Positions 1-64,000 of a stretch of 64,000 bases of DNA are shown in pieces (within the stretch, counting starts at the first letter, position 1; each line of letters begins with the position of its first letter). This stretch comes from an uncultured Erythrobacter sp. GTDB taxonomy: Bacteria; Pseudomonadota; Alphaproteobacteria; Sphingomonadales; Sphingomonadaceae. The translations under genes and the position numbers were made by a program. The notes under the pieces were generated by a model, which saw only the letters and a program-made list of their open reading frames with translations, was not told where the DNA came from and ran no database searches. Location of the stretch: assembly GCA_947495555.1 (NCBI GenBank), contig CANLZI010000001.1, positions 1,774,861-1,838,860 of the forward strand, read 5' to 3'.

Positions 1-914
1 TCCAACATTTCCATCAGATAAGGAGACTCTTCGTCGTTTAACCTGGTGGGGGTGCGGCCAGCGAAAAGACGAATTTCTTTGATCATATGCGACTGGTCGT
101 AAAAGGCCTCGCCCAAACGCGCCTCATATTCCGGCGTCAATGTTGGCAAGAACAAGAAGCTGGCCGCGCGCAATGCCCGATATTTGCGCCGCAACGCCCG
201 AGGATTCAGCCCGAAATACTGCTCAATCAAACGTTGCGACTGGCGCTGGGAATAGGATAGCTTTTCATACAGCGCGTCCAGCCTGGGATCGAGATCGCTG
301 CCCAGCCAGCGCTGCGTTTGATTGATCAATTCTGCATGCCGCTGATTCACCGGCTTGATCTTACTAGCGATAAATTCGCACAAAGCATCGGCGCACTCCT
401 GCGCGCTCATCCGGCCCTCGCGATAGTCTTCGCAGGCCGCCTCGCCCATGGTTTCAACCTCTTTGCCCAACCAATCGGACGCCCGGTAAAGTCGGTTGCC
501 GTGTTCGCCTGCGTGCAAGCCGGTCAGCGCCGCCCAGCCCAATGGGGAAAGGGACGCACCGATGGCATGCATCGGGCCATCGACAAAGAAGGGGACCGAC
601 ACCGAGTTCGGGGTCACCAGGCTGACCTCGTGATTGGGGTCGCATTGGCCATTACGAAACTGCATTTCCCCTTTGCCCCGAGGGAACAGGGTAAGCTGGC
701 CAATAGCCGCGGGCTGGATGTCACGGATCACCGCTTCGTCGCAGCGGAAGTGGAACAATGTGGTGATATAGGGGCGAAGCTCAGCCGGTGGAGCGATGTA
801 ATCCAGTTCGACCAATGACGCAGACGTCAGATGAAACAGATCATTCCCGTCAGGCTTTGACGATGGGCGCTCCGTTTGCTCGGGAGTTTGCCCTCCATTC
901 AACATTGCGACCAT
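1..914 (-). CDS. AraC-family transcriptional regulator (3' end cut by window edge)
   Basis: The reverse strand stays open from an ATG at 914 to the window edge, giving about 304 visible residues. A stop lies a few codons upstream of 914, and a second in-frame ATG at 905 is also possible. The N-terminal half resembles the DUF6597-type sensor domain of AraC regulators (VELDYIAPPAELRPYI near residue 36). Residues about 208-250 carry the C-terminal AraC helix-turn-helix signature (YSQRQSQRLIEQYFGLNPR, then ALRRKYR). It should be a cytoplasmic DNA-binding activator or repressor. The ligand and targets cannot be told from this sequence, and the extreme C-terminus is missing. Confidence 0.8.
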   Translation of the reverse strand, partial: MVAMLNGGQTPEQTERPSSKPDGNDLFHLTSASLVELDYIAPPAELRPYITTLFHFRCDEAVIRDIQPAAIGQLTLFPRGKGEMQFRNGQCDPNHEVSLVTPNSVSVPFFVDGPMHAIGASLSPLGWAALTGLHAGEHGNRLYRASDWLGKEVETMGEAACEDYREGRMSAQECADALCEFIASKIKPVNQRHAELINQTQRWLGSDLDPRLDALYEKLSYSQRQSQRLIEQYFGLNPRALRRKYRALRAASFLFLPTLTPEYEARLGEAFYDQSHMIKEIRLFAGRTPTRLNDEESPYLMEML

Positions 915-958
915 CCCCGTTCTTCAACGCCGCCTGCATTCTTTCACCGATTCAGGTC

Positions 959-994
959 AAAAAAAAGGCGGCCCTTCGCAATGAATGGCCGCCC
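959..994 (-). terminator. Intrinsic terminator of the small ORF
   Basis: A GGCGGCC / GGCCGCC stem (967-973 with 987-993) has a 13-base loop. On the reverse strand it is followed by eight Ts (plus-strand A-run 959-966). It starts directly beside the stop codon of the 19-codon ORF and lies 45 bases upstream of the AraC-type start, so it would end a short transcript or attenuate read-through. Confidence 0.75.
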
Positions 995-1054
995 TTATAA
1001 GTTGAGGAACTCTTTGCATTGCTGCTCCGAGCCCTTCGGGTCGCACACACTCAT
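995..1054 (-). CDS. Candidate 19-residue small protein or leader peptide
   Basis: On the reverse strand an ATG at 1054 opens a 19-codon frame, MSVCDPKGSEQQCKEFLNL, ending in TAA at 995. A good ribosome site (AAGGGG) sits about 9 bases before the ATG. The stop abuts a strong intrinsic terminator, so ribosome site, ORF and terminator form a compact unit. The peptide is hydrophilic and has two cysteines (residues 4 and 13). I recognise no family. It may be an expressed small protein, or a leader whose translation controls read-through into the AraC-type gene downstream. Confidence 0.5.
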   Translation of the reverse strand: MSVCDPKGSEQQCKEFLNL

Positions 1055-1221
1055 TAGCCAAACCCCTTCTCGCGGAATTGTATGCAAACGACAAGTAGTG
1101 CATTGCGGGCGTTGAATTTACACTTTTTTGGCCAACAAAAGGCTCTTTTTGGCAGTTAAGTGATTGAAAATCAGAGTTAGTTGAAAACTGGCTAACGAAT
1201 TAAGGATTGTACGTAAGGACT

Positions 1222-2274
1222 ATGGTTTTCCGCTTGATTCGACCCGCAATCTTCGCTCTCGATTCCGAAAAGGCACACCGACTCGCTGTCGAGTCGCTCA
1301 AACTCTCTCCGTTCAGAGCATCTGAATGCAGCGATAGCCTGGCCATTGACGTGGCAGGTATCCGGTTTCCTAACCCGGTTGGAGTGGCGGCAGGCTTTGA
1401 TAAGGATGCGGAAGTTCCCGATGCTCTATTGGGTTTGGGCTTTGGCTTTACCGAAGTGGGATCGATCACTCCGCGGCCGCAAGCGGGCAATCCAAAACCG
1501 CGCCTGTTCCGCTTGGTTGAAGACAAAGCCGTGATTAATCGCATGGGCTTTAACAATGCGGGCGCGCAAGCCGCTCTCAAGCGGCTGAACAGACGGCAAG
1601 GGAAGCCTGGAATTCTGGGCATCAACATTGGAGCGAATAAGGATTCGTCTGATCGGATCACCGATTACGCCGAAATGACCCGCCTGATGGCCCCCCATGC
1701 AACCTATCTTGCGGTGAACATCTCAAGCCCCAATACGCCGGGGTTAAGAGCCCTGCAGGACGAGGGCGCCCTCTCCGATTTGCTTGATGCAGTGCTGGAA
1801 GCAAGAGAGGCGGCCAGCGCAGAATATGCCGGGCACACGGCTCCGCCGATCTTCCTGAAGGTCGCGCCTGACCTTGAACCAGCGGACATCGATGCGATTG
1901 CCCGGATCGCGATGGAAAAGCAGTTGGGTGCCTTGATTGTATCCAACACCACCATTTCACGGCCTGAACTTCGCTCACGCCATTCCGGCGAGGCAGGCGG
2001 CTTGTCAGGCGCGCCGTTACGCGAGCTCGCATTGCAGCGCGTGCGCGATTTCCGGACGGCAACAGGCGGTGCGATTCCCTTGGTCGGTGTTGGCGGCATT
2101 GCCAGCGCACAGGACGCTTGGGCACGTATCCGGGCAGGGGCCAGCCTGGTCCAGCTGTACAGCGCGATGGTGTATGAAGGCCCGACTTTGGGAGGTCGCA
2201 TCGCGCGCGGAATTGAGCGGCTGATGAAGCGCGATGGATTTTCGACCATTGCCGATGCGGTCGGAAGCGAATAG
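1222..2274 (+). CDS. pyrD: Dihydroorotate dehydrogenase (quinone), class 2
   Basis: This enzyme oxidises dihydroorotate to orotate with FMN and passes electrons to membrane quinone in pyrimidine synthesis. The N-terminus (MVFRLIRPAIFALDSEKAHR) is the membrane-associating helix typical of class 2. Family motifs follow: FPNPVGVAAGFDKDAE, GFTEVGSITPRPQAGNPKPR, NRMGFNN, NISSPNTPGLRALQ with the catalytic-base serine, and VGVGGIASAQDA near the phosphate site. At 350 residues it has normal class 2 length. I chose the ATG at 1222 because family members start here. An in-frame TTG at 1207 would add five residues, and neither start has an ideally spaced ribosome site. Confidence 0.95.
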   Translation: MVFRLIRPAIFALDSEKAHRLAVESLKLSPFRASECSDSLAIDVAGIRFPNPVGVAAGFDKDAEVPDALLGLGFGFTEVGSITPRPQAGNPKPRLFRLVEDKAVINRMGFNNAGAQAALKRLNRRQGKPGILGINIGANKDSSDRITDYAEMTRLMAPHATYLAVNISSPNTPGLRALQDEGALSDLLDAVLEAREAASAEYAGHTAPPIFLKVAPDLEPADIDAIARIAMEKQLGALIVSNTTISRPELRSRHSGEAGGLSGAPLRELALQRVRDFRTATGGAIPLVGVGGIASAQDAWARIRAGASLVQLYSAMVYEGPTLGGRIARGIERLMKRDGFSTIADAVGSE

Positions 2275-2284
2275 CACCTTGGCC

Positions 2285-4036
2285 ATGGTAAAGCTCCGCC
2301 CTCTTTCCGCTTGTGCTGCATGGGTTGCAGCAAGTCTCTCAATCGCTGGCTGTGCATCCTATGACAGCGCGCCTGTCGCAGACACAGTTGCAGCCGTTCA
2401 AGCCGATCAGCCCGTCAGTCCGGCTGGCGCGGTCAGCAGTGCCGATCCGCGTGCCAGTGCCGCTGGCGAAGAGATCCTTGCCCAAGGCGGCTCTGCCACT
2501 GACGCAGCCATTGCCGTGATGCTTGCTTTGACTGTGGTCGAACCGCAGAGCTCGGGCATTGGCGGGGGCGGATTTATGGTTCGCGCGGATGGAACGAGCG
2601 GCAGTGTTTCCACCTATGACGGACGCGAAACCGCTCCGGCGAGTGCGACGGGAACGCGCTTTCTCGATGCAGATGGAGAGCGTTTGCCGCGCGAGGATCG
2701 CATCCTTTCGGGTCTGAGCGTTGGCGTGCCCGGCAACCTTGCCATGGCAGCCAAGGCGCACGCTTCCCATGGCAAACTGCCTTGGGCCGATCTTTTCCAG
2801 CCAGCCATTGCTTTGGCGCGCGACGGGTTCGTAATGAATAAACGTCTGCATGGCTCAATTTCCAGCCGGACGGACAGAGCGGGCAAAACCGCTGACGCCC
2901 GCGCGATCTATTTCGGATCCGATGGTAAGGCTTTGCCCGTGGGCACAACCATCACAGTCCCAGCGCTGGCAGATACCCTCACTCAAATTGCCGAGGACGG
3001 GACAGCTGCACTCTATTCGGACGGTGCGGCTGCGCTGGCCGAATATGTTGCCAGCCAAACACCGCAAGACGGTAAGATGGCCGCGACGGACGTGACATCC
3101 TACACCGCGAAATCGCGCGATGCGGTATGCGGCCCCTATCGCAGCTATGTCATCTGCGGGATGGGTCCGCCTTCGTCGGGCGGGGTGGCCGTGATCCAGA
3201 TGCTGGCTCAGCTAGAGCGCTTTGACCTGGCGTCCTTGGGCCCCGACAATCCGGTGTTTTGGCACCTGTTCCTCGAATCTCAACGCGTCGCCTATGCCGA
3301 CCGCGAGCTCTACATCGGCGATAGCGATTTCGTGTCTGTGCCGGTCGATGGGTTGGTCGATCCCGACTATATGGCCAGCCGCAGCGCTTTGATCAGCGCA
3401 GACGGCACGATCAAAGATTTGCAGCCGGGGACACCGCCTGGCGCTCCACTGGCCCGTGCCGATGGGGATGAGCCGACCGAGAACGGAACATCGCATTTCG
3501 CCGTGGTGGATGGAGAGGGCAATGCGATCAGCTACACCTCCACCATCGAAGGCGCGTTTGGTTCGGGCCTGTTCTACCGGGGATTTTACCTCAATAACGA
3601 GCTGACCGATTTCAGCATGTCGCCCGAGGTTGATGGCCTGCCCGTCGCCAATCGGGTGGAGGGAGGCAAACGCCCCCGTTCATCCATGGCCCCCACCATC
3701 GTGTTTGACGAAAGTGGAGAGGTGTTCCTGGTAATTGGCGCGGCAGGTGGCCCGACCATCCCGGTGCAAACGGCGCGCTCGATCATTGGCGTACTGGACT
3801 TTGGGCTGGGCGCACAAGAGGCGCTCGCGCTGCCATTGATCATGAGCTTTGGTACCACCACAGTGATCGAGAAAGGATCGGTGTTGGATGGTATGCAGGA
3901 TGAGCTTGGGAAATTGGGTCACGCGCAAATCCGTGCCTTCGCGCCGCCTTTGAAAGCGAATGCTTTGTTGCGCACAGACGAAGGCTGGGAAGTGGCCACC
4001 GACCCCCGCATCGCGCCTATGCTGGCAATTGAGTAG
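2285..4036 (+). CDS. ggt: Gamma-glutamyltransferase lipoprotein
   Basis: Gamma-glutamyltranspeptidase is an Ntn-hydrolase that cleaves glutathione and transfers gamma-glutamyl groups in the cell envelope. The start at 2285 gives a lipoprotein signal (hydrophobic stretch ending SIAGC) and 583 residues. The large subunit begins with the typical AS..AGEEILAQGGSATDAAIA and GGGGFM motifs. Self-cleavage should occur before Thr402 in NGTSHFAVVD, the nucleophile of the small subunit, followed by YTSTIEGAFGSG and a PRSSMAPTI motif. It starts 10 bases after pyrD ends, so co-transcription is likely. A lipobox on a GGT implies anchoring in the periplasm rather than free secretion. Confidence 0.93.
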   Translation: MVKLRPLSACAAWVAASLSIAGCASYDSAPVADTVAAVQADQPVSPAGAVSSADPRASAAGEEILAQGGSATDAAIAVMLALTVVEPQSSGIGGGGFMVRADGTSGSVSTYDGRETAPASATGTRFLDADGERLPREDRILSGLSVGVPGNLAMAAKAHASHGKLPWADLFQPAIALARDGFVMNKRLHGSISSRTDRAGKTADARAIYFGSDGKALPVGTTITVPALADTLTQIAEDGTAALYSDGAAALAEYVASQTPQDGKMAATDVTSYTAKSRDAVCGPYRSYVICGMGPPSSGGVAVIQMLAQLERFDLASLGPDNPVFWHLFLESQRVAYADRELYIGDSDFVSVPVDGLVDPDYMASRSALISADGTIKDLQPGTPPGAPLARADGDEPTENGTSHFAVVDGEGNAISYTSTIEGAFGSGLFYRGFYLNNELTDFSMSPEVDGLPVANRVEGGKRPRSSMAPTIVFDESGEVFLVIGAAGGPTIPVQTARSIIGVLDFGLGAQEALALPLIMSFGTTTVIEKGSVLDGMQDELGKLGHAQIRAFAPPLKANALLRTDEGWEVATDPRIAPMLAIE

Positions 4037-4134
4037 CACGCTCAACCTTGCCGCAACGGCCATGGAACTCTAAAACCTCGATCACATTATAAAGGGTGCG
4101 TCTAAGACACCTTCATTTGCGGGAGCACAATTGA

Positions 4135-5973
4135 GTGAGCAACCACATCCTGAGCGACATTGATCAGGCCAACAATCTGGTCGAGCTTTTCCTGAAGCGC
4201 GCCGATGAGAAGGGTGATGCACCCTTCCTGGGCCGCAAAGATGACGGCAAATGGGTCACGCAAAGTTGGAGCGAAGCAGCCGATCAAGTGTGCTTGCTGG
4301 CTGAGGGTTTGCGGGCGCTGGGTCTGAAAGACGGCGACCGGGTTGCTCTGGTTTCAGAAAACCGTCCCGAATGGTGCATCGCTGATCTGGCCGTCATGGC
4401 AGCTGGGTGCATTACCGTGCCCACCTACACCACCAACACCGAACGCGATCACGCCCACATCCTGGACAATTCCGGTGCTCATGCGGTGATCGTCTCCGAT
4501 GAAAAGCTGCTGCAGCCCTTGCATGGCGCCTTGCTGAGCACAGGCATTGCAGAACATGTCATTGGCATTGAAGATTTGCACCGCAAGCAGTCGGGCAGCT
4601 TCACCTACCACAATTGGTCTGACGTATTGGCCGGAGACGCAGCCGCTGCGCGGACCGCTGTGGAGGCGCGGCTAGCCAATATCACGCGCGACACGACTGC
4701 CTGTATTATCTACACCAGCGGAACGGGCGGTGCCCCACGCGGGGTCAAGCAGCACCATGGCGCAATTCTGTGCAATTCAGCCGGTGCAGCAGAAATCCTG
4801 ATCAATGATTTTGGCGTGAAGGATGAACGGTTTTTGTCCTTCTTGCCGCTCAGTCATGCGTACGAACACACCGGCGGGCAATATTTGCCGATCAGCGTTG
4901 GGGCAGAGATTTTCTATTCCGAAGGGTTGGAGAAGCTCGCCAGCAATATCGAAGAAGTGCGCCCCACCATCATGGTGGTTGTGCCGCGCCTGTTCGAAGT
5001 TTTGCGCACGCGGATCATGAAGCAGGTGGAAAAGCAGGGCAAATTCGCCAATTACCTGATGGACCGCGCCCTGACGATTGCCGAGCACAAGGCCGATCGC
5101 GGCAAGAAGCGCAAACGTGATCTGCCCATGAACGCCGTTCTGGAACGCACCTTGCGGCCCAAGATCCGGCAACGCTTTGGTGGTCGGATGAAGGCAATGG
5201 TGAGCGGCGGTGCTCCGCTCAACCCGGACGTCGGCAATTTCTTCGAGGCTATGGGACTGACCATGCTGCAAGGCTATGGCCAGACCGAGAGCGGCCCCGT
5301 GATTAGCTGCAACCGTCCGGCAACAGGGTTGAAAATGGACACGGTCGGCCCGCCGATGCGCAATGTTGAGATCAAGATTGCCGATGATGGCGAAATTCTC
5401 TGCCGCGGCGAGCTGGTCATGCACGGATATTGGCAGAACGATACCGAAACTGCGCGCACTTTGATCATAGACCCCGCCGATCCCGATGGTGCGCCTTGGC
5501 TGCATACGGGCGACATCGGCCATCTTGACGACCGGGGACGGATTGTCATCACCGACCGCAAGAAAGACATGATCGTCAATGACAAGGGCGACAATGTCGC
5601 TCCGCAAAAGATCGAGGGAATGCTGACACTGCAACCCGAAATTGCGCAAGCGATGGTGAGCGGTGACAAGCGGCCCTATGTTGTCGGCTTGATCGTCCCG
5701 GATGCCGAATGGGCGCTGGAATGGGCGCGCGCCAATGACGAAAAATTCAATCTGAAAGAACTGCAGGGCCTACCGGCCTTTAAGCAGGCGGTTCGCGCAG
5801 CGGTGGACCGTGTGAACACCGACCTTTCCGTTGTCGAAAAGGTGCGCAAGTTTGACTTTGCAGACGAAGCCTTTGCGATCGAGAACGAAGAAATGACGCC
5901 GAGCATGAAGATCCGGCGCCATAAAATTCGTGATCGCTATCAGGCGCGTCTGGATGGCATGTACCGGGGCTGA
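4135..5973 (+). CDS. Long-chain fatty-acid-CoA ligase (AMP-forming)
   Basis: This is an ANL-superfamily adenylate-forming enzyme that activates a fatty acid to its acyl-CoA through an acyl-AMP. Visible motifs are the phosphate loop YTSGTGGAPRGVKQHHG, FLPLSHAYEHTGG, GYGQTESGPVIS at the adenine site, HTGDIGHLDDRGRIVITDR with the hinge, and KGDNVAPQKIE near the C-terminus. The P-loop reads TGG rather than the usual TTG. It is 612 residues long. GTG is the start: GGGAG lies 9 bases upstream and no ATG fits. It resembles the eukaryote-like FACL/FadD15 branch. The exact chain-length preference is unknown. Confidence 0.88.
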   Translation: MSNHILSDIDQANNLVELFLKRADEKGDAPFLGRKDDGKWVTQSWSEAADQVCLLAEGLRALGLKDGDRVALVSENRPEWCIADLAVMAAGCITVPTYTTNTERDHAHILDNSGAHAVIVSDEKLLQPLHGALLSTGIAEHVIGIEDLHRKQSGSFTYHNWSDVLAGDAAAARTAVEARLANITRDTTACIIYTSGTGGAPRGVKQHHGAILCNSAGAAEILINDFGVKDERFLSFLPLSHAYEHTGGQYLPISVGAEIFYSEGLEKLASNIEEVRPTIMVVVPRLFEVLRTRIMKQVEKQGKFANYLMDRALTIAEHKADRGKKRKRDLPMNAVLERTLRPKIRQRFGGRMKAMVSGGAPLNPDVGNFFEAMGLTMLQGYGQTESGPVISCNRPATGLKMDTVGPPMRNVEIKIADDGEILCRGELVMHGYWQNDTETARTLIIDPADPDGAPWLHTGDIGHLDDRGRIVITDRKKDMIVNDKGDNVAPQKIEGMLTLQPEIAQAMVSGDKRPYVVGLIVPDAEWALEWARANDEKFNLKELQGLPAFKQAVRAAVDRVNTDLSVVEKVRKFDFADEAFAIENEEMTPSMKIRRHKIRDRYQARLDGMYRG

Positions 5974-5999
5974 TTATTCACCAACACCGGTGATGCTGG

Positions 6000-6485
6000 C
6001 TAGTCATCCGTCACGCAAACGAACAGCATCGTAATGGCTGAGGCCATGGCATACATAAAGGCGCCCTCCATCGATCCGGCGCCAATTTGAGTTTGCCACA
6101 TTTGGAAGAATGCCGCGCCAAAGGTCATAAAGAAGCCGAACCATACCAGCAGAGCAAAGCCAGCTGCGATGACGCCCGACTTTTTGGCTGAATGGAATAT
6201 TTCTGGCGAAGCATTGCGCGATTGCCAAAGCTCCCACCCGCCTTTGATGCCGAAGAATGCGACAAGAAACTCGCCAAGCAAGACAATTGCGAGCGCGAGC
6301 CAAGCCCAGATGGCGCCAGACAATTTGAAAAAGATTGTGGCGGGATACACTTCGTGATCAGCACCGCTCATCACATAGACCAGCGCCCCATGTGCCGCTT
6401 CAAGATTAGCAATATTCTGCAGCGCGTAAAAAAGAGCATGCAGCCCAATGAAGAAAACAAGCGCAGCCTTGATTGATCTAACCAT
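6000..6485 (-). CDS. DUF2165 family small integral membrane protein
   Basis: This 161-residue protein has four hydrophobic segments at roughly residues 7-27, 52-80, 104-130 and 138-158. The conserved core FFKLSGAIWAWLALAI, GIKGGWELWQSR and GAAFFQMWQTQ matches the DUF2165 family of predicted inner-membrane proteins, whose function is unknown. It is convergent with the acyl-CoA ligase and reads in the same direction as the unknown gene upstream. Nothing in the sequence shows a substrate. Confidence 0.8.
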   Translation of the reverse strand: MVRSIKAALVFFIGLHALFYALQNIANLEAAHGALVYVMSGADHEVYPATIFFKLSGAIWAWLALAIVLLGEFLVAFFGIKGGWELWQSRNASPEIFHSAKKSGVIAAGFALLVWFGFFMTFGAAFFQMWQTQIGAGSMEGAFMYAMASAITMLFVCVTDD

Positions 6486-6540
6486 TTACCTTCTCCCCTG
6501 ACCCGAGGAGGAGGCTATCATTTCAATTGTGTCGCAGCAA

Positions 6541-7071
6541 TCACGCCGCTTCGGCTTCCTCGACAAACTCGGGATAGAAGCATGGTGCGCGGTTCGACCA
6601 ACCCGGCGCGGTTGCAGCAGCTTCTGACAAGGATTGCAGCAGCATCTTTCGTTTCTGCGGCTGGATCTGTGGCAGAGCAGCGGCAGCACAAAATGCGCTG
6701 GGCAACCATGGGCGTGCTTCGGCCCCAATCAAACGCTCATAAAGGAAGCGAAACGCCGAAAAGCTGGTGATGCGCTCTTGGCTGAGGTCAAAGGCGGCCA
6801 CGCGGGTCAATTTGCCGATAAACGCTTCGACGCAGTGCATGGCGCCGTCATCCGGGATCATATCGCGCAGGGTCTTGAGTTCCTGATAGGCAACATATTG
6901 CCGACGAATGGCGGCGTTCTCACCTTCATTGCGAGCCCACAGCTTGAACGCGTCATGACGGCCCAAGCCAATATCCAGGCTGCGCTTAATATAGCGCTGC
7001 TCGCCTGGCTCAAAGCTCGCAAATTCGCGCATCTCATTGATCGTCAGCGATGCAGTTCCCGTGGTCGCCAT
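6541..7071 (-). CDS. Hypothetical protein, 176 residues
   Basis: I do not recognise this family. The protein is soluble and mixed alpha-helical in look, with no signal peptide or membrane segment. Two features stand out: a charged middle section (QRYIKRSLDIGLGRHDAFKL) and an aromatic, acidic C-terminal end (PCFYPEFVEEAEAA). Codon use and base composition look like the neighbours, which supports a real gene. It lies upstream of, and in line with, the DUF2165 gene with a gap of about 55 bases. The ATG has a purine-rich GGGGGTAGAG upstream. Confidence 0.65.
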   Translation of the reverse strand: MATTGTASLTINEMREFASFEPGEQRYIKRSLDIGLGRHDAFKLWARNEGENAAIRRQYVAYQELKTLRDMIPDDGAMHCVEAFIGKLTRVAAFDLSQERITSFSAFRFLYERLIGAEARPWLPSAFCAAAALPQIQPQKRKMLLQSLSEAAATAPGWSNRAPCFYPEFVEEAEAA

Positions 7072-7199
7072 GTAACTCTACCCCCTTGATGAGGGCAGGT
7101 TTCGCCGAACATGGTTAATTTTGCGTTAGTGAACGCCGCAGTTTGCGCCAACATTTGAGTTTCTGCCGAACCTAAACCGGCGAAAACCAGTCGGTCGGA

Positions 7200-8186
7200 T
7201 CAGATCAAGCCCGCCAACGGACTGCTGGGATCGGCATACATGCGGCGACCCATTCGGCCGGCCAGATAGGCTTCGCGGCCGGCCTCAACCGCCAGTTTCA
7301 TCGCCCGAGCCATGCGGATCGGATCCTTCGCTTCGGCAATGGCTGTGTTCATCAAGATGCCATCACAGCCCAATTCCATACCGACCGCCGCGTCAGAGGC
7401 TGTGCCAACGCCTGCATCAACCAGAACCGGAACATTGGCCCCTTCCACGATCAAGCGGATGGTAACTTGGTTTTGGATGCCCAGGCCAGAGCCAATCGGC
7501 GCGCCCAGCGGCATGATGGCAACCGCGCCGGCCTCTTCCAATTGCTTGGCCGCGATGGGATCATCGACGCAATAGACCATCGGGTGAAAGCCTTCTTTGG
7601 CCAGCACTTCGGTGGCTTTCAGCGTTTCACGCATGTCGGGATAAAGCGTGCGCGCCTCGCCCAAAACCTCCAGCTTGACCAAGTCCCATCCACCCGCTTC
7701 ACGCGCCAAACGCAAGGTGCGGATGGCCTCGTCCGCGGTAAAGCAGCCCGCCGTGTTGGGCAGATAGGTTGTTTTCTTGGGATCGATGAAATCGGTCAGC
7801 ATAGGAGCCTTGGGGTCGGTCACATTGACCCGGCGCACAGCCACTGTCACGATCTCCGCGCCAGAGGCCTCCAGCGCAGCGGCATTCTGTTCGAAGTCTT
7901 TATATTTTCCCGTGCCGACAATCAGGCGGGACGTGAATGTCTTTCCGGCAACGCTCCAACTGTCATCGCTGGATTGCGCTCCACCGCCTACAAAATGGAC
8001 AATTTCCAGCACATCACCATCACTGATCTCCACTTGGTCTAGGGTAGATCTGGGGGCTATCTCGCCATTTCGTTCCACTGCAATTTTTGCAGGATCAAGG
8101 GCGAGTTCTTGGGCCAGCGCCGCAATGTTAGGGGCGTTGGTTTGGTGGCTGTCACCATTGAGGGTGATGGTCTTATGTGCGCTCAT
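7200..8186 (-). CDS. thiG: ThiS-ThiG fusion: sulfur carrier plus thiazole synthase
   Basis: The protein joins the sulfur carrier and thiazole synthase of thiamin synthesis in one chain of about 328 residues. Residues 5-69 are a ubiquitin-like ThiS domain ending in HFVGGG. ThiG follows from about residue 78, with VGTGKYKDF, Lys171 in [10 protein letters not shown] as the likely Schiff-base lysine, GAPIGSG and [12 protein letters not shown]. The ThiS Gly-Gly tail is internal instead of terminal, which matters for thiocarboxylate chemistry. The ATG at 8186 matches ThiS starts ([11 protein letters not shown]); a TTG at 8207 and an ATG at 8198 are alternatives. The start is 17 bases after the merC-like stop, suggesting an operon. 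Confidence 0.92.
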
Positions 8187-8203
8187 ACAGCGCGACATAG
8201 CCT

Positions 8204-8587
8204 TCAATGCGGCTTAGACAAGTGCCCGCGGAGATTGAGCAAGTGGCCGGCCGCCACCAAGCTGACCCCGATAATGGTCAAGACCGCCTCTTGAACGCCG
8301 TGCGGAACGGCCAATGCGCCGCCCATGAACGACAGTCCGGTCATCGCCACCACAAAAGGCGCTGCCTGTCGATGCTTCAGCGCGCCCCAGCCGATCGCAA
8401 CGGCTGCAACAATCAAGGCCAACACCAAGCCGTATCGGTGAATGTCCGGAGACAGGAAGGCGTGCCCGCCAACGCCCAGGATCGCAACAACAACGATGCT
8501 GACCACGCAATGCAGGGCGCATAGGCCCGAAAGCCACAGTCCCGTCCGGTCCAATTGCCGGCGAATCGAAGATTGCGTGTCAAACAT
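8204..8587 (-). CDS. MerC-domain membrane protein, probably zinc-regulated
   Basis: This 127-residue inner-membrane protein has about four membrane segments and a MerC-type motif, LCALHC (Cys23 and Cys27), near the start of the first one. MerC proteins move soft metal ions across the membrane. There are no mer genes nearby, and a Zur-like palindrome sits 13 bases upstream of its ATG. A role in zinc homeostasis is therefore more likely than mercury resistance; this is inference. thiSG follows immediately and haem A synthase is divergent. Confidence 0.82.
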
Positions 8588-8599
8588 GAGCTCAGCTCA

Positions 8600-8617
8600 C
8601 ATATGTTATACTGTATC
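8600..8617. promoter_or_regulatory. Candidate Zur operator between merC-like gene and ctaA
   Basis: The sequence CATATGTTATACTGTATC agrees at 14 of 18 positions with the alphaproteobacterial Zur palindrome GATATGTTATAACATATC as I remember it. It lies directly upstream of the MerC-like gene and about 80 bases before ctaA on the other strand. Binding of zinc-loaded Zur here would silence merC-thiSG. Confidence 0.6.
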
Positions 8618-8695
8618 ATCTTGCAAGAGTTGCAATCGAACTTGCAGTGTTTGGGCTTGCACTTTCGCGCGGCCAGCCGCAGGGATTGGTGCGTT

Positions 8696-9754
8696 ATGAC
8701 TTCCCCACACAACAAAATTCGACCTCTGGCATTGGCCAAGTGGCTCTATTGTGTGGCTGCTATGGTGGTGTTGATTGTGGTGGTTGGTGGCATCACCCGA
8801 CTGACCGAAAGCGGCCTTTCGATCACCCAATGGCAGCCCGTGACGGGTGTTTTGCCTCCGTTAGACGAGGCGACGTGGTTGACCGAGTATGACAAGTATC
8901 GGGCGACGCCTGAATTCATCTATGAGGCCGGACCAGCAGGCATGACGCTGGCAGACTTCAAGTTTATCTTCTTCTGGGAATGGTTTCATCGATTGATGGG
9001 GCGCCTGATCGGGTTGGCCTTTGCCCTGCCGCTGATGTGGTTTTGGGTTCGGGGCGCCATCCCCAAGGGCTATACTCCGAGATTGATCGCCCTGTTGGCG
9101 CTGGGCGGATTGCAGGGAGTTTTCGGCTGGTTGATGGTGCGCTCCGGTTTGTCGGGCCAGATGACCGATGTCAGCCATTTCTGGCTTTCCATTCATTTGC
9201 TGACAGCGCTGTTCACCTTGGGCGGCCTGATCTGGACTGCGCTGGATCTGCGCAATTTGGCAGCCGATCCCGGCAGCAGGCCCGCTCGACTGACCGGTAT
9301 CTCCGCATTGGTGGCTGCGGTCTTGTTCGTGCAATTGCTGCTTGGCGCATGGGTGGCAGGCTTGAACGCTGGCCATGCATCCTATGATTGGCCGCTGATG
9401 AATGGGCGGTTGGTTCCCGAAGTTGACCTGCGCCAAGGTTGGTTGTGGGCGCTAACCCACGATCCCTATTTGCTGCATTTCCTGCACCGTTGGTGGGCAT
9501 GGATAGCGGTGGCGGCGCTGATCTGGCTGGCGCGTAAAGTGCGCCATATTGATCGGCGCGCCTCGGTTGCGATTCACAGCGCCTTTGGGATCCAGATCCT
9601 GCTGGGGATTGCCACTGTGATGACCGGTGTTGCCCTGTGGTTGGCGGTTGCCCATCAGTTGTTCGGCGCCTTGTTGGTCGCGGCAACGGCTTGGGGCATG
9701 CATGTGGCAGGCGTGCCTTCAACGCAGCATGATGCGCGGAAGGCTCACTCATGA
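8696..9754 (+). CDS. ctaA: Haem A synthase, COX15/CtaA type 2
   Basis: Haem A synthase hydroxylates the C8 methyl of haem O to make haem A for cytochrome c oxidase. The protein is an eight-helix inner-membrane enzyme. Type 2 motifs are visible: GGITRLTESGLSITQWQPVTGVLPP, FFWEWFHRLMGRLIG with a haem-ligand histidine, HFWLSIHL, GLNAGHASYDWPLMNG, LLHFLHRWWAW and AVAHQLFGALL. It is 352 residues from the ATG at 8696. The frame is open further upstream but lacks family homology there. Its TGA overlaps the cutA start by 4 bases. Confidence 0.95.
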   Translation: MTSPHNKIRPLALAKWLYCVAAMVVLIVVVGGITRLTESGLSITQWQPVTGVLPPLDEATWLTEYDKYRATPEFIYEAGPAGMTLADFKFIFFWEWFHRLMGRLIGLAFALPLMWFWVRGAIPKGYTPRLIALLALGGLQGVFGWLMVRSGLSGQMTDVSHFWLSIHLLTALFTLGGLIWTALDLRNLAADPGSRPARLTGISALVAAVLFVQLLLGAWVAGLNAGHASYDWPLMNGRLVPEVDLRQGWLWALTHDPYLLHFLHRWWAWIAVAALIWLARKVRHIDRRASVAIHSAFGIQILLGIATVMTGVALWLAVAHQLFGALLVAATAWGMHVAGVPSTQHDARKAHS

Positions 9755-10098
9755 CGGCGATGGTATGGTGTCCCTTTCCAAGCAAAGACGTGGCAAGAAC
9801 CATTGCCGCCGCGCTGCTCGATGAAAAGCTGATTGGTTGCGCCAATATTCTGGGTGACATGGAATCCATGTTCGAGTGGGACGGTGAAAGGGGTGAGGCG
9901 CAAGAAACCGGCGTGTTGTTCAAATGCGATGCCCGGCTGCTCCACAAGGTGGTAGATCGCTTGGGCGAGCTGCATCCCTATGATACACCTGCAATTCTGG
10001 GTTGGAGATGTGATACCGCGCCCCAGGCTGTGCAGGCCTGGCTGGCGAATACCGCAGGCAATAATGGCGCTGGCAATAATGACTTTACCGGGGGGTAA
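9751..10098 (+). CDS. cutA: CutA1 divalent-cation tolerance protein
   Basis: CutA is a small trimeric ferredoxin-like-fold protein linked to copper and divalent-cation tolerance; its biochemical role is not settled. Family motifs are visible: AAALLDEKLIGCANILGDMESMFEWDGE, EETGVLFKC-like LFKCDARLLHKVVDRL, and HPYDTPAILGW. The start overlaps the ctaA stop (ATGA), so translation is probably coupled. The last 15 residues are Asn/Gly-rich and not part of the family core. Confidence 0.92.
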   Translation: MTAMVWCPFPSKDVARTIAAALLDEKLIGCANILGDMESMFEWDGERGEAQETGVLFKCDARLLHKVVDRLGELHPYDTPAILGWRCDTAPQAVQAWLANTAGNNGAGNNDFTGG

Positions 10099-10102
10099 TC
10101 TG

Positions 10103-10843
10103 ATGAAATCTGTCTCTCGCCGCAGGCTACTCGGCTATTCAACCCTGCTTGGGGTGGGGATTGGCACTGGTTTGCCAGGCCTCAGCCTTTTGGGAAGCAG
10201 TCCAACACATGCCGCCGCCCTATTGCCTTCAGGCAATTGGTTGCTGTCCCGCCTGATTGAACGCCAATTGAGCGATGGTAACTTCATTTCAATTGCCCGC
10301 AGCTGGGGGGTGCAGTTTCGCGCCAGTGCGACCGGCATTGAAGCCATAGGCAACCAGTTGAGTGTCGAGGTGAAGGCTCCAGATCAGCTTGCCGAGTTGG
10401 CGCGGTTGGAAGAGCAGCGGGTGTCGAGTTTACTGCCTATCGCAATGAATTCACGCGGCATGATTTATTCCGCGGGCGATGCCGAAACTGACGAAGATTT
10501 GGCCAAGGCGGTCGTTTTGGCCAAGCAAATCATGGCTCAAGCTGGTGCCAGCGACGCCAAGCAAGATCAGGCGCGGCAATTCATGAGCCAGTTGCAAGGA
10601 GCAGCTCAACCCGTTTTGGAAAGCTTGCCGCCCGATCTGTTTTTCCCATCGGGCAAAAAGGTCGAGAAGACCGAGGCTGTACCATTACCCGATGGCACAT
10701 ATGGCCAGTTCCGATTGGAATATTTGGGCACGCCCCAGGCTGACACTTCGTTGCTGGATACAGCGCAACGGATCATCACCACAACGATTGGTCAAAGCAG
10801 CCGGATTTCGCGCGAAACTTGGTCGCTTAAACCGCTCCAATAA
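10103..10843 (+). CDS. Hypothetical exported protein with Tat-like signal
   Basis: The ATG at 10103 gives 246 residues beginning SRRRLLGYSTLLGVGIGTG, a twin-arginine-type signal, with probable cleavage after THA near residue 36. The rest is a soluble domain with no motif I recognise. A helical acidic middle (AETDEDLAKAVVLAKQIMAQ) precedes LPPDLFFPSGKKVEK. It follows cutA by 4 bases and may be the last gene of a ctaA-cutA operon. Export by Tat would imply folding before transport, but no cofactor site can be seen. Confidence 0.7.
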   Translation: MKSVSRRRLLGYSTLLGVGIGTGLPGLSLLGSSPTHAAALLPSGNWLLSRLIERQLSDGNFISIARSWGVQFRASATGIEAIGNQLSVEVKAPDQLAELARLEEQRVSSLLPIAMNSRGMIYSAGDAETDEDLAKAVVLAKQIMAQAGASDAKQDQARQFMSQLQGAAQPVLESLPPDLFFPSGKKVEKTEAVPLPDGTYGQFRLEYLGTPQADTSLLDTAQRIITTTIGQSSRISRETWSLKPLQ

Positions 10844-11034
10844 CGGCACTCTCGCGCTACGGTATTATTTTACCTCCGCTGAAAGGCGCGGATTTGCTTG
10901 ACTTGCGCGGCATGAATCGACAAATGCCCGCGCTCTGGTTGTATCTGGATGATTTCCGGTGCGGCCCATCAAAGAATCATGACAGTAATTCTCGGCATCG
11001 GCTGAGGCTTACACAATTTAGGACACACTGACCC

Positions 11035-11514
11035 ATGAAGGCGCTCAGCAAACAGACCCGGTCAATCAAACCGGCCGAGGTCGAAAAGAACTGGATCCTG
11101 ATCGACGCGGAAAATCTCGTCGTTGGTCGGCTTGCCAGCCTTATCGCCAGCCGCTTGCGCGGTAAGCATAAGCCAAGCTTTACTCCTCACGTTGACTGCG
11201 GTGATCACGTTGTTGTGATCAATGCTGACAAGGTGAAGTTCACCAGCAACAAAGCGAACACCAAAACCTATTACAAGCACACCGGCTATGTCGGTGGCAT
11301 CAAGGAAACCACGCCTGCCAAGATCCTGGAAGGTCGTTTCCCGCACCGCGTGCTTGAAAAAGCGATTGAGCGGATGATCCCGCGCGGTCCGCTGGGTCGC
11401 GAGCAAATGCGTTCGCTGCATCTCTATAACGGCACCGAGCACCCACACGAAGGCAACAAGCCTGAAGTGCTGGACGTTGCCTCTATGAACCGCAAGAATA
11501 AGGTTTCCGCATAA
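11035..11514 (+). CDS. rplM: 50S ribosomal protein L13
   Basis: L13 is an early assembly protein of the large ribosomal subunit. The 159-residue sequence shows the family features: [73 protein letters not shown]. The ATG is clear. Its TAA overlaps the ATG of rpsI by one base, the standard rplM-rpsI operon. About 190 bases of non-coding sequence precede it; they contain a TTGACT with no convincing -10. Confidence 0.98.
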
Positions 11515-12125
11515 TGGCTGACGAAAAGAACGCAGAAACGCCAGCAACCGAAACTGCTGCGCCCGAAGCTGCCGCACCTGAAGCTGCTGCTCCAGAAGTG
11601 ACAGAAAAAGCCGCTGAAACTGTGACGGATCTGGCCGATCTTAAGGACATCGCTGGCGATGCCCCGAATGCAGACGCGTCTACGGCAGAAAACGTTGTGG
11701 TTGAAACCATGCCTTTGCGTGAGCAAGAGCTGGACGCACAAGGTCGCGCCTATGCTACCGGCCGTCGTAAAGACGCGGTTGCCCGGGTTTGGATCAAGCC
11801 TGGCAAGGGCGTTGTGACGATCAATGGCAAGGAACAGGACGTCTATTTTGCGCGCCCTACCCTGCGTCTGATCATCAACCAGCCGTTTTCCATCACCGAG
11901 CGTGAAGGCCAATATGACGTTGTTGCCACTGTGCGCGGCGGCGGTCTGTCTGGTCAAGCTGGTGCAGTTAAGCACGGCGTTGCTCAAGCACTGACCCGTT
12001 ACGAGCCGGCCTTGCGTGCCACCGTCAAAGCGGCAGGCTTCCTGACCCGCGATAGCCGTGTGGTTGAACGTAAGAAATACGGTCGGGCCAAAGCTCGTCG
12101 TAGCTTCCAGTTCTCGAAGCGCTGA
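11514..12125 (+). CDS. rpsI: 30S ribosomal protein S9 with long acidic N-terminal extension
   Basis: The C-terminal part, from about residue 79 ([19 protein letters not shown]), is a normal S9 and ends in the expected basic tail RRSFQFSKR that reaches the P-site tRNA. Ahead of it lies an extension of about 75 residues, rich in Ala, Glu and Pro with a repeated AAPEAAAPE motif, not present in E. coli S9 (about 130 residues). The ATG that overlaps the rplM stop starts this extension. An internal start would discard it but would break the tight coupling with rplM. Confidence 0.97.
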
Positions 12126-12151
12126 TTTACCAGCCTTTGGACAAAGACAAG

Positions 12152-12183
12152 AGGGCGGCCCTGCTGGGGCTGCCCTTTTTCTT
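12152..12183 (+). terminator. Intrinsic terminator of rplM-rpsI
   Basis: A 10-base stem (AGGGCGGCCC with GGGCTGCCCT, one G-U pair) with a short loop is followed by a T-rich tract. It begins 26 bases after the rpsI stop. Confidence 0.85.
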
Positions 12184-12203
12184 TGCGCAAATCAGCGGGA
12201 TAT

Positions 12204-12944
12204 CTATTCGTCCAGAACCCGGCGCTCGACGCTGATCACTTCGCTCTTTGAGCAAGTCAGCACCTGATAGCTAGGCGGGCTGCCCCGCAACCGGTTGGAC
12301 AAGGTTCCTGCCCCCAGCATGCGCATCTTGTGACCATCGCGCGAGCGCGAACTGTCAAACGGCACATGCACATGGCCCGAGATAATTGCATCTGCTCCGC
12401 TGGCGGCTATCTTCGAAAAGGCCTGATCACCGCCAATGGTCGGGTTGGGCTTGTCATCATCGGGCCCCAGCAAGGGGTGGTGGCAAAACACCAGTTTGAG
12501 CCGCGTATCCGCAATCATAGATCGCAGATGCATGATTGTTGAATCCAGCGATGCCTTTCGCACGACTCCGTCAGAAAGAGGAATGCGGGGTTGCACACTG
12601 ACCGTTGTCACAAATGGAACCAGCACAACATCGTCAGATTCGAGAGCACTGCCCACTTCCGCATACAGTTTGCGGAATCGCCGATAGGGGTCGGTCAACC
12701 GCTCCCACAGATTATAGTAAGGCATGTCGTGATTGCCCGCACACAGAACAATTGGGCATTCGAACTGGCTGAAATACTCGCTTGCGGCGTCAAATTCTGA
12801 ATGCTTCGCGCGCTGGGTCAAATCACCGGTGCAAATCAACGCATCAGGCTTTTCGTCAGATACGGCCTGGGCAAGACGAGCGAGCGCGTCCTGATTCTCA
12901 ATCCCGAAATGGGGATCGCTGAAATGGAAAAGCCTTGTTGTCAT
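12204..12944 (-). CDS. Calcineurin-like metallophosphoesterase
   Basis: This is a two-metal phosphoesterase of about 247 residues. The five metal and phosphate motifs are present in order: FSDPHFG, GDLT, AGNHD, CHHPLLG and SGHVHVP. This layout suits a cyclic-nucleotide or nucleotide phosphodiesterase of the Icc/CpdA type, but the substrate cannot be assigned from sequence alone. I chose the ATG at 12944 because the core beta-strand (RLFHFSDPHFG) starts right after it. It is convergent with rpsI. Confidence 0.88.
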   Translation of the reverse strand: MTTRLFHFSDPHFGIENQDALARLAQAVSDEKPDALICTGDLTQRAKHSEFDAASEYFSQFECPIVLCAGNHDMPYYNLWERLTDPYRRFRKLYAEVGSALESDDVVLVPFVTTVSVQPRIPLSDGVVRKASLDSTIMHLRSMIADTRLKLVFCHHPLLGPDDDKPNPTIGGDQAFSKIAASGADAIISGHVHVPFDSSRSRDGHKMRMLGAGTLSNRLRGSPPSYQVLTCSKSEVISVERRVLDE

Positions 12945-13015
12945 ATATTTTGGTGCCCTCTGCCGAAAACCAAGCGCCAACAGCGTCAATAGGCAAGGCC
13001 TAATCCAATTCTTGG

Positions 13016-13363
13016 TTAGATCCGATCACCCAGGATGAGCCACGCAGCCACTGCGTTGAGGCCAGAATAAATCAAATAAGCCCAAGCCAGCGCTGGCCAT
13101 CCATTCGCAACCAGCATCATTGCGGCGAGCAAGACCATGAATTCCGTGGCCATGGTCAAGCGGCCACCCAGCATATGCACAAACCATGGCATCTGCCCCA
13201 ACAAGGGGTGATCGCTCTCCAACACCGCCTTGTGAAGGGCGAAATTGGCGATTCCGAGAAAGAAGATGAGGACAATGGCCATTGTTACAAAATTGCGTAT
13301 CCGTTTGTCGGTTTGAAACAGCCGTTCGACCGGCACTTTGCGACAGTCGTCATGTTGCAGCAT
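13016..13363 (-). CDS. Hypothetical small membrane protein
   Basis: From the ATG at 13363 the protein has 115 residues. Three or four hydrophobic segments follow a basic N-terminal tail: IVLIFFLGIANFAL, FMVLLAAMMLVANGW and AWAYLIYSGLNAVAAWLIL. No family is recognised. An ATG at 13282 would start just before the first membrane segment but has no ribosome site either. It reads in the same direction as the metallophosphoesterase. Confidence 0.6.
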   Translation of the reverse strand: MLQHDDCRKVPVERLFQTDKRIRNFVTMAIVLIFFLGIANFALHKAVLESDHPLLGQMPWFVHMLGGRLTMATEFMVLLAAMMLVANGWPALAWAYLIYSGLNAVAAWLILGDRI

Positions 13364-13485
13364 CGCTGATCGACCGGCGCAAGGCAATTGTCGAGCATCG
13401 CATGATCGAGCGCAAGCCTTCAGCTAATTCTTAAATCGCGAACACGGCCTCACCCCCCCTTGAAGGCCAGCAAATGGAGGATACC

Positions 13486-13794
13486 ATGATTAAGTATACA
13501 GCAACAGCAGCGGCTCTTGGGCTCGCACTCATCGCAACCCCCGCAATGGCCAACGATATCCCAGCAAGATCGACTGCGATCGAATATCGTGATCTGAACC
13601 TCTCGACCCCTGAAGGCCAAGATACACTCAAACGCAGGATCAACGCAGCCGCACGTCAAGTTTGCAAAGTTTCCCGTGTGCAAACCGGGACCCGGGTCAA
13701 ATCTCGCGGTCAATCTCAATGCCTCAAGCATGCCCGCAAGAGCGCGACCAAGCAGGTTGCCACTATGATTTCTGAAGCTCGACGAGGCGGGTAA
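13486..13794 (+). CDS. UrcA family exported protein
   Basis: This small exported protein (102 residues) has a classical signal peptide, with cleavage expected after PAMA. The mature part matches the UrcA family of Sphingomonadales and Caulobacterales: YRDLNLSTPEGQDTLKRRINAAARQVC, with a second cysteine near the end (QSQCLKHA). UrcA function is unknown. GGAGG about 6 bases upstream fixes the start at 13486 rather than the ATG at 13474. A strong terminator follows. Confidence 0.85.
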   Translation: MIKYTATAAALGLALIATPAMANDIPARSTAIEYRDLNLSTPEGQDTLKRRINAAARQVCKVSRVQTGTRVKSRGQSQCLKHARKSATKQVATMISEARRGG

Positions 13795-13827
13795 ACCGCT
13801 CGTTTGACTTGTGCTTCGGCACATCCT

Positions 13828-13873
13828 GCGGTCCGAGCCCTTCCAGTCCCTGGGCTCGGGCCGCAACTTTTTT
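13828..13873 (+). terminator. Intrinsic terminator of the urcA-like gene
   Basis: A 13-base stem (GCGGTCCGAGCCC with GGGCTCGGGCCGC, one G-U pair) has an 11-base loop and is followed by a run of six Ts. Confidence 0.85.
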
Positions 13874-13941
13874 CAATTCTGGAAGGGTACTGAGGTTGGG
13901 CAAAGCCATGCTTCATGACCGCGCCCTAAATCTGCCTGCCC

Positions 13942-14703
13942 TTATCTTCCTGCCATCGCCTTGACCTTGGACAGATAGGTACGCCCGATGCGCAACGCAT
14001 CGCCCTCTTCCAACTCGGCAGACCATACACCCAAACCATCATGGCGAAGGCCGCGGATGTGATCCTTGCGCAATATGGTTGATCGGTGGATGCGGATGAA
14101 TTGGGCTGGGTCTAGCTTCTTCTCCAAACCCGCAATTGTCTGTAGCAACAGATAAGACCGCGCATCGTCGCCCTGGCCGACATGCAGGCGCACATAATCG
14201 CGCTCTGCATCGATCCGGCCGACCTCGCTGATGGCAATTCGCAACAATTCCGAGCGATGCGGTACCCACAATTCGCTCAACCATTCGCTTTGCACCTCAC
14301 CGGTTGATCCATGGCGAGATATTGCCCGGTCAATCGCGCGCGACAGGCGATCCGCGGCAACTGGTTTCAAGACATAATCGATCGCATCGAGATCGAAGGC
14401 CTCGACCGCAAAATCATCATGAGCGGTCACAAATATCACCGCCGGAGGTGTCCTGTCAGCATTCCGCGCCAAAGCTTTAGCGACGCCCAGCCCATCGAGC
14501 TTGGGCATTGTCATATCGAGCAAAATCAAGTCCGGTTTAAGGGCCTCGACCAGTCGTAGGGCGGCCTCGCCATCGCTGGCTGTCCCAACGACATTTATGG
14601 AGGCAAGTTCGGCGCTGATGACCTGCATTCGCTCAACCGCCAATGGTTCGTCATCAACGATCAATGTCCGCAAGACAGCATCAAGGGGTGGGGTGTCAGC
14701 CAT
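13942..14703 (-). CDS. LytTR-type response regulator
   Basis: This is a two-domain response regulator of 253 residues. The receiver domain has the acidic pair at Asp17/18, the phospho-acceptor Asp63 in LLDMTMPKLDG, and a conserved lysine in DYVLKPV. Residues about 150-250 form a LytTR DNA-binding domain (RDYVRLHVG, FIRIHRSTILRKDHI, DALRIGRTYL). It is the partner of the LytS-like kinase encoded just upstream, with which it overlaps by 8 bases. Target promoters are unknown. Confidence 0.93.
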   Translation of the reverse strand: MADTPPLDAVLRTLIVDDEPLAVERMQVISAELASINVVGTASDGEAALRLVEALKPDLILLDMTMPKLDGLGVAKALARNADRTPPAVIFVTAHDDFAVEAFDLDAIDYVLKPVAADRLSRAIDRAISRHGSTGEVQSEWLSELWVPHRSELLRIAISEVGRIDAERDYVRLHVGQGDDARSYLLLQTIAGLEKKLDPAQFIRIHRSTILRKDHIRGLRHDGLGVWSAELEEGDALRIGRTYLSKVKAMAGR

Positions 14704-15916
14704 TACGCGTCAGAGGTATGCGAATCTCGCTCTTATAGCCACCCGGAATCGGTCCGGAAGTTAGTGCAACATCAGACCCAAAGCGCGCCTCCAGGCGATC
14801 GCGGACATTGGCCAGCCCTATTCCAAACCCATGCGCGCTATCTTTGGGCAAATCTGGACCATCGTCGCTCACGCTGATGACCAGCCGGTCAAATTCCTCA
14901 CGCGCCGCAATAGTAATTGTCACAGGCCGCGTGACTGTAGACACCGCATATTTGACCGAGTTCTCTACCAAAGGCTGCAAGATCATACCGGGCACCCTCG
15001 CCTTGTGCAGATCTGCCGGAATATCGAATTGGCTGATCAGCCGCTCAGGAAAACGAACAGACTCGATCGAGAGGTAGAGGCGCTGCAAATCAATCTCGTC
15101 CGCCAAAGTGACATCAGAGGTAGGATCATCGGCCAGGCTGTGGCGGTAGAAGTTAGAAATGGTCTGAATCATCTGCTCGGCCCGCTCTGCCTTTCCGGTC
15201 ATGACCAAGGCCGACAGGGAATTCAGCGTGTTGAACAGGAAGTGCGGATTCACCTGATAGCGCAGACTGCGCAGCTCTGCCGCCTTTGCGGCATTGCGGA
15301 ATTGCTGCTCGCGCCGCTCGGCTTCGCGCGCTTGCGAAATTGCAACCAGTGAGAAATAGAGCGAGCCCCATGCCAGCAACATGAAATATCGGCTAAACGC
15401 CAATTCTGTCAGGGGTCGCAAATAGCCGATCAGGCCTCCTTCAGCCTTTTTGGAGCCGAAGCCTCGTGCGCTCGGCGCAGAATCTGACATAGCCTCGGCA
15501 TCGCTATAATCTTCGCCAGGCATTGCCCGCGTATCGATGAAGATGTTGCCCGTGTTATCTTTGTACTTCTGGGACATCTCCTTCTCATAATATGCGTTCC
15601 TTTCGGAAAAGACGTAATCGTTCACCTGGGCCAGCAAGATAGCGAAGGGCATAGCGAGAAACAGAACAGCGATGGCCTTGACCCAAAGGGGGCGGGCGTC
15701 GAACAAGCGAACCAACGACCACAGGGCAATGGTGGCGAACATGCCCACCAGCGTCACCACCATGCGCAATTGCATCATCCCGATCGCATTTTCACCGTGG
15801 ATTATCTCCCAGCGCAAAGTCGCGATCACGAAATAGGTCAGCCATAAGCCGGCAATGGTCAGAATCACGGCGCGAAAAGGAACGCCTGTCTGAGTCTTGG
15901 TTTGAACACTATCCAT
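14696..15916 (-). CDS. LytS/YehU-type sensor histidine kinase
   Basis: This membrane sensor kinase has about 406 residues. Four hydrophobic segments in the first 200 residues sense an unknown signal, with an extracytoplasmic acidic loop between the third and fourth. The His_kinase motif NPHFLFNTLNSLSAL carries the phospho-accepting His225. A Bergerat ATP-binding domain follows, with NSVKYAVS (N box), DDGPDLP and GFGIGLANVRDRL. I chose the ATG at 15916; an ATG 19 codons upstream is possible. The pair is co-transcribed with the LytTR regulator. Confidence 0.92.
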   Translation of the reverse strand: MDSVQTKTQTGVPFRAVILTIAGLWLTYFVIATLRWEIIHGENAIGMMQLRMVVTLVGMFATIALWSLVRLFDARPLWVKAIAVLFLAMPFAILLAQVNDYVFSERNAYYEKEMSQKYKDNTGNIFIDTRAMPGEDYSDAEAMSDSAPSARGFGSKKAEGGLIGYLRPLTELAFSRYFMLLAWGSLYFSLVAISQAREAERREQQFRNAAKAAELRSLRYQVNPHFLFNTLNSLSALVMTGKAERAEQMIQTISNFYRHSLADDPTSDVTLADEIDLQRLYLSIESVRFPERLISQFDIPADLHKARVPGMILQPLVENSVKYAVSTVTRPVTITIAAREEFDRLVISVSDDGPDLPKDSAHGFGIGLANVRDRLEARFGSDVALTSGPIPGGYKSEIRIPLTRNG

Positions 15917-16015
15917 TGGTTCAATCAAATAGCCGCACACGCGACGGGTGGCCAATCCGTCATCGGTGTACATCTACCGTTCATCGAAAGACCATCGATC
16001 AGAAAGGCCGGAAAT

Positions 16016-17557
16016 TTAGGCGCCTTCCAGCAGATTATCCCTTGCAATCCGCTCTTTCCATTCTTGCGGCGCCTGCTTGTGAACATTGGTTCCATCGCTG
16101 TCGACGGCCACTGTCACGGGCATATCCTGAACCGTGAATTCATAGATCGCTTCCATACCAAGGTCTTCAAAAGCAACGACTTTTGCCTCCTTGATCGCAC
16201 GGCTAACCAAGTAAGCAGCACCACCCACGGCCATCAGATAGGACACTTTGAACCGGCTGATAACATCAACCGCATCGTTCCCGCGCTCGGCCTTGCCAAT
16301 CATCGCCAACAGGCCAAGATCAAGCATCATTTCGGTAAACCTGTCCATCCGGGTGGCGGTGGTGGGGCCAGCCGGACCAACCACTTCGCCCATGACCGGA
16401 TCCACCGGACCGACATAGTAGATGGCCCGATTCTTGAAATCGACGGGCAATTCTTCGCCCTTCTCCAGCATGTCCTGGATGCGCTTGTGCGCGGCATCGC
16501 GGCCGGTCAGCATCGCTCCGTTGAGCAACAAGCGATCACCGGCCTTCCAGCTGGCAACTTCTTCAGCGGTCAGCTCGTCCAGATTGACCCGCTTAGCCTC
16601 GGCTGATGGTTGCCATTCCACTTGGGGCCACTGCGTCAAATCTGGTGGATCAATATAGGCGGCACCCGACCCGTCCATCACAACATGTGCATGTCGCGTG
16701 GCGGCGCAATTGGGGATCATGGCGACCGGCTTTCCAGCCGCGTGACAGGGCCAATCATGGATTTTTACGTCGAGTATGGTGGACAGCCCGCCCAGCCCCT
16801 GCGCGCCCACACCTTGAGCGTTGACCGCATCGAAAATATCAATCCGCAATTGTTCCAAATCATTTTGCGCGCCGCGCTGCTTAAGTTGAGCCATATCAAT
16901 CGGCTCCATCAAGCTTTGCTTGGCCAAGCGCATGCAATGTTCGGCAGTGCCGCCAATGCCAATGCCCAGCATTCCCGGAGGACACCAGCCAGCCCCCATC
17001 GACGGGATTTGTTCTAGGACCCAGTCAACAATATTGTCTGACGGGTTCATCATCTTGAATTTGGATTTGTTCTCGCTGCCGCCACCCTTTGCCGCAACAT
17101 CAATCTCGACCGTATTGCCCGGCACCATTTCAACCGACAAGACACAAGGCGTATTGTCGCGAGTGTTGCGGCGCGTGAACGCTGGATCAGCCAGAATCGA
17201 AGCGCGCAACTTGTTTTCGGGGTGATTGTAGGCGCGCCTGACGCCGTCATCGACCACGTCTTGCAGACTGCGCTTGGATTCCAAGCGACAATCCTGTCCC
17301 CACTTCACGAATACGTTGACGATGCCCGTATCCTGACAGATCGGGCGGTGACCCTCGGCACACATCCGGCTGTTGGTCAGGATCTGCGCAATCGCGTCCT
17401 TGGCCGCTGGGCCTTGTTCCGCCTCATAGGCAACGCCCAGCGCCTTTATGTAATCCATCGGATGGTAGTAAGAGATATATTGTAGCGCATCAGCCACGGT
17501 CTCAATCAGATCGTCTTCTTTGATGGTCACCATTTGGTATTCTGGCATGTCGCTCAT
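16016..17557 (-). CDS. fumA: Fumarate hydratase, class I (iron-sulfur)
   Basis: Class I fumarase interconverts fumarate and L-malate in the TCA cycle with a [4Fe-4S] cluster that also binds substrate. The 513-residue protein has both halves of the family. The N-terminal part shows RPICQDTGIVNVFVKWG, GGGSENKSKF and GWCPPGMLGIGIGGTAE. The C-terminal beta-type part shows NGAMLTGRDAAHKRI, VGPVDPVMGEVVGPAGPTTATRMD and GGAAYLV. Cysteines in ICQDTG, NCAAT and nearby motifs are candidates for the cluster ligands. It is oxygen-sensitive, unlike the class II FumC. Confidence 0.95.
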   Translation of the reverse strand: MSDMPEYQMVTIKEDDLIETVADALQYISYYHPMDYIKALGVAYEAEQGPAAKDAIAQILTNSRMCAEGHRPICQDTGIVNVFVKWGQDCRLESKRSLQDVVDDGVRRAYNHPENKLRASILADPAFTRRNTRDNTPCVLSVEMVPGNTVEIDVAAKGGGSENKSKFKMMNPSDNIVDWVLEQIPSMGAGWCPPGMLGIGIGGTAEHCMRLAKQSLMEPIDMAQLKQRGAQNDLEQLRIDIFDAVNAQGVGAQGLGGLSTILDVKIHDWPCHAAGKPVAMIPNCAATRHAHVVMDGSGAAYIDPPDLTQWPQVEWQPSAEAKRVNLDELTAEEVASWKAGDRLLLNGAMLTGRDAAHKRIQDMLEKGEELPVDFKNRAIYYVGPVDPVMGEVVGPAGPTTATRMDRFTEMMLDLGLLAMIGKAERGNDAVDVISRFKVSYLMAVGGAAYLVSRAIKEAKVVAFEDLGMEAIYEFTVQDMPVTVAVDSDGTNVHKQAPQEWKERIARDNLLEGA

Positions 17558-17660
17558 CGAGGGGGCGCTCCTGTCGGTCGAATCAACAATCTCCTAAGCA
17601 TGTGTGTGGCTTAGCGTCAAAGCACTTGGCGACAGGCTTGGCAGCGTTTACTGGGAGTAA

Positions 17661-17691
17661 TTGACGCACTGTGTTGTTAGTGTAATACAGT
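17661..17691 (+). promoter_or_regulatory. Promoter with overlapping inverted repeat, PCMT-like/tolC operon
   Basis: A sigma70-like promoter is readable: TTGACG at 17661, a 16-base spacer, then TAATAC at 17683. Between and over these elements lies an inverted repeat, ACTGTGTT-N8-AATACAGT (17668-17691), matching at 7 of 8 positions. Its size and position suit a repressor operator, perhaps of the TetR type. Confidence 0.5.
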
Positions 17692-17705
17692 TTGAAGAGA
17701 TCTTT

Positions 17706-18293
17706 ATGACCCAAACCAATATGACAACCGCCCGCAAGGCCATGATCGATAGCCAGCTGCGCACCAGCGGCATCAACGAAGAATTTGTGCTGTCGCGCAT
17801 GAACTGCGTCGCGCGCGAGGAATTTGTGCCCGAAGCGGTAAAGCCGCTCGCCTATATGGATCGTGCAATTCCGCTGGGAGAAGGGCGGTTTCTTCCCTCG
17901 CCAGTGGTGCATGGCAAGATGCTGAGCGAGGCCGCTCCCCGCCCGGACGATACGGTGTTGGTGGTTGAAAATGGCGCTTCTTACCTGGCCGAGCTTATCC
18001 GGCCTCTGGTTGCTTCGGTTGAGACTTTGTCGGCGCAAGATGCCGCCGGCTCATCTTCGGGCCGCAAGACATATTCGCTGATCATAATTGATGGCGCTGT
18101 GGAGGAACTGTCCCCCACGGTGAAGAAACGCCTGGCCGAAGGTGGCCGGATCGTGACCGGCCTGGTTGAACGCGGAGTAACCCGTTTGGCATCGGGCAAG
18201 AAAGTTGCAGGCACCATTACCTTGCAGCCGATCGCTGAAATTGGAATTCCAGTGCTCGATATGTTTGCCAAGCCGGAAAGCTGGAGCTTCTAA
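17706..18293 (+). CDS. PCMT-like protein with degenerate SAM site
   Basis: The sequence is homologous to protein-L-isoaspartate O-methyltransferases: ARKAMIDSQLRTSGI, VLSRMNCVAREEFVPEA, AYMDRAIPLGEGRFLPSP and a C-terminal AEGGRIVTGL strand. The SAM-binding loop, normally GxGSGY, reads VVENGASYLAELI here. The segment that should bind the ribose appears shortened (VETLSAQDAAGSSSGRK). At 195 residues it is slightly short, so catalysis is doubtful. It sits 2 bases upstream of tolC and shares its promoter. The ATG at 17706 is preceded by GAAGAGA. Confidence 0.82.
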   Translation: MTQTNMTTARKAMIDSQLRTSGINEEFVLSRMNCVAREEFVPEAVKPLAYMDRAIPLGEGRFLPSPVVHGKMLSEAAPRPDDTVLVVENGASYLAELIRPLVASVETLSAQDAAGSSSGRKTYSLIIIDGAVEELSPTVKKRLAEGGRIVTGLVERGVTRLASGKKVAGTITLQPIAEIGIPVLDMFAKPESWSF

Positions 18294-18295
18294 GA

Positions 18296-19807
18296 ATGCC
18301 GAAAAACGGGTTGCGATGGACGTGTTGTCTGGCTGTGATGGCTGGCTGCAGCGCAATGGCCACCACCCCGGCCTATGGCGAGACCCTGCGTGAGGCTCTG
18401 GCCAAGGCATATATGACGAACCCTTCGTTGGAAGCCTCGCGGGCCGAACAGCGCGCCACTGATGAAGATGTACCGATTGCGAAGGCCAGCGGTCTGCCGG
18501 ATCTCAGCGTTGCTGGTACGCATATCGAATTTATCAAACGCTCGGCCAATAGTTTTACCGCGCCCGAACGCACCATCACCATTGGCCCCGATCTCACCAT
18601 GCCGCTTTATGCGGGTGGAGCGATCCGCAATTCGATCAAAGCAGCCAAAGAGCGTGTGGCCGCCGGCCAAGCCGGGCTAAGGGGTGCAGAAAGCTCCATT
18701 TTTGCCCAGGTTGTCGCCGCCTATATGGATGTGCTGCGAACCGAGGCTTTGGTCGCTTTGTCGCAAAATCAGGTGGACGTCCTAACCGTCAATCTGGAGG
18801 CGACACGAGACCGGTTTGAAATCGGCGATTTGACCCGTACCGATATCGCTCAATCCGAATCGCGCCTAGCCTTGGCGCAAAGCGACATGCAAAACGCGCG
18901 GGCCAATCTGATTGGCGCACGCGAAGACTACATTCGTTTGGTCGGCAACGCGCCAGGAAATTTGGAGGCACCCCCTCCCCTGCCGGGCCTTCCCGCAACC
19001 GTGGGTGAAGCGGTAGTGATCGCGCTGGAAAACAATCCGGATCTGGTTGCCGCCAAAGAGCGCGTGCAGGCAGCAGGATATGACAGCGAAGTTGCCGGTG
19101 CTGGCCGACTGCCAACGGTCGGTTTGTTTGGCAATTATGACTACACCGACTTCTACGGAACATTGGGCGGACCCATCGCATCTGACTTCACTCAGTCAGA
19201 GCGAACTGCCAATATTGGCGTTCAGGTAACAATCCCGATTTTCCAAGGTGGAGCGCCCGCTGCACGGCAACGTCAGGCCTTCGCGCGCGAAACGGCGGCA
19301 ATGGAAAATGTCATCGCCACCGAACGTCTGGTGATCGACAATGTTCGCTCCTCCTATTCCAGCTGGCAGGCGTCGAACGCGGTTATCGAAAGCTCGCAAG
19401 CCGCCGTTGCTGCCGCAGAACTCAGCCTTGAAGGCGTAAGAGCAGAAAATTCGATCGGAAATCGGTCAATTTTGGACGTGTTGAATGCCGAGCAGGAATT
19501 GCTGACGGCCCGGGCGCAATTGGTCACATCACGCCGCAATGCTTATGTCGCCGGCTTTGCTCTTCTAGCCACCATGGGGCGAGCCGAGGCGCGCGATCTC
19601 AATCTGGATACCGGCGGTGTGCTGTATGATCCTCAGGTCAATTATGATCGAGTTCGAGGCCAAATCTTCGATTGGCAACGCGATCCAGAGCCCGTGGCAA
19701 AATCTATCAGCACAGCTGACGTTCCGGCACCGAATGCAACGATCGACATTTCTGGCGACACCGGTCTGGCCGCACCAGCCAGCACAAATGACGCGGTAAG
19801 TGATTGA
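18296..19807 (+). CDS. tolC: TolC family outer-membrane channel
   Basis: TolC-type proteins form trimeric outer-membrane beta-barrels with a periplasmic alpha-helical tunnel for type I secretion and RND efflux. The protein has a signal peptide (AMATTPAYG, then mature ETLREALAKAYMTNPSLEASRAE) and two structural repeats. Hallmarks are PLYAGGAIRNSIKAAKERVAAGQAGLRGAE, DRFEIGDLTRTDIAQSESRLALA, FQGGAPAARQRQA and GNRSILDVLNAEQELLTARAQL. It is 503 residues long. The last 60 residues are a low-complexity tail. No efflux pump gene is adjacent. Confidence 0.93.
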   Translation: MPKNGLRWTCCLAVMAGCSAMATTPAYGETLREALAKAYMTNPSLEASRAEQRATDEDVPIAKASGLPDLSVAGTHIEFIKRSANSFTAPERTITIGPDLTMPLYAGGAIRNSIKAAKERVAAGQAGLRGAESSIFAQVVAAYMDVLRTEALVALSQNQVDVLTVNLEATRDRFEIGDLTRTDIAQSESRLALAQSDMQNARANLIGAREDYIRLVGNAPGNLEAPPPLPGLPATVGEAVVIALENNPDLVAAKERVQAAGYDSEVAGAGRLPTVGLFGNYDYTDFYGTLGGPIASDFTQSERTANIGVQVTIPIFQGGAPAARQRQAFARETAAMENVIATERLVIDNVRSSYSSWQASNAVIESSQAAVAAAELSLEGVRAENSIGNRSILDVLNAEQELLTARAQLVTSRRNAYVAGFALLATMGRAEARDLNLDTGGVLYDPQVNYDRVRGQIFDWQRDPEPVAKSISTADVPAPNATIDISGDTGLAAPASTNDAVSD

Positions 19808-19882
19808 CGTCACTGGTCAGGCTGGCATTCTGCGATCGCAGTCGTTCGTGATTCGGGCGTTCGTGATTTAGGGGTTTTTGCA

Positions 19883-20380
19883 ATGACACAAGGCAATGAA
19901 GCATCGGTCGAGGAAATTCTCGAATCGATCAAGAAAGTCATTGCCCGTGACAATCGAGAAGGCGCGATGGAAACCCGTCGCAAGCGTCTCGCCGAGCAAG
20001 AGATGCCCGCGCCCGATGTCGAGGATGCCGAAGAAATTCTGGATCTGGCCGAGATGGAATTTCAGGAAGATCTGGACAGCAATCCGGAAAGTTATTCAGA
20101 CGACGAGATCGATGATGAGCAGGACGATGAAGACATCGAGCCTCCGCTGACCAAAGACGCCGTACGCAGTTCCATGCGCGACAATTTTGCCGCTCTGGCC
20201 ATGTTGGCCGAGCCAGGCGCGCAACCCCAGATCGTACGTTCAGGTGAAACCTCGCTCGAGGGAATGGTGCGCGATATGCTGCGCCCAATGTTGGCCGATT
20301 GGCTCGACAAAAACTTGCCCAATATGGTTGAAACGATGGTCCAGAAAGAGATCGCCCGCATCGCCGGCAAGAAGCGCTGA
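19883..20380 (+). CDS. DUF2497 / PopZ-like polar organizing protein
   Basis: The architecture is that of the alphaproteobacterial polar scaffold PopZ. A short N-terminal helix (SVEEILESIKKVIARD) is followed by a long acidic, proline-containing linker with a run of Asp and Glu around residues 65-95. A C-terminal helical bundle comes last (LRPMLADWLDKNLPNMVETMVQKEIARIAGKK). In Caulobacter PopZ self-assembles at the pole and tethers ParB-parS. parB and parS lie 20 kb away in this window. At 165 residues it has typical length. Identity as a functional PopZ is inferred from family. Confidence 0.82.
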   Translation: MTQGNEASVEEILESIKKVIARDNREGAMETRRKRLAEQEMPAPDVEDAEEILDLAEMEFQEDLDSNPESYSDDEIDDEQDDEDIEPPLTKDAVRSSMRDNFAALAMLAEPGAQPQIVRSGETSLEGMVRDMLRPMLADWLDKNLPNMVETMVQKEIARIAGKKR

Positions 20381-20410
20381 CGGCCCTTCAGCGACACCAA
20401 TCTGCCACTC

Positions 20411-20809
20411 ATGCAAAAGCCATCCAAAATTGACGTCGCCAAGGAGGCTCTTGCCTTCAATGGTGGTGATCAGTTGGAACGCCACATATTTCTCTGCGCA
20501 ATGAGTGAAAAGCAGAAATGCTGCTCGCGAGAGCAGGGAGAACGCTCGTGGAAATATCTCAAGCGGCGGATGAAAGAATTGGGTCTGACCGGGCCCAAAC
20601 AGACTGGCACTCCCACTGCAGCCGGTATTGGTTGCGGAGGGATGCAGCGCACCAAGGCGGATTGCCTACAGGTTTGCGCCCAAGGTCCGGTGGCGCTGGT
20701 TTGGCCCGAACGGGTTTGGTATCATTCCTGCGATGAAGAAGTGCTGGAAAAGATCATTCAGCAACACCTTATTGGTGGCACACCGGTTGAAGAATATCGC
20801 TTGGGCTAA
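20411..20809 (+). CDS. Thioredoxin-like [2Fe-2S] ferredoxin
   Basis: The 132-residue protein matches the thioredoxin-fold [2Fe-2S] ferredoxins. It shows [50 protein letters not shown], and a C-terminal helix [14 protein letters not shown]. The candidate cluster cysteines are the first in LCAMS and the pair in ADCLQVC. The role is electron transfer in the cytoplasm; the partner is unknown. It follows the PopZ-like gene by 30 bases and overlaps the convergent membrane protein gene by 4 bases. Confidence 0.85.
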
Positions 20810-21120
20810 GGCTCAAACTTGTCCTGCTGATCATCATCCAACGGCGGAAGGTTGTTATCAACCGACGCATCGTGGCCGGTACCGTTCGATAGGAACACGA
20901 GGCCCATCAGCGCGCTCATCAGCAACATCGAAAAGCCAATGCCCAACGCCACCGCAATGTAAAAGTGAACCGAGATCGCGCCATCGCTCTTATAAAGCAG
21001 GGCCAGCGCAATCAGCACCACGCCAACGGTAATACCGAACATAAGCCGCATAAGCCGCCGATACCGGGCCCATGCGAACGCTGCGTTTTCGGGGTCATCC
21101 AAAGGTGATTTACCAACCAT
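20806..21120 (-). CDS. Hypothetical two-helix membrane protein
   Basis: The 104-residue protein has two clear membrane helices ([17 protein letters not shown] and [19 protein letters not shown]) with a short loop and an acidic C-terminal tail ([15 protein letters not shown]). The N-terminus is cytoplasmic-looking and charged. GAGGTG upstream supports the ATG at 21120. I do not recognise a family with certainty. It is divergent from the CBS-domain gene. Confidence 0.7.
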
Positions 21121-21234
21121 CTGCACCTCATGGGCCGAGGTGAAATGACATGCAATCCCGGATTTGCACGACAAGATTCGCATTTTTGCATCAAAAGTGG
21201 CAATATTTGCATGTCAGAACGGGAGATAGGCAAA

Positions 21235-21666
21235 ATGGACGTCGCGCATATCATCGCAAACCGCAGCGGAAACGACATCATCACATGTGATGTTACAACC
21301 GACGTACGCACGGCCGTTCAATTGCTCGCCAACAAGCGAATTGGCGCTCTGCCGGTGATGCGTGACGGTATGCTGGCCGGAATCTTCTCGGAAAGAGACG
21401 TGTTGTACCGTCTGGCCGAGGAAGGCGAGGCCTGTTTGTCGCGCACGGTTGGCGACATTATGACCGATACGCCCATAACTGTTGATCCCTCCACAAGGGT
21501 GGACGAAGCCTTGAGCCTGATGACACGCCGCCGCATCCGCCACTTGCCCGTGATTGAGAATGGCGCGCTGAAGGCCTTCATCTCCATTGGCGATCTGGTG
21601 AAGAGCCGGATTGATGAAGTGGAGCGTGAAGCTGAGGCCATCCGGACCTATATTCAAACCGCCTGA
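21235..21666 (+). CDS. Tandem CBS-domain protein
   Basis: This is a small stand-alone protein of two CBS domains (a Bateman module) that would bind adenine nucleotides. Domain 1 covers about residues 10-62 (TAVQLLANKRIGALPVM, GIFSERDVL). Domain 2 covers residues 70-130 (VGDIMTDTPITVDPSTRV, LMTRRRIRHLPVIENG, FISIGDLVKS). The start is uncertain: ATGs at 21211 and 21235 are both possible, and I prefer 21235 because GATAGG lies just upstream. Partner and ligand are unknown. Confidence 0.85.
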   Translation: MDVAHIIANRSGNDIITCDVTTDVRTAVQLLANKRIGALPVMRDGMLAGIFSERDVLYRLAEEGEACLSRTVGDIMTDTPITVDPSTRVDEALSLMTRRRIRHLPVIENGALKAFISIGDLVKSRIDEVEREAEAIRTYIQTA

Positions 21667-21725
21667 CCGCTCGCGTTGCACCAGATCAGCTTGCCGTTAG
21701 GGCAAGGAACACCTAAGTTAGCGTC

Positions 21726-22052
21726 ATGTCATCGCTAACCCTCACTCCTGCCGCAGCCAAGCGCGTTGCATGGATTGCCGAGAAACAGGCAAAGCCAGCC
21801 GTCTTGCGATTGTCTGTCGAAGGCGGAGGCTGTTCGGGCTTTCAATATAAGTTTGACCTGTCCGAAGGCGCCGAAAACGACGATTTGGTCAGCGAAACCG
21901 ACGGGGTTACCCTGGTGGTCGATCCCATCAGCCTGGATTTGGTAAGCGGCAGCGTGGTCGATTTTGTCGAATCCCTGGGTGGTGCGGCATTCCGGGTTGA
22001 AAACCCCAATGCGGCAGCGGGCTGTGGATGCGGGTCAAGTTTCGGTATTTAA
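21726..22052 (+). CDS. erpA: Iron-sulfur cluster insertion protein (A-type carrier)
   Basis: A-type carriers hold and pass Fe-S clusters to client apoproteins. The three conserved cysteines are present: Cys36 in EGGGCSGFQYKF and Cys100/Cys102 in the GCGCGSSF tail. At 108 residues it is typical of ErpA or IscA; the spacing fits ErpA best. It precedes xth by 37 bases, a gene order I recall from other alphaproteobacteria. Confidence 0.92.
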   Translation: MSSLTLTPAAAKRVAWIAEKQAKPAVLRLSVEGGGCSGFQYKFDLSEGAENDDLVSETDGVTLVVDPISLDLVSGSVVDFVESLGGAAFRVENPNAAAGCGCGSSFGI

Positions 22053-22089
22053 ATTAGACCCGGCGACTATCTTGCGGCAGTAGAGTCGC

Positions 22090-22887
22090 ATGAAGATCGC
22101 CACATACAACATCAACGGAATCAAAGCGCGCCTGCCGCGGCTGAAGGAATGGCTGGTCGAGACCCGGCCTACAGTTGCTTGCTTGCAAGAAATCAAGAGT
22201 CAGGATGAGGGCTTTCCCGCATCCGAATTTGAAGAGATCGGGTATTCTGCCATCTGGCACGGCCAAAAGAGCTTCAACGGCGTGGCCATATTGACCGATA
22301 ACGAAGCCTGCCCCGATGGTCCGCAAGAAATCCAGCGTGGATTGGGGATAGCAGGGCCAGGCGATTCCACCGAAGAGCAGGCGCGATATCTCGAAGCCGA
22401 TGTAAACGGTGTGAGAATTGTCTGCATCTATTTGCCCAACGGCAACCCTCTGCCCGGACCAAAGTTCGATTACAAAATCGCCTGGATGGAGAAATTGCGC
22501 GGCCGGATGGGCCAGATCTGGGCTGAGGAAGTGCCCTGCGCGGTTGTCGGTGATTACAATGTCATACCGGAAGATGACGATGTATGGGCCACCAAGGCCA
22601 TGGCTTCGGATGCTCTGATGCAGCCCGAATCGCGCGCCGCCTATGGCCGCTTGCTCGCCGATGGCTGGACCGATGCGGTGCGCTCGTTGAATCCACGCGG
22701 CGGATTGTGGACCTATTGGGATTACCAGCGCGGCGCCTGGCAGCGCGACCACGGCTTCCGAATCGATCACCTGTTGCTCTCACCAGAACTGGCTGACCGC
22801 CTGGACAGCGTAGGCGTAGATCGTGAGCATCGCGGTCGCGAGAAGGCCAGCGATCATGCGCCCGTTTGTTGCCATCTGGCCGACTAG
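22090..22887 (+). CDS. xth: Exodeoxyribonuclease III
   Basis: This is the main AP endonuclease and 3'-phosphodiesterase of base-excision repair, of the EEP superfamily. Catalytic motifs are in order: TYNINGIKARL (Asn), CLQEIKSQ (metal Glu34-type), YLPNGNPLPGPKFDYK, GDYNVIPEDDD (catalytic Asp and Asn), and a C-terminal ASDHAPVCC with the general-base histidine. RIDHLLLS precedes it. The 265 residues match the family length. Confidence 0.95.
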   Translation: MKIATYNINGIKARLPRLKEWLVETRPTVACLQEIKSQDEGFPASEFEEIGYSAIWHGQKSFNGVAILTDNEACPDGPQEIQRGLGIAGPGDSTEEQARYLEADVNGVRIVCIYLPNGNPLPGPKFDYKIAWMEKLRGRMGQIWAEEVPCAVVGDYNVIPEDDDVWATKAMASDALMQPESRAAYGRLLADGWTDAVRSLNPRGGLWTYWDYQRGAWQRDHGFRIDHLLLSPELADRLDSVGVDREHRGREKASDHAPVCCHLAD

Positions 22888-22913
22888 CCAGAGTGCGGCA
22901 TAACGCTCATGCG

Positions 22914-22948
22914 AAAAGGCCCCTCGCCGCATATGCGACAAGAGGCCT
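22914..22948 (-). terminator. Terminator between xth and the SleB-like gene
   Basis: A 15-base stem (AGGCCCCTCGCCGCA with TGCGACAAGAGGCCT) closes on a 2-base turn. It pairs fully only on the reverse strand, using G-U pairs, and is followed there by TTTT. It lies 26 bases after the SleB-like stop and may also slow xth transcripts. Confidence 0.6.
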
Positions 22949-22973
22949 GTTCTTAAAATTCTGCACCAGCGGA

Positions 22974-23636
22974 TCAACGATAGAAGATATGCGTGTCGAT
23001 CGTTGCGCGGCGTGTTTTCTTACGGCTCCAGCTAGGGCGCACGTAATTGGCATGGAAGTAGAGCGAATCTTGCGCTTCGCTGTCCCAATGGCCTTCATGC
23101 GCGATCCGAGCGATTGCTTTGGCCCGCGACCAAGCGTTTGATCCGGTGCGAATGCGCGGCATCTGGCCGCCCTTCACAAAGGAGAACTGCGCCCGTTGGT
23201 AAACAACGCCGCAATAGCTTGATGGGAAACGCGGCGATTCGGCACGGTTGATGACGACTTGCGCCACAGCCAATTGTCCGGCGAGCGGTTCGCCCCGCGA
23301 TTCAAAATAGACTGCACCGGCAAGGCACTGCATTTCTTCCGACAGGGTGTAATCCTTGTCAGTTATGGAAACGAGTTGGCGCAATGAGCCAGCCTTTGGT
23401 TTTGCAACCAGCTGATCAGCGTTAGCTTCATTCTCAGCCGAAGGGTCCGCCAATGGCTGAACAACTTCTTCTGCGATGAATACAGGCTCTACCGAGAGAT
23501 CTGCGGCGGCGATTGTTTGATTGGATTCAATTTCGGAATCCTGTGCGATCGCGCCGGAAATATCGGCGGAGGCAAAGGTCAATCCTAATGCGGCCACAAT
23601 AGCTGCGGCACTTAATGTATGGGTCTTACGACTCAT
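22974..23636 (-). CDS. Exported cell-wall hydrolase, SleB/Hydrolase_2 family
   Basis: This is a periplasmic peptidoglycan hydrolase of 220 residues. A signal peptide (AAAIVAALGLTFASADISG) leads into a variable acidic linker. The Hydrolase_2 domain runs from about residue 97: CLAGAVYFESRGEPLAGQLAVAQVVINR, with the likely catalytic Glu, then FSFVKGG and RAKAIARIA, ending YFHANYVRPSWSR. The family includes the spore lytic enzyme SleB, but non-sporing alphaproteobacteria carry several paralogues of general wall-remodelling type. Confidence 0.88.
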   Translation of the reverse strand: MSRKTHTLSAAAIVAALGLTFASADISGAIAQDSEIESNQTIAAADLSVEPVFIAEEVVQPLADPSAENEANADQLVAKPKAGSLRQLVSITDKDYTLSEEMQCLAGAVYFESRGEPLAGQLAVAQVVINRAESPRFPSSYCGVVYQRAQFSFVKGGQMPRIRTGSNAWSRAKAIARIAHEGHWDSEAQDSLYFHANYVRPSWSRKKTRRATIDTHIFYR

Positions 23637-23837
23637 TTATCCGTCACTTTGAGCGGTGGACGAGCTCAGACGCAGGCTTGGACCTGATTGCGTAATCGAA
23701 TTTTTTGTGGGTCCGGTTATTATGGCCTGCCGGCCGCCCCCCGTCTGCGTGCTAACTCGATGACCGTATTGTCAATCAGAGCCGCCTGCGCACTTGGAAG
23801 CTGGCGGTCAGGTAGTCATATCCGGCTGAGGGTCAAG

Positions 23838-24176
23838 TTAACGCGGCTCAGATACGACGAACCGTTCTGCATCCGCGACGTCTACCTCAATCACCCATAT
23901 ATCGGGGTCTTGGCGGTGACGTTTTTCGATGTATTCGCCAATTTCTGATGGTTTTTCAGGATTTTCCCGCTTTGCAGCAATATATGGTCGTGTGCCGTCC
24001 AGTTGGGGCATTCTTTCGAAAAGTACTGCGTTTCTACCACGATACATAGTTAATATGAGTACGGTTCCCGCATCGCGTTCGCCCCGTTTCAGGACCGTTG
24101 CAAAACCACCCTCGGCCTGAACCGAGCGAATAAGGCCTGCCACCTCCAAATGGGCGGGCAGTCGCGCGTCCTCCAT
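23838..24176 (-). CDS. DUF1491 family protein
   Basis: The start at 24176 gives 112 residues matching DUF1491, whose function is unknown: DARLPAHLEVAGLIRSVQAE, GGFATVLKRGERDAGTVLIL, and a C-terminal DPDIWVIEVDVADAERFV. It starts one base after the stop of the thioesterase gene, which points to a ptsN-thioesterase-DUF1491 operon. About 200 bases between its stop and the SleB-like gene hold only that gene's promoter region. Confidence 0.83.
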   Translation of the reverse strand: MEDARLPAHLEVAGLIRSVQAEGGFATVLKRGERDAGTVLILTMYRGRNAVLFERMPQLDGTRPYIAAKRENPEKPSEIGEYIEKRHRQDPDIWVIEVDVADAERFVVSEPR

Positions 24177-24177
24177 G

Positions 24178-24651
24178 TTATCCGCGGCCCTTGATATAGC
24201 CATCCAGGCTGGACAGGGCGATCCGCGAGCGCATGAATGTGCCGGTACCGCGACCAATTTCATCGCCTTCAGCGTCAATCAGCCGACTTTCCGCCACAAA
24301 CACGCGCCGTTTACCGCTGATCCAACGGCCCTCCGCTGTCACTTCCCCTGCACGGACAGGCTTGGTGAAGTGCAAATTGAAGCTGGTGGTGAGCAGGAAT
24401 CGATCTGTCGCCAGAGTATTGGCCGCATAAAAGGCGGCATCGTCGAGCATTTTGAAATAGATCGTGCCATGCGCAGCACCAGCTGCATGAAATGACGATT
24501 CATCAATCTGAAATGTGAGCGAGCAGCGCCCTTCGCCCTCGATCAGGAGTTGAGAGCTGAACTTCTGGTTGATCGGCGCGGACGCATAAAGCTGTTCCAG
24601 CGCCCGATAATGCCGTTCGGCCCCGTCGTGGCCCTGCTGCTCAGGCGGCAT
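24178..24651 (-). CDS. PaaI-family hotdog thioesterase
   Basis: This is a hotdog-fold acyl-CoA thioesterase of about 157 residues. Core features are FHAAGAAHGTIYFKMLDDAAFYAANTL with the long central helix, LTTSFNLHFTKPVRAGEVTAEGRW, and RLIDAEGDEIGRGTGTFM. The acyl-CoA substrate is unknown. The ATG at 24651 overlaps the end of ptsN by 11 bases, so coupled translation is likely. Confidence 0.82.
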   Translation of the reverse strand: MPPEQQGHDGAERHYRALEQLYASAPINQKFSSQLLIEGEGRCSLTFQIDESSFHAAGAAHGTIYFKMLDDAAFYAANTLATDRFLLTTSFNLHFTKPVRAGEVTAEGRWISGKRRVFVAESRLIDAEGDEIGRGTGTFMRSRIALSSLDGYIKGRG

Positions 24652-25102
24652 CGCGTTCAAGCTTGTTGCTGAGCAAGGCAAACAGCGCTTCGGGATCAGA
24701 CGTTTCGCTTAAAGCTGTATGGGTCGCGTCATCGCGGACCAATCGCGAGATTGCCGCAAGCGCGTGAAGATGGGTCACACCCGCTTTTTCAGGCGAAAGC
24801 ATGCCAAATACGATGTCCACGGGCATTCCATCAGCTGCATCAAAATTCACCGGCGTTTCCAGTCGCAGCAATACAACAGTGGGCCTGTTCACATGGGTTG
24901 AACGGGTATGTGGGATCGCAACACCACGCCCAAAACCGGTTGAACCCAAATTCTCGCGCTCTTCCAATCCATCGAGCGTCTCAAACTCGTCGACTCCATA
25001 AACATTGGCAAAAGCCTGCGCGACACAGGCCAATGTTTCGTGCTTGTCCGCAGGACGCACCGAAGCCACCGCTTCCGGGAGCAATTTAAAGTTCACATTC
25101 AT
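24641..25102 (-). CDS. ptsN: Nitrogen PTS enzyme IIA
   Basis: EIIA-Ntr is the terminal phospho-acceptor of the regulatory PTS (PtsP-PtsO-PtsN), which links carbon and nitrogen state to transport and potassium control. The active His65 lies in GRGVAIPHTRS, and the rest of the domain matches (ENLGSTGFGRG, VDIVFGMLSPEKAG, HLHALAAISRLV). It is 153 residues long. It follows hpf on the same strand, the order common near rpoN in proteobacteria. No rpoN or permease is seen here. Confidence 0.93.
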   Translation of the reverse strand: MNVNFKLLPEAVASVRPADKHETLACVAQAFANVYGVDEFETLDGLEERENLGSTGFGRGVAIPHTRSTHVNRPTVVLLRLETPVNFDAADGMPVDIVFGMLSPEKAGVTHLHALAAISRLVRDDATHTALSETSDPEALFALLSNKLERDAA

Positions 25103-25195
25103 AACAAAAGTGCTTTGGTACCTATTGTGCTTCGTCGATTATACCGCGCGAATATCCCATGGCCTTGAGGCCAAAATCAGGACTGCGCAGCCGAG

Positions 25196-25240
25196 AAACC
25201 ACCTATCCTTACCTGTCGAGGTGAGGTTCTGTGGTGGTTT
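25196..25240. other. Two-tier hairpin between hpf and ptsN
   Basis: Outer arms AAACCACC and GGTGGTTT enclose an inner ACCTGTCGAGGT hairpin. It starts at the hpf stop and lies about 95 bases before ptsN. There is no T-run, so it may be a weak terminator, a processing site or a ptsN leader structure. Confidence 0.35.
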
Positions 25241-25803
25241 TAGCGTGGCTCGACCCAACCGATCGACCCGTCTGAGCGGCGATAAACCATATTATGGCGC
25301 CCGGTGCTACCATTTTTGAAAAAGAGTGCCGGCGTATCGCGCAAATCCAGCATCATGACCGCGTCTGCGACCGAGCTTTCCGGGATGAATGTTTTGGTTT
25401 CCGCAATGATGGGCGGCGCATCTGCAACAACCTCTTCTTCAGGTTCGTCAGCAGCGAAGATGACATAGGCTGCCTCTTCTTCCTTTTGCGCATGGCTCAT
25501 TTGCGAATGGCGGTCATGCAGCCGTCGTTTGTAGCGGCGCAATTGCGTATCGATCTTGGCGGCGGCCGCATCCAGCGCGGTGTGCGCATCATGCGCTTCG
25601 CCCCGCGCCTTCAGGATCAGGCCTTGCATCACATGGGTCACAATATCGCAGCTGAACGCACCAGCCGGGGCCTTGCCAAAGGTCACATGCGAGGAAATCG
25701 CGCGATCAAAATATTTGTCAACGATCCCGCCCAATCGATCATCGACATGCTCTCGCAGCGCGTCGCCTGTGGCCATCTGGTGTCCTGAAACGCGTATATC
25801 CAT
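25240..25803 (-). CDS. hpf: Long-form ribosome hibernation promoting factor
   Basis: HPF binds 30S subunits in starvation and joins 70S ribosomes into inactive 100S dimers. The N-terminal S30AE domain (MDIRVSGHQMATGDALREHVDDRL to ALDAAAAKIDTQLRRYKRRL) is followed by a linker. A C-terminal dimerisation domain of the long form ends VYRRSDGSIGWVEPR. Its 187 residues fit long HPF, which forms the dimer alone without RMF. It lies immediately upstream of ptsN. Confidence 0.93.
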   Translation of the reverse strand: MDIRVSGHQMATGDALREHVDDRLGGIVDKYFDRAISSHVTFGKAPAGAFSCDIVTHVMQGLILKARGEAHDAHTALDAAAAKIDTQLRRYKRRLHDRHSQMSHAQKEEEAAYVIFAADEPEEEVVADAPPIIAETKTFIPESSVADAVMMLDLRDTPALFFKNGSTGRHNMVYRRSDGSIGWVEPR

Positions 25804-25853
25804 GTTCGCCTAAGCTCCTTCTTTTCTATCAACACCAGTGCGGAGGGTTTGCA

Positions 25854-26555
25854 TCAATTCATCCAGAGTGGATTATCGACCTCCCCGAGAAATTCCTTAT
25901 GTCGCGCCAATTCAGCTTCGCTCGCTGCGTGGGGGCGAGGTTCACGCCGTTCGCCATCAGCCCGGCCAAATATCTTTTGCGTCTTTTGTTCCGGTTGGAC
26001 CTGGTCGACCTGCGATGCCTGGGCCGCCAGTTCGAGGCCAATCTGCCGACCACCGGTCAGCTCCACATAAACCTGCGCCAGCAATTCAGCATCCAGCAGA
26101 GCGCCGTGTTTGACGCGGTGGCTGCGATCAATACCATAACGGCTGCACAAGGCATCAAGCGACAGTTTCGCACCGGGATGACGTTTTCGCGCCAAAGCCA
26201 CAGTGTCAATCATCCGCTCCAGTGAAACAGGCTCCATCCCGGCCAAGGCCAGTTCGTTGTTCAAAAAGCCGAAATCAAAGCCGGCATTATGCGCGATCAG
26301 AGGTGCATCCCCGATAAAATCGAGGAATTCACCCGCAATGTGCTTGAACAAGGGTTTGTCCGACAGGAAGGAAATGGACAGTCCGTGGACTGCCTCAGCG
26401 CCAGCCGGCATGTCGCGTTCGGGATTGTAATAGGCGTGATAGGTGTTGCCGGTCGCAACCCGGTTGACCATTTCCACACAACCCATTTCCACCATCCTGT
26501 CACCCGTCTTCGGGTCAAGTCCGGTGGTTTCAGTGTCAAAAACAATCTCACGCAT
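25854..26555 (-). CDS. dnaQ: DNA polymerase III epsilon subunit (proofreading exonuclease)
   Basis: This is the 3'-5' proofreading exonuclease of the replicase. The three DEDD motifs are FDTETTGLDP (Exo I), IAHNAGFDFGFLN (Exo II) and KHGALLDAELLAQVYVEL (Exo III with the DEDDh His). The last 60 residues are a proline/glutamine-rich tail that should bind the alpha subunit. Start ATG 26555 places the motif at residue 7. It is the far end of the leftward origin-side block with coaE and aroE. Confidence 0.95.
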   Translation of the reverse strand: MREIVFDTETTGLDPKTGDRMVEMGCVEMVNRVATGNTYHAYYNPERDMPAGAEAVHGLSISFLSDKPLFKHIAGEFLDFIGDAPLIAHNAGFDFGFLNNELALAGMEPVSLERMIDTVALARKRHPGAKLSLDALCSRYGIDRSHRVKHGALLDAELLAQVYVELTGGRQIGLELAAQASQVDQVQPEQKTQKIFGRADGERREPRPHAASEAELARHKEFLGEVDNPLWMN

Positions 26556-26607
26556 TGGGGCCACTATCGGACCAAGAATGCCGCGAGGCAAGCGATTCTA
26601 TCGCCGA

Positions 26608-27222
26608 TCAGGAAGAAAGCTGTTTGATCAAGGCGGCGACCGCCGCTTCGGTTTCCTCCAGCGACGTTCCTGTGTCGATGATGTGGTCCGCGCGCGCGCG
26701 CTTTTCCGCATCCGGCGTTTGCAAAGACAGGATGTGTGCAAATTTTTCGGGCGTCATCCCCTCGCGAGCAAGCACCCGTTCGCGCTGAATGTCGGCTGGA
26801 GCAGACACCACGATGATCGCGTCCACCTGTTTGTGGCCATTGCCTTCGAATAACAAAGGGATATCAAACAAAACCATCGGTGCTTGACCATGTTCAATCA
26901 TGAATTCTTGCCGGCGAAGTCCAACCGCTGGATGAACAATCGCTTCCAGCCGCGCGAGGGCCTGCTTGTCGCCAAACACCTGCTCGCCCAATCGTTCTCT
27001 CAAGACACCCTCTGGGCCGGTTGAGCCGGGAAAAGCCTCCTCAATCGCTGGAACTAGGGCACCGTCCGCGCCTTGCATGGCGCGCACCTCTGCATCGGCA
27101 TCGAACACCGGCACTCCGGCACGCTCGAACATTTGCGCGACGGTCGACTTTCCCATTCCGATCGAGCCCGTCAGGCCCAGGATGATCGGGGATGTGCGTT
27201 TTTCGGGTTTGGAATCGGTCAT
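26608..27222 (-). CDS. coaE: Dephospho-CoA kinase
   Basis: CoaE phosphorylates the 3'-hydroxyl of dephospho-CoA, the last step of coenzyme A synthesis. The P-loop GLTGSIGMGKST is at residues 16-27. PVFDADAEVRAM, VLFDIPLLFE and DHIIDTG follow, all family motifs. The 204-residue protein overlaps aroE by 4 bases (ATGA). aroE-coaE-dnaQ is a conserved alphaproteobacterial order near the origin. Confidence 0.94.
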   Translation of the reverse strand: MTDSKPEKRTSPIILGLTGSIGMGKSTVAQMFERAGVPVFDADAEVRAMQGADGALVPAIEEAFPGSTGPEGVLRERLGEQVFGDKQALARLEAIVHPAVGLRRQEFMIEHGQAPMVLFDIPLLFEGNGHKQVDAIIVVSAPADIQRERVLAREGMTPEKFAHILSLQTPDAEKRARADHIIDTGTSLEETEAAVAALIKQLSS

Positions 27223-28088
27223 TGCTGCAACAACTCGCGCAATTGGGCATCATTGTGCCGGGGTGGTTTCTGGCCGAAGAACAATTCGAACGCCTGATCG
27301 GCCTGCCCAATCAGCATGGCATAGCCATCAATAGCGGTGTGGCCAGCCGCGCGGGCCTTTTGCAGAAATTGGGTGTCGAGCGGGTCGGTCACAATATCAT
27401 AGGCGATGGCACCGGGCGGGGCATGGCTCCAATCAAACCCAAGCTCTTCTTGCCCGCGCATGCCCAAGGGGCTGGCATTGACCACCAGATCAAGACACCC
27501 TTCGCGGTCATCAAAGGCAAAATCAGTGGTTTGGGCAAAGTGATCGATATGCACATTATGGTGCTCGCCCTTGGGTGCCAGTTCATCCAACATTGTGCGA
27601 GCTTTGTCGGGGTTTCGCCCAGCCAGCACAATCACAAAACCGTGATCACTCAGGCCACTTACAATGGCGCGCGCAGCTCCGCCCGTGCCCAACACCCGCG
27701 CCATGCGGAACAGATGGGTCGCTTCTAGATCGCTGGCTAAAGGCTCAAGAAAACCGCCAACATCGGTGTTGTAGCCGGTGAGTGATCCATCGGGCTGTTT
27801 GACCACGGTGTTCACCGCCGCAACCCGCTCCGCCAAAGGGTCGAGTTGATCGCAAAGATCCATGATCGCTTGCTTGTGCGGCATGGTGACGTTGCAACCA
27901 CGCCATTGCGGATCCCCTCGGCGATCCGCAAGATAGGCCTCAAGCTCTTCGGCCGTCACATGTTGTTGATGATAATGGGCATCTATACCCAATTGCTGCA
28001 GCCAAAACCCGTGTATCGCCGGGCTCTTGGAATGGGCAATCGGATCACCGATCACTTCTGCATAGGGAGATGTTTGGGGAGGCGTCAT
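27219..28088 (-). CDS. aroE: Shikimate dehydrogenase (NADP)
   Basis: AroE reduces 3-dehydroshikimate to shikimate in the chorismate pathway. The substrate loop is GDPIAHSKSPAIHGFWLQ, the catalytic Lys lies in GCNVTMPHKQAIM, and NTVVKQPDGSLTGYNTDVGGF follows. The NADP Rossmann motif is VLGTGGAARAI. The 289 residues match the family. It overlaps maf and coaE by 4 bases each. Confidence 0.94.
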   Translation of the reverse strand: MTPPQTSPYAEVIGDPIAHSKSPAIHGFWLQQLGIDAHYHQQHVTAEELEAYLADRRGDPQWRGCNVTMPHKQAIMDLCDQLDPLAERVAAVNTVVKQPDGSLTGYNTDVGGFLEPLASDLEATHLFRMARVLGTGGAARAIVSGLSDHGFVIVLAGRNPDKARTMLDELAPKGEHHNVHIDHFAQTTDFAFDDREGCLDLVVNASPLGMRGQEELGFDWSHAPPGAIAYDIVTDPLDTQFLQKARAAGHTAIDGYAMLIGQADQAFELFFGQKPPRHNDAQLRELLQQ

Positions 28089-28681
28089 GAGGGAATCTCA
28101 CCCAGATCGCGTAATGCGCCCAACACACCCAGCAAGGGCATGCCCAAAACGGTGAATTGATCACCTTCGATCCGGTCGAACAATTGTACGCCCAGGGCCT
28201 CTATCCTGAACACTCCCACACAATATCCAACCTCGGGCCATTCCTGATCAAGATATTCCTCGATGAAGGCATCGCTCAGATCGCGCACATACAGCTTTGC
28301 GATTGAAGGCGCGCTCCATTCGCAGCTTTCATTGCGCACCAATGCTGCGGCGCTGTGCAGCTCCATCATTTTGCCCGAGAAGAAGCGCAAATGGCCTGCG
28401 GCATTGTCGCGACTGGTGGGTTTATCGAAACGCTTACCCTCCACAACCACCAGGGAATCGCTGCCCAACACCAGCGCATCCTTGTGCAGAGCCGCAACAG
28501 CGTGGGCCTTACTCACCGCCAAGGCCAAGGCGATATCTTGCGGGGATGAGCCAGCCAAACTGTCTTCAATGGCGCGTTCATCCAGTTCGGCGGGAATGGC
28601 CCGATAGGATACGCCAGCTGCATCCAGCATGGTGCGCCGCGATGATGATTTGGAGGCGAGTATGAGCGAGTTTTCAGTCAT
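28085..28681 (-). CDS. maf: Maf-family nucleotide pyrophosphatase
   Basis: Maf enzymes hydrolyse non-canonical or modified nucleoside triphosphates to monophosphates. Motifs are LASKSSSRRTMLDAAGV at the start, LGSDSLVVVEGKRFDKP with the catalytic Asp, and GYCVGVFRIEALG. There are 198 residues. Whether it prefers dTTP/UTP or m7GTP cannot be decided from sequence. It overlaps both ppsR and aroE by 4 bases. Confidence 0.92.
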   Translation of the reverse strand: MTENSLILASKSSSRRTMLDAAGVSYRAIPAELDERAIEDSLAGSSPQDIALALAVSKAHAVAALHKDALVLGSDSLVVVEGKRFDKPTSRDNAAGHLRFFSGKMMELHSAAALVRNESCEWSAPSIAKLYVRDLSDAFIEEYLDQEWPEVGYCVGVFRIEALGVQLFDRIEGDQFTVLGMPLLGVLGALRDLGEIPS

Positions 28682-29523
28682 ATCGGTTTTGCAGTCCCGT
28701 CGACCGGCTTTGCCTGCCGGTTGCGTTCTTGCACCAGGCGAATAATCGCGGCCGCACTTTCCTCAATCGAGCGACGCGTCACATCGATCACCGGCCAACC
28801 ATTGTCGGCAAACATGCGGCGGGCAAACTTCACTTCTGCGTTAACGCGGTCGTTATCGACATAGGACGTTTCCGTGCCCTCGTTGAGCGACAACAGCCGA
28901 TTGCGGCGGATCTGCACCAAGCGTTCAGGTGCGGTGGTCAGTCCCACAACCAAGGGATGGCGCAGACCATACAAAGCCTTGGGCGGCGGGCTTTCAACCA
29001 CCAGCGGGATGTTCGCCACCTTATATCCGCGATTGGCCAGATAAATGCTGGTGGGGGTTTTGGAGCTGCGCGATACACCGGCCAGAACGATGTCCGCCTC
29101 TTCCCAATTTTCCCAACCAATCCCGTCATCATGCGCGATGGTGAACTGGATCGCCTCAACCCGCTTGAAATATGCTTCATCCATCAAGTGCTGACGGCCC
29201 GGGCGGCCATGGGCTTCTTGACCCAATTGCGCTTCCAATGCCGAGGTAACCGCATCCAACGCGGGCACCGCCGGCAAACCGATCTGGCGGCAATGCTCCT
29301 CCAGCCGAGCGCGGGTTTCTGCATTGACTAATGTAAACAGAACGAGGCCAGGATTGGCCGCCAAATCAGGCACAATCCGGTCAAGATGTTGACGCGAGCG
29401 CACCATTGGCCAAAAGTGGCGTACCACATCGGCGTCCTCAAACTGAGCCAGCGCAGCCTTGGCAATCATCTCCAAAGTCTCTCCTGTGGAGTCGGACACA
29501 AGGTGCAAATGGAGACGTTTCAT
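28678..29523 (-). CDS. ppsR: Pyruvate, phosphate dikinase regulatory protein (DUF299)
   Basis: This bifunctional kinase and pyrophosphorylase switches PPDK or PEP synthase on and off by threonine phosphorylation. MKRLHLHLVSDSTGETLEMIAKAALAQF at the start, the P-loop-like GVSRSSKTPTSIYLANRGYKVAN, and RLLSLNEGTETSYVDNDRVNAEV are diagnostic. There are 281 residues. The ATG at 29523 matches the family start; an open frame runs further upstream but enters the candidate origin. It is the first leftward gene from that spacer. Confidence 0.92.
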   Translation of the reverse strand: MKRLHLHLVSDSTGETLEMIAKAALAQFEDADVVRHFWPMVRSRQHLDRIVPDLAANPGLVLFTLVNAETRARLEEHCRQIGLPAVPALDAVTSALEAQLGQEAHGRPGRQHLMDEAYFKRVEAIQFTIAHDDGIGWENWEEADIVLAGVSRSSKTPTSIYLANRGYKVANIPLVVESPPPKALYGLRHPLVVGLTTAPERLVQIRRNRLLSLNEGTETSYVDNDRVNAEVKFARRMFADNGWPVIDVTRRSIEESAAAIIRLVQERNRQAKPVDGTAKPI

Positions 29524-29849
29524 ATTGGGTGGCTGCGGTCTTTTTTGGCTGTGGAAACAGCTGGCATAAACCACGGGAGAAGTCTGGCGACAAGTTCGGG
29601 GATAGTTTCCATGCCCAGAACGAGTCCTGCTCACGTCTGTTTTTCGACATTCGACAGTGCTTATCGACAGGCTGGGGAGAAGCGGGATAAGTTTTGGTGG
29701 ACTCACAGTCTGCCGCGATTCGCAGCACGTTTGGGTGTTCTCAAACGGGGAAAAATCGGGCAGTGGGCCGTTGTCCCCGAAATCCACAGGGCCAACAAAC
29801 ACCAACAACTCTTATAAATATATATATTATATTGATTGGACCTAACCGA
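29524..29849. other. Candidate chromosomal replication origin (oriC)
   Basis: This divergent spacer holds no gene and has origin hallmarks. DnaA-box-like nonamers with one mismatch to TTWTNCACA are TTTTCGACA (29641), TTATCGACA (29661) and reversed TGTGGAAAC (29550). An extra ATTCGACA lies at 29649 and AAATCCACA at 29780. An AT-rich tract (29811-29837, CTTATAAATATATATATTAT) next to hemE could be the unwinding element. Three GANTC methylation sites occur within 100 bases (29622, 29700, 29717). In Caulobacter the origin lies beside hemE, and the gene blocks here diverge from it. Confidence 0.68.
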
Positions 29850-30869
29850 ATGCCTGGTTTGCTTCTCGATACATTGCGCGGAATGAAGGGTGAGAAAGCC
29901 CCCATGTGGCTGATGCGCCAGGCTGGTCGCTACTTGCCAGAATATCGGGCATTGCGGGCAGAGAAGGGCGGCTTTCTCGATCTGGTTTATGATAGCGAGG
30001 CTGCTGCCGAAGTGACGCTTCAGCCTTTGCGCCGGTTTGCCTTTGATGGCGCAATCTTGTTCTCCGATATTTTGATTGTTCCGCATGCGATGGGTCAACA
30101 TCTGGAGTTTCTGGTTGGGGAAGGTCCCAAATTGTCACCGCGTTTGGTGGATAGCGGGTTAGAGAATTTTACCGCGCAGATGGAACGGTTTGATCCGATT
30201 TATCAAACGGTGCGTCTGTGCCGCGAGCAGCTCGACGAGTCCGTAACCATGCTGGGATTTGCTGGCAGTCCGTGGACCGTTGCGACCTATATGGTAGCAG
30301 GCGAGGGCAGCCGCGATCAGCATGAGACCCGCGCTTTGGCCTATCGCGATCCAGCGCAGTTCCAGGCGATTATCGATGCTATCGAACAGGTCTCGATCAC
30401 CTATCTGCGCGGCCAGATCGACGCCGGTGCAGAGGCTGTGCAATTGTTCGATAGTTGGGCGGGATCCCTGGCGCCAGATGAGTTTGAACGCTGGGTCATC
30501 GGACCCAATGCGCGCATCACCGCCGCGCTCAAGCAAAGCCATCCTGACACGCCGGTCATCGGTTTTCCCAAAGGTGCTGGCGCAAAATTGACCGCCTATG
30601 CCCAGGAAACTGGCGTGGATGCTTTGGGCTTGGATGAAACGGTTGATCCCTATTGGGCAGACAGCGCTTTGCCCGAAGGAATGCCGGTTCAAGGCAATCT
30701 GGACCCCTTGTTACTGCTGGCTGGTGGCGAGCATCTAACGAGCCGGATCGACACGATTTTGCACGCCTTTGCCGATCGTCCCCATGTGTTCAATCTGGGT
30801 CACGGCATTGGCCAATTCACCCCGATCGAGCATGTTGAGCAATTGGTCGCGCACGTTCGTGGCGATTAA
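29850..30869 (+). CDS. hemE: Uroporphyrinogen decarboxylase
   Basis: HemE removes four acetate carboxyls from uroporphyrinogen III to give coproporphyrinogen III. Key motifs are WLMRQAGRYLPEYRALR with the substrate arginines, FSDILIVPHAMG with the catalytic Asp, GFAGSPWTVATYM, VQLFDSWAG, VIGFPKGAG, and NLGHGIGQFTPIEHV near the end. There are 339 residues from the ATG at 29850. This is the first rightward gene from the candidate oriC. hemJ follows. Confidence 0.96.
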   Translation: MPGLLLDTLRGMKGEKAPMWLMRQAGRYLPEYRALRAEKGGFLDLVYDSEAAAEVTLQPLRRFAFDGAILFSDILIVPHAMGQHLEFLVGEGPKLSPRLVDSGLENFTAQMERFDPIYQTVRLCREQLDESVTMLGFAGSPWTVATYMVAGEGSRDQHETRALAYRDPAQFQAIIDAIEQVSITYLRGQIDAGAEAVQLFDSWAGSLAPDEFERWVIGPNARITAALKQSHPDTPVIGFPKGAGAKLTAYAQETGVDALGLDETVDPYWADSALPEGMPVQGNLDPLLLLAGGEHLTSRIDTILHAFADRPHVFNLGHGIGQFTPIEHVEQLVAHVRGD

Positions 30870-30955
30870 CAACAAACTTTCGTTTTCCGCCGATCGGGGG
30901 TGACGTTGGCACGCTCGATCCCTACATCCTCCTCATCATGCAGGAATTTCTCGCC

Positions 30956-31384
30956 ATGACCTATGTTTGGCTCAAAGCTGGCCATCTGATCTTTGTGATC
31001 TTCTGGATGGCGGGATTGTTCATGTTGCCCCGCCTGTTTGTTTATCATCAGGAAGATGGCCCGCCGGGTAGCGAGGCGGATGCAAAGTGGATTGAACGCG
31101 AGCGGCGGCTGATCAAGATCATCCTTACGCCATCGATGATTGTGGTGTGGGTGCTTGGTCTGGCTCTCGCCTATTCCACCGGCGCATTCAGCCAAGGGTG
31201 GTTCCATGCAAAGCTGCTGTTTGTGCTTGCCTTGACCGGATATCAGGGTTGGATGACTGGCTATGCCAAGAAATTGGCGCGCGGAGAGCGCAGCTTGGAA
31301 GGCAAGAAATTGCGCCTGCTGAACGAAGTTCCCGGACTGGCCGCGGTGCTGATCGTGATTGTGGTGATCGTCCGACCCTTCTGA
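30956..31384 (+). CDS. hemJ: Protoporphyrinogen IX oxidase, HemJ type
   Basis: HemJ is the membrane-bound haem-containing enzyme that oxidises protoporphyrinogen IX in many Gram-negatives lacking HemG and HemY. Features are YVWLKAGHLIFVIFWMAGLFMLPRLFVYH, with the conserved His and Arg, and ERRLIKIILTPSMI. GWFHAKLLFVLALTGYQGWM and RLLNEVPGLAAVLIVIVVI follow. There are four helices in about 142 residues. AGGA lies 9 bases before the ATG at 30956; an ATG at 30938 is less likely. hemE is immediately upstream. Confidence 0.9.
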   Translation: MTYVWLKAGHLIFVIFWMAGLFMLPRLFVYHQEDGPPGSEADAKWIERERRLIKIILTPSMIVVWVLGLALAYSTGAFSQGWFHAKLLFVLALTGYQGWMTGYAKKLARGERSLEGKKLRLLNEVPGLAAVLIVIVVIVRPF

Positions 31385-31552
31385 GGGATGATATCGGTGC
31401 TCTCGGACTGGTCATTGGATCGCTTTGCCGAATCTTGATTGACGCAAGCGTTGGTGCGGCGTAGTTCGATCCGCGTCTAAACGACAAAATTTCATAACGG
31501 CTATCGGCTGCACCAAATGGTGGCAGCAAGGTCTGCTTTCTCCAAGCCCAAT

Positions 31553-31569
31553 GCTCATGATTCATGAGC
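31553..31569. promoter_or_regulatory. Perfect palindrome in the rho leader
   Basis: GCTCATGA-T-TCATGAGC is an exact 17-base palindrome 68 bases upstream of the rho start. It could be an operator or an RNA element in the leader. The rest of the 250-base hemJ-rho spacer has no other clear gene or terminator. Confidence 0.4.
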
Positions 31570-31636
31570 GACTGACCTGCCGACAACATTCAAAATGGCC
31601 ATGTTCCCTTGGCCGACCCACACGGAATTTTTTGCA

Positions 31637-32902
31637 ATGCATCTTAAAGAATTAAAAGAAAAAGCCCCGGCAGAATTGGTCAGCATGGCCGAAGAGCTGG
31701 GCGTTGAAGGCGCATCGACCATGCGCCGCCAGGATCTGATGTTCTGCATCCTGCGCGAATTGGCGGATGATGAAGAATATAACGAACAGATCATGGGCAT
31801 CGGCACGATTGAAGTGCTGCAGGATGGCTTTGGCTTTCTGCGCTCACCCGAAGCCAATTATCTGGCCGGACCCGATGATATCTATGTCTCGCCCAACCAG
31901 ATCCGCAAATGGGGTCTGCGCACCGGTGATACGGTTGAAGGTGAAATCCGCGCACCCAAAGAAGGCGAGCGCTATTTTGCCCTGACCGGTCTGACGACGG
32001 TTAATTATGACGAGCCCGATGCGGTCCGGATGCGGACCAATTTTGACAATCTGACCCCGCTTTATCCGGAACAGAAATTGTCGCTCGACACGCTCGACCC
32101 AACGGTTGAGGACAAGAGCGCGCGGGTGATCGATATTATCTCGCCGCAGGGCAAGGGCCAGCGTGCGCTGATTGTTGCGCCGCCGCGCACGGGTAAAACG
32201 GTGTTGTTGCAGAACATTGCCAAGGCAATCACCGACAACCACCCCGAAGTGTTCTTGCTGGTGCTGTTGGTTGACGAGCGGCCCGAAGAAGTCACCGACA
32301 TGCAGCGCAGCGTGAAGGGTGAGGTGATCTCCTCAACCTTTGACGAACCTGCCCAACGCCACGTCCAAGTGGCTGAAATGGTTATCGAAAAAGCCAAAAG
32401 ATTGGTTGAGCACAAACGGGATGTTGTCATTCTGCTCGATTCCATCACGCGGCTTGGCCGGGCCTACAACACCGTTGTTCCGAGTTCGGGCAAAGTGTTG
32501 ACCGGCGGTGTCGATGCCAATGCTTTGCAGCGTCCCAAGCGTTTCTTTGGCGCTGCGCGTAACATCGAAGAGGGTGGATCCCTGTCGATCATTGCAACCG
32601 CTCTGATCGATACTGGCAGCCGGATGGACGAAGTGATCTTTGAAGAATTCAAAGGCACCGGTAACTCTGAAATTGTGCTTGATCGCAAGGTTGCGGACAA
32701 GCGGATCTTCCCGGCCTTGGATGTTGGTAAGTCTGGCACACGTAAGGAAGAATTGCTGGTCGAGAAGGACAAGCTTTCCAAGATGTGGGTTCTGCGCCGG
32801 ATCCTGATGCAGATGGGCACGATCGATTCAATGGAATTCTTGCTCGACAAGATGAAGGATTCCAAGACCAACGAAGATTTCTTCGAAACGATGAATCAAT
32901 AG
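31637..32902 (+). CDS. rho: Transcription termination factor Rho
   Basis: Rho is the hexameric RNA-dependent ATPase helicase that ends transcription and silences untranslated RNA. The N-terminal domain ([27 protein letters not shown]) and the RNA-binding cold-shock-like fold ([26 protein letters not shown]) precede the ATPase. The Walker [18 protein letters not shown] is at about residues 177-193. [10 protein letters not shown]-type and [11 protein letters not shown] motifs follow. 421 residues from the ATG at 31637 is the normal size; a start at 31595 would add an unusual leader. Confidence 0.97.
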
Positions 32903-32914
32903 GGCTGAGGTAAA

Positions 32915-32941
32915 GGGCCTGCGGATCAAATACGCAGGCCC
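32915..32941 (+). terminator. Hairpin after rho
   Basis: A perfect 9-base stem (GGGCCTGCG with CGCAGGCCC) has a 9-base loop but no T-tract. It starts 12 bases after the rho stop and ends about 22 bases before the BLUF gene start. It may be a weak terminator or an RNA-stabilising structure. Confidence 0.5.
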
Positions 32942-32963
32942 GATTGAATGACAGGAGTTGCCT

Positions 32964-33353
32964 GTGGAGCGGGTAATTTATTGTAGCAAGGCCGCCGCGG
33001 ACACGCACACTGCCGATGTGTTCCAGATCATTGAGGTATCGGAACGAAACAATCCCGATCGCGCCATCACCGGCTTCCTAATCTGCAATGACAACCGTTT
33101 TTTTCAGCTGATCGAGGGCCCTGAAAGCGCGCTCACCACATTGCTAGAAACTTTGCGCAAAGATCCCCGGCACCACTCAATTGAGATCCTGGATCAGGGC
33201 GCGGCAGCAGAGCGAATGTTTCCCGACTGGTCCATGAAACAGTTGATTTCGTTCAATGCAGAGCCGGCCCTAGTCAATCTGCGCAAGAACCTCCTTCACA
33301 GGGAAGGTGGCAACCAGGTGCTGGACTTGGTCGACCAGTTCTTGGACGGCTAG
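32964..33353 (+). CDS. BLUF-domain blue-light photoreceptor
   Basis: This is a single-domain FAD-binding blue-light sensor of about 129 residues. The key residues are in place: Tyr6 in RVIYCS, Asn30/31 and the ITGFL strand, Gln48 in FFQLIEGPE, and the Trp89/Met91 pair in FPDWSMK. No effector (EAL, cyclase) domain is fused, so it must act through a partner protein. The start is GTG 32964, six bases after AGGAG; a TTG at 32958 sits too close to that site. Confidence 0.9.
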   Translation: MERVIYCSKAAADTHTADVFQIIEVSERNNPDRAITGFLICNDNRFFQLIEGPESALTTLLETLRKDPRHHSIEILDQGAAAERMFPDWSMKQLISFNAEPALVNLRKNLLHREGGNQVLDLVDQFLDG

Positions 33354-33380
33354 GCCCAGAACTTCTGGCTCGCAGCAGAT

Positions 33381-33779
33381 TTAGCCCTTGGCCCGTTCCA
33401 ATTGCGCGGCCATCATTTCCCAGACCTTGTTCACCGCTTTCAACGGTCTGACCATTACCTTAAAATCGGTGATCAAACCTTCATCGTCAAAGGTGATCAT
33501 GTCGATCCCATTAACTTGGATCCCCTCCATCTCGGTCTGGAATTCCAGCACTGCGTTATTGCCGTCCACAATCTCTCGCAAATATTGAAAACTGTCATTG
33601 CCCAGAGTCGCGCCGGCAGCGGACAGATAGGCCACAACAATGGGGCGCCCCTTTTGTGGGGTGTGGACCACGGGCGAGTGGAACACCGCGTCCTCCCGCA
33701 TGATGGCTGACAAGGCTTCGGGCTGGCTGCCACCATCAATCACTTCATGCCATTTCTTCAAACCAAGCGCGGCGCTCAT
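33381..33779 (-). CDS. NTF2-like/SnoaL-fold protein
   Basis: The 132-residue protein has the nuclear-transport-factor-2 cone fold used by many small enzymes and binding proteins: KWHEVIDGGSQPEALSAIMREDAVFHSPVVH, QKGRPIVVAYLSAAG, VLEFQTEMEGIQVNGIDMITFDDEGLITDFKVMVRPLKA. The catalytic role is unknown. GGAG upstream supports the ATG at 33779, which overlaps the stop of the glutamate-synthase-like gene by 4 bases. The two products may act together. Confidence 0.78.
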   Translation of the reverse strand: MSAALGLKKWHEVIDGGSQPEALSAIMREDAVFHSPVVHTPQKGRPIVVAYLSAAGATLGNDSFQYLREIVDGNNAVLEFQTEMEGIQVNGIDMITFDDEGLITDFKVMVRPLKAVNKVWEMMAAQLERAKG

Positions 33780-35362
33780 GCAACTCTCCTGAATGTCTCT
33801 GGGCTGGCGGCTTTCCAATGTCGGGCTAGCCGGGTTGAATCGGGGTCATCTATCAACGCGCCTTCTTTGCAGAATTGATAGATCCGATCGATTGAATCTG
33901 ACCGGGCTCCATTGATCCGCTCGCGCATGTCATGGGGTGCAATATCCCACGGGGTTTCGTGGCCCATAGCGACCACAATTTCGCGCAAGGAGTGGACGGT
34001 CTGGCGTTGATATCGGGCGACACGATCACCTTTGTCTTCAACCACCAGGCCTTTCTGACGCCATTCTTTCTGCGTTGCGATGCCAGTGGGGCAATTGCCC
34101 GTGTGGCATTGTTTGGCCAAGATGCAGCCCAACGAAAACATAAAGGGTCGGGCGGCATTGCACCAATCTGCGCCCAAGGCGAAGGCGATGGCCATTTTCG
34201 CGCCCGAATGGACTTTGCCCGACGCGGCTAGCGCGACTCTGTCCTTGAACCGGGTCCCTACCAGCGCATTACGGACCATGATCAGTCCTTCGCGAAGCGG
34301 CATTCCCACGCTGTTAGACAATTCCAGCGGAGCAGCACCCGTGCCCCCCTCGGCGCCATCCACCGTAATAAAATCGGGATGCATTCCGGTTTGATGCATG
34401 GCCTTGGTGATCGCCATGATCTCATGCGGCTGCCCAACGCATAATTTGATGCCAACCGGTTTGCCCCCGCTTGCCTCGCGTAGCTGTGTGATCCACTCGA
34501 GCATTTCGATTGGGGTAGAAAAGGCTGAATGCGCGGCGGGAGAATAGACGGTCTCCCCCTCTGGTACTCCGCGTGCTGCAGCGATTTCCTTGGTAACTTT
34601 TGCGGCCGGAAGAACGCCGCCATGGCCAGGTTTCGCCCCTTGGCTCAGCTTGATTTCGATCATTTTGACCTGATCACTGGCCGCTGTGTCTGTGAACTTA
34701 GCCTCGTCAAAGCTGCCATCCTTGGCCCGGGCGCCAAAATACCCGCTACCCAGTTGCCAGATCAAATCTCCACCATGATGTTCGTGAAACCGGCTGACAC
34801 TGCCTTCGCCAGTGCAATGCGCAAAGCCGCCGATTGACGCGCCTTTGTTCAGTGCTTCGATCGCTCGGCCAGAGATTGAGCCGTAACTCATCGCAGAAAT
34901 ATTCAGCAAAGCAGCATCATAGGGCTGTTTGCAGGTCGTTTCGCCCACGCGCTTGCGCCAATATTCTGGCGCGCTGTCATCGGGCGCGATGGAGTGGCCT
35001 AACCATTCATATTCGTCCGAATAGACATCCAATTCGGTGCCCATCGGATGCGCGTCCAGATCGCCCTTGGCTCTCGCATAGACCAAGGCGCGTTCTTGGT
35101 GGCTGAAGGGGCGGCCCTCCAAATCCCCTTCGACAAAATAGTTTTGTGCAAAGGGGCGCAAATCCTCTGCCACCCATCGTACGCGTGCGATCAATGGGTA
35201 ATTTCTTCTAAGTGTATGATCATATTGAAAGAAATCCCACCACGCCATGATTGTTGCCGGTACAAGCAGCACCAGCAAAAGGTTTGCAGGCCAGCTGAGC
35301 CACACTGTTCCTGCCAGAGTGAAGGTGGTTAGAAGTACTGGGATAATCGTGCGCCAGGGCAT
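33776..35362 (-). CDS. FMN-binding glutamate-synthase-family membrane protein
   Basis: This resembles the FMN and [3Fe-4S] central domain of glutamate synthase, but without the amidotransferase part. An N-terminal membrane anchor of two hydrophobic stretches (residues 5-45) precedes the catalytic core. Core motifs are NISAMSYGSISGRAIEALNKGA, KPGHGGVLPAAKVTKEIAAAR, DFITVDGAEGGTGAAPLELSNSVG and MVRNALVGTRFKDRVALAASGKV. The cluster cysteines appear in GCILAKQCHTGNCPTGIATQ. Members of this family are mostly uncharacterised. It is 528 residues long and may be co-translated with the NTF2-like gene. Confidence 0.88.
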   Translation of the reverse strand: MPWRTIIPVLLTTFTLAGTVWLSWPANLLLVLLVPATIMAWWDFFQYDHTLRRNYPLIARVRWVAEDLRPFAQNYFVEGDLEGRPFSHQERALVYARAKGDLDAHPMGTELDVYSDEYEWLGHSIAPDDSAPEYWRKRVGETTCKQPYDAALLNISAMSYGSISGRAIEALNKGASIGGFAHCTGEGSVSRFHEHHGGDLIWQLGSGYFGARAKDGSFDEAKFTDTAASDQVKMIEIKLSQGAKPGHGGVLPAAKVTKEIAAARGVPEGETVYSPAAHSAFSTPIEMLEWITQLREASGGKPVGIKLCVGQPHEIMAITKAMHQTGMHPDFITVDGAEGGTGAAPLELSNSVGMPLREGLIMVRNALVGTRFKDRVALAASGKVHSGAKMAIAFALGADWCNAARPFMFSLGCILAKQCHTGNCPTGIATQKEWRQKGLVVEDKGDRVARYQRQTVHSLREIVVAMGHETPWDIAPHDMRERINGARSDSIDRIYQFCKEGALIDDPDSTRLARHWKAASPETFRRVA

Positions 35363-35482
35363 CTTTGGGCCAATCCTTTGTATTCTTGAACAAACCGGCT
35401 TATCGGTTGCAGCACAAAATTGCCAAACTGAATTGTGATTGCGCCCTATATGCGGGCCAACACCCTATGCGGAGGATGGACC

Positions 35483-35746
35483 ATGAAGGTAAGTATCGAG
35501 ATCGATTGCACGCCCGAAGAAGCGCGCACATTCATGGGATTGCCCGACGTGTCCAAGGCGCAAACGGTCTATGTCGACACCATGGCTAAGGCGATGAAAG
35601 GGGTGACGAACCCCGATCAATTGCAACAATATGCGCAACACCTCGCGCCAATGGGGCAGGTTGGTCTGAAATTGTTCCAAAGCTTTGTCGAAGGCGGAAT
35701 GAAGGCTGGGGCTGCGGCGACTAAGAAGGGCAAGTCGGACGATTGA
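35483..35746 (+). CDS. DUF6489 family protein
   Basis: The 87-residue protein starts MKVSIEIDCTPEEARTFMGLPDVSKAQ, the DUF6489 signature found in Sphingomonadales, followed by amphipathic helices and a Lys/Asp tail. Its function is unknown. GGAGG upstream fixes the ATG at 35483. It sits 21 bases upstream of mnmE and is likely co-transcribed with it. Confidence 0.8.
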   Translation: MKVSIEIDCTPEEARTFMGLPDVSKAQTVYVDTMAKAMKGVTNPDQLQQYAQHLAPMGQVGLKLFQSFVEGGMKAGAAATKKGKSDD

Positions 35747-35767
35747 TCCGCTTTTGCGTCAATTTGA

Positions 35768-37045
35768 ATGCGTGACACTATTTTTGCCCTGTCGAGCGGC
35801 GCACCTCCGGCTGGAATAGGCGTTGTGCGTGTCAGCGGGCCTGATGCAGGGCGAGCGCTGGATGTTTTGGTAGGCAAGCGGCCAGAACAGCGCAAAGCGT
35901 CTCTGGTGCGGCTCTATGACGCTTCGGGCCAAATGCTGGATGAGGCGTTGACCCTATGGTTTCCCGGTCCAAATACAGCAACAGGCGAGGATTTGGCAGA
36001 ATTTCACTGCCATGGCGGCCGCGCGGTTATTTCGGCGGTCGAGGATGCATTGGCCGAAATCGAGGGTTTTCGCCGAGCGGAACCAGGCGAGTTTACCCGC
36101 CGTGCCTTTGCCAATGGTCAGATTGATCTTTCCGAAGCTGAGGGATTGGGTGATCTGCTCGCAGCTGAGACCGAGCTGCAGCGCAGCGCAGCACTTGCTA
36201 TGGCTGGTGGCGTGTTCTCGCATCAAGTTGAGGATTGGCGCACACGTTTGCTAACCTATGCCGCCCAAGTAGAAGCCGCGCTTGATTTCTCTGACGATGA
36301 CGATGTTTCCGAGATGCCCGTTGGCTTTGCTGATCAATTGCGCAGTTTTCAGGGCGAGCTGACGGATTGGTTGGAGCGCCCGCGCTCGGAAAAACTGGGA
36401 GAGGGCTATCGGATAGTCTTGGCAGGGCCGCCAAATGCAGGAAAATCCACCCTTTTCAATACGTTGCTTGAAAGTGAAGCGGCCATAACATCACCTATTG
36501 CAGGCACCACGCGCGATGTGATTGAGCGCTCGGTAGCGATTGAGGGGATGCCCTTTACCTTTGTTGATACAGCTGGCCTGCATGATGGCAGCCAAGATTC
36601 GATCGAATTGACCGGAATTGAACGTGCGCGAGAGCAACTGGACCGGGCTGATTGTGTCTTGTGGCTGGGGCCGGAGGGTGAGGGGCCGGAGGGTGCTTGG
36701 GAAATCGTCTCACAAAACGACCTTAAGTCCGCGCAGGAAAAGCAAGATCCGGTGATCCGCGTTTCGGGCAAGACGGGTGAGAATGTGAATGCGCTGAAAC
36801 GCCTGCTGGTGGATGCGGCTCGTCAATCCTTGCCCAAACCGGGCGAGGCAGCGCTCAATCTGCGCCAACACTCTCTTTTGTCGCTCGCATGGTCTGCGTT
36901 GGGTGATGCTGCGACGCAGACAGATCCCTTGTTGGTTGCCGAGGGTTTGCGCAATGCGCGTCAATCATTTGATCAGCTGACGGGTCGGGCAACAACGGAA
37001 GATATGCTGGATTCGCTGTTTGGCCGGTTTTGCATCGGGAAATAG
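35768..37045 (+). CDS. mnmE: tRNA modification GTPase MnmE
   Basis: With MnmG it builds the 5-(carboxymethyl)aminomethyl group on wobble uridine 34. The N-terminal folate-binding domain begins DTIFALSSGAPPAGIGVVRVSGPDAG, and FHCHGGRAV, EPGEFTRRAFANG and DLSEAEGLGDLL follow. The G domain has GPPNAGKSTLFN at about residue 219, GTTRDVIE and DTAGLHDG. The base-specificity NKxD motif appears altered (SQND at about residues 314-317). The essential C-terminal CIGK is present. There are 425 residues. It ends 7 bases before a parS site. Confidence 0.96.
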   Translation: MRDTIFALSSGAPPAGIGVVRVSGPDAGRALDVLVGKRPEQRKASLVRLYDASGQMLDEALTLWFPGPNTATGEDLAEFHCHGGRAVISAVEDALAEIEGFRRAEPGEFTRRAFANGQIDLSEAEGLGDLLAAETELQRSAALAMAGGVFSHQVEDWRTRLLTYAAQVEAALDFSDDDDVSEMPVGFADQLRSFQGELTDWLERPRSEKLGEGYRIVLAGPPNAGKSTLFNTLLESEAAITSPIAGTTRDVIERSVAIEGMPFTFVDTAGLHDGSQDSIELTGIERAREQLDRADCVLWLGPEGEGPEGAWEIVSQNDLKSAQEKQDPVIRVSGKTGENVNALKRLLVDAARQSLPKPGEAALNLRQHSLLSLAWSALGDAATQTDPLLVAEGLRNARQSFDQLTGRATTEDMLDSLFGRFCIGK

Positions 37046-37051
37046 GCGAAT

Positions 37052-37067
37052 TGTTCCACGTGGAACA
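37052..37067. promoter_or_regulatory. parS centromere site 1
   Basis: TGTTCCACGTGGAACA is a perfect 16-base palindrome of the parS type bound by ParB. It lies in the mnmE-mnmG spacer, 14 kb from parS-dependent functions such as the PopZ-like gene but only 3 kb from parB. Confidence 0.9.
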
Positions 37068-37143
37068 ATGATTGTGGCCCCTCTGACAGCATTCTGATCA
37101 ATCCCCTTTGACCGTCTTCATTTGCTCCACTATCGAGCCTGCC

Positions 37144-38997
37144 ATGCAACGCTATGACATCCTGGTTGTTGGCGGCGGTCACGCCGGTGTTGAGGCAGCC
37201 TGTGCGGCGGCCCGCATGGGTGCGCGCGTCGGCCTGGTGAGCTTTGACCTTGATGCAATCGGTGCCATGAGTTGCAACCCAGCCATTGGTGGATTGGGCA
37301 AAGGTCATCTGGTTCGTGAAGTGGATGCGCTGGACGGGGTGATAGGTCGCGCGGCCGATGCGGGTGCAATCCATTACCGCATGCTCAACCAGTCCAAGGG
37401 TAGCGCTGTATGGGGCCCTCGTGTCCAGGCGGATCGTAAGCTGTTCAAGGTGGCGGTGCAGAAAATTGTCGCGCAGCAAGAGAATCTCACCTGCATTGCT
37501 GGAGAAGCGGCAGCCTTGCGCCTTTCGGGTGGCAAGGTCGTTGGGCTCGAGCTGGGCGATGGCTCGGCGCTTGAGGCACCTTCCGTCATCATCTGCACGG
37601 GTACGTTCTTGGGTGGAACATTGTTCCGCGGGGAAGAACGGTTTGAAGGGGGGCGGATTGGTGAAGATTCGGCTCAAAAACTCGCCCAGCAGCTACGAGC
37701 CGCTGAACTGCCGATGGCTCGGCTTAAAACCGGCACTCCGCCACGGTTGGATGGACGAACAATCGATTGGGCTGTTCTGGAAGAGCAGCCTTCGGATGAT
37801 GAGCAATGGACTATGTCTGCGCTCTCCTCGGAAAGAGCAAACCCCCAAGTTTTTTGTGCGATAACGCGAACGACCGAGGCGGCGCATGATGCGATCCGCG
37901 CCAATCTGCACCGTTCTCCGCTGTTTACGGGTGCCATTGACGCCATGGGGCCGCGTTATTGCCCCTCGATCGAGGATAAGATCCACCGCTTTGGTGACCG
38001 TGATGGCCATCAGGTTTTCTTGGAACCTGAGGGGCTTGATACACATATGGTCTATCCCAACGGGATCAGCACATCGCTGCCAGTTGATGTTCAACTGACC
38101 ATGCTGCGCGCCATGCCCGGCCTTGAGAAGGTCGTGATGGAAGTTCCTGGTTACGCTGTGGAGTATGACCATATCGATCCACGCGCTTTGACACCTTCGC
38201 TGGAGGTGCGGGCCATCCCCGGTCTATTCTGTGCGGGCCAGATCAATGGCACTACGGGGTACGAAGAGGCTGCGGCGCAGGGTTTGGTGGCTGGGTTGCA
38301 TGCGGCTTCGCGCGTGGTCGAGCGCGATCCACCGAAACTGGACCGGGCAAACTCCTACATAGCGGTGATGGTCGATGACCTGACCTTACAGGGTGTCAGC
38401 GAGCCTTATCGCATGCTGACAGCGCGAGCAGAATACAGATTGCGGCTACGCGCCAACAACGCATCAACCAGGCTGACACCGCTCGGTATTGAAGCGGGTT
38501 GTGTTGGGGATATACGACTCAATTGGTTTGAACAGCGAGAGCAGGCGCGGGCAGATATTGCCGAAGCATTCGCGCGAACAGTCGCTTCTAAAGAACTGGC
38601 TGAAAAAGGCTTTTCGGTTCGGCGAGATACGGGCGACAAGCCTCTGTCAGATTGGTTGCGGCATGATGGTTTGGGATTGGAAGAACTCGCGCCTTGGCTT
38701 GGACCTATTCCTGCAGAGCATCCCGATCTTGCCTCTGAAATGGCAGAGGATGCCGCCTATGCGCCTTACCTTGCCCGGCAAGAAGCTGAGTTGAGAGACT
38801 TGAGAGCTTCCGAAGGGCTGACTTTGGGGGATGACTTCCCCTTTGCCGACGTGCCCGGACTTTCGAACGAGATGGTGGAGCGATTGAATGCTGCAAAGCC
38901 CAGCAATCTTGCTGCAGCCGGACGACTCTCCGGCATTACGCCAGCTGCACTCTCTGCCCTCCTGGTGCACGCAAAGCGTCGGCAGCAAGCTGCATGA
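37144..38997 (+). CDS. mnmG: tRNA uridine-34 carboxymethylaminomethylation enzyme MnmG
   Basis: MnmG is the FAD- and NADH-binding partner of MnmE. The FAD motif is [19 protein letters not shown] at residue 8, and [22 protein letters not shown] holds the conserved cysteine. [31 protein letters not shown]-type [16 protein letters not shown] and [11 protein letters not shown] follow. [21 protein letters not shown] and [22 protein letters not shown] complete the family pattern. There are 617 residues. The ATG at 37144 matches the family start. Its TGA overlaps rsmG by 4 bases. Confidence 0.97.
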
Positions 38998-39620
38998 CCA
39001 TACAGGACGAACCATCTGCCCGCCGATTCGTTGAAGAAATGGCTGATTCAGAGGCCCTGAAACGGCTTGATTTGCTTGCTTCACTACTTCTCGATGAAAA
39101 TTCCCGGCAAAACCTCATTTCGAAACCATCTGAGGAACACGTCTGGCAAAGGCACATTGCAGACAGCGCCCAACTGCTGAAATTTGTTCCACGTGAAACA
39201 TGTGACAGCGGCGATGCGGTTTGGCTCGATCTTGGTACAGGGGCGGGATTTCCAGGTCTGGTTATCGCTGCAATATGCCCACAAATGTCTGTAATATTGG
39301 TAGAATCTCGTCGCCGCCGGGTCGAGTGGCTTGAGCGAGCCAAATCGGAGATGGGCCTGTCCAAATGCGAGGTAGACGGCAGACGGCTTGAGATGGTTGA
39401 TCCATTTCCCGCTCGCTTCATTTCTGCTCGCGCCTTTGCGCCGTTACCCAAATTGCTCAAATTATCCGCACCATTTTCCACAGCGGCAACCACCTACCTG
39501 TTGCCGAAAGGGCGTTCAGCAGCGCAAGAATTGCAGAACCAGCCTGCGAAGAGTCGAAAATTGTTCCACGTGGAACAATCATTGACCGATCCGGAGGCGG
39601 GCATCATTGTCAGCAATTGA
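38994..39620 (+). CDS. rsmG: 16S rRNA m7G527 methyltransferase RsmG
   Basis: RsmG methylates G527 of 16S rRNA with SAM; loss gives low-level streptomycin resistance. The SAM motif is [16 protein letters not shown], and [16 protein letters not shown], with [17 protein letters not shown], completes the fold. There are 208 residues. Two parS sites are embedded in its reading frame, at 39185 and 39562, encoding FVPRET and FHVEQ. This is the classic mnmG-rsmG-parA-parB order. Confidence 0.95.
39185..39200. promoter_or_regulatory. parS centromere site 2 (inside rsmG)
   Basis: TGTTCCACGTGAAACA matches the parS palindrome with one asymmetric pair. It is read through as coding sequence of rsmG. Confidence 0.85.
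39562..39577. promoter_or_regulatory. parS centromere site 3 (end of rsmG)
   Basis: TGTTCCACGTGGAACA, identical to site 1, lies 80 bases before the parA start and may also let ParB act on the parAB promoter region. Confidence 0.9.
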
Positions 39621-39656
39621 AGGCTGACATCAGGACATAAAGGCGGAGAGCACCCC

Positions 39657-40436
39657 ATGATCACTATTGCGATTGCCAATCAAAAGGGTGGTGTGGGCAA
39701 GACCACAACCGCGATCAACATCGCCACCGCTATGGCCGCTACGGGCTGGCGCACCTTGTTGATTGACCTCGATCCGCAGGGAAATGCCTCCACTGGCATG
39801 GGTGTGGGTGCAGAAGCGCGTAGCGTATCGAGCTATGATTTGTTGGTAGACGAGGCACCGTTGGAAGATGCGATCGTCGGCACGAGCATTCCTGGCCTGG
39901 ATGTGGTTCCGGCCACCGTTGACCTGAGTGGCGCCGAGGTGGAGTTGGTTTCGGTTGATGAGCGGACATCACGCCTGTCCAATGCTCTGCGCAACCACCA
40001 TGGCCATGACATTTGCTTTATCGACTGCCCGCCATCGCTCGGATTGCTGACCCTGAATGCCTTGTCGGCCGCCGATACGCTGTTGGTGCCTTTGCAATGC
40101 GAATTCTTTGCTTTGGAGGGTTTAAGCCAGCTTTTACAGACGGTTGAGCGCGTTCAGCAGAATTTGAATCCAAATCTGGGCATTATCGGAGTGACGCTCA
40201 CGATGTTTGATCGCCGCAACCGCCTGACCGACCAAGTGGCCGATGATGTGCGCGATTGTTTGGGCAATCTGGTGTTTGATACCGTCATTCCGCGCAATGT
40301 GCGCCTGTCAGAGGCGCCCAGCCACGGATTGCCGGCGCTTGTCTATGATCACTCTTGCGCTGGCAGCCGCGCTTACATTGGCCTCGCCCGCGAATTGATC
40401 AGCCGTCTACCACCTCAACAGAAAGCAGCAGCATGA
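39657..40436 (+). CDS. parA: Chromosome partitioning ATPase ParA
   Basis: ParA binds DNA non-specifically in its ATP form and drives movement of the ParB-parS complex. The deviant Walker A KGGVGKTTTAIN is at residues 10-21, LLIDLDPQGNASTG follows, and the Walker B region is CFIDCPPSLGLL. SHGLPALVYD near the C-terminus is typical. There are 259 residues. The stop overlaps the parB start by 4 bases (ATGA). Confidence 0.97.
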   Translation: MITIAIANQKGGVGKTTTAINIATAMAATGWRTLLIDLDPQGNASTGMGVGAEARSVSSYDLLVDEAPLEDAIVGTSIPGLDVVPATVDLSGAEVELVSVDERTSRLSNALRNHHGHDICFIDCPPSLGLLTLNALSAADTLLVPLQCEFFALEGLSQLLQTVERVQQNLNPNLGIIGVTLTMFDRRNRLTDQVADDVRDCLGNLVFDTVIPRNVRLSEAPSHGLPALVYDHSCAGSRAYIGLARELISRLPPQQKAAA

Positions 40437-41434
40437 GCGATCCCAGCGATCCCATCCAATTCAGTGGTCCTGCGCGGACCGCGGCAGACAAAAAGAAGAA
40501 GCTTGGCAAGGGCTTAGGCGCATTATTGGGGGAAACCCGCCGGGAAGAGCCTTTGGTCCAGCAAACGCCTCAAGATCTGAATGCTCCACGGCAAAATGCT
40601 GCTGGTTCCGCTTCGAGCGCGACTCCAACATCTGGATTGGCCTCTCTCGCTATTTCATCGATTTCGCCGCTGCCCGGACAGCCGCGCAAGCGATTTGACG
40701 ATGAGGCGCTGTCCGAATTGGCCGCCTCTATCGCCGCGCGCGGTGTGATCCAGCCCATTATTGTGCGGCCAAAGGGTGAGGGCCGTTATCAATTGGTGGC
40801 GGGCGAGCGGCGTTGGCGCGCTGCTCAGAAGGCGCAACTGCATGAAATCCCAGCACTTGTTCGTGATCTTGATGATCGCGAGGTGATGGCATTAGCGCTG
40901 ATTGAGAACATTCAGCGCGAGGATTTGAATCCCATCGAAGAGGCGCGGGCCTATCACCGTTTGAGCGAAGACGAAGGTATGACCCAGTCCGATATCGCGC
41001 AGATGGTAGAGAAGTCACGAAGTCACGTGGCTAACCTGCAGCGTTTGCTCAACTTGCCGAGCGATGTCCTTGATTTGGTTGAGGACAATCAGCTTTCCAT
41101 GGGCCATGCACGTGCGCTAATCGGGCATGATGACGCATCCAGCCTGGCGAAAGCGGCTGTGAAGAACGGCTTTTCAGTGCGCGAAGTCGAAGCACTGGCG
41201 CGTGGCACCGCTTTGGAAGCGCCAAAGGGTTCGTCAAAGACGGCTCCGGTTCCTCGCGATCCCGCCAAAGATGCCGATATTGCTGCGGTGCAGGCGCATC
41301 TGGAGGAGTTTTTGGGTCTAACCGTGCGGATCAAGACCGATGCCGATCCGCGCTCGGGAGCCGTTACGATCCGTTATCGCACGCTCGATCAATTGGATTT
41401 GGTCTGTCAGAGGCTGACGGGCGGCGATATCTAA
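40433..41434 (+). CDS. parB: Chromosome partitioning protein ParB
   Basis: ParB is a CTP-dependent clamp that loads at parS and spreads. The N-terminal ParA-stimulating motif LGKGLGALLGE is at about residues 22-32. The CTPase domain shows QPRKRFDDEAL, VRPKGEGRYQLVAGERRWRAA and ENIQREDLNPIEEA. The HTH is MTQSDIAQMVEKSRSHVANLQRLLNLP. The C-terminal dimerisation domain ends RYRTLDQLDLVCQRL. There are 334 codons from the ATG overlapping parA. The three parS sites lie upstream. Confidence 0.97.
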   Translation: MSDPSDPIQFSGPARTAADKKKKLGKGLGALLGETRREEPLVQQTPQDLNAPRQNAAGSASSATPTSGLASLAISSISPLPGQPRKRFDDEALSELAASIAARGVIQPIIVRPKGEGRYQLVAGERRWRAAQKAQLHEIPALVRDLDDREVMALALIENIQREDLNPIEEARAYHRLSEDEGMTQSDIAQMVEKSRSHVANLQRLLNLPSDVLDLVEDNQLSMGHARALIGHDDASSLAKAAVKNGFSVREVEALARGTALEAPKGSSKTAPVPRDPAKDADIAAVQAHLEEFLGLTVRIKTDADPRSGAVTIRYRTLDQLDLVCQRLTGGDI

Positions 41435-41439
41435 CGCAA

Positions 41440-41487
41440 AGTTGCGCCGCGCAACTGCCTTGGCCAAGAAATTGCGCCGCGCAACTT
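41440..41487. repeat. Two copies of a palindrome 30 bases apart
   Basis: AGTTGCGCCGCGCAACT (41440-41456) is a perfect 7-base-arm palindrome. A second copy (41470-41487) shares TTGCGCCGCGCAACT. The cores are exactly 30 bases apart, about three helical turns. Each can fold into an RNA hairpin, and the second is followed by a T-rich stretch. The pair could be a double terminator of parAB or a protein-binding site. Confidence 0.55.
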
Positions 41488-41562
41488 CTTTGATTGCCTA
41501 TAAACCTTTGTAATACAAGATCTTACTCGGTGGTACGCAGACCCACAGCCATTCGCGCCACG

Positions 41563-42045
41563 TTAGACCCGATCTGCAATTTTGACTGCGAGAACCTCCA
41601 GTCCTGCGGCGTCCTCTTGGGTAAAACGAGCCGGGGTGGGGCTGTCCAAGTCAATCACAGCGATCACCTGTCCATCCCGGACGATCGGCACAACCAATTC
41701 GGAACGGCTTGCGGAATCGCAAGCGATATGGCCCGGGAAAGCATGGACATCCTCCACCAATTGGGTTTCGCCGCTGCGGGCTGCGGCACCGCAAACCCCT
41801 TGATTGAGTGGGATACGGATACAGGCAGGGCGACCGACAAACGGCCCCAACACCAATTCGTCTCCGATAAGCCGGTAAAAGCCAGCCCAGTTTAGGTCGG
41901 GCAGAAATTCCGCCAGCAAAGCGGCCAGATTGGCCATATTTGCAATGGAATCGCTTTCACCCTCGGTCAGAGAGAGGGCGGCGTCGCTCAATTGGCGATA
42001 GCGCTCAGGCGTTGCCAGGCTGGGATCGGGACCGAAATCAAACAT
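41563..42045 (-). CDS. msrC: Free methionine-(R)-sulfoxide reductase (GAF domain)
   Basis: fRMsr reduces free methionine-R-sulfoxide using thioredoxin. It is a single GAF domain with three catalytic cysteines: Cys75 (PACIRIP), Cys85 (GVCGAA) and Cys109 (IACDSAS), in the family order. LNWAGFYRLIGDELVLGPFVG and SELVVPIVRDGQVIAVIDLDS are also typical. From the ATG at 42045 it has 160 residues. It is divergent from the sugar dehydrogenase. Confidence 0.9.
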   Translation of the reverse strand: MFDFGPDPSLATPERYRQLSDAALSLTEGESDSIANMANLAALLAEFLPDLNWAGFYRLIGDELVLGPFVGRPACIRIPLNQGVCGAAARSGETQLVEDVHAFPGHIACDSASRSELVVPIVRDGQVIAVIDLDSPTPARFTQEDAAGLEVLAVKIADRV

Positions 42046-42120
42046 CGGCTGTGATCTAATGTCCTTTTGCATAGTGGCAAGCCCATTGCAGGTGGCCGCG
42101 CTCTCGCTTATTCCTTCGCT

Positions 42121-43587
42121 ATGAGCAAGACACGCAAATTCTTAATCGGCCTGGTGGCCTTCCTTGTCATTATTGCCATCGCCTTGTTCGTGCTGACGCG
42201 AGGGGATACGGCCGATCTGTCCTTTTCCGAAGTGACCGGGCTGGATCCGACATTGGAAGAGCCCAATGCTGAAGCTATCCCAACCGTTCAGATCGCCAAG
42301 CCGGTGGGCTGGAAGGATGGGGAGCTTCCCGTTGCCGCTGATGGCCTGACGGTTAGCCGCTTTGCTGAAGGGTTAGAGCACCCCCGCGTTCTCTACGCGC
42401 TGCCCAATGGCGATATCCTGACCACGCTGACCCGCTCGCCCAAGGCTGAAGGAGATGGTGGAGGAATTACGGCCTTTATCGCCGGCATTCTGCTGGAACG
42501 CGCCGGTGCTTTGGGGGATTCGCCTGAACAAATCGTCCTGCTGCGTGACGCTGATGGCGATGGGGTGGCAGAAACCCGCAAGATCATTCTGGAAGACCTT
42601 GCTTCACCGTCGGGCATGGCGTGGGGCGACGGCACACTTTATGTCGCCAATCACAACGCCTTGCTGGCCTTTCCTTATGAATTGGGAAGCGATGCGGTTA
42701 CTGGCGAGCCGACCAAATTGATGGATCTGCCCGGAGGTGGCGGCCATTGGATGCGCAATATCGAGCTGCATCCGGAAGGGACGAAGATCTATATCGCAGT
42801 AGGCTCGGTCTCCAACATTGGTGAGCAGGGTATGGAGATCGAAGAGGGCCGCGCCATGATTTGGGAATATAATCTCGAAACCAATCGCCAGCGACCTTAT
42901 GCGACCGGCCTACGCAACCCGAATGGTTTGGATTGGGGCCCCTGGAATGGCGAGCTTTGGACCACGGTGAACGAGCGCGACATGTTGGGATCGGATCTGG
43001 TCCCAGATTATCTGACAAATGTGCCAATCGGGGCGCAATATGGTTGGCCCTGGGTCTATTGGCGGGACAATTTTGACCGCCGTGTTGAGGCGCCCATGCC
43101 AGCCTATCTGATCGATTACGCCCGCAAGCCTGAATATGCCTTGGGCCCGCATGTGGCGGCTTTGGGCCTGGTGTTCTCTGCCGAGGGCAACCGCATGGGT
43201 GGAGCGTTCGCCAACGGTGCCTTCATTGCTCAGCACGGATCATGGAACCGCAAGCCGCCATCTGGCTATGATGTGGTCTATGTGCCGTTCGACAATCTTG
43301 GCAATCCGCAAGGTAATCCGATCCCCGTTCTGACCGGCTTTCTCAACGATGATGGGACAACCAAGGGGCGTCCAACATGGGTTGAATGGGCAGCCGATGG
43401 ATCTTTGCTGGTGTCGGATGACACGGCAGGAATCATTTGGCGTGTGATTGCGCCAGACGCGGAGCCTGCCGCTGCGATCGAGCGCACCAAGAGCGATCCT
43501 TTGCGGCCACGCGGCGCTTTGACGGGTGACCCACGCGCGACCTTTGGCGAGGATGATTTTGCCCGGACTCAACCAGCCACAAATTGA
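42121..43587 (+). CDS. PQQ-type sugar (sorbosone-like) dehydrogenase
   Basis: This is a membrane-anchored six-bladed beta-propeller of the soluble glucose / L-sorbosone dehydrogenase family. A signal anchor (KFLIGLVAFLVIIAIALFVL) is followed by blade motifs such as LEHPRVLYALPNGDILTTLT, LASPSGMAWGDGTLYVANHN, GGGHWMRNIELHPEGTKIYIAVG, YATGLRNPNGLDW and AFIAQHGSWNRKPPSGYDVV. It would use PQQ to oxidise an aldose on the periplasmic side. No PQQ genes are in the window, and the substrate is unknown. There are 488 residues. Confidence 0.85.
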   Translation: MSKTRKFLIGLVAFLVIIAIALFVLTRGDTADLSFSEVTGLDPTLEEPNAEAIPTVQIAKPVGWKDGELPVAADGLTVSRFAEGLEHPRVLYALPNGDILTTLTRSPKAEGDGGGITAFIAGILLERAGALGDSPEQIVLLRDADGDGVAETRKIILEDLASPSGMAWGDGTLYVANHNALLAFPYELGSDAVTGEPTKLMDLPGGGGHWMRNIELHPEGTKIYIAVGSVSNIGEQGMEIEEGRAMIWEYNLETNRQRPYATGLRNPNGLDWGPWNGELWTTVNERDMLGSDLVPDYLTNVPIGAQYGWPWVYWRDNFDRRVEAPMPAYLIDYARKPEYALGPHVAALGLVFSAEGNRMGGAFANGAFIAQHGSWNRKPPSGYDVVYVPFDNLGNPQGNPIPVLTGFLNDDGTTKGRPTWVEWAADGSLLVSDDTAGIIWRVIAPDAEPAAAIERTKSDPLRPRGALTGDPRATFGEDDFARTQPATN

Positions 43588-43668
43588 ATCGGCCACAATT
43601 GAATCGGCGGCTTCGTTCTGGGGGTAATAGATGAAGTGAGGCGGGTCTGTGAGGCCTATCCAAACTCT

Positions 43669-44517
43669 CTATTCTTCCAACACCTTGCCAGCTCGGCCAG
43701 CCAGCTCGACAACAAACTGCCATGCCGAGCGTCCTGATCGGGCGCCGCGCTGCATGGCCCATTCCAGCGCTGCTTCGTCGGTATATTGCAGATCCATCGG
43801 CTCGGCATAGGCCTGCACGATTTCGAGATAAGCTTCCTTACCGCAGGGATGAAACCCGATCGCGAGCCCAAAACGGTCGGCCAAAGCCAGCTTGTCATCC
43901 ACCGCATCGCGCGAGTTCAAAGCGCCATCACCGCCAGATGTATCCTGTTCGGACAATTGACGCGCCAAAATGGCCCGCCTGTTCGAGGTGACCGCCAAGC
44001 GCGCATTGGCAGGCCGAGCCTCGATCCCGCCCTCCAACCAGCTACGCAAGCGTCGTGGCCCGACTGTATCATCCTCGGAAAAGCCAAGATCATCAATGAA
44101 AACAAGGAATTGCCGCTTAACTAAGGCTAGTTCCCCGAACAGAATCGGTAGCGTATCCAGCGCATCAGCGGTCACTTGAACCAACCCCAGCGCCATCGGA
44201 GCATCGTTCTGCACAGCGATCACACTGGCGCGCACCAGGGCAGATTTGCCCATTCCGCGCGAGCCCCACAGTAGCATATCATGCGAGGCGTTGCCCCAGG
44301 CAAAGCGCTCTGTGTTCTCCAACACTTGTGCTTTCTGCCGATCGATCCCACGCAATTGGGCGATATCCGGCGCGGTCAATTCATCCAATTCGCGGACGGT
44401 GGAGCCATCCCAAACATAGCCCGGCTTGGTCTTCCAATCGACCTGTGGGACGGCAGGGGGCGACAGACGTTCAAGCGCATCGGCAATGCGCTGCAGATAG
44501 GCTTCTGTATTGCTCAC
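43669..44517 (-). CDS. DUF815 family AAA ATPase
   Basis: This is a P-loop ATPase of 282 residues with Walker A LLWGSRGMGKSALVRA and Walker B FLVFIDDLGFSEDD, followed by LAVTSNRRA (sensor 1) and DDKLALADRFGLAIGFHP. The pattern matches DUF815 proteins, whose role is unknown. It follows the acyl-CoA dehydrogenase with a 9-base gap and may be co-transcribed with it. Confidence 0.82.
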   Translation of the reverse strand: MSNTEAYLQRIADALERLSPPAVPQVDWKTKPGYVWDGSTVRELDELTAPDIAQLRGIDRQKAQVLENTERFAWGNASHDMLLWGSRGMGKSALVRASVIAVQNDAPMALGLVQVTADALDTLPILFGELALVKRQFLVFIDDLGFSEDDTVGPRRLRSWLEGGIEARPANARLAVTSNRRAILARQLSEQDTSGGDGALNSRDAVDDKLALADRFGLAIGFHPCGKEAYLEIVQAYAEPMDLQYTDEAALEWAMQRGARSGRSAWQFVVELAGRAGKVLEE

Positions 44518-44526
44518 GCGGTGTCT

Positions 44527-46269
44527 TTATCCGGCCAAGGCCTCTGCGGGAAGGGCGTATAGCAATTCAGCACCGGCCATGGCGGCCGCCTTTTGGCCGC
44601 TCGCTTCGGGTACGATACGCTCAAGGAAAAACCGCGCCGTAACTGGCTTGCTTTGCGCCAAGGCAGGCGCTTGGCCCGCCGCCACTGCCTGAGCTTGCTT
44701 GAGCAATTGCCACCCTGCCACAGCGACCGAGAACATGGTGCAGAAGGGTACGCTGCCAGCCAATTTGTCGTCCAGACTGGCATCTTCGCGCATCCATGTG
44801 GCAATGGTTTGGCATTCTTGGGCCAAGGCAAGCAGAGCGGGCTCGTCCTGCGCGTCATGCGCGATGTCCGCCAGCAAGCTCAACACCGCATTGCCGCCGT
44901 CCATTCCCAGCTTTCTGGTTACCAGGTCTGCCGCCTGAATGCCGTTGGTGCCTTCATAGATGGGTGCAATGCGCGAATCGCGCCAATGTTGGGCCGCGCC
45001 GGTCTCCTCGACAAAGCCCATACCCCCGTGGATCTGGATCCCGATGCCCGAGACCTCCACCCCAACATCTGTGCCCCATGCCTTTACCAGCGGGACCAGC
45101 ACCTCGGCTCGCATGCTTGCGGCTTCGTCGCCGATACTGCCGCGATCAACCTGACCGGCACAATAATAGAGCAGGGCGCGGATACCCTCCGTCAATGATT
45201 TCATCCGCAAGATCATCCGGCGCACATCGGGGTGCTCTATAATCGCAACAGCGCTTTTGTCGGGTGATCCCGCGCGGGCCGATTGCACCCGGTCTGCCGC
45301 ATAAGCGATCGCCTGCTGGGTCGCACGCTCAGCGATCTGGGCGCCTTGGTTGCCAACATTGATCCGGGCATTGTTCATCATCGTGAACATGGCCATCAGA
45401 CCGCGATTTTCTGCGCCGACCAATTCCCCGATGCACTCGCCATTGTCGCCGTAGCTCATCACGCAAGTGGGTGAGGCATTGATCCCCAGCTTATGCTCCA
45501 GGCTGACGCAACGCAGATCATTCTTGGCACCCAGCGACCCGTCTGCATTGACGTGATATTTGGGGACGATGAACAGCGAAATCCCGCGGCTTCCCTCGGG
45601 CGCGTCGGGCAGACGAGCCAGAACCAAATGGATGATATTTTCAGCCAGATCGTGCTCACCCCAGGTGATATAGATCTTCTGGCCCTGGATGAGATATTTG
45701 CCTGCATGCTCGCCATCTTCAATCGGCACCGCGGTTGAGCGCAAGGCACCAACATCGCTGCCTGCCTGCGGCTCGGTGAGGTTCATTGTGCCCGACCAAA
45801 GCCCGCTGACCAATTGCGGCAGATACATCGCCTTTTGTGCATCGCTGCCATGGTGTTCCAAGGCCTCGATCGCGCCAACAGATAGCATGGGCAGCAGGTT
45901 GAAGGCCATATTGGCCGAACCCAGGTTCTCCAACACATTGCAAGAGAGGGTGAAGGGCATGCCTTGCCCGCCGAACGCCTCCGGGCTGGAGATGGCGTTC
46001 CACCCTTGCTCGACATAGGCACCATAGGCTGGCTTGAATCCATCGGGCAGACGGACCACGCCGTTTTCCAGTTTTGCTCCCTCAAGATCACCAATGCGAT
46101 TGAGCGGCGCAAATTCGCCAGCTGCAAACTCACCCACGCCCGCGACGATGGCTTCGACCAAATCGGCCTCAGCTGCGGCAAACTTCTCGCTTTGCGCTAG
46201 CTCTTCAATGCCCGCATTAACGCGGATGGCGAGCAATTGGTCATGGGTCGGTGGTGTATAGGGGAGCAC
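44527..46269 (-). CDS. Acyl-CoA dehydrogenase, DmdC-like subfamily
   Basis: This is an FAD acyl-CoA dehydrogenase of 580 residues, longer than the 380-residue type because of an N-terminal extension (YTPPTHDQLLAIRVNAGIEELAQSE) and a C-terminal ACDH_C domain. Motifs are MNLTEPQAGSDVGALRSTA, KIYITWGEHDLAENIIHLVLARL, GGMGFVEETGAAQHWRDSRIAPIYEGTNGIQAADLV. The closest described family is 3-methylmercaptopropionyl-CoA dehydrogenase (DMSP demethylation). No other dmd genes are nearby, so the real substrate may be a general acyl-CoA. Confidence 0.85.
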   Translation of the reverse strand: MLPYTPPTHDQLLAIRVNAGIEELAQSEKFAAAEADLVEAIVAGVGEFAAGEFAPLNRIGDLEGAKLENGVVRLPDGFKPAYGAYVEQGWNAISSPEAFGGQGMPFTLSCNVLENLGSANMAFNLLPMLSVGAIEALEHHGSDAQKAMYLPQLVSGLWSGTMNLTEPQAGSDVGALRSTAVPIEDGEHAGKYLIQGQKIYITWGEHDLAENIIHLVLARLPDAPEGSRGISLFIVPKYHVNADGSLGAKNDLRCVSLEHKLGINASPTCVMSYGDNGECIGELVGAENRGLMAMFTMMNNARINVGNQGAQIAERATQQAIAYAADRVQSARAGSPDKSAVAIIEHPDVRRMILRMKSLTEGIRALLYYCAGQVDRGSIGDEAASMRAEVLVPLVKAWGTDVGVEVSGIGIQIHGGMGFVEETGAAQHWRDSRIAPIYEGTNGIQAADLVTRKLGMDGGNAVLSLLADIAHDAQDEPALLALAQECQTIATWMREDASLDDKLAGSVPFCTMFSVAVAGWQLLKQAQAVAAGQAPALAQSKPVTARFFLERIVPEASGQKAAAMAGAELLYALPAEALAG

Positions 46270-46335
46270 GTGGTTTCAATCCTTTTTCGAGGCAAAAGAC
46301 TTGGCTTTGCACGCCCTCACCTATAGCGGGCGAGC

Positions 46336-47289
46336 ATGACCAGCAAGAACGCTACGGAATCGGTACCGGCAGATGCCGGATCAATCGCGAAAGCGGCTGC
46401 GATTCTGGAACGCGGGGGCCTTGTCGCAGTTCCGACCGAGACCGTCTATGGACTTGCAGCAAGGGCCGACAGTGACGATGCGGTTGCGCGAATTTTTGCC
46501 GCAAAGGGCCGGCCGAACTTCAATCCGCTGATCGTGCATGTGCGCGATGTGGATCACGCTCAGGAATTTGCGCACTTCAACGATAAGGCGCGCGAGCTGG
46601 CCCATACCTTTTGGCCTGGCCCGCTCACTCTGGTGCTCCCCAAGCGAAGCGACGCGCCTTTGGCTGGGGCTGTTAGTGCCGGACTTCCAACGATTGCAGT
46701 GCGCGCACCGGCGCACCCGGTCATGCAGCAATTGCTGGATGCGGTGGATTTCCCTTTGGCCGCACCGTCAGCCAATCGTAGCGGATTCATCAGCCCAACC
46801 AGCGCTGCGCATGTGCTGGCGACATTGGAAGGTCGGATCGATTGTGTGCTGGACGGTGGCAGCAGCGAGCAGGGATTGGAATCGACCATTGTTGCCGTGC
46901 GCGAGGATGGCAGCGTCCAGCAATTGCGGCCTGGTCCGATTGACACAGCTGCGCTGAATGCTGTGCAGCCCACGCCCCACGCCGACAATTCTGAAACCGC
47001 AGCGCAGATAGAGGCTCCTGGTCAGTTGGCCAGCCACTATGCGCCGGGGAAGCCGGTACGTTTGAATGCGGTTGGTGCTGAGAAGGATGAGTTCTTCATC
47101 GGCTTTGGGTCGGTCACAGGTGACTGCACTCTGTCACAATCAGGCGATCTGAATGATGCCGCAGCAAGGCTATATGCCTGTCTGCACCAAGGGGCCGTGT
47201 CGGAAAAGGCGCGGATTGCGGTCGCCCCCATACCCGACAGCGGGATCGGCAAGGCGATCAATGACCGCTTGCGCCGCGCGGCTGCCTGA
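46336..47289 (+). CDS. tsaC: L-threonylcarbamoyladenylate synthase (TsaC/Sua5)
   Basis: This enzyme makes threonylcarbamoyl-AMP for t6A37 of ANN-decoding tRNAs. The YrdC domain is complete: RGGLVAVPTETVYGLAARAD, KGRPNFNPLIVHV, FWPGPLTLVLPK, VRAPAHPVMQQLL, LAAPSANRSGFISPT, and CVLDGGSSEQGLESTIV. A Sua5 C-terminal domain follows (PGQLASHYAPGKPVRL to DRLRRAA), making 317 residues. It is divergent from the acyl-CoA dehydrogenase. Confidence 0.94.
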   Translation: MTSKNATESVPADAGSIAKAAAILERGGLVAVPTETVYGLAARADSDDAVARIFAAKGRPNFNPLIVHVRDVDHAQEFAHFNDKARELAHTFWPGPLTLVLPKRSDAPLAGAVSAGLPTIAVRAPAHPVMQQLLDAVDFPLAAPSANRSGFISPTSAAHVLATLEGRIDCVLDGGSSEQGLESTIVAVREDGSVQQLRPGPIDTAALNAVQPTPHADNSETAAQIEAPGQLASHYAPGKPVRLNAVGAEKDEFFIGFGSVTGDCTLSQSGDLNDAAARLYACLHQGAVSEKARIAVAPIPDSGIGKAINDRLRRAAA

Positions 47290-47304
47290 CGGCTGGAGAC
47301 AAGG

Positions 47305-47643
47305 CTAGCCTTCGGGCGCCTGGTCGAGCGACGGATTGTCTCTCAGCAAGATTTGAATCTCGGAATAGATTTCGCGCGACTTAAAGCAGGCATGGTCATC
47401 GCCTTCGCGGCATTCATCCATGTGCTTGGCATACTCGCGCTCAAGCTTGCCCAATTGTTCTTCGCGCTTGCGCAATTCGCGCCCGCGCTTTTCGTCGGCT
47501 TCAGATTGACTGGTGGTGGCCAGATCAACCCCCTTGCTGACAACTTTGACCGGGGCTGTGACCACATCAACCGCCGTTCTGGCGATGCATCCAGGAAGCA
47601 TCATGATCGATGCGGTGAGGGCAAATAATGAAAGAGCGCGCAT
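47305..47643 (-). CDS. Small hypothetical lipoprotein
   Basis: The start at 47643 gives a 112-residue protein with a signal peptide ending in a lipobox (LPGCIART). A short mature part has a charged coiled-coil (EADEKRGRELRKREEQLGKL) and two cysteines in DECREGDDHACF. Family is not recognised. It is convergent with tsaC and lies 70 bases after the DUF2807 lipoprotein on the same strand. Confidence 0.65.
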   Translation of the reverse strand: MRALSLFALTASIMMLPGCIARTAVDVVTAPVKVVSKGVDLATTSQSEADEKRGRELRKREEQLGKLEREYAKHMDECREGDDHACFKSREIYSEIQILLRDNPSLDQAPEG

Positions 47644-47714
47644 AGCGGGTACCATGCGCGCTCTTGTAGGGATTGCAAGCCAGCTTCGCTCAATCGAGCA
47701 ATGCTTGCGGGCAA

Positions 47715-48479
47715 TTAGCCTTCTTCATCAGAAGCGCCTTTAACGCCGCCATCGCATTTCAATTCACCTGAACCCATCGAATCAACTTCGCAGGTTGCGC
47801 TGCCGGTTACGGTTACCATTCCCGATCCCATGATGCTGGCGGAAACCTCGCCGTCGGATGCGAAGCGCGCATCGCCCGATCCGGCCACGGTTACATCGGC
47901 AGAATCAACCGACAGGCCTGCCAAATCACCCGAGCCAGAACCCAACACATTTAGGTCCAGTTCCTCGGTTCTTCCGGCAGCCGAGAGAGAGCCGGCGCCA
48001 GCAATGGTTGCGTCCACTTTGGTTGCGTCGACATTCGCAACGCTAAGCGATCCCGTACCAGCGATTGTCAGGTTAGCCTCTGAGGCAACGCTTTCGGCTT
48101 CAACCGATCCTGATCCGGCAATGGTGATCGAATTTGGCGCAGGCATTGTTACCGTAACAATGGCCGTTCCATTGTCGCTCCATTTGCCGTTCTTCCGCAA
48201 GATAGCCAGCGTGCCGCCTTCATTGGTAAAGCGGAGCAAATCGATTGCTTCGTCATCTCCAGCAACGTCGATGGAGAGTGAATCGCCGCTTGTCAGAACA
48301 ACTTTGTCGGGACTGGCAAGGACGAATTCCGTGGGTGCATCGCCGGACATGTCGAGCTCTGCCAACGGCACGCCTTCCTCACCATCGATGTTGATATTTA
48401 CGTCGTAACAACCTGCCAAGGCAGCGCTCATAGCGATGATTGCAGCGGGTGCTGCGCGTCTAATAATATTGTGAAACAT
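47715..48479 (-). CDS. DUF2807 (head GIN domain) lipoprotein
   Basis: This is a periplasmic lipoprotein of 254 residues, with lipobox AALAGCYDVNI. The mature part is a right-handed beta-helix of the DUF2807 type, with short near-repeats: TIAGSGSVEAESV, TIAGTGSLSVANV, TIAGAGSLSAAG and VTVAGSGDARFAS. DUF2807 proteins are thought to be envelope-stress or adhesin-like factors, but none has a proven activity. GGAGGAACC before the ATG at 48479 is a strong ribosome site. An inverted repeat covers its promoter. Confidence 0.85.
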   Translation of the reverse strand: MFHNIIRRAAPAAIIAMSAALAGCYDVNINIDGEEGVPLAELDMSGDAPTEFVLASPDKVVLTSGDSLSIDVAGDDEAIDLLRFTNEGGTLAILRKNGKWSDNGTAIVTVTMPAPNSITIAGSGSVEAESVASEANLTIAGTGSLSVANVDATKVDATIAGAGSLSAAGRTEELDLNVLGSGSGDLAGLSVDSADVTVAGSGDARFASDGEVSASIMGSGMVTVTGSATCEVDSMGSGELKCDGGVKGASDEEG

Positions 48480-48499
48480 GGTTCCTCCACCTGAATTGC

Positions 48500-48536
48500 G
48501 TATTACTGATATAATACAGTGAAGTTCGATGTTCAA
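48500..48536 (-). promoter_or_regulatory. Promoter with inverted repeat before the DUF2807 gene
   Basis: On the reverse strand TTGAAC (48536-48531), a 17-base spacer and TATATC (48513-48508) form a plausible promoter. The -10 is covered by a perfect inverted repeat, GTATTA-N6-TAATAC (48500-48517). That is a likely repressor operator, in the style of GntR or PadR-type regulators. Confidence 0.5.
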
Positions 48537-48546
48537 CCGCCCAATC

Positions 48547-48574
48547 AAAAAGGGCCACCCAATGGGCGGCCCTT
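48547..48574 (-). terminator. Intrinsic terminator of carD
   Basis: An 11-base stem (AAGGGCCACCC with GGGCGGCCCTT in plus orientation; one G-U pair on the reverse strand) has a 3-base loop and is followed by TTTTT on the reverse strand. It lies 36 bases after the carD stop. Confidence 0.85.
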
Positions 48575-48609
48575 CGTCGATTGAAGTGGGAGGCTGGTCG
48601 ATCAATCGA

Positions 48610-49146
48610 TCAGCTATCTTCCTCATCACTCTCGTAATATTGCGGTGCATGTTCGCGCAGCACGTCGAGAATCTTCTCCAGTGCGGTTGGCTCGTCGGTT
48701 TCTTCCATCGCAGCAAGTTCGCGGGCCAAACGGCTGGAAGCCGCTTCAAAGATCTGGCGTTCGGAATAGCTTTGCTCAGGCTGATCATCGGGACGGAACA
48801 GGTCGCGCGTCACTTCGGCGATCAAAACGATTTCGCCAGAATTGATCTTCGCTTCATATTCCTGGGCCCGGCGCGACCACATGGTGCGTTTTACCTTGGG
48901 CTTGCCCTTGAGCGTTTCGATCGCTTCTTTCAGCGTCTTGTCGGACGACAATTTGCGCATACCAATCGCCTCGACCTTATTGGTCGGAACGCGAAGGGTC
49001 ATACGCTCTTTCTCAAAGCGCAGCACATACAGTTCCAGCTGCATGCCGGCGATCTCTTCATTCTGAAGTTCGATCACCCGGCCAACACCGTGCTTTGGAT
49101 AAACTACATAATCGCCAACAACGAAGGCGGGAGCCTTGCTAGCCAT
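48610..49146 (-). CDS. carD: CarD/CdnL family RNA polymerase-binding regulator
   Basis: CdnL-type proteins bind the RNA polymerase beta subunit and stabilise open complexes at rRNA and other promoters. The N-terminal RNAP-interaction domain is FVVGDYVVYPKHGVGRVIELQN to RMTLRVPTNKVEAIG. The C-terminal helical DNA-binding part has KVKRTMWSRRAQEYEAKINSG. The length of 178 residues and an acidic tail (YYESDEEDS) fit alphaproteobacterial members. Its upstream spacer of 310 bases separates it from fdxA. Confidence 0.93.
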   Translation of the reverse strand: MASKAPAFVVGDYVVYPKHGVGRVIELQNEEIAGMQLELYVLRFEKERMTLRVPTNKVEAIGMRKLSSDKTLKEAIETLKGKPKVKRTMWSRRAQEYEAKINSGEIVLIAEVTRDLFRPDDQPEQSYSERQIFEAASSRLARELAAMEETDEPTALEKILDVLREHAPQYYESDEEDS

Positions 49147-49456
49147 GGGAATTCCTTTCTTTGGGTACGGCCCAAATGTGCCAGCGCGCCAAGCTCAAAT
49201 TGTTCCCGGCACCCGTTCTCACAGGCACCCAATTCGTACTAAGGATTGCTGCTGCTGGTCCGTACCTTTCACAATTTCGCGTCCGTCGCCGGGACCAAAC
49301 CGGCGCGGTTATTCGATTATATACCACAATCGCAACAATATTGCGAGTCATCCGCTTTACGCACGCGTAAAGGCCCCTCGCCGTTACGGAAAGGCGGGGT
49401 GTTTGGCCGGATGTTCTACAATTCTGAAATCGAGCCGGGCCGCAGCCCGACTTAAA
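49147..49456. other. Spacer between fdxA and carD with a palindrome
   Basis: No convincing gene lies here. CTTTACGC-AC-GCGTAAAG (49355-49372) is a perfect palindrome with a 2-base centre, too tight for a good RNA loop, so an operator is more likely. The carD promoter must be in this spacer. A short GC-rich hairpin (49436-49453) may end fdxA transcripts. Confidence 0.4.
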
Positions 49457-49795
49457 TCAATCGCCCTCGCCGGGCGCTTCGGTGAAGTACTTTTCGAACT
49501 TGCCTTCAACACCCTTGAAGTCATCCGCGTCTGCAGGCGGTTCTTTCTGGCTGGTGATGTTTGGCCACTCGGCAGAATATTTGGTGTTCAGCTCGAGCAG
49601 CTTTTCCAAACCGTCTTCGGTATCGGGCAAAATCGCTTCGGCGGGGCATTCTGGTTCGCACACGCCGCAATCAATGCATTCGCTGGGATTGATGACCAAC
49701 ATCGTTTCGCCTTCATAGAAGCAGTCGACTGGACAAACTTCTACGCAATCGGTGTATTTGCATTTGATGCAGGCGTCGGTGACGACATAGGTCAT
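49457..49795 (-). CDS. fdxA: Seven-iron ferredoxin FdxA
   Basis: FdxA is a small soluble electron carrier with one [3Fe-4S] and one [4Fe-4S] cluster. The cluster motifs are [18 protein letters not shown] and [16 protein letters not shown], with the spacing of the Azotobacter FdI family. The C-terminal part ([17 protein letters not shown]) is also typical. It is 112 residues long. It follows the S4-domain protein and precedes carD in a block I believe is conserved in Sphingomonadales. Confidence 0.93.
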
Positions 49796-49816
49796 GGAAT
49801 TCGGTTCCCTCGCAAT

Positions 49817-50104
49817 TCACGTGTCTTTATTGGCTGCTAGTGCGCTTTCCCCATCGCGGTCAAGCTCATGATAATGAGAGCGGGCAATTCCTGGCGGGCC
49901 GCGGCGTTGCGGCAGCGTGCAAACTTCAACAATCCTGACCTCGGTGCCAACGGGAAAGGTCAGAATATCGCCTGGGGCAACATCTTCGCTATGCCGAGTG
50001 ACGCGATGACCGTTCATTCGCATGTGTCCTGCATCGATCATGGCGCAGGCTTTGCTCCTGGTGCGCGCAAACCGCAGATAGACCAGCAGCCGGTCTATTC
50101 TCAT
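49817..50104 (-). CDS. S4-domain RNA-binding protein (Hsp15-like)
   Basis: The start at 50104 gives 95 residues with an S4 RNA-binding fold: MRIDRLLVYLRFARTRSKACAMIDAGHMRMNGHRVTR and the following PGDILTFPVG. Homologues such as E. coli Hsp15 bind free 50S subunits carrying nascent chains after stress. It follows the SUV3-like helicase by 13 bases on the same strand, hinting at a shared role in RNA or ribosome handling. Confidence 0.83.
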   Translation of the reverse strand: MRIDRLLVYLRFARTRSKACAMIDAGHMRMNGHRVTRHSEDVAPGDILTFPVGTEVRIVEVCTLPQRRGPPGIARSHYHELDRDGESALAANKDT

Positions 50105-50117
50105 ACGCTCACTCTCA

Positions 50118-52784
50118 TCAGCCCAGCAAATCCGCCAGTGCATCAAACGCGCCACTCGCTTTGGCGGGACCGAAATCGGCCTTTTTCTCGCGTTTCGAAT
50201 TGTCGCGCTTCTGTTTGGCAGGGTTGCGCGGCTTACCTTTCGCATTTTTGGGTTTGCGATTGTTGTCATGCGCTTGTCGGCGCTTGCCGGCTGAACCAGT
50301 CCTTGCCTGATCACCAGCCCTGCGTGGCCGCCAATTCCATACATCGGGCGCCGGTGGCCCTTGTGCATCATCGGCCAAAGTGCGCCCGCGCTGCAATTTG
50401 AAGCCGGCGGCGCCCAACAAGCGCTGGAAGCTATCCGGCTCCAACCCGATCGAGATCGCTAGGGCCGGATCGAGCCGGAACAGTCTGCCTGACGATTTGG
50501 CCCGCGCATCAAATGCAGCGCGCAATATCTTCTCCGCCAGATCGACCCGAATGGCCTGTTTCCCGGCGTGGCGATAGCCTGCCGGCAATTGTTTCACCTC
50601 GGCCAAAACGGGCAACATCGCTTCGTTCAGCGGGCGCTTATCGATGCCCAAGGCATGCAGCAATTGACGCGGTGCCGGCTTCAGCAGGCCGGGGGCGAAA
50701 ATGTCCAGGGCACCAAAAGTGACGCCAAGTCGCCGCAGGAAAGGTCTCATTTCCTTGGGTAAATGCTCGAGCCCCGCCTGCTCGCGGCTCACCACACCGT
50801 GGCCCGCGATCAATGTGTGAAGCAAGGCGCGCGCTTGCGATCCGGCACTTTCATCGTGGGTCGCGGCGGCCAGCTTACGCAGAGGTTCCAATGGTGCCAG
50901 CAATTGGTTGAGCCAATTGGCAAGACCCTCTTCCAGCTTCTTGCTTTCAGCATCGGGCAGCTTGGTGATGTCGCGGCTCAGCTGCAGGCGCGGCTGAGCA
51001 AAATCGGCTGGGATTTCGATCTGCGCCAATTGCTGGTCGTTCCAGACAATCGCGCCATCCTCCAGATCCAGCTGCTCTAACCCTTCCGACAGCAACCATC
51101 GCGCACGCTGTGCCAACAGGCCTGGCAGTGCCTTTTCGCCCGCGGCCAGCAACATCTTGCGGTCAGCCACCGTGGCATCGGGATCCACGGCGAAACGAAA
51201 TCCATCCAAACGACCGATCACTTCGCCCTCGACGGTCAGTCGGTCGTCTTGTTCCAGCGTAACTGGCAGACCCATGCTGTCTTGCCCCAGGCTCTTCATC
51301 AAAATTGCCGTCCTTCGGTTTACAAATCTCTCGGTCAGGCGGCCATGCAGCGCGTCTGACAATCGTGCTTCAACAGCTCTCGCCCGGGCCGCCATCTCGT
51401 CGCGCGCCAACACCCAATCGGGTCGCTGGCAGATATAGGCCCATGACCGGATCGCGGCGATGCGGCCCTGTAGCGTGTCGATATCGCCCTGCACACGGTC
51501 AAGTTCGGCAATGCGTGCGGCAACAAAGTCTGCCCCGATATAGCCTTCGCGCAGGTCTTGCCACAAGCGCGCGACAAACCGGGCATGGGTGTCCACCCCC
51601 GATTGCCGGAAATCGGGCAACGAACACGCCTCCCAAAAACGGCGGACCTGGCCATTGCCGGTTACGCTTTGCGCCAGCGGTTCGTCAGCCAATTTGCGCA
51701 AGACAGCCAGATCGATCGCTTCGGGTGCGCCGGACAATTGCGGTTCTTGTGGCGGCCTTTCCAGATCGCTCAGCAATGTCCCCAACGTATCGAAGCGCGG
51801 CTCTGCATCGCGCCAAAACAGCTTGGTAATGGGGGCAAAGCGATGCTCTTCAATCGCGTAAATCTCTTCTTCGGTGAATTCGGGAGGCGCTCCATTGTTG
51901 CCTCGGCCCCCACCCAATACGCCAAAGCTGCCATCGCGTTGGTGCCTGCCCGCACGGCCCGCGATCTGCGCCATTTCAGCCGGGAACAACCGCCTTTTGC
52001 GGCGGCCATCGAACTTGCTCAGCGCGGCAAAGGCGACATGGTGCAGGTCAAGGTTGAGCCCCATGCCGATGGCATCGGTTGCCACGATGTAATCAACCTC
52101 GCCATTTTGGAACAACTCGACCTGCTTGTTGCGGGTTTCGGGCGATAGGGCGCCCATGACCACTGCGGCACCGCCCCTGAACCGGCGCAGCATTTCGGCC
52201 ATCGCGTAGACCTGCTCGGAACTGAAGGCGACAACCGCGCTGCGCGGAGGCAGGCGGGACAATTTGCAGCTGCCTGCGTGCGATAGGGTGGAAAAACGCG
52301 GGCGTTCAACCATTTCGGCGCCGGGGACTAAGGCTCGCACCATCGGTTCCAGTGTGGCCGAACCGAGCAGCATCGTTTCTTCCCGGCCTCGCGCATTCAG
52401 CAGGCGATCGGTGAAGATATGTCCGCGTTCGGGATCGGCGGCCAATTGAGCTTCATCCAGCCCGACAAATGCATGCGGACCGTTTTTCCCCGAGCCCAGG
52501 CGGTCCATCGCCTCAACCGTGCAGCAGAAATAGCGGGCCTCGGGCGGCTCGATCCGCTCCTCTCCGGTGATCAGGGCAACCGCCTTGTCCCCCTTGATCG
52601 CGCGCACCCGATCATACACTTCGCGCGCCAGCAGGCGCAGCGGAAAGCCGATCATTCCCGACGAATGGGCGCACATGCGCTCAATCGCCAAATGGGTCTT
52701 GCCGGTGTTGGTGGGGCCGAGAACCGCCTTGATGGTGCTGTCGTTCACGCAAACGTTTGTGCCAGCGGTCACATTCGGGGGCAA
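50118..52784 (-). CDS. SUV3-like superfamily 2 RNA helicase
   Basis: This is an 888-residue helicase related to mitochondrial SUV3 rather than to bacterial DEAD-box proteins. Motif I is VLGPTNTGKTHLAIER at residues 20-35, motif II is VGLDEAQLA, and LLGSATL is motif III-like. The second RecA domain has DAIGMGLNLDLHHVAFAALSKFDG and IAGRAGRHQRDGSFG (motif VI). The C-terminus ends in a lysine-rich low-complexity tail (residues about 835-870). It may unwind RNA for degradation. The first gene of a group with the S4 protein and fdxA. Confidence 0.87.
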   Translation of the reverse strand: MPPNVTAGTNVCVNDSTIKAVLGPTNTGKTHLAIERMCAHSSGMIGFPLRLLAREVYDRVRAIKGDKAVALITGEERIEPPEARYFCCTVEAMDRLGSGKNGPHAFVGLDEAQLAADPERGHIFTDRLLNARGREETMLLGSATLEPMVRALVPGAEMVERPRFSTLSHAGSCKLSRLPPRSAVVAFSSEQVYAMAEMLRRFRGGAAVVMGALSPETRNKQVELFQNGEVDYIVATDAIGMGLNLDLHHVAFAALSKFDGRRKRRLFPAEMAQIAGRAGRHQRDGSFGVLGGGRGNNGAPPEFTEEEIYAIEEHRFAPITKLFWRDAEPRFDTLGTLLSDLERPPQEPQLSGAPEAIDLAVLRKLADEPLAQSVTGNGQVRRFWEACSLPDFRQSGVDTHARFVARLWQDLREGYIGADFVAARIAELDRVQGDIDTLQGRIAAIRSWAYICQRPDWVLARDEMAARARAVEARLSDALHGRLTERFVNRRTAILMKSLGQDSMGLPVTLEQDDRLTVEGEVIGRLDGFRFAVDPDATVADRKMLLAAGEKALPGLLAQRARWLLSEGLEQLDLEDGAIVWNDQQLAQIEIPADFAQPRLQLSRDITKLPDAESKKLEEGLANWLNQLLAPLEPLRKLAAATHDESAGSQARALLHTLIAGHGVVSREQAGLEHLPKEMRPFLRRLGVTFGALDIFAPGLLKPAPRQLLHALGIDKRPLNEAMLPVLAEVKQLPAGYRHAGKQAIRVDLAEKILRAAFDARAKSSGRLFRLDPALAISIGLEPDSFQRLLGAAGFKLQRGRTLADDAQGPPAPDVWNWRPRRAGDQARTGSAGKRRQAHDNNRKPKNAKGKPRNPAKQKRDNSKREKKADFGPAKASGAFDALADLLG

Positions 52785-52859
52785 TGCCTTGGTGTGCGAT
52801 TATGGGCACTAAATTTCTGCATTTGGTCGTTTTTTGGATGCGTTTTGCCGCAGATTAAC

Positions 52860-52882
52860 GCGGTCTTTACTTTGAAGACCGC
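52860..52882. promoter_or_regulatory. Hairpin in leader of the M23 peptidase gene
   Basis: Perfect 8-base arms GCGGTCTT and AAGACCGC enclose a 7-base loop, 67 bases before the TTG start and in the divergent spacer with the helicase. It may be a leader RNA hairpin or an operator. Confidence 0.4.
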
Positions 52883-52948
52883 AGGAAATCCGCCAATAGA
52901 GAGCCAAAGAAGCAGTGCAGGCTATGCGTCTGCAGGTGGAGGGATCGG

Positions 52949-54592
52949 TTGGAACAGGCACGCGATGTGCACAGCAATGATGCGCAAGGGGCTGACGGCG
53001 AGTCTGCCGCTTCTGCCAGCGCGTCCGCCAACAATTCCGGCCAATTGGCTGAAGGTCAGTCAAACCCGGGCGAGGGCACTATGGTTCTCCAACGCGCGGA
53101 AAGCTGGAAAGACCGATATGCCCAATGGCGCGACAACACATCGGAACAACTCAACACGTTGGATTTAGCCCCCAGCCTGGCCGAAAACATCGGCAGCGGG
53201 CGCTGGTTTCGCGGATTGGGGACGATGTTGGCACTGGGCGCGGTTGCGATCGCCTTTTGGCCCAATTTCTCCGCGCTCGAAGCAAAGCCAGCGATGACCA
53301 CCGATGCTGGCGTACGCGATGAATTCCGCAGCCATATGATCATGCCGCTTGCCCTTGGCGGCGACAGCGGGCGTCAGATGAGCGCGGGCGTGCAGGTTAT
53401 TCCTTTGGAATCCGCCCCTGAGCGACCGCAGATTGAACTGGTCGCGACCTTGGCCAAGGGCGATGGCTTTTCTTCTATGTTGCGCCGCGCGGGCGTGGGT
53501 TCTGCCGACGCTGAAAAAGTGGCAGAGCTGGTTTCCGGCGCTGTGCCGTTGGACGAAGTGGAGCCTGGCACGCGGGTTGATGTGGTGTTGGGCAGACGAG
53601 CGGAAGCGGGCGCCCCTAGGCCGCTCGACGCCTTGAAAATTCGCGCCAAATTCGATCTCGAATTGCAGGTCGAGCGGGGAGATTCCGGCAATTTGTCGCT
53701 GCGCCGCAACCCCATTCGGGTGGATGAAACGCCGCTGCGTATTCGGGGAACTGTGGGCCAAAGCCTGTATCGGTCTGCGCGTGCTGCGGGCGCTCCGGCC
53801 AGCGCCGTGCAAGCCTATATCAAGGCGATCGACAATCAGATCGACATGAACCGCGAAATCGCATCCAGCGACGAGTTTGACATGATCGTGTCCTATCGCC
53901 GTGCCGCAACCGGTGAACGCCAAGCGGGTCAATTGCTCTATGCAGGCATTGATCGCGGTGGCGAGCCGAAGACGCAATTGATGCGCTGGGGCAAGCAGGG
54001 CCGCTTTTACGAAGCATCGGGTGTGGGCGAGCAACGCAATGGCTTGGTTGCGCCTGTCCCGGGCCGGATTACCTCACGATTTGGCATGCGGCGGCACCCG
54101 ATATTGGGGTATCGCCGAATGCATTCGGGCATGGATTTCCGCGCTCGGCACGGAACGCCGATTGTGGCTGTAACAGATGGCCGGGTGACGAGTGCTGGCC
54201 GCGCCGGTGGTTGCGGCAATGCGGTTAGGCTGAGCCACGGAAACAATCTTTCGACCCGTTACTGCCACATGAGCCGGATGGCGGTGCGGCGAGGCCAGAA
54301 TGTGCGGCGCGGTCAAGTGATCGGCTATGTCGGATCAACTGGGCTGTCGACCGGACCACATTTGCATTATGAAATGTATCGCGGATCGCGGGCGATCAAC
54401 CCAGCATCGGTCAACTTTGTGACTCGGGCCCAATTGCAGGGGCGCGAGTTGATCGAGTTCCGTTCGGCCTTGAACCGGATCAAATCTGTCGAGCCGGGCA
54501 AGGCGTTGGAGGATCTGGTTCCCACACGCAAAGAGACAGAGGTCCCGCTGCGCGAGATTGAGAAGATCGACACGGCGCGCAAGATCAGCTGA
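52949..54592 (+). CDS. M23-family membrane-anchored peptidase
   Basis: This is a LytM-type endopeptidase or envelope regulator of 547 residues. A cytoplasmic tail of about 87 residues with a Ser/Ala-rich start is followed by one membrane helix (about 88-106), a long periplasmic part and a C-terminal LytM domain. That domain has HPILGYRRMHSGMDFRARHGTPIVA, GNNLSTRYCHMSRM and GPHLHYEMYR, so the zinc ligands His, Asp and HxH are all present and the enzyme should be active. The start is TTG 52949 behind GGAGGG; an ATG 44 codons later would drop most of the tail. Confidence 0.88.
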   Translation: MEQARDVHSNDAQGADGESAASASASANNSGQLAEGQSNPGEGTMVLQRAESWKDRYAQWRDNTSEQLNTLDLAPSLAENIGSGRWFRGLGTMLALGAVAIAFWPNFSALEAKPAMTTDAGVRDEFRSHMIMPLALGGDSGRQMSAGVQVIPLESAPERPQIELVATLAKGDGFSSMLRRAGVGSADAEKVAELVSGAVPLDEVEPGTRVDVVLGRRAEAGAPRPLDALKIRAKFDLELQVERGDSGNLSLRRNPIRVDETPLRIRGTVGQSLYRSARAAGAPASAVQAYIKAIDNQIDMNREIASSDEFDMIVSYRRAATGERQAGQLLYAGIDRGGEPKTQLMRWGKQGRFYEASGVGEQRNGLVAPVPGRITSRFGMRRHPILGYRRMHSGMDFRARHGTPIVAVTDGRVTSAGRAGGCGNAVRLSHGNNLSTRYCHMSRMAVRRGQNVRRGQVIGYVGSTGLSTGPHLHYEMYRGSRAINPASVNFVTRAQLQGRELIEFRSALNRIKSVEPGKALEDLVPTRKETEVPLREIEKIDTARKIS

Positions 54593-54630
54593 TTGCACCG
54601 CACGCCAATTTGCGGCAACACGCTGGCGCA

Positions 54631-55626
54631 ATGACACAAAGCTATCCCAACACCCGCCTCAGACGCACCCGTGCAACCGGCTGGAGCCGCAATCTCCACC
54701 GAGAGAATGTGCTGACTCCGGCTGATCTGATCTGGCCGCTTTTTGTGACAGAGGGTAGCAGCGTTGAAGAACCGATCACCTCTCTGCTCGGCGTGTCGCG
54801 TTGGTCGGTAGACGGCATCGTGGCGCGCGCCAAAGAGGCGGTTGATCTGGGTATCCCGGTTGTGGCCCTGTTTCCCAACACTCAGGCAGACCGGCGCAGT
54901 GATGATGGCGCAGAGGCGCACAATCCTGACAATTTGATGTGCCGCGCCATTCGCGCGATCAAGCAGGAATGCGGCGATGACATTGGCGTACTGACCGATG
55001 TCGCGCTGGATCCCTACACCAGCCATGGCCAGGACGGATTGTTGAACGCTGATGGCTATGTGGTGAATGACGATACCGTTGCGGTGTTGGTGGACCAGGC
55101 GCTCAATCAAGCAGAGGCGGGGGCTGATATTATCGCACCGTCAGACATGATGGATGGGCGGGTCCACGCGATCCGCATGGCGCTGGAAATGGGCGGCCAC
55201 ACCAATGTTCAGATCATGAGCTATGCCGCCAAATATGCCAGCGCATTCTATGGCCCCTTCCGCGACGCGGTGGGATCGGGCGGCCTGTTGAAAGGCGACA
55301 AGAAAAGTTATCAGATGGACCCGGCCAATGGACTGGAGGCTTTGCGCGAGGTGGAAATGGACATTGCCGAAGGCGCCGACAGCGTAATGGTAAAGCCAGG
55401 GCTCGCCTATCTCGACATTGTGCGCGCTGTGAAAGATCGCTTTGATGTTCCTGTCTTCGCCTATCAGGTGAGCGGGGAATATGCGATGATCGAGGCTGCC
55501 GCTGCGGCAGGCGCTGGCGATCGTGATGCGCTGGTGCTGGAAACACTGATGGCTTTCAAACGGGCTGGGTGCAGCGGCGTATTGACCTATCATGCGCCCT
55601 TGGCGGCGCGGCTTCTAAATGGCTGA
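54631..55626 (+). CDS. hemB: 5-Aminolevulinate dehydratase (porphobilinogen synthase)
   Basis: HemB condenses two 5-aminolevulinate to porphobilinogen. Schiff-base lysines are in SYAAKYASAFYGPFRDAV and SVMVKPGLAYLDIV. The metal region reads TDVALDPYTSHGQDG, lacking the cysteine cluster of zinc-dependent enzymes. It should therefore be of the Mg/K-activated type common in alphaproteobacteria. There are 331 residues from the ATG at 54631. hemB overlaps the next gene by 8 bases. Confidence 0.96.
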   Translation: MTQSYPNTRLRRTRATGWSRNLHRENVLTPADLIWPLFVTEGSSVEEPITSLLGVSRWSVDGIVARAKEAVDLGIPVVALFPNTQADRRSDDGAEAHNPDNLMCRAIRAIKQECGDDIGVLTDVALDPYTSHGQDGLLNADGYVVNDDTVAVLVDQALNQAEAGADIIAPSDMMDGRVHAIRMALEMGGHTNVQIMSYAAKYASAFYGPFRDAVGSGGLLKGDKKSYQMDPANGLEALREVEMDIAEGADSVMVKPGLAYLDIVRAVKDRFDVPVFAYQVSGEYAMIEAAAAAGAGDRDALVLETLMAFKRAGCSGVLTYHAPLAARLLNG

Positions 55627-56188
55627 AACGGAAACAGACTTTCGGTTTGAAACTGACCGGCTCATCCTGCGGGACTGGCGGTCGGACGACTGGTCTGAAT
55701 TTTGGCAAACCACCAATACACCAGCGGTCATGTGCTGGTTGGGTGGGGTGTTGGACGATCCGGGTATGTCCAAAGCCAGTTCTAGGCTTGAAAGTTACCG
55801 CAAACAGCACGGCCACACCTTTTGGGCGGTAGAGCGCAAAAGCGACATGCAGATTCTCGGCTTTTGCGGACTCAAACGCAGCAATCAAGAGGGTGGTCCA
55901 ATCGGCGAGATGGAAGTTGGTTGGCGATTGCGCCAAGATGCTTGGGGCAAAGGCTATGCAAAAGAGGCCGCCATCGCGTCGCTCGATTTGGCCTTTAATA
56001 CGTTTGACGCAAACCAAGTTATTGCACTGACGGTGCAGGGCAACGCGCCCAGCTGGGGTCTTATGAAGCGGCTGGGAATGCAGCGGCGAGAAGATCTCGA
56101 TTTTGCTAACGCAGAATTCGATGCCGATACCGGTGTCATAATTGTCTATTCGATAGATCACGAGCACTGGGGCATGGGTGTTGGCTGA
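55619..56188 (+). CDS. GNAT N-acetyltransferase (RimJ/RimL type), first of tandem pair
   Basis: The 189-residue protein has the GNAT fold: ETDRLILRDWRSDDWSEFW at the start, GEMEVGWRLRQDAWGKGYAKEAAIASLDLAF with the acetyl-CoA motif (RxxGxG-like QDAWGKGYA), and NAPSWGLMKRLGMQRREDLDF. The substrate is unknown; family members modify protein N-termini or small amines. The ATG overlaps hemB's end by 8 bases, and the next GNAT gene overlaps its own end by 11. Confidence 0.85.
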   Translation: MAETETDFRFETDRLILRDWRSDDWSEFWQTTNTPAVMCWLGGVLDDPGMSKASSRLESYRKQHGHTFWAVERKSDMQILGFCGLKRSNQEGGPIGEMEVGWRLRQDAWGKGYAKEAAIASLDLAFNTFDANQVIALTVQGNAPSWGLMKRLGMQRREDLDFANAEFDADTGVIIVYSIDHEHWGMGVG

Positions 56189-56753
56189 TATCGTTCTGGC
56201 GACTAAGCGGCTTGATCTGCGCAAGATTGGCGAGGATCAGGTCGACTTGCATTGGAAATATTTGAATTCCGAAGCCGTGATGGAGCGTCTGGGTGGACCG
56301 CGCACACGCGAGGAGCTGGCCAAGAAGCACGCCAAGGCACGTGCCAGTTTCGCCAGCGACGGCTTTGGCTTCATGTTCGGTTACGAGCGCAGCACCGGCG
56401 AGATGGTGACCCATTGCGGGATGAAGCGCGTGGATAATCCCCTTGCTGCCAATCAAGGCGACCACGAGATCGGCTGGTTGGTGCGCGAGGATCGCTGGCG
56501 GATGGGCTATGCCGAGGAATCGATGCGCGCCGTGATCGACTGGGCCTTTGAAGAACACGGCGCACCGCACCTTGTGGCGCTCACCAGCCCGCACAATATC
56601 GGCAGCTGGAAGTTGATGGAGAAGCTGGGCATGGAACGGCGCCCTGATCTTGATTTCGAAGACCCCGGCTTTCCTGCACAAGACCGCCAGACAATCCAAT
56701 ATTCCATCACCCGCGATCAATGGGAGAATTCGCAATGCAACGCCCCGGCGTGA
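56178..56753 (+). CDS. GNAT N-acetyltransferase, second of tandem pair
   Basis: The 191-residue protein is a paralogue of the preceding gene: ATKRLDLRKIGEDQVDLHWKYL, HEIGWLVREDRWRMGYAEESMRAVIDWAF, SPHNIGSWKLMEKLGMERRPDLDFEDP. The start is GTG 56178 (or TTG 56181), with no ATG available. The tandem arrangement and shared C-terminal sequence suggest gene duplication. Its substrate is unknown. It overlaps the carbonic-anhydrase-like gene by 19 bases. Confidence 0.83.
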   Translation: MLADIVLATKRLDLRKIGEDQVDLHWKYLNSEAVMERLGGPRTREELAKKHAKARASFASDGFGFMFGYERSTGEMVTHCGMKRVDNPLAANQGDHEIGWLVREDRWRMGYAEESMRAVIDWAFEEHGAPHLVALTSPHNIGSWKLMEKLGMERRPDLDFEDPGFPAQDRQTIQYSITRDQWENSQCNAPA

Positions 56754-57298
56754 ACATCATCTCTATCCACGGCAAGACGCCAAAGATTCACGACACGGCG
56801 TTTATTGCGCCAGGCTGCACCATCATTGGCGATGTGGAAATCGGCGCGGAAAGCTCGATCTGGTACAATTGTGTGGTGCGGGCAGACGTTTTCAAAATCC
56901 GCATTGGCGAACGGACCAATGTGCAGGACGGCAGCGTGCTGCATTGCGATCCACCCCGGCCCGGAGACGAGGAAGGCTCACCTTTGATCATCGGCGATGA
57001 TGTCCTGATCGGCCATATGGCGATGGTTCATGGCTGCACGATTCATGATCGCGGGTTTGTGGGCTTGGGCGCTATCGCGATGAACAAATCGGTCATCGGC
57101 AGCGATGCCATGCTGGCCGCAGGCGCCATGCTGACAGAGGGCAAGGTGATGGAGGATCGGATGCTGTGGGCTGGGCGACCTGCCAAACCGATGAAGCCTC
57201 TGTCCGATGCCGCGATCGCGGGTATGCGGATTGGTGTTGCCCATTATACGGAAAATGCCAAGCATCACAGCGTCGCGGTTGAGGCGTCGCTGGGCTAG
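56735..57298 (+). CDS. Gamma-class carbonic-anhydrase-family protein
   Basis: This is a left-handed beta-helix trimer of 187 residues, of the YrdA/CaiE/gamma-CA family. Hexapeptide repeats run through ISIHGKTPKIHDTAFIAPGCTIIGDVEIG. The zinc histidines are likely in NVQDGSVLHCD and GHMAMVHGCTIH, three in total. Many family members have no CA activity, and the proton-shuttle Glu of archaeal Cam is not obvious here. GGGAGA sits 8 bases before the ATG at 56735; a frame start at 56720 has no ribosome site. Confidence 0.87.
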   Translation: MQRPGVNIISIHGKTPKIHDTAFIAPGCTIIGDVEIGAESSIWYNCVVRADVFKIRIGERTNVQDGSVLHCDPPRPGDEEGSPLIIGDDVLIGHMAMVHGCTIHDRGFVGLGAIAMNKSVIGSDAMLAAGAMLTEGKVMEDRMLWAGRPAKPMKPLSDAAIAGMRIGVAHYTENAKHHSVAVEASLG

Positions 57299-57330
57299 GG
57301 CCGAAAAGGACAAACCGTCAGTTTTACCGA

Positions 57331-59799
57331 TCAGCTTTGGTTGTCGCTGCCGGTACCCTTGGAGCCGTCTTTCGAGCCGCCATCCGAACCACTGCCGGCA
57401 TCGCTGTCGGATGATTCAGGAGCCTCTGGAGGCTTTGGATCGGCTTTCTTATTGCTCGTTCTCGGCGCAGCCTTCTTAGCCGCCGGCTTCTTGCGCGCCG
57501 GGGTTTTGCGTTTCGCCTTGGGCGGAGCGGGCGTCAACTCAAAGCTGGGCTTGCCGTCCTTGACGGTAACATGCACTTCGCCGCCATCGGCCAATTTGCC
57601 AAATAGCAATTCCTCGGCCAGCGGTTGCTTGATCTTGTCTTGCAACAGACGCCCCATCGGACGCGCGCCATACAGCTTGTCATAGCCTTTTTCGGCGAGC
57701 CAATCGCGCGCATCGCTATCAAACTGAATGTGGACGTTTTGATCGGCCAATTGCAGCTCGAGTTGCAGGATGAATTTGTCGACAACGCGGGCCACTGTGG
57801 GCCTGCCCAGATAAGCAAATGGCACAATCGCATCCAAACGGTTGCGGAATTCGGGTGAGAACATCTTCTTCACCGCTTCTTCGCCCGCATCTTCCTTGGA
57901 CACATCGCCAAAACCGATACCCTGGCTCGCCATGTCCGACGCACCAGCATTGGTGGTCATGATGAGCACGACATTGCGGAAATCGACCGTTTTGCCGTGG
58001 TGATCGGTCAAGCGGCCATTATCCATCACTTGCAGCAGGATATTGAACAGATCCGGATGGGCTTTCTCGATCTCGTCGAGCAACAAGACGCAATGCGGAT
58101 TTTGATCAACCGCATCGGTCAACAAACCACCCTGATCATAACCGACATAGCCGGGAGGCGCACCGATCAGGCGCGAAATGCTGTGCCGCTCCATATATTC
58201 GGACATGTCAAAGCGCTTCAGCTCAATCCCCATAATGGAGGACAATTGCCGCGCAACTTCGGTTTTACCAACGCCGGTCGGGCCAGAGAACAAGAAGCTG
58301 CCAATCGGCTTGTCTGGATCGCGCAAACCAGCACGGCTCAGTTTCATTGCGGTCGACAGGCGGTGGATCGCAGCGTCCTGGCCAAACACGACATGTTTCA
58401 GATCGCGGTCGAGATTTTCGAGCGCTTTCTTATCGTCCTTGCTGACCGATTTGGGCGGGATCCGTGCCATGGTCGCAATGACCTGCTCAATCTCGCGCGC
58501 GGTGATCTTCTTTTTGCGGCGGCTGGGCGGAACCAGCATTTGCATCGCGCCAACCTCGTCGATCACATCGATCGCCTTGTCGGGCAATTTGCGATCATTG
58601 ATATAGCGGGCGGACAATTCCACTGCGGTTTTCAGCGCATCGGGCGTGTATTTCACCTTGTGGTGATCTTCAAAGGCGGTGCGCAGACCCTTCAGGATCT
58701 TCACCGTGTCTTCGATGGTAGGCTCGTTCACATCAATCTTCTGGAACCGGCGCAGCAAAGCGCGGTCCTTTTCGAAGTGATTGCGGAATTCCTTGTATGT
58801 GGTGGAGCCAATGCAGCGGATCGTGCCGCCCGACAGCGCGGGCTTGAGCAGGTTGGAGGCGTCCATGGCCCCGCCGCTGGTTGCGCCGGCACCGATTACG
58901 GTGTGAATCTCGTCAATGAACAAGACCGCTTCGGGCATTTGCTCCAATTCTGAAACGACCTGCTTCAACCGCTCTTCGAAATCACCGCGATAACGGGTTC
59001 CGGCCAGCAACGCGCCCATATCGAGTGAATAAATCACCGCATCTTCAAGCACTTCTGGTACATCGCCTTCGACAATCTTGCGTGCAAGACCTTCGGCAAT
59101 GGCGGTTTTTCCGACGCCTGGATCACCCACATACAGCGGATTGTTCTTCGAGCGGCGGCACAAGATTTGGACAGTCCGGTCAACTTCGGGACCGCGGCCG
59201 ATCAACGGATCGATCTTGCCCGCTTCAGCCTTGGCGTTGAGGTTGACGGTAAACTGGTCGAGCGCGGTTTCTTTCTTCGCTCCTTCTGGTGGCTTTTCCC
59301 CATCGGGTTGCGGCGCTCCACCTTCGCTCTCGTCACCGGTTTTGGGCTCTAGCTGACGCCCGCCCTTGCCAATGCCGTGGCTGATATAACTTACCGCATC
59401 CAACCGGCTCATATCCTGCTGTTGCAGGAAATAGACCGCATAGGAATCGCGTTCGGAAAACAAAGCGACCAGCACATTGGCGCCAGTGACCGTGTCCTTG
59501 CCCGAGGTTTGCACGTGCAAAATGGCGCGCTGGATAACCCGCTGAAAACCAGCTGTGGGCTGAGGATCGGCATCATCATCGGTTTTGAGCGACTGATATT
59601 CCTGATCCAGATATTGCTTCACCACCTCGGTCAATTCGGCCAGGTCGACACCGCATGCGGCCATTACCTGTGCGCCATCCTCGTCATCGACCAGGGCCAG
59701 CAGCAAATGCTCCAACGTGGCATATTCATGCCGCCGCTCTGACGCATGGGCCAGCGCATTATGCAGTGTTCTTTCGAGGTTCTGAGCAAAACTTGGCAT
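57331..59799 (-). CDS. clpA: ClpA, AAA+ unfoldase of the ClpAP protease, with extended tail
   Basis: ClpA unfolds substrates and feeds them to ClpP. The N domain binds ClpS or substrates (MPSFAQNLERTLHNALAHASER). The first AAA+ module has GDPGVGKTAIAEGLARK and VLFIDEIHTVIGAGATSGGAMDASN. The second has GPTGVGKTEVARQL and VLLLDEIEKAHPDLFN. After the usual ClpA end (FELTP) there is an extra tail of about 65 residues. Its lysine/alanine-rich half is followed by a Ser/Asp/Gly-rich half. There are 822 residues. No clpS is seen beside it. Confidence 0.94.
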   Translation of the reverse strand: MPSFAQNLERTLHNALAHASERRHEYATLEHLLLALVDDEDGAQVMAACGVDLAELTEVVKQYLDQEYQSLKTDDDADPQPTAGFQRVIQRAILHVQTSGKDTVTGANVLVALFSERDSYAVYFLQQQDMSRLDAVSYISHGIGKGGRQLEPKTGDESEGGAPQPDGEKPPEGAKKETALDQFTVNLNAKAEAGKIDPLIGRGPEVDRTVQILCRRSKNNPLYVGDPGVGKTAIAEGLARKIVEGDVPEVLEDAVIYSLDMGALLAGTRYRGDFEERLKQVVSELEQMPEAVLFIDEIHTVIGAGATSGGAMDASNLLKPALSGGTIRCIGSTTYKEFRNHFEKDRALLRRFQKIDVNEPTIEDTVKILKGLRTAFEDHHKVKYTPDALKTAVELSARYINDRKLPDKAIDVIDEVGAMQMLVPPSRRKKKITAREIEQVIATMARIPPKSVSKDDKKALENLDRDLKHVVFGQDAAIHRLSTAMKLSRAGLRDPDKPIGSFLFSGPTGVGKTEVARQLSSIMGIELKRFDMSEYMERHSISRLIGAPPGYVGYDQGGLLTDAVDQNPHCVLLLDEIEKAHPDLFNILLQVMDNGRLTDHHGKTVDFRNVVLIMTTNAGASDMASQGIGFGDVSKEDAGEEAVKKMFSPEFRNRLDAIVPFAYLGRPTVARVVDKFILQLELQLADQNVHIQFDSDARDWLAEKGYDKLYGARPMGRLLQDKIKQPLAEELLFGKLADGGEVHVTVKDGKPSFELTPAPPKAKRKTPARKKPAAKKAAPRTSNKKADPKPPEAPESSDSDAGSGSDGGSKDGSKGTGSDNQS

Positions 59800-59843
59800 A
59801 GATTGGTTCTCTGGAGTTAGGTCTCTAACTTACGGATGCGACG

Positions 59844-59859
59844 TCTCCCTTTCGGGAGA
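59844..59859 (-). promoter_or_regulatory. GAAA-capped hairpin in the clpA leader
   Basis: On the reverse strand TCTCCC-GAAA-GGGAGA forms a perfect six-base stem with a GNRA tetraloop, 45 bases before the clpA start. A second short inverted repeat (AGTTAG-N4-CTAACT) follows. Stable tetraloops in a leader can affect translation or mRNA lifetime. Confidence 0.35.
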
Positions 59860-59950
59860 ATATGAAGGCCTGTGGTTAATCATTGGTTTACGGCGATCGC
59901 TTGATACCCACATTGTACCGAGCGTGTATGGCGGAAAATCATGACCCGAT

Positions 59951-60154
59951 TCATGTGCCGGGTTTCTTAAAAAAGGCATCGGCAGCGCTGCGATGCGCGG
60001 CAGCTTTCGAACGATGGGCCGCGACCCGCTCTATTTCCGCCTGCAGCAGGGCGATCCGATCGCCCAGCTCGTCTTGGGAATAAGGATCAAGATCTTCCGT
60101 CGCGAGCTTGCTCGCTAGATCGCCTCTGGGGCGCGGGAGGTCACTATCGTCCAT
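59951..60154 (-). CDS. DUF1192 family protein
   Basis: This 67-residue protein matches DUF1192: DLASKLATEDLDPYSQDELGDRIALLQAEIERV and a basic alanine-rich helix to the end. It is short, soluble and coiled-coil-like, and its function is unknown. It lies between clpA and the quinone oxidoreductase, in line with clpA. Confidence 0.8.
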   Translation of the reverse strand: MDDSDLPRPRGDLASKLATEDLDPYSQDELGDRIALLQAEIERVAAHRSKAAAHRSAADAFFKKPGT

Positions 60155-60296
60155 TCGCTTCTAACGTTCCAATTGGCAACATCGCAAGCAGCATGGCTTG
60201 CTGTCAATCCAAGGTGGGGTTAGTTCGGCATTCTGGCAAGGTCTGTTGCGCGCTGTATCCGCAGAGCCACAGTTTCGACCGAGGGGAACGACTGAA

Positions 60297-61307
60297 ATGG
60301 CAAATAATTTGCCCGATGCGATGCGCGCCATTCATTTTGCTGAGCCGGGTGGGCCCGATGTTCTGACCTTGCAGCAGATGGATGTGCCGGCTGTGGGTGC
60401 TGATGACGTTCTGATCCGCGTAGCCTTTGCCGGCGTCAATCGCCCCGACTGCATCCAGCGCGCTGGCCATTATCCTGCCCCGCCGGGTGCCTCGCCGGTT
60501 TTGGGGCTGGAAGTATCCGGTCAGATCGTTGCGTTGGGCGATCATGTCCCTGCCGAAATGATTGGCCAAACCGTGTGCGCCCTGACGCCGGGTGGTGGTT
60601 ATGCGGAATATTGTTCTGCACCATGGCAGCACTGCCTGCCCGTAGGTGCGGATATGCCCTTGGCCGAGGCCGCTGCGCTGCCCGAAACCCTGTTCACCGT
60701 TTGGCACAATGTCTTTCAACGCGGGATGGCGCGCGATGGAGAACGATTGCTGGTGCATGGCGGGACCAGCGGCATTGGCACCATGGCGATCATGCTGGCC
60801 AAGGCATTCGACATAGAGGTGATCGCGACTTGCGGGGACGAAGCAAAATGCGCCGCCGCACGCGAAGTGGGGGCTGATCTGGCGATCAATTACCGCGAGC
60901 AAGACTTTGTCGAGGCGGTGCAGGCCCATACCGGCGGGGAGGGCGTGCATGTTGTGCTCGATATGGTGTCGGGCGATTATGTGCCGCGCAACCTCAAATG
61001 TCTGGCCGAAGATGGCCGCCATGTGACGATTGCGGTTCTGGGCGGGGCCAAGGCAGAATTGTTCATGCCAATGGTGATGATGCGGCGATTGACGCTGACA
61101 GGATCAACCCTGCGTCCTCGATCGGATGCGTTCAAAGCGGCTTTGGCTGACGATATCGCGCACAATGCCTGGCCGCTGTTTGCCGCGGGCGAATTGCATC
61201 CCGTGATGGATCGCACGTTTGCTTTGGACGAAGCGGCCGCCGCGCATGCCCGCATGGAGGCCGGCGAGCATATTGGCAAAATCATCCTGGAGGTGGCTGG
61301 TGACTGA
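60297..61307 (+). CDS. NAD(P)H quinone oxidoreductase (PIG3-type MDR)
   Basis: This is a zinc-free medium-chain dehydrogenase/reductase of 336 residues, quinone oxidoreductase family. Family features are MRAIHFAEPGGPDVLTL, RVAFAGVNRPDCIQRAGHYPAPPGASPVLGLEVSG, the NADPH motif HGGTSGIGTMAIML, and LDMVSGDYVPRNLKCLAEDGRHV. The ATG at 60297 gives the family start; the frame is open further upstream. The stop overlaps the GST gene by 8 bases, suggesting a shared role in handling electrophiles. Confidence 0.87.
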   Translation: MANNLPDAMRAIHFAEPGGPDVLTLQQMDVPAVGADDVLIRVAFAGVNRPDCIQRAGHYPAPPGASPVLGLEVSGQIVALGDHVPAEMIGQTVCALTPGGGYAEYCSAPWQHCLPVGADMPLAEAAALPETLFTVWHNVFQRGMARDGERLLVHGGTSGIGTMAIMLAKAFDIEVIATCGDEAKCAAAREVGADLAINYREQDFVEAVQAHTGGEGVHVVLDMVSGDYVPRNLKCLAEDGRHVTIAVLGGAKAELFMPMVMMRRLTLTGSTLRPRSDAFKAALADDIAHNAWPLFAAGELHPVMDRTFALDEAAAAHARMEAGEHIGKIILEVAGD

Positions 61308-61941
61308 AATTCTGACCCTGCATGAAGATCCGCGCAGCGGTAATTGCTATAAAATCAAGCTGACAGCGGCTCTGTTGGGTATCCCTCTTGCCACCCATAG
61401 CTATGACATCATGGCTGGCGAAACCCGAACGCCTGAATTCCTTCAGCGGGCCAATTCCAATGGCCGCATTCCCGTCTTGCAGATCGGCGAACACGGCGAT
61501 GGTGATCAGGAGCCGCGCTTTCTCCCCGAAAGCAATGCAGCCTGCTGGTATCTGGCGCATGGCAGCCGCTTGATTCCTGAGGATCGCTTCGCGCAATCAG
61601 ACATGCTGCGATGGATGTTCTTTGAGCAATATAACCACGAGCCCAACATCGCGACCGTGCGTTATTGGCTGAAATTTGTCGGGCAACACAATCTTACGGA
61701 ACATCAAACCGCGCAAATCATGCCAAAGCGGATTGCAGGATACGATGCACTGAAACTTATGGACGAACATCTAGCCGACCACTCCTTCCTGCTGGGGGAT
61801 CGGCTCAGCCTGGCTGATATAGCGCTGTTTCCTTATACCCATGTGGCCGAGGAGGGCGGGTTCGGCTTGGACGATTACGCCCATGTTTGCACATGGATTA
61901 AGCGGATCGAGGGTGTGCCGGATTTCGTGCCGATGGCGTGA
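61300..61941 (+). CDS. Glutathione S-transferase family protein
   Basis: The 213-residue protein has an N-terminal thioredoxin-like domain (LTLHEDPRSGNCYKIKLTAALLGIPLATHSYD, PESNAACWYLAHG) and a C-terminal helical domain (GDRLSLADIALFPYTHVAEEGGF). Cys16 in SGNCYK could be the thiol-activating residue. GTG at 61300 is the only sensible start (GGAGG upstream). It overlaps the quinone oxidoreductase gene by 8 bases. Confidence 0.87.
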   Translation: MTEILTLHEDPRSGNCYKIKLTAALLGIPLATHSYDIMAGETRTPEFLQRANSNGRIPVLQIGEHGDGDQEPRFLPESNAACWYLAHGSRLIPEDRFAQSDMLRWMFFEQYNHEPNIATVRYWLKFVGQHNLTEHQTAQIMPKRIAGYDALKLMDEHLADHSFLLGDRLSLADIALFPYTHVAEEGGFGLDDYAHVCTWIKRIEGVPDFVPMA

Positions 61942-62006
61942 AACTGCATTGGCGTTCGCTTGTGCTTGCCGATTGTAACGCTTTGCCCTATCTACCCTCT
62001 CGCAAT

Positions 62007-62040
62007 GGCCGCTCCGCAAGGGGCGGCCCTTTATATTTTT
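62007..62040 (+). terminator. Intrinsic terminator after the GST gene
   Basis: A 9-base stem (GGCCGCTCC with GGGGCGGCC, one G-U pair) with a GCAA tetraloop precedes a CTTTATATTTTT tract. It separates the GST operon from the trcR-like gene 13 bases further on, though it could also lie inside that gene's leader. Confidence 0.75.
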
Positions 62041-62053
62041 ACGGAGATTTCCC

Positions 62054-62887
62054 ATGGCCCAAGGGTCAACACAGCCCACCCCGTTGATGCCGCATGCCAC
62101 AGCAACTTGGCTGGTCGATAACACCGGCCTCAGCTTTGAACAGATTGCTGAATTTTGCGGCCTGCATATTCTGGAAGTTCAGGCCATGGCCGATGATCTT
62201 GCTGGCAGCAAATACACCGGTCGCGATCCGGTCCACGCGGGTGAACTGAACCAGGCAGAAATCGACAAGGGTCAGGCGGACGAGAGCTATTCTCTGGTCA
62301 TGCAGAAGGCACCGGTTGAGGTTACCCGGACCAAGGGTCCGCGTTATACGCCCGTGTCAAAGCGTCAGGACAAACCCGATGGCATCGCCTGGGTTCTGCG
62401 TAACCACCCTGAAGTTTCAGATGCGCAGATCTCCAAGTTGATCGGTACGACGCGCAACACAATTGGAGCGATTCGCGAGCGCAGCCACTGGAACATCCAG
62501 AACATCCAACCGAAAGACCCGGTTACATTGGGCTTGTGTTCTCAGCGCGAACTGGACGCTGTTGTTGCCAAAGCGGCAAAACGTGCAGGCGTTGTTGAAG
62601 AAGACGCTGCAGAAACGGTCGTTACCGATGGCCGCAGCGATCGCGAAAAGCTGATCGAAGAATTGCACGCCGAACGCGCTGCCAATGTCAAAGCCGCTGC
62701 ACAAGCTGCCCAAGAAGCAGAAGCTGCCGCATGGCTGGAAGCAAAGCGGGATGCAGAAGAGGCGAGCGAGGCTGCTCCGGTTGATCCGGAATCACCCTTC
62801 ACTGCTGAGGCCCCTGCTGTGGCTCCAGAACCCGAGGCAGCGCCTGCTGATGAAGGCACTGAAGAAGAGAGCGCGAAACCCGAATAG
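62054..62887 (+). CDS. DUF1013 / TrcR-like cell-cycle regulator
   Basis: The 277-residue protein matches DUF1013, called TrcR in Caulobacter and described as a cell-cycle transcriptional regulator. The core (ATATWLVDNTGLSFEQIAEFCGLHILEVQAMADD to KRQDKPDGIAWVLRNHP, EVSDAQISKLIGTTRNTIGAIRERSHWN) contains two HTH-like parts. The last 90 residues are an acidic, alanine-rich low-complexity tail. GGAG lies 8 bases before the ATG. The name is from family memory, not a search. Confidence 0.8.
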   Translation: MAQGSTQPTPLMPHATATWLVDNTGLSFEQIAEFCGLHILEVQAMADDLAGSKYTGRDPVHAGELNQAEIDKGQADESYSLVMQKAPVEVTRTKGPRYTPVSKRQDKPDGIAWVLRNHPEVSDAQISKLIGTTRNTIGAIRERSHWNIQNIQPKDPVTLGLCSQRELDAVVAKAAKRAGVVEEDAAETVVTDGRSDREKLIEELHAERAANVKAAAQAAQEAEAAAWLEAKRDAEEASEAAPVDPESPFTAEAPAVAPEPEAAPADEGTEEESAKPE

Positions 62888-62985
62888 CGGTTTGGGTTGG
62901 GTCGGGGTTTGGCCATCGGCTTAGCTCCAGCCTGAATTCCCTCATTTTCGCAGCAATTTGCTTGTGCGCGAAGGGTTGATCGGCC

Positions 62986-64000
62986 ATGTTTGCTGACATG
63001 AATGTCAGTAAATCGGCCTATCACCACCCCACCCCTTGGGACACGCAATTTCAACCGATTGCTCTTCCGGATATGCTGGCCCAGACAGTCCAGCGCAATC
63101 CGGACGCGCCGTTCCTGCATTTCATGGGGCGATCCTTCAGCTATCAGCACACGCTGCACGAAGCGCGGCGCTTTGCTGCGGGCTTATTGGCGATGGGTAT
63201 TGCCAAGGGAGACCGGGTTGGCCTGTTCCTGCCCAATGTCCCGATTTACGCCAGCGCCTATTATGGCGCGATGATGGCGGGCGCAGTGGTGGTGAATTTC
63301 TCGCCGCTCTACACGGTTGAAGAATTGGCTTGGCAGGTCGAGGATTCGGGCACGCGCGTTCTGGTTACGGTCGATGTGCCCGAGCTGTATGATACAGCGA
63401 GACAGGTGCTGGATGCGTCAACTTTGGAAACGCTGGTCGTCGGGTCTCTGGCAGACCAGCTGCCGACGTTGAAAAGCCTGGCCTTGCGCATTTTGGGCCG
63501 GAGCAAGATTGCCAAGATTGACTGGAGCTCTGCCATATTGCCATGGGCCGATTGCACAGTGGACCGGCCCTTTTCGCCCGATCCAATCGATCCGGCCAAG
63601 GATCTGGCGCTTCTCCAATATACTGGCGGGACAACCGGCCGGCCCAAGGGGGCCATGCTAGGCCATGATCAGCTGTCGGTGAACGCCCTGCAAGTTGCCG
63701 CCATCAACCCCTTTGGCAATGCCGATAAAGAGGTGTTCATGGGCGCGCTGCCGTTCTTCCATGTGTTCGCCAACACCAGCCTGCTCAATCATGCGGTTGC
63801 TACCGGAGCCTCGATTGCGATGCTGCCAAGGTTTGATGCCGGGCAGGTTCTCAAGACAATCGAGAAATTGAAGACGACCGGCTTTCCCGGCGTACCCACC
63901 ATGTTTCAGGCGCTGCTCGACCATCCCGATGTCGGCAAGACGGATTTGTCATCCCTCAAGGTCTGCATTTCAGGCGGAGCGCCCATGCCTGCTCCCGTGC
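62986..64000 (+). CDS. AMP-forming acyl-CoA ligase (3' end cut by window edge)
   Basis: The frame runs from the ATG at 62986 to the window edge (338 codons visible). Seen so far are the N-terminal domain (MFADMNVSKSAYHHPTPWDTQF, DRVGLFLPNVPIYASAYYGAMMAGAVVVNF), the P-loop YTGGTTGRPKGAMLGH, and FFHVFANTSLL. This pattern fits FadD-type long-chain acyl-CoA synthetases. A second in-frame ATG lies 4 codons on. AAGGG about 10 bases upstream supports the first. C-terminal motifs are outside the window. Confidence 0.88.
   Translation, partial: MFADMNVSKSAYHHPTPWDTQFQPIALPDMLAQTVQRNPDAPFLHFMGRSFSYQHTLHEARRFAAGLLAMGIAKGDRVGLFLPNVPIYASAYYGAMMAGAVVVNFSPLYTVEELAWQVEDSGTRVLVTVDVPELYDTARQVLDASTLETLVVGSLADQLPTLKSLALRILGRSKIAKIDWSSAILPWADCTVDRPFSPDPIDPAKDLALLQYTGGTTGRPKGAMLGHDQLSVNALQVAAINPFGNADKEVFMGALPFFHVFANTSLLNHAVATGASIAMLPRFDAGQVLKTIEKLKTTGFPGVPTMFQALLDHPDVGKTDLSSLKVCISGGAPMPAPV

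Follow-up and report, generated by a model that had tools for sequence, protein, structure and literature searches.

The Caulobacter Cori and the Rickettsia origins are both flanked by hemE and a COG1806 gene, according to the accessible part of PMC1914354, and in the Sphingomonadaceae oriC has been predicted at hemE (accessible part of PMC4741004). Elements described for Caulobacter include the G-box TGATCCACA, the W-box TCCCCA and CtrA sites (available sections of PMC4285127 and PMC4468827). For the Sphingomonadales, the available text of a further source states that proximity of dnaA to ori is not conserved, and that parAB can usefully serve as an anchor (PMC8116508).

The locus considered here belongs to an uncultured Erythrobacter sp. 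with a genome of 2.78 Mb in four contigs, whose nearest named relatives by hemE are Altererythrobacter and Erythrobacter records (among the best 80 of 594 loci). The window, that is, the whole 64,000-nucleotide stretch that was analysed, corresponds to positions 1,774,861-1,838,860 of contig C1, on which the spacer between ppsR and hemE occupies 1,804,384-1,804,709. A first-pass annotation of the window had described this spacer as non-coding, divergent and 326 bases long, and had proposed it as a candidate origin; its extent is exact, and the flanking genes are recognised by PF03618, which we take to be DUF299/COG1806, and by PF01208. The gene blocks said to diverge from it, ppsR-maf-aroE-coaE-dnaQ to the left and hemE-hemJ-rho to the right, are likewise backed by Pfam, with matches for maf, aroE, coaE, a dnaQ-like exonuclease (PF00929), UPF0093 (presumably hemJ), rho, parA and parB. 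In addition, parABS is indeed close by, with parA, parB and three perfect parS sites 7-12 kb from the spacer and the parS sites alone at 7-10 kb (Table 1). The mechanically called parB ORF overlaps parA, and thus the true parB start is probably further right.

The analogy with Caulobacter drawn in the same annotation holds for the neighbourhood, since the same pair, hemE (CC3763) and the COG1806 gene CC0001, flanks a Cori spacer of similar size (404 bp), which also contains DnaA boxes and an AT-rich tract (accessible part of PMC1914354). In contrast to Cori, the Erythrobacter spacer is without a G-box, CtrA site or strict IHF match, and its central boxes read TCGACA. As in the present locus, where parABS is near, parS presumably lies near Cori. 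Canonical CtrA sites, strict IHF sites and G-boxes, all features of Caulobacter, are not found in 101 distinct sphingomonad spacers save for one CtrA-like match: TTAA-N7-TTAA occurs 0 times in the spacer studied here, in 0 of 27 spacers of the genus and in 1 of 101 overall, the G-box TGATCCACA in 0 of 101, and the strict IHF consensus, WATCAANNNNTTR, also in 0 of 101, a count for the strict consensus only, such that a looser site may exist. Control by CtrA and IHF through canonical sites was discarded, as these sites are absent from the spacer. The W-box TCCCCA is present once in the spacer, which is not above chance by itself, and throughout the genus (Table 1).

Two other comparisons are instructive. 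The oriCs predicted at hemE in Sphingomonadaceae, such as that of Sphingopyxis granuli TFA (accessible part of PMC4741004; DoriC), resemble the present spacer in locus, in DnaA boxes with a putative unwinding element, and in order, but three Sphingopyxis loci (L035, L049 and L050) carry a central TTATCCACAGGCTGTG and no TCCACA box by the AT tract, the reverse of what is seen here. The Bacillus-type BUS (PMC8287927) is alike in its box, short spacer, repeated-triplet-like tract and AT-rich DNA, and unlike in its middle-A trios; relatives of the present spacer are enriched for no more than a looser C-N-N signal of period 3.

With its divergent flanks, several DnaA boxes, AT-rich element and GC-skew minimum, the spacer is, by prediction from sequence, an alphaproteobacterial oriC of the hemE/COG1806 type, which is on record from Caulobacter, Rickettsia and the Sphingomonadaceae; the lack of a G-box, canonical CtrA site and strict IHF match is the reason for filing it there and not as a CtrA-regulated Cori. 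Location, conservation, skew and sequence elements all support the candidate, and the ppsR-hemE spacer is very probably the chromosomal replication origin. It would almost certainly be an ordinary origin at the place usual for related bacteria, whose DnaA sites have drifted in its lineage.

Table 1. Predicted and recognised features of the ppsR-hemE locus (window coordinates).
Feature	Position	Strand	Basis or remark
ppsR (COG1806/DUF299 type), left flank	28678-29523	-	PF03618, 315 bits
ppsR-hemE divergent spacer, predicted chromosomal oriC	29524-29849		326 bp; GC-skew minimum and conserved spacer and flanks
Predicted DnaA box GTTTCCACA	29550-29558	-	TGTGGA conservation on ppsR side
Promoter-like pair TTGTCG (29588-29593), 17 nt, TTTATG (29565-29570)	29565-29593	-	toward ppsR
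TCCCCG, weak-box-like	29597-29602	-	motif match
GANTC (GAGTC)	29622-29626		motif match
DnaA-box variant TTTTCGACA	29641-29649	+	genus alignment consensus tTgtc.ACA; TCGACA enrichment in genus
DnaA-box variant CATTCGACA	29648-29656	+	motif match; position not conserved in genus alignment
DnaA-box variant TTATCGACA, counterpart of TTATCCACA of other sphingomonads	29661-29669	+	same distance from hemE, ~180 bases, in both types
TCCCCA, Caulobacter W-box-like	29673-29678	-	in 27/27 genus spacers, 7.1 expected
GANTC (GACTC)	29700-29704		positional peak -156 to -149 from hemE
GANTC (GATTC), best-conserved position	29717-29721		all 27 genus spacers have a GANTC between -140 and -128 relative to hemE
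TCCCCG, weak-box-like	29746-29751	-	motif match
TCCCCG, weak-box-like, directly before AAATCCACA box	29774-29779	+	motif match
Predicted DnaA box AAATCCACA, best conserved, adjoins AT tract	29780-29788	+	TCCACAGGGCCAACA near-invariant in genus alignment
C-rich tract, last DnaA box to AT tract	29789-29811	+	relaxed CNN run of 4; DnaA-trio-like in relaxed sense only
AT-rich tract, predicted DNA-unwinding element	29812-29838		92.6% A+T; same place in genus alignment
hemE, right flank	29850-30869	+	PF01208, 364 bits
parS TGTTCCACGTGGAACA	37052-37067		0 mismatches
parS TGTTCCACGTGAAACA	39185-39200		0 mismatches
parS TGTTCCACGTGGAACA	39562-39577		0 mismatches
parA	39657-40436	+	PF13614, 200 bits
parB (mechanical ORF)	40355-41434	+	PF02195, PF17762, PF23552

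Conservation was assessed over 110 loci, the best 80 of 594 plus the best 30 of 95 matching genus genomes, with the copy studied here and two duplicates included. The divergent ppsR/hemE pair is present in 104 of these 110 best-scoring loci; for the remaining six, ppsR was not found by hemE, two being contig ends and four having no ppsR within about 3 kb. Setting aside the two duplicates and L031, for which the ppsR start was not aligned, leaves 101 distinct spacers, own included, of 280-436 bp. The genus group consists of 27 distinct spacers from L083-L112 (27 aligned, 26 displayed), the genus sequences L003 and L006 being counted with the rest. Class-wide, a hemE match was obtained in 98 of 115 genomes, with divergent ppsR in 27 of the best 30 of these 98 loci, and among chosen genomes of the order the divergent pair is found in 29 of 30, the exception being a short upstream sequence. 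These sets of loci overlap in part, and each takes in close kin. Because of shared ancestry the spacer counts are not independent, and comparisons with shuffled sequence thus speak for conservation and not for independent events.

The genus alignment resolves into conserved blocks along the whole spacer. On the ppsR side these are TGTGGA at 29550 and GGCATAAACCACGGGAGA, with CGACAAG downstream, and in the centre the box-like sites at 29641 and 29661, GCTGGGGA at 29671 and the GANTC at 29717, while on the hemE side TCCACAGGGCCAACA at 29783 is followed by the AT tract and TTGATTGGA. The DnaA-box hexamer TCCACA/TGTGGA is found in all 101 distinct Sphingomonadales spacers, own included, as against 14.6 expected. 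At 50-80 nt upstream of hemE, a TCCACA is seen in 26 of the 27 genus spacers (57 of all 101), and 22 of the 27 have a TGTGGA no more than 110 nt from the ppsR side.

The three nonamers named in the first-pass annotation, TTTTCGACA, TTATCGACA and TGTGGAAAC (the last entered in Table 1 as GTTTCCACA), are all present in the spacer. Absent from that annotation were AAATCCACA, CATTCGACA, the TCCCCA and the three TCCCCG sites, and it is the predicted AAATCCACA at 29780, by the AT tract, that is the best-conserved DnaA box, rather than any site of the TCGACA cluster. Chance expectation for the single spacer was taken from 500 dinucleotide shuffles of its own sequence. The spacer holds several candidate DnaA boxes, three TCGACA and two TCCACA sites, numbers that were equalled in 1 and 7 of the 500 shuffles, respectively, and its three TCCCCG sites were equalled in 2 of 500. 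For the single TCCCCA and the three GANTC sites the corresponding figures are 132 and 61 of 500, and since shuffles reach them so often, these two counts are unremarkable for this spacer alone. In the genus, TCCCCG amounts to 31 sites in 20 of 27 spacers, with 7.3 sites expected. The perfect box TTATCCACA occurs neither in the spacer studied here nor in the 27 genus spacers. Genome-wide, TTNTCSACA has 160 matches as compared with 132 for a reversed control pattern, and nonamers alone therefore do not mark an origin; the nonamer list as sole proof was discarded on this count. The case for an origin is carried by comparison, namely by skew, relatives and parABS, the listed nonamers being weak evidence by themselves.

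The spacers fall into two types with respect to their boxes. Type 1, to which the present spacer belongs, comprises the 57 of 101 in which a TCCACA box adjoins the AT tract, 50-80 nt upstream of hemE, and the other type the 44 without a box by that tract. In the central region (165-240 nt upstream of hemE), TCGACAG is found in 23 and TCCACAG in 1 of the type 1 spacers, of which 35 have (G/C)CTGGGGA and 3 have TTATCCACA anywhere; for the other type these counts are 0, 31, 0 and 30, respectively. Such a distribution indicates that TTATCGACA is the lineage's counterpart of the canonical box. The central TCGACAG is common but not universal in type 1, with some members of the genus reading TCAAC, CCCAC or TCCCC there. 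The boxes with G for C had been called unusual and clustered at 29641-29669; they do lie there, but are not peculiar to this genome, because 21 of 27 genus spacers carry TCGACA. Among the open-library papers listed on sphingomonad oriC and on DnaA boxes of the class, we recognised no account of the TTATCGACA variant, a weak hint that it may be undescribed.

Whether the TCGACA sites are DnaA boxes at all is the point on which an alternative fares best. DnaA might use the two TCCACA boxes only, with TCGACA representing the site of another regulator or decay, a reading that we regard as somewhat doubtful but a real contender. Position 6 of the variant differs from every high-affinity nonamer box tabulated in the accessible part of PMC4285127, the central site in the genus can also read TCAAC, CCCAC or TCCCC, and the family genomes g111, g112 and g114 have DnaA of the same type with no TCGACA in the spacer. 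Moreover, the TCGACA repeats found downstream of dnaA have hairpin-forming potential as well (z -3.6 for the sequence of this genome). Against this reading, TCGACA is enriched in the genus, with 34 places in 21 of 27 spacers where 3.4 are expected (overlaps merged, so that TGTCGACA is not scored once per strand), its sites occupy the place of TCCACAG in other spacers, and more of them follow dnaA in this lineage.

The first-pass count of three GANTC sites within 100 bases is accurate, the sites at 29622, 29700 and 29717 spanning exactly 100 bases, and across the Sphingomonadales GANTC is found in 101 of 101 spacers, with 436 sites where 147 are expected. Two ppsR-hemE spacers of the order, L390 and L391, have 13 GANTC each, as against 0-7 in the other 28 order loci. 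The 27-base AT-rich tract noted by hemE was also confirmed as a 27-mer. Between the last box and this tract, published DnaA-trios with a middle A (a run of 3'-(G/A)AN-5' after a DnaA box) reach a run of only 2 in the spacer studied here. The numbers of spacers with a run of at least 3, with expectations in parentheses, are 2 of 27 in the genus (0.8), 4 of 74 (5.3), 4 of 27 in the class (2.8) and 4 of 29 in the order (2.5); published DnaA-trios in relatives are thus at or little above shuffled levels. Trios by the published definition were discarded; unwinding driven by trios may nonetheless occur. A signal of C at every third base is present in the same interval, with a lag-3 z of 10.2 in 74 order spacers and 7.3 in 27 class spacers against mononucleotide shuffles. 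The spacer by itself gives a lag-3 z of 1.3, and for the genus the lag-3 value, 3.1, is weaker than those at lags 7-9. The relaxed CNN run, which is looser than the published trios, is enriched in relatives.

The dnaA gene of this genome (L002; AAA+ domain at C1:1410849-1411331) and those of its family relatives (L282-L297 and L348-L361) encode a divergent DnaA. Family DnaA sequences score 166-197 bits on PF00308 (one exception at 234), as against 224-242 bits in 43 other genomes of the order, and have Walker A variants such as AATGQGKTH, a box VII reading SRLSMGL, and GRDHSTV. The GRDH(S/T)TV motif of DnaA contacts DNA. Serine is found in this motif in 28 of 30 family sequences and 0 of 34 outside, with 3 of 67 dnaA loci missed by the motif pattern.

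Downstream of dnaA, outside the window, the repeats TCGACAGG, TGTCGACAGG, TGTGCGCAGG and TGTAAACAGC lie at C1 ~1412025-1412083 (L002:2677-2735), by eye 11-12 bp apart. Of 17 own-plus-genus genomes, 16 have TCGACA in the 260 nt that follow dnaA and 13 have it there at two places, as against 4 and 0 of 34 outside the family. The stretch in this genome has a more stable fold than shuffled versions of it (z -3.6), and the repeats are possibly a DnaA-binding array or an RNA hairpin. A further reading is that initiator and origin co-diverged, with AATGQGKTH and a Thr-to-Ser change on the side of DnaA, boxes going from TTATCCACA to TNTCGACA, and a TCGACA array by dnaA for titration or autoregulation; we consider such co-divergence unlikely. 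In its simple form it has against it the genomes g111, g112 and g114, with DnaA of the family type and no TCGACA in the origin spacer, and also G243 and G238, which combine serine (L354 and L352) with TTATCCACA in the spacer. The latter two led to the Thr-to-Ser change being discarded as the sole cause of the box change, for they carry serine yet keep TTATCCACA.

These repeats would take on another meaning if they were themselves oriC, the hemE spacer then being merely a promoter region. An origin at dnaA accords with the presence of TCGACA there in nearly all own-plus-genus genomes, and with a skew floor in the present genome that is flat between dnaA and hemE, but GC skew speaks against it. 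The curve combines the window with 59 of 60 sampled 10-kb stretches of C1, about a quarter of the genome; for the fit, the terminus was constrained to 0.3-0.6 Mb. The cumulative minimum on C1 falls at the bin edge 1,806,861, and the best two-state breakpoint is 1,810,000, where the fit explains 41% of the variance (R2 0.41) compared with a poor 0.18-0.20 at 1.40-1.42 Mb, the position of dnaA. The floor is flat from ~1.45 to 1.85 Mb, with a bootstrap median of 1.80 Mb and an interval of 1.50-1.82 Mb. Contig C2 (442 kb), unplaced in the curve, has negative skew in 8 of 9 samples.

Three further genomes were sampled. G012 has its minimum at 1,762,501, the spacer at 1,769,580 and dnaA at 1,360,217; a coarse pass had put this minimum at 1.53-1.67 Mb, and it shifted when the region around the expected position was sampled more finely. 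For G070 the turn from minus to plus lies between samples 2,380,001 and 2,520,001, the spacer at 2,506,986 and dnaA at 230,796, with integration as a linear record leaving the first sample equally low (2508 vs 2589). In the case of G079, the sign changes between samples 2,520,001 and 2,688,001, with the spacer at 2,667,257 and dnaA at 3,174,675. The skew minimum or sign change is therefore at the hemE spacer in four of four sampled genomes, within sampling resolution, and the minimum that the first-pass annotation expected at the spacer was borne out on the sampled stretches; dnaA is 0.4-0.5 Mb off in each, being ~0.5, 0.5 and 0.4 Mb from the turn in G070 (across the record ends), G079 and G012. 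In addition, no AT-rich tract is seen by eye beside the repeats, and TCGACA is in few dnaA-downstream regions outside the family, whereas the hemE spacer is kept. An origin at dnaA, discarded on the skew of the four genomes, is thus very improbable, in agreement with the published Sphingomonadales work, as far as its accessible text goes, on dnaA not being conserved near ori (PMC8116508).

The ppsR side of the spacer also has a promoter-like element. A pair resembling TTGTCG-17-TTTATG is found in 48 of 101 spacers, always with a spacing of 17 nt though 16-18 were allowed. A protein-binding site was initially considered for the conserved GGCATAAACCACGG block, but its fixed 17-nt distance to TTGTCG speaks for a promoter, and the -10 region of a predicted ppsR promoter is therefore the likelier and the best reading of the block. 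A sigma-70 consensus scan found no promoter in the spacer, and an Rfam search for structured RNA there gave only a chance-level match (E 0.78). This fixed pair would suit a reading of the spacer as nothing more than the promoters of two divergent housekeeping genes, conserved as such. That reading is extremely unlikely, as it leaves unexplained the AT tract, the nearby parABS, the skew in four genomes and the presence of the DnaA-box hexamer in every one of the 101 spacers.

For the favoured reading, an origin in the ppsR-hemE spacer, the following sequence of events may be envisaged. DnaA would bind the TCCACA boxes by the AT tract and on the ppsR side, and would assemble co-operatively over the weaker central sites, that is, TNTCGACA at 29641-29669 and TCCCCA/TCCCCG. 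The resulting oligomer would open the AT tract next to hemE, where the helicase would be loaded. Forks would then proceed leftward through ppsR-maf-aroE-coaE-dnaQ and rightward, in the direction of parABS, through hemE-hemJ-rho; the parS sites, 7-10 kb off, may place the new origins in the cell. Methylation of the conserved GANTC sites may report the state of replication, and the conserved promoter-like pair would serve ppsR.

If the TCGACA boxes do bind DnaA, the E. coli box consensus would be too narrow for this group. What is gained is a well-supported predicted origin, together with a map of conserved boxes, for a lineage in which dnaA is no guide to oriC.
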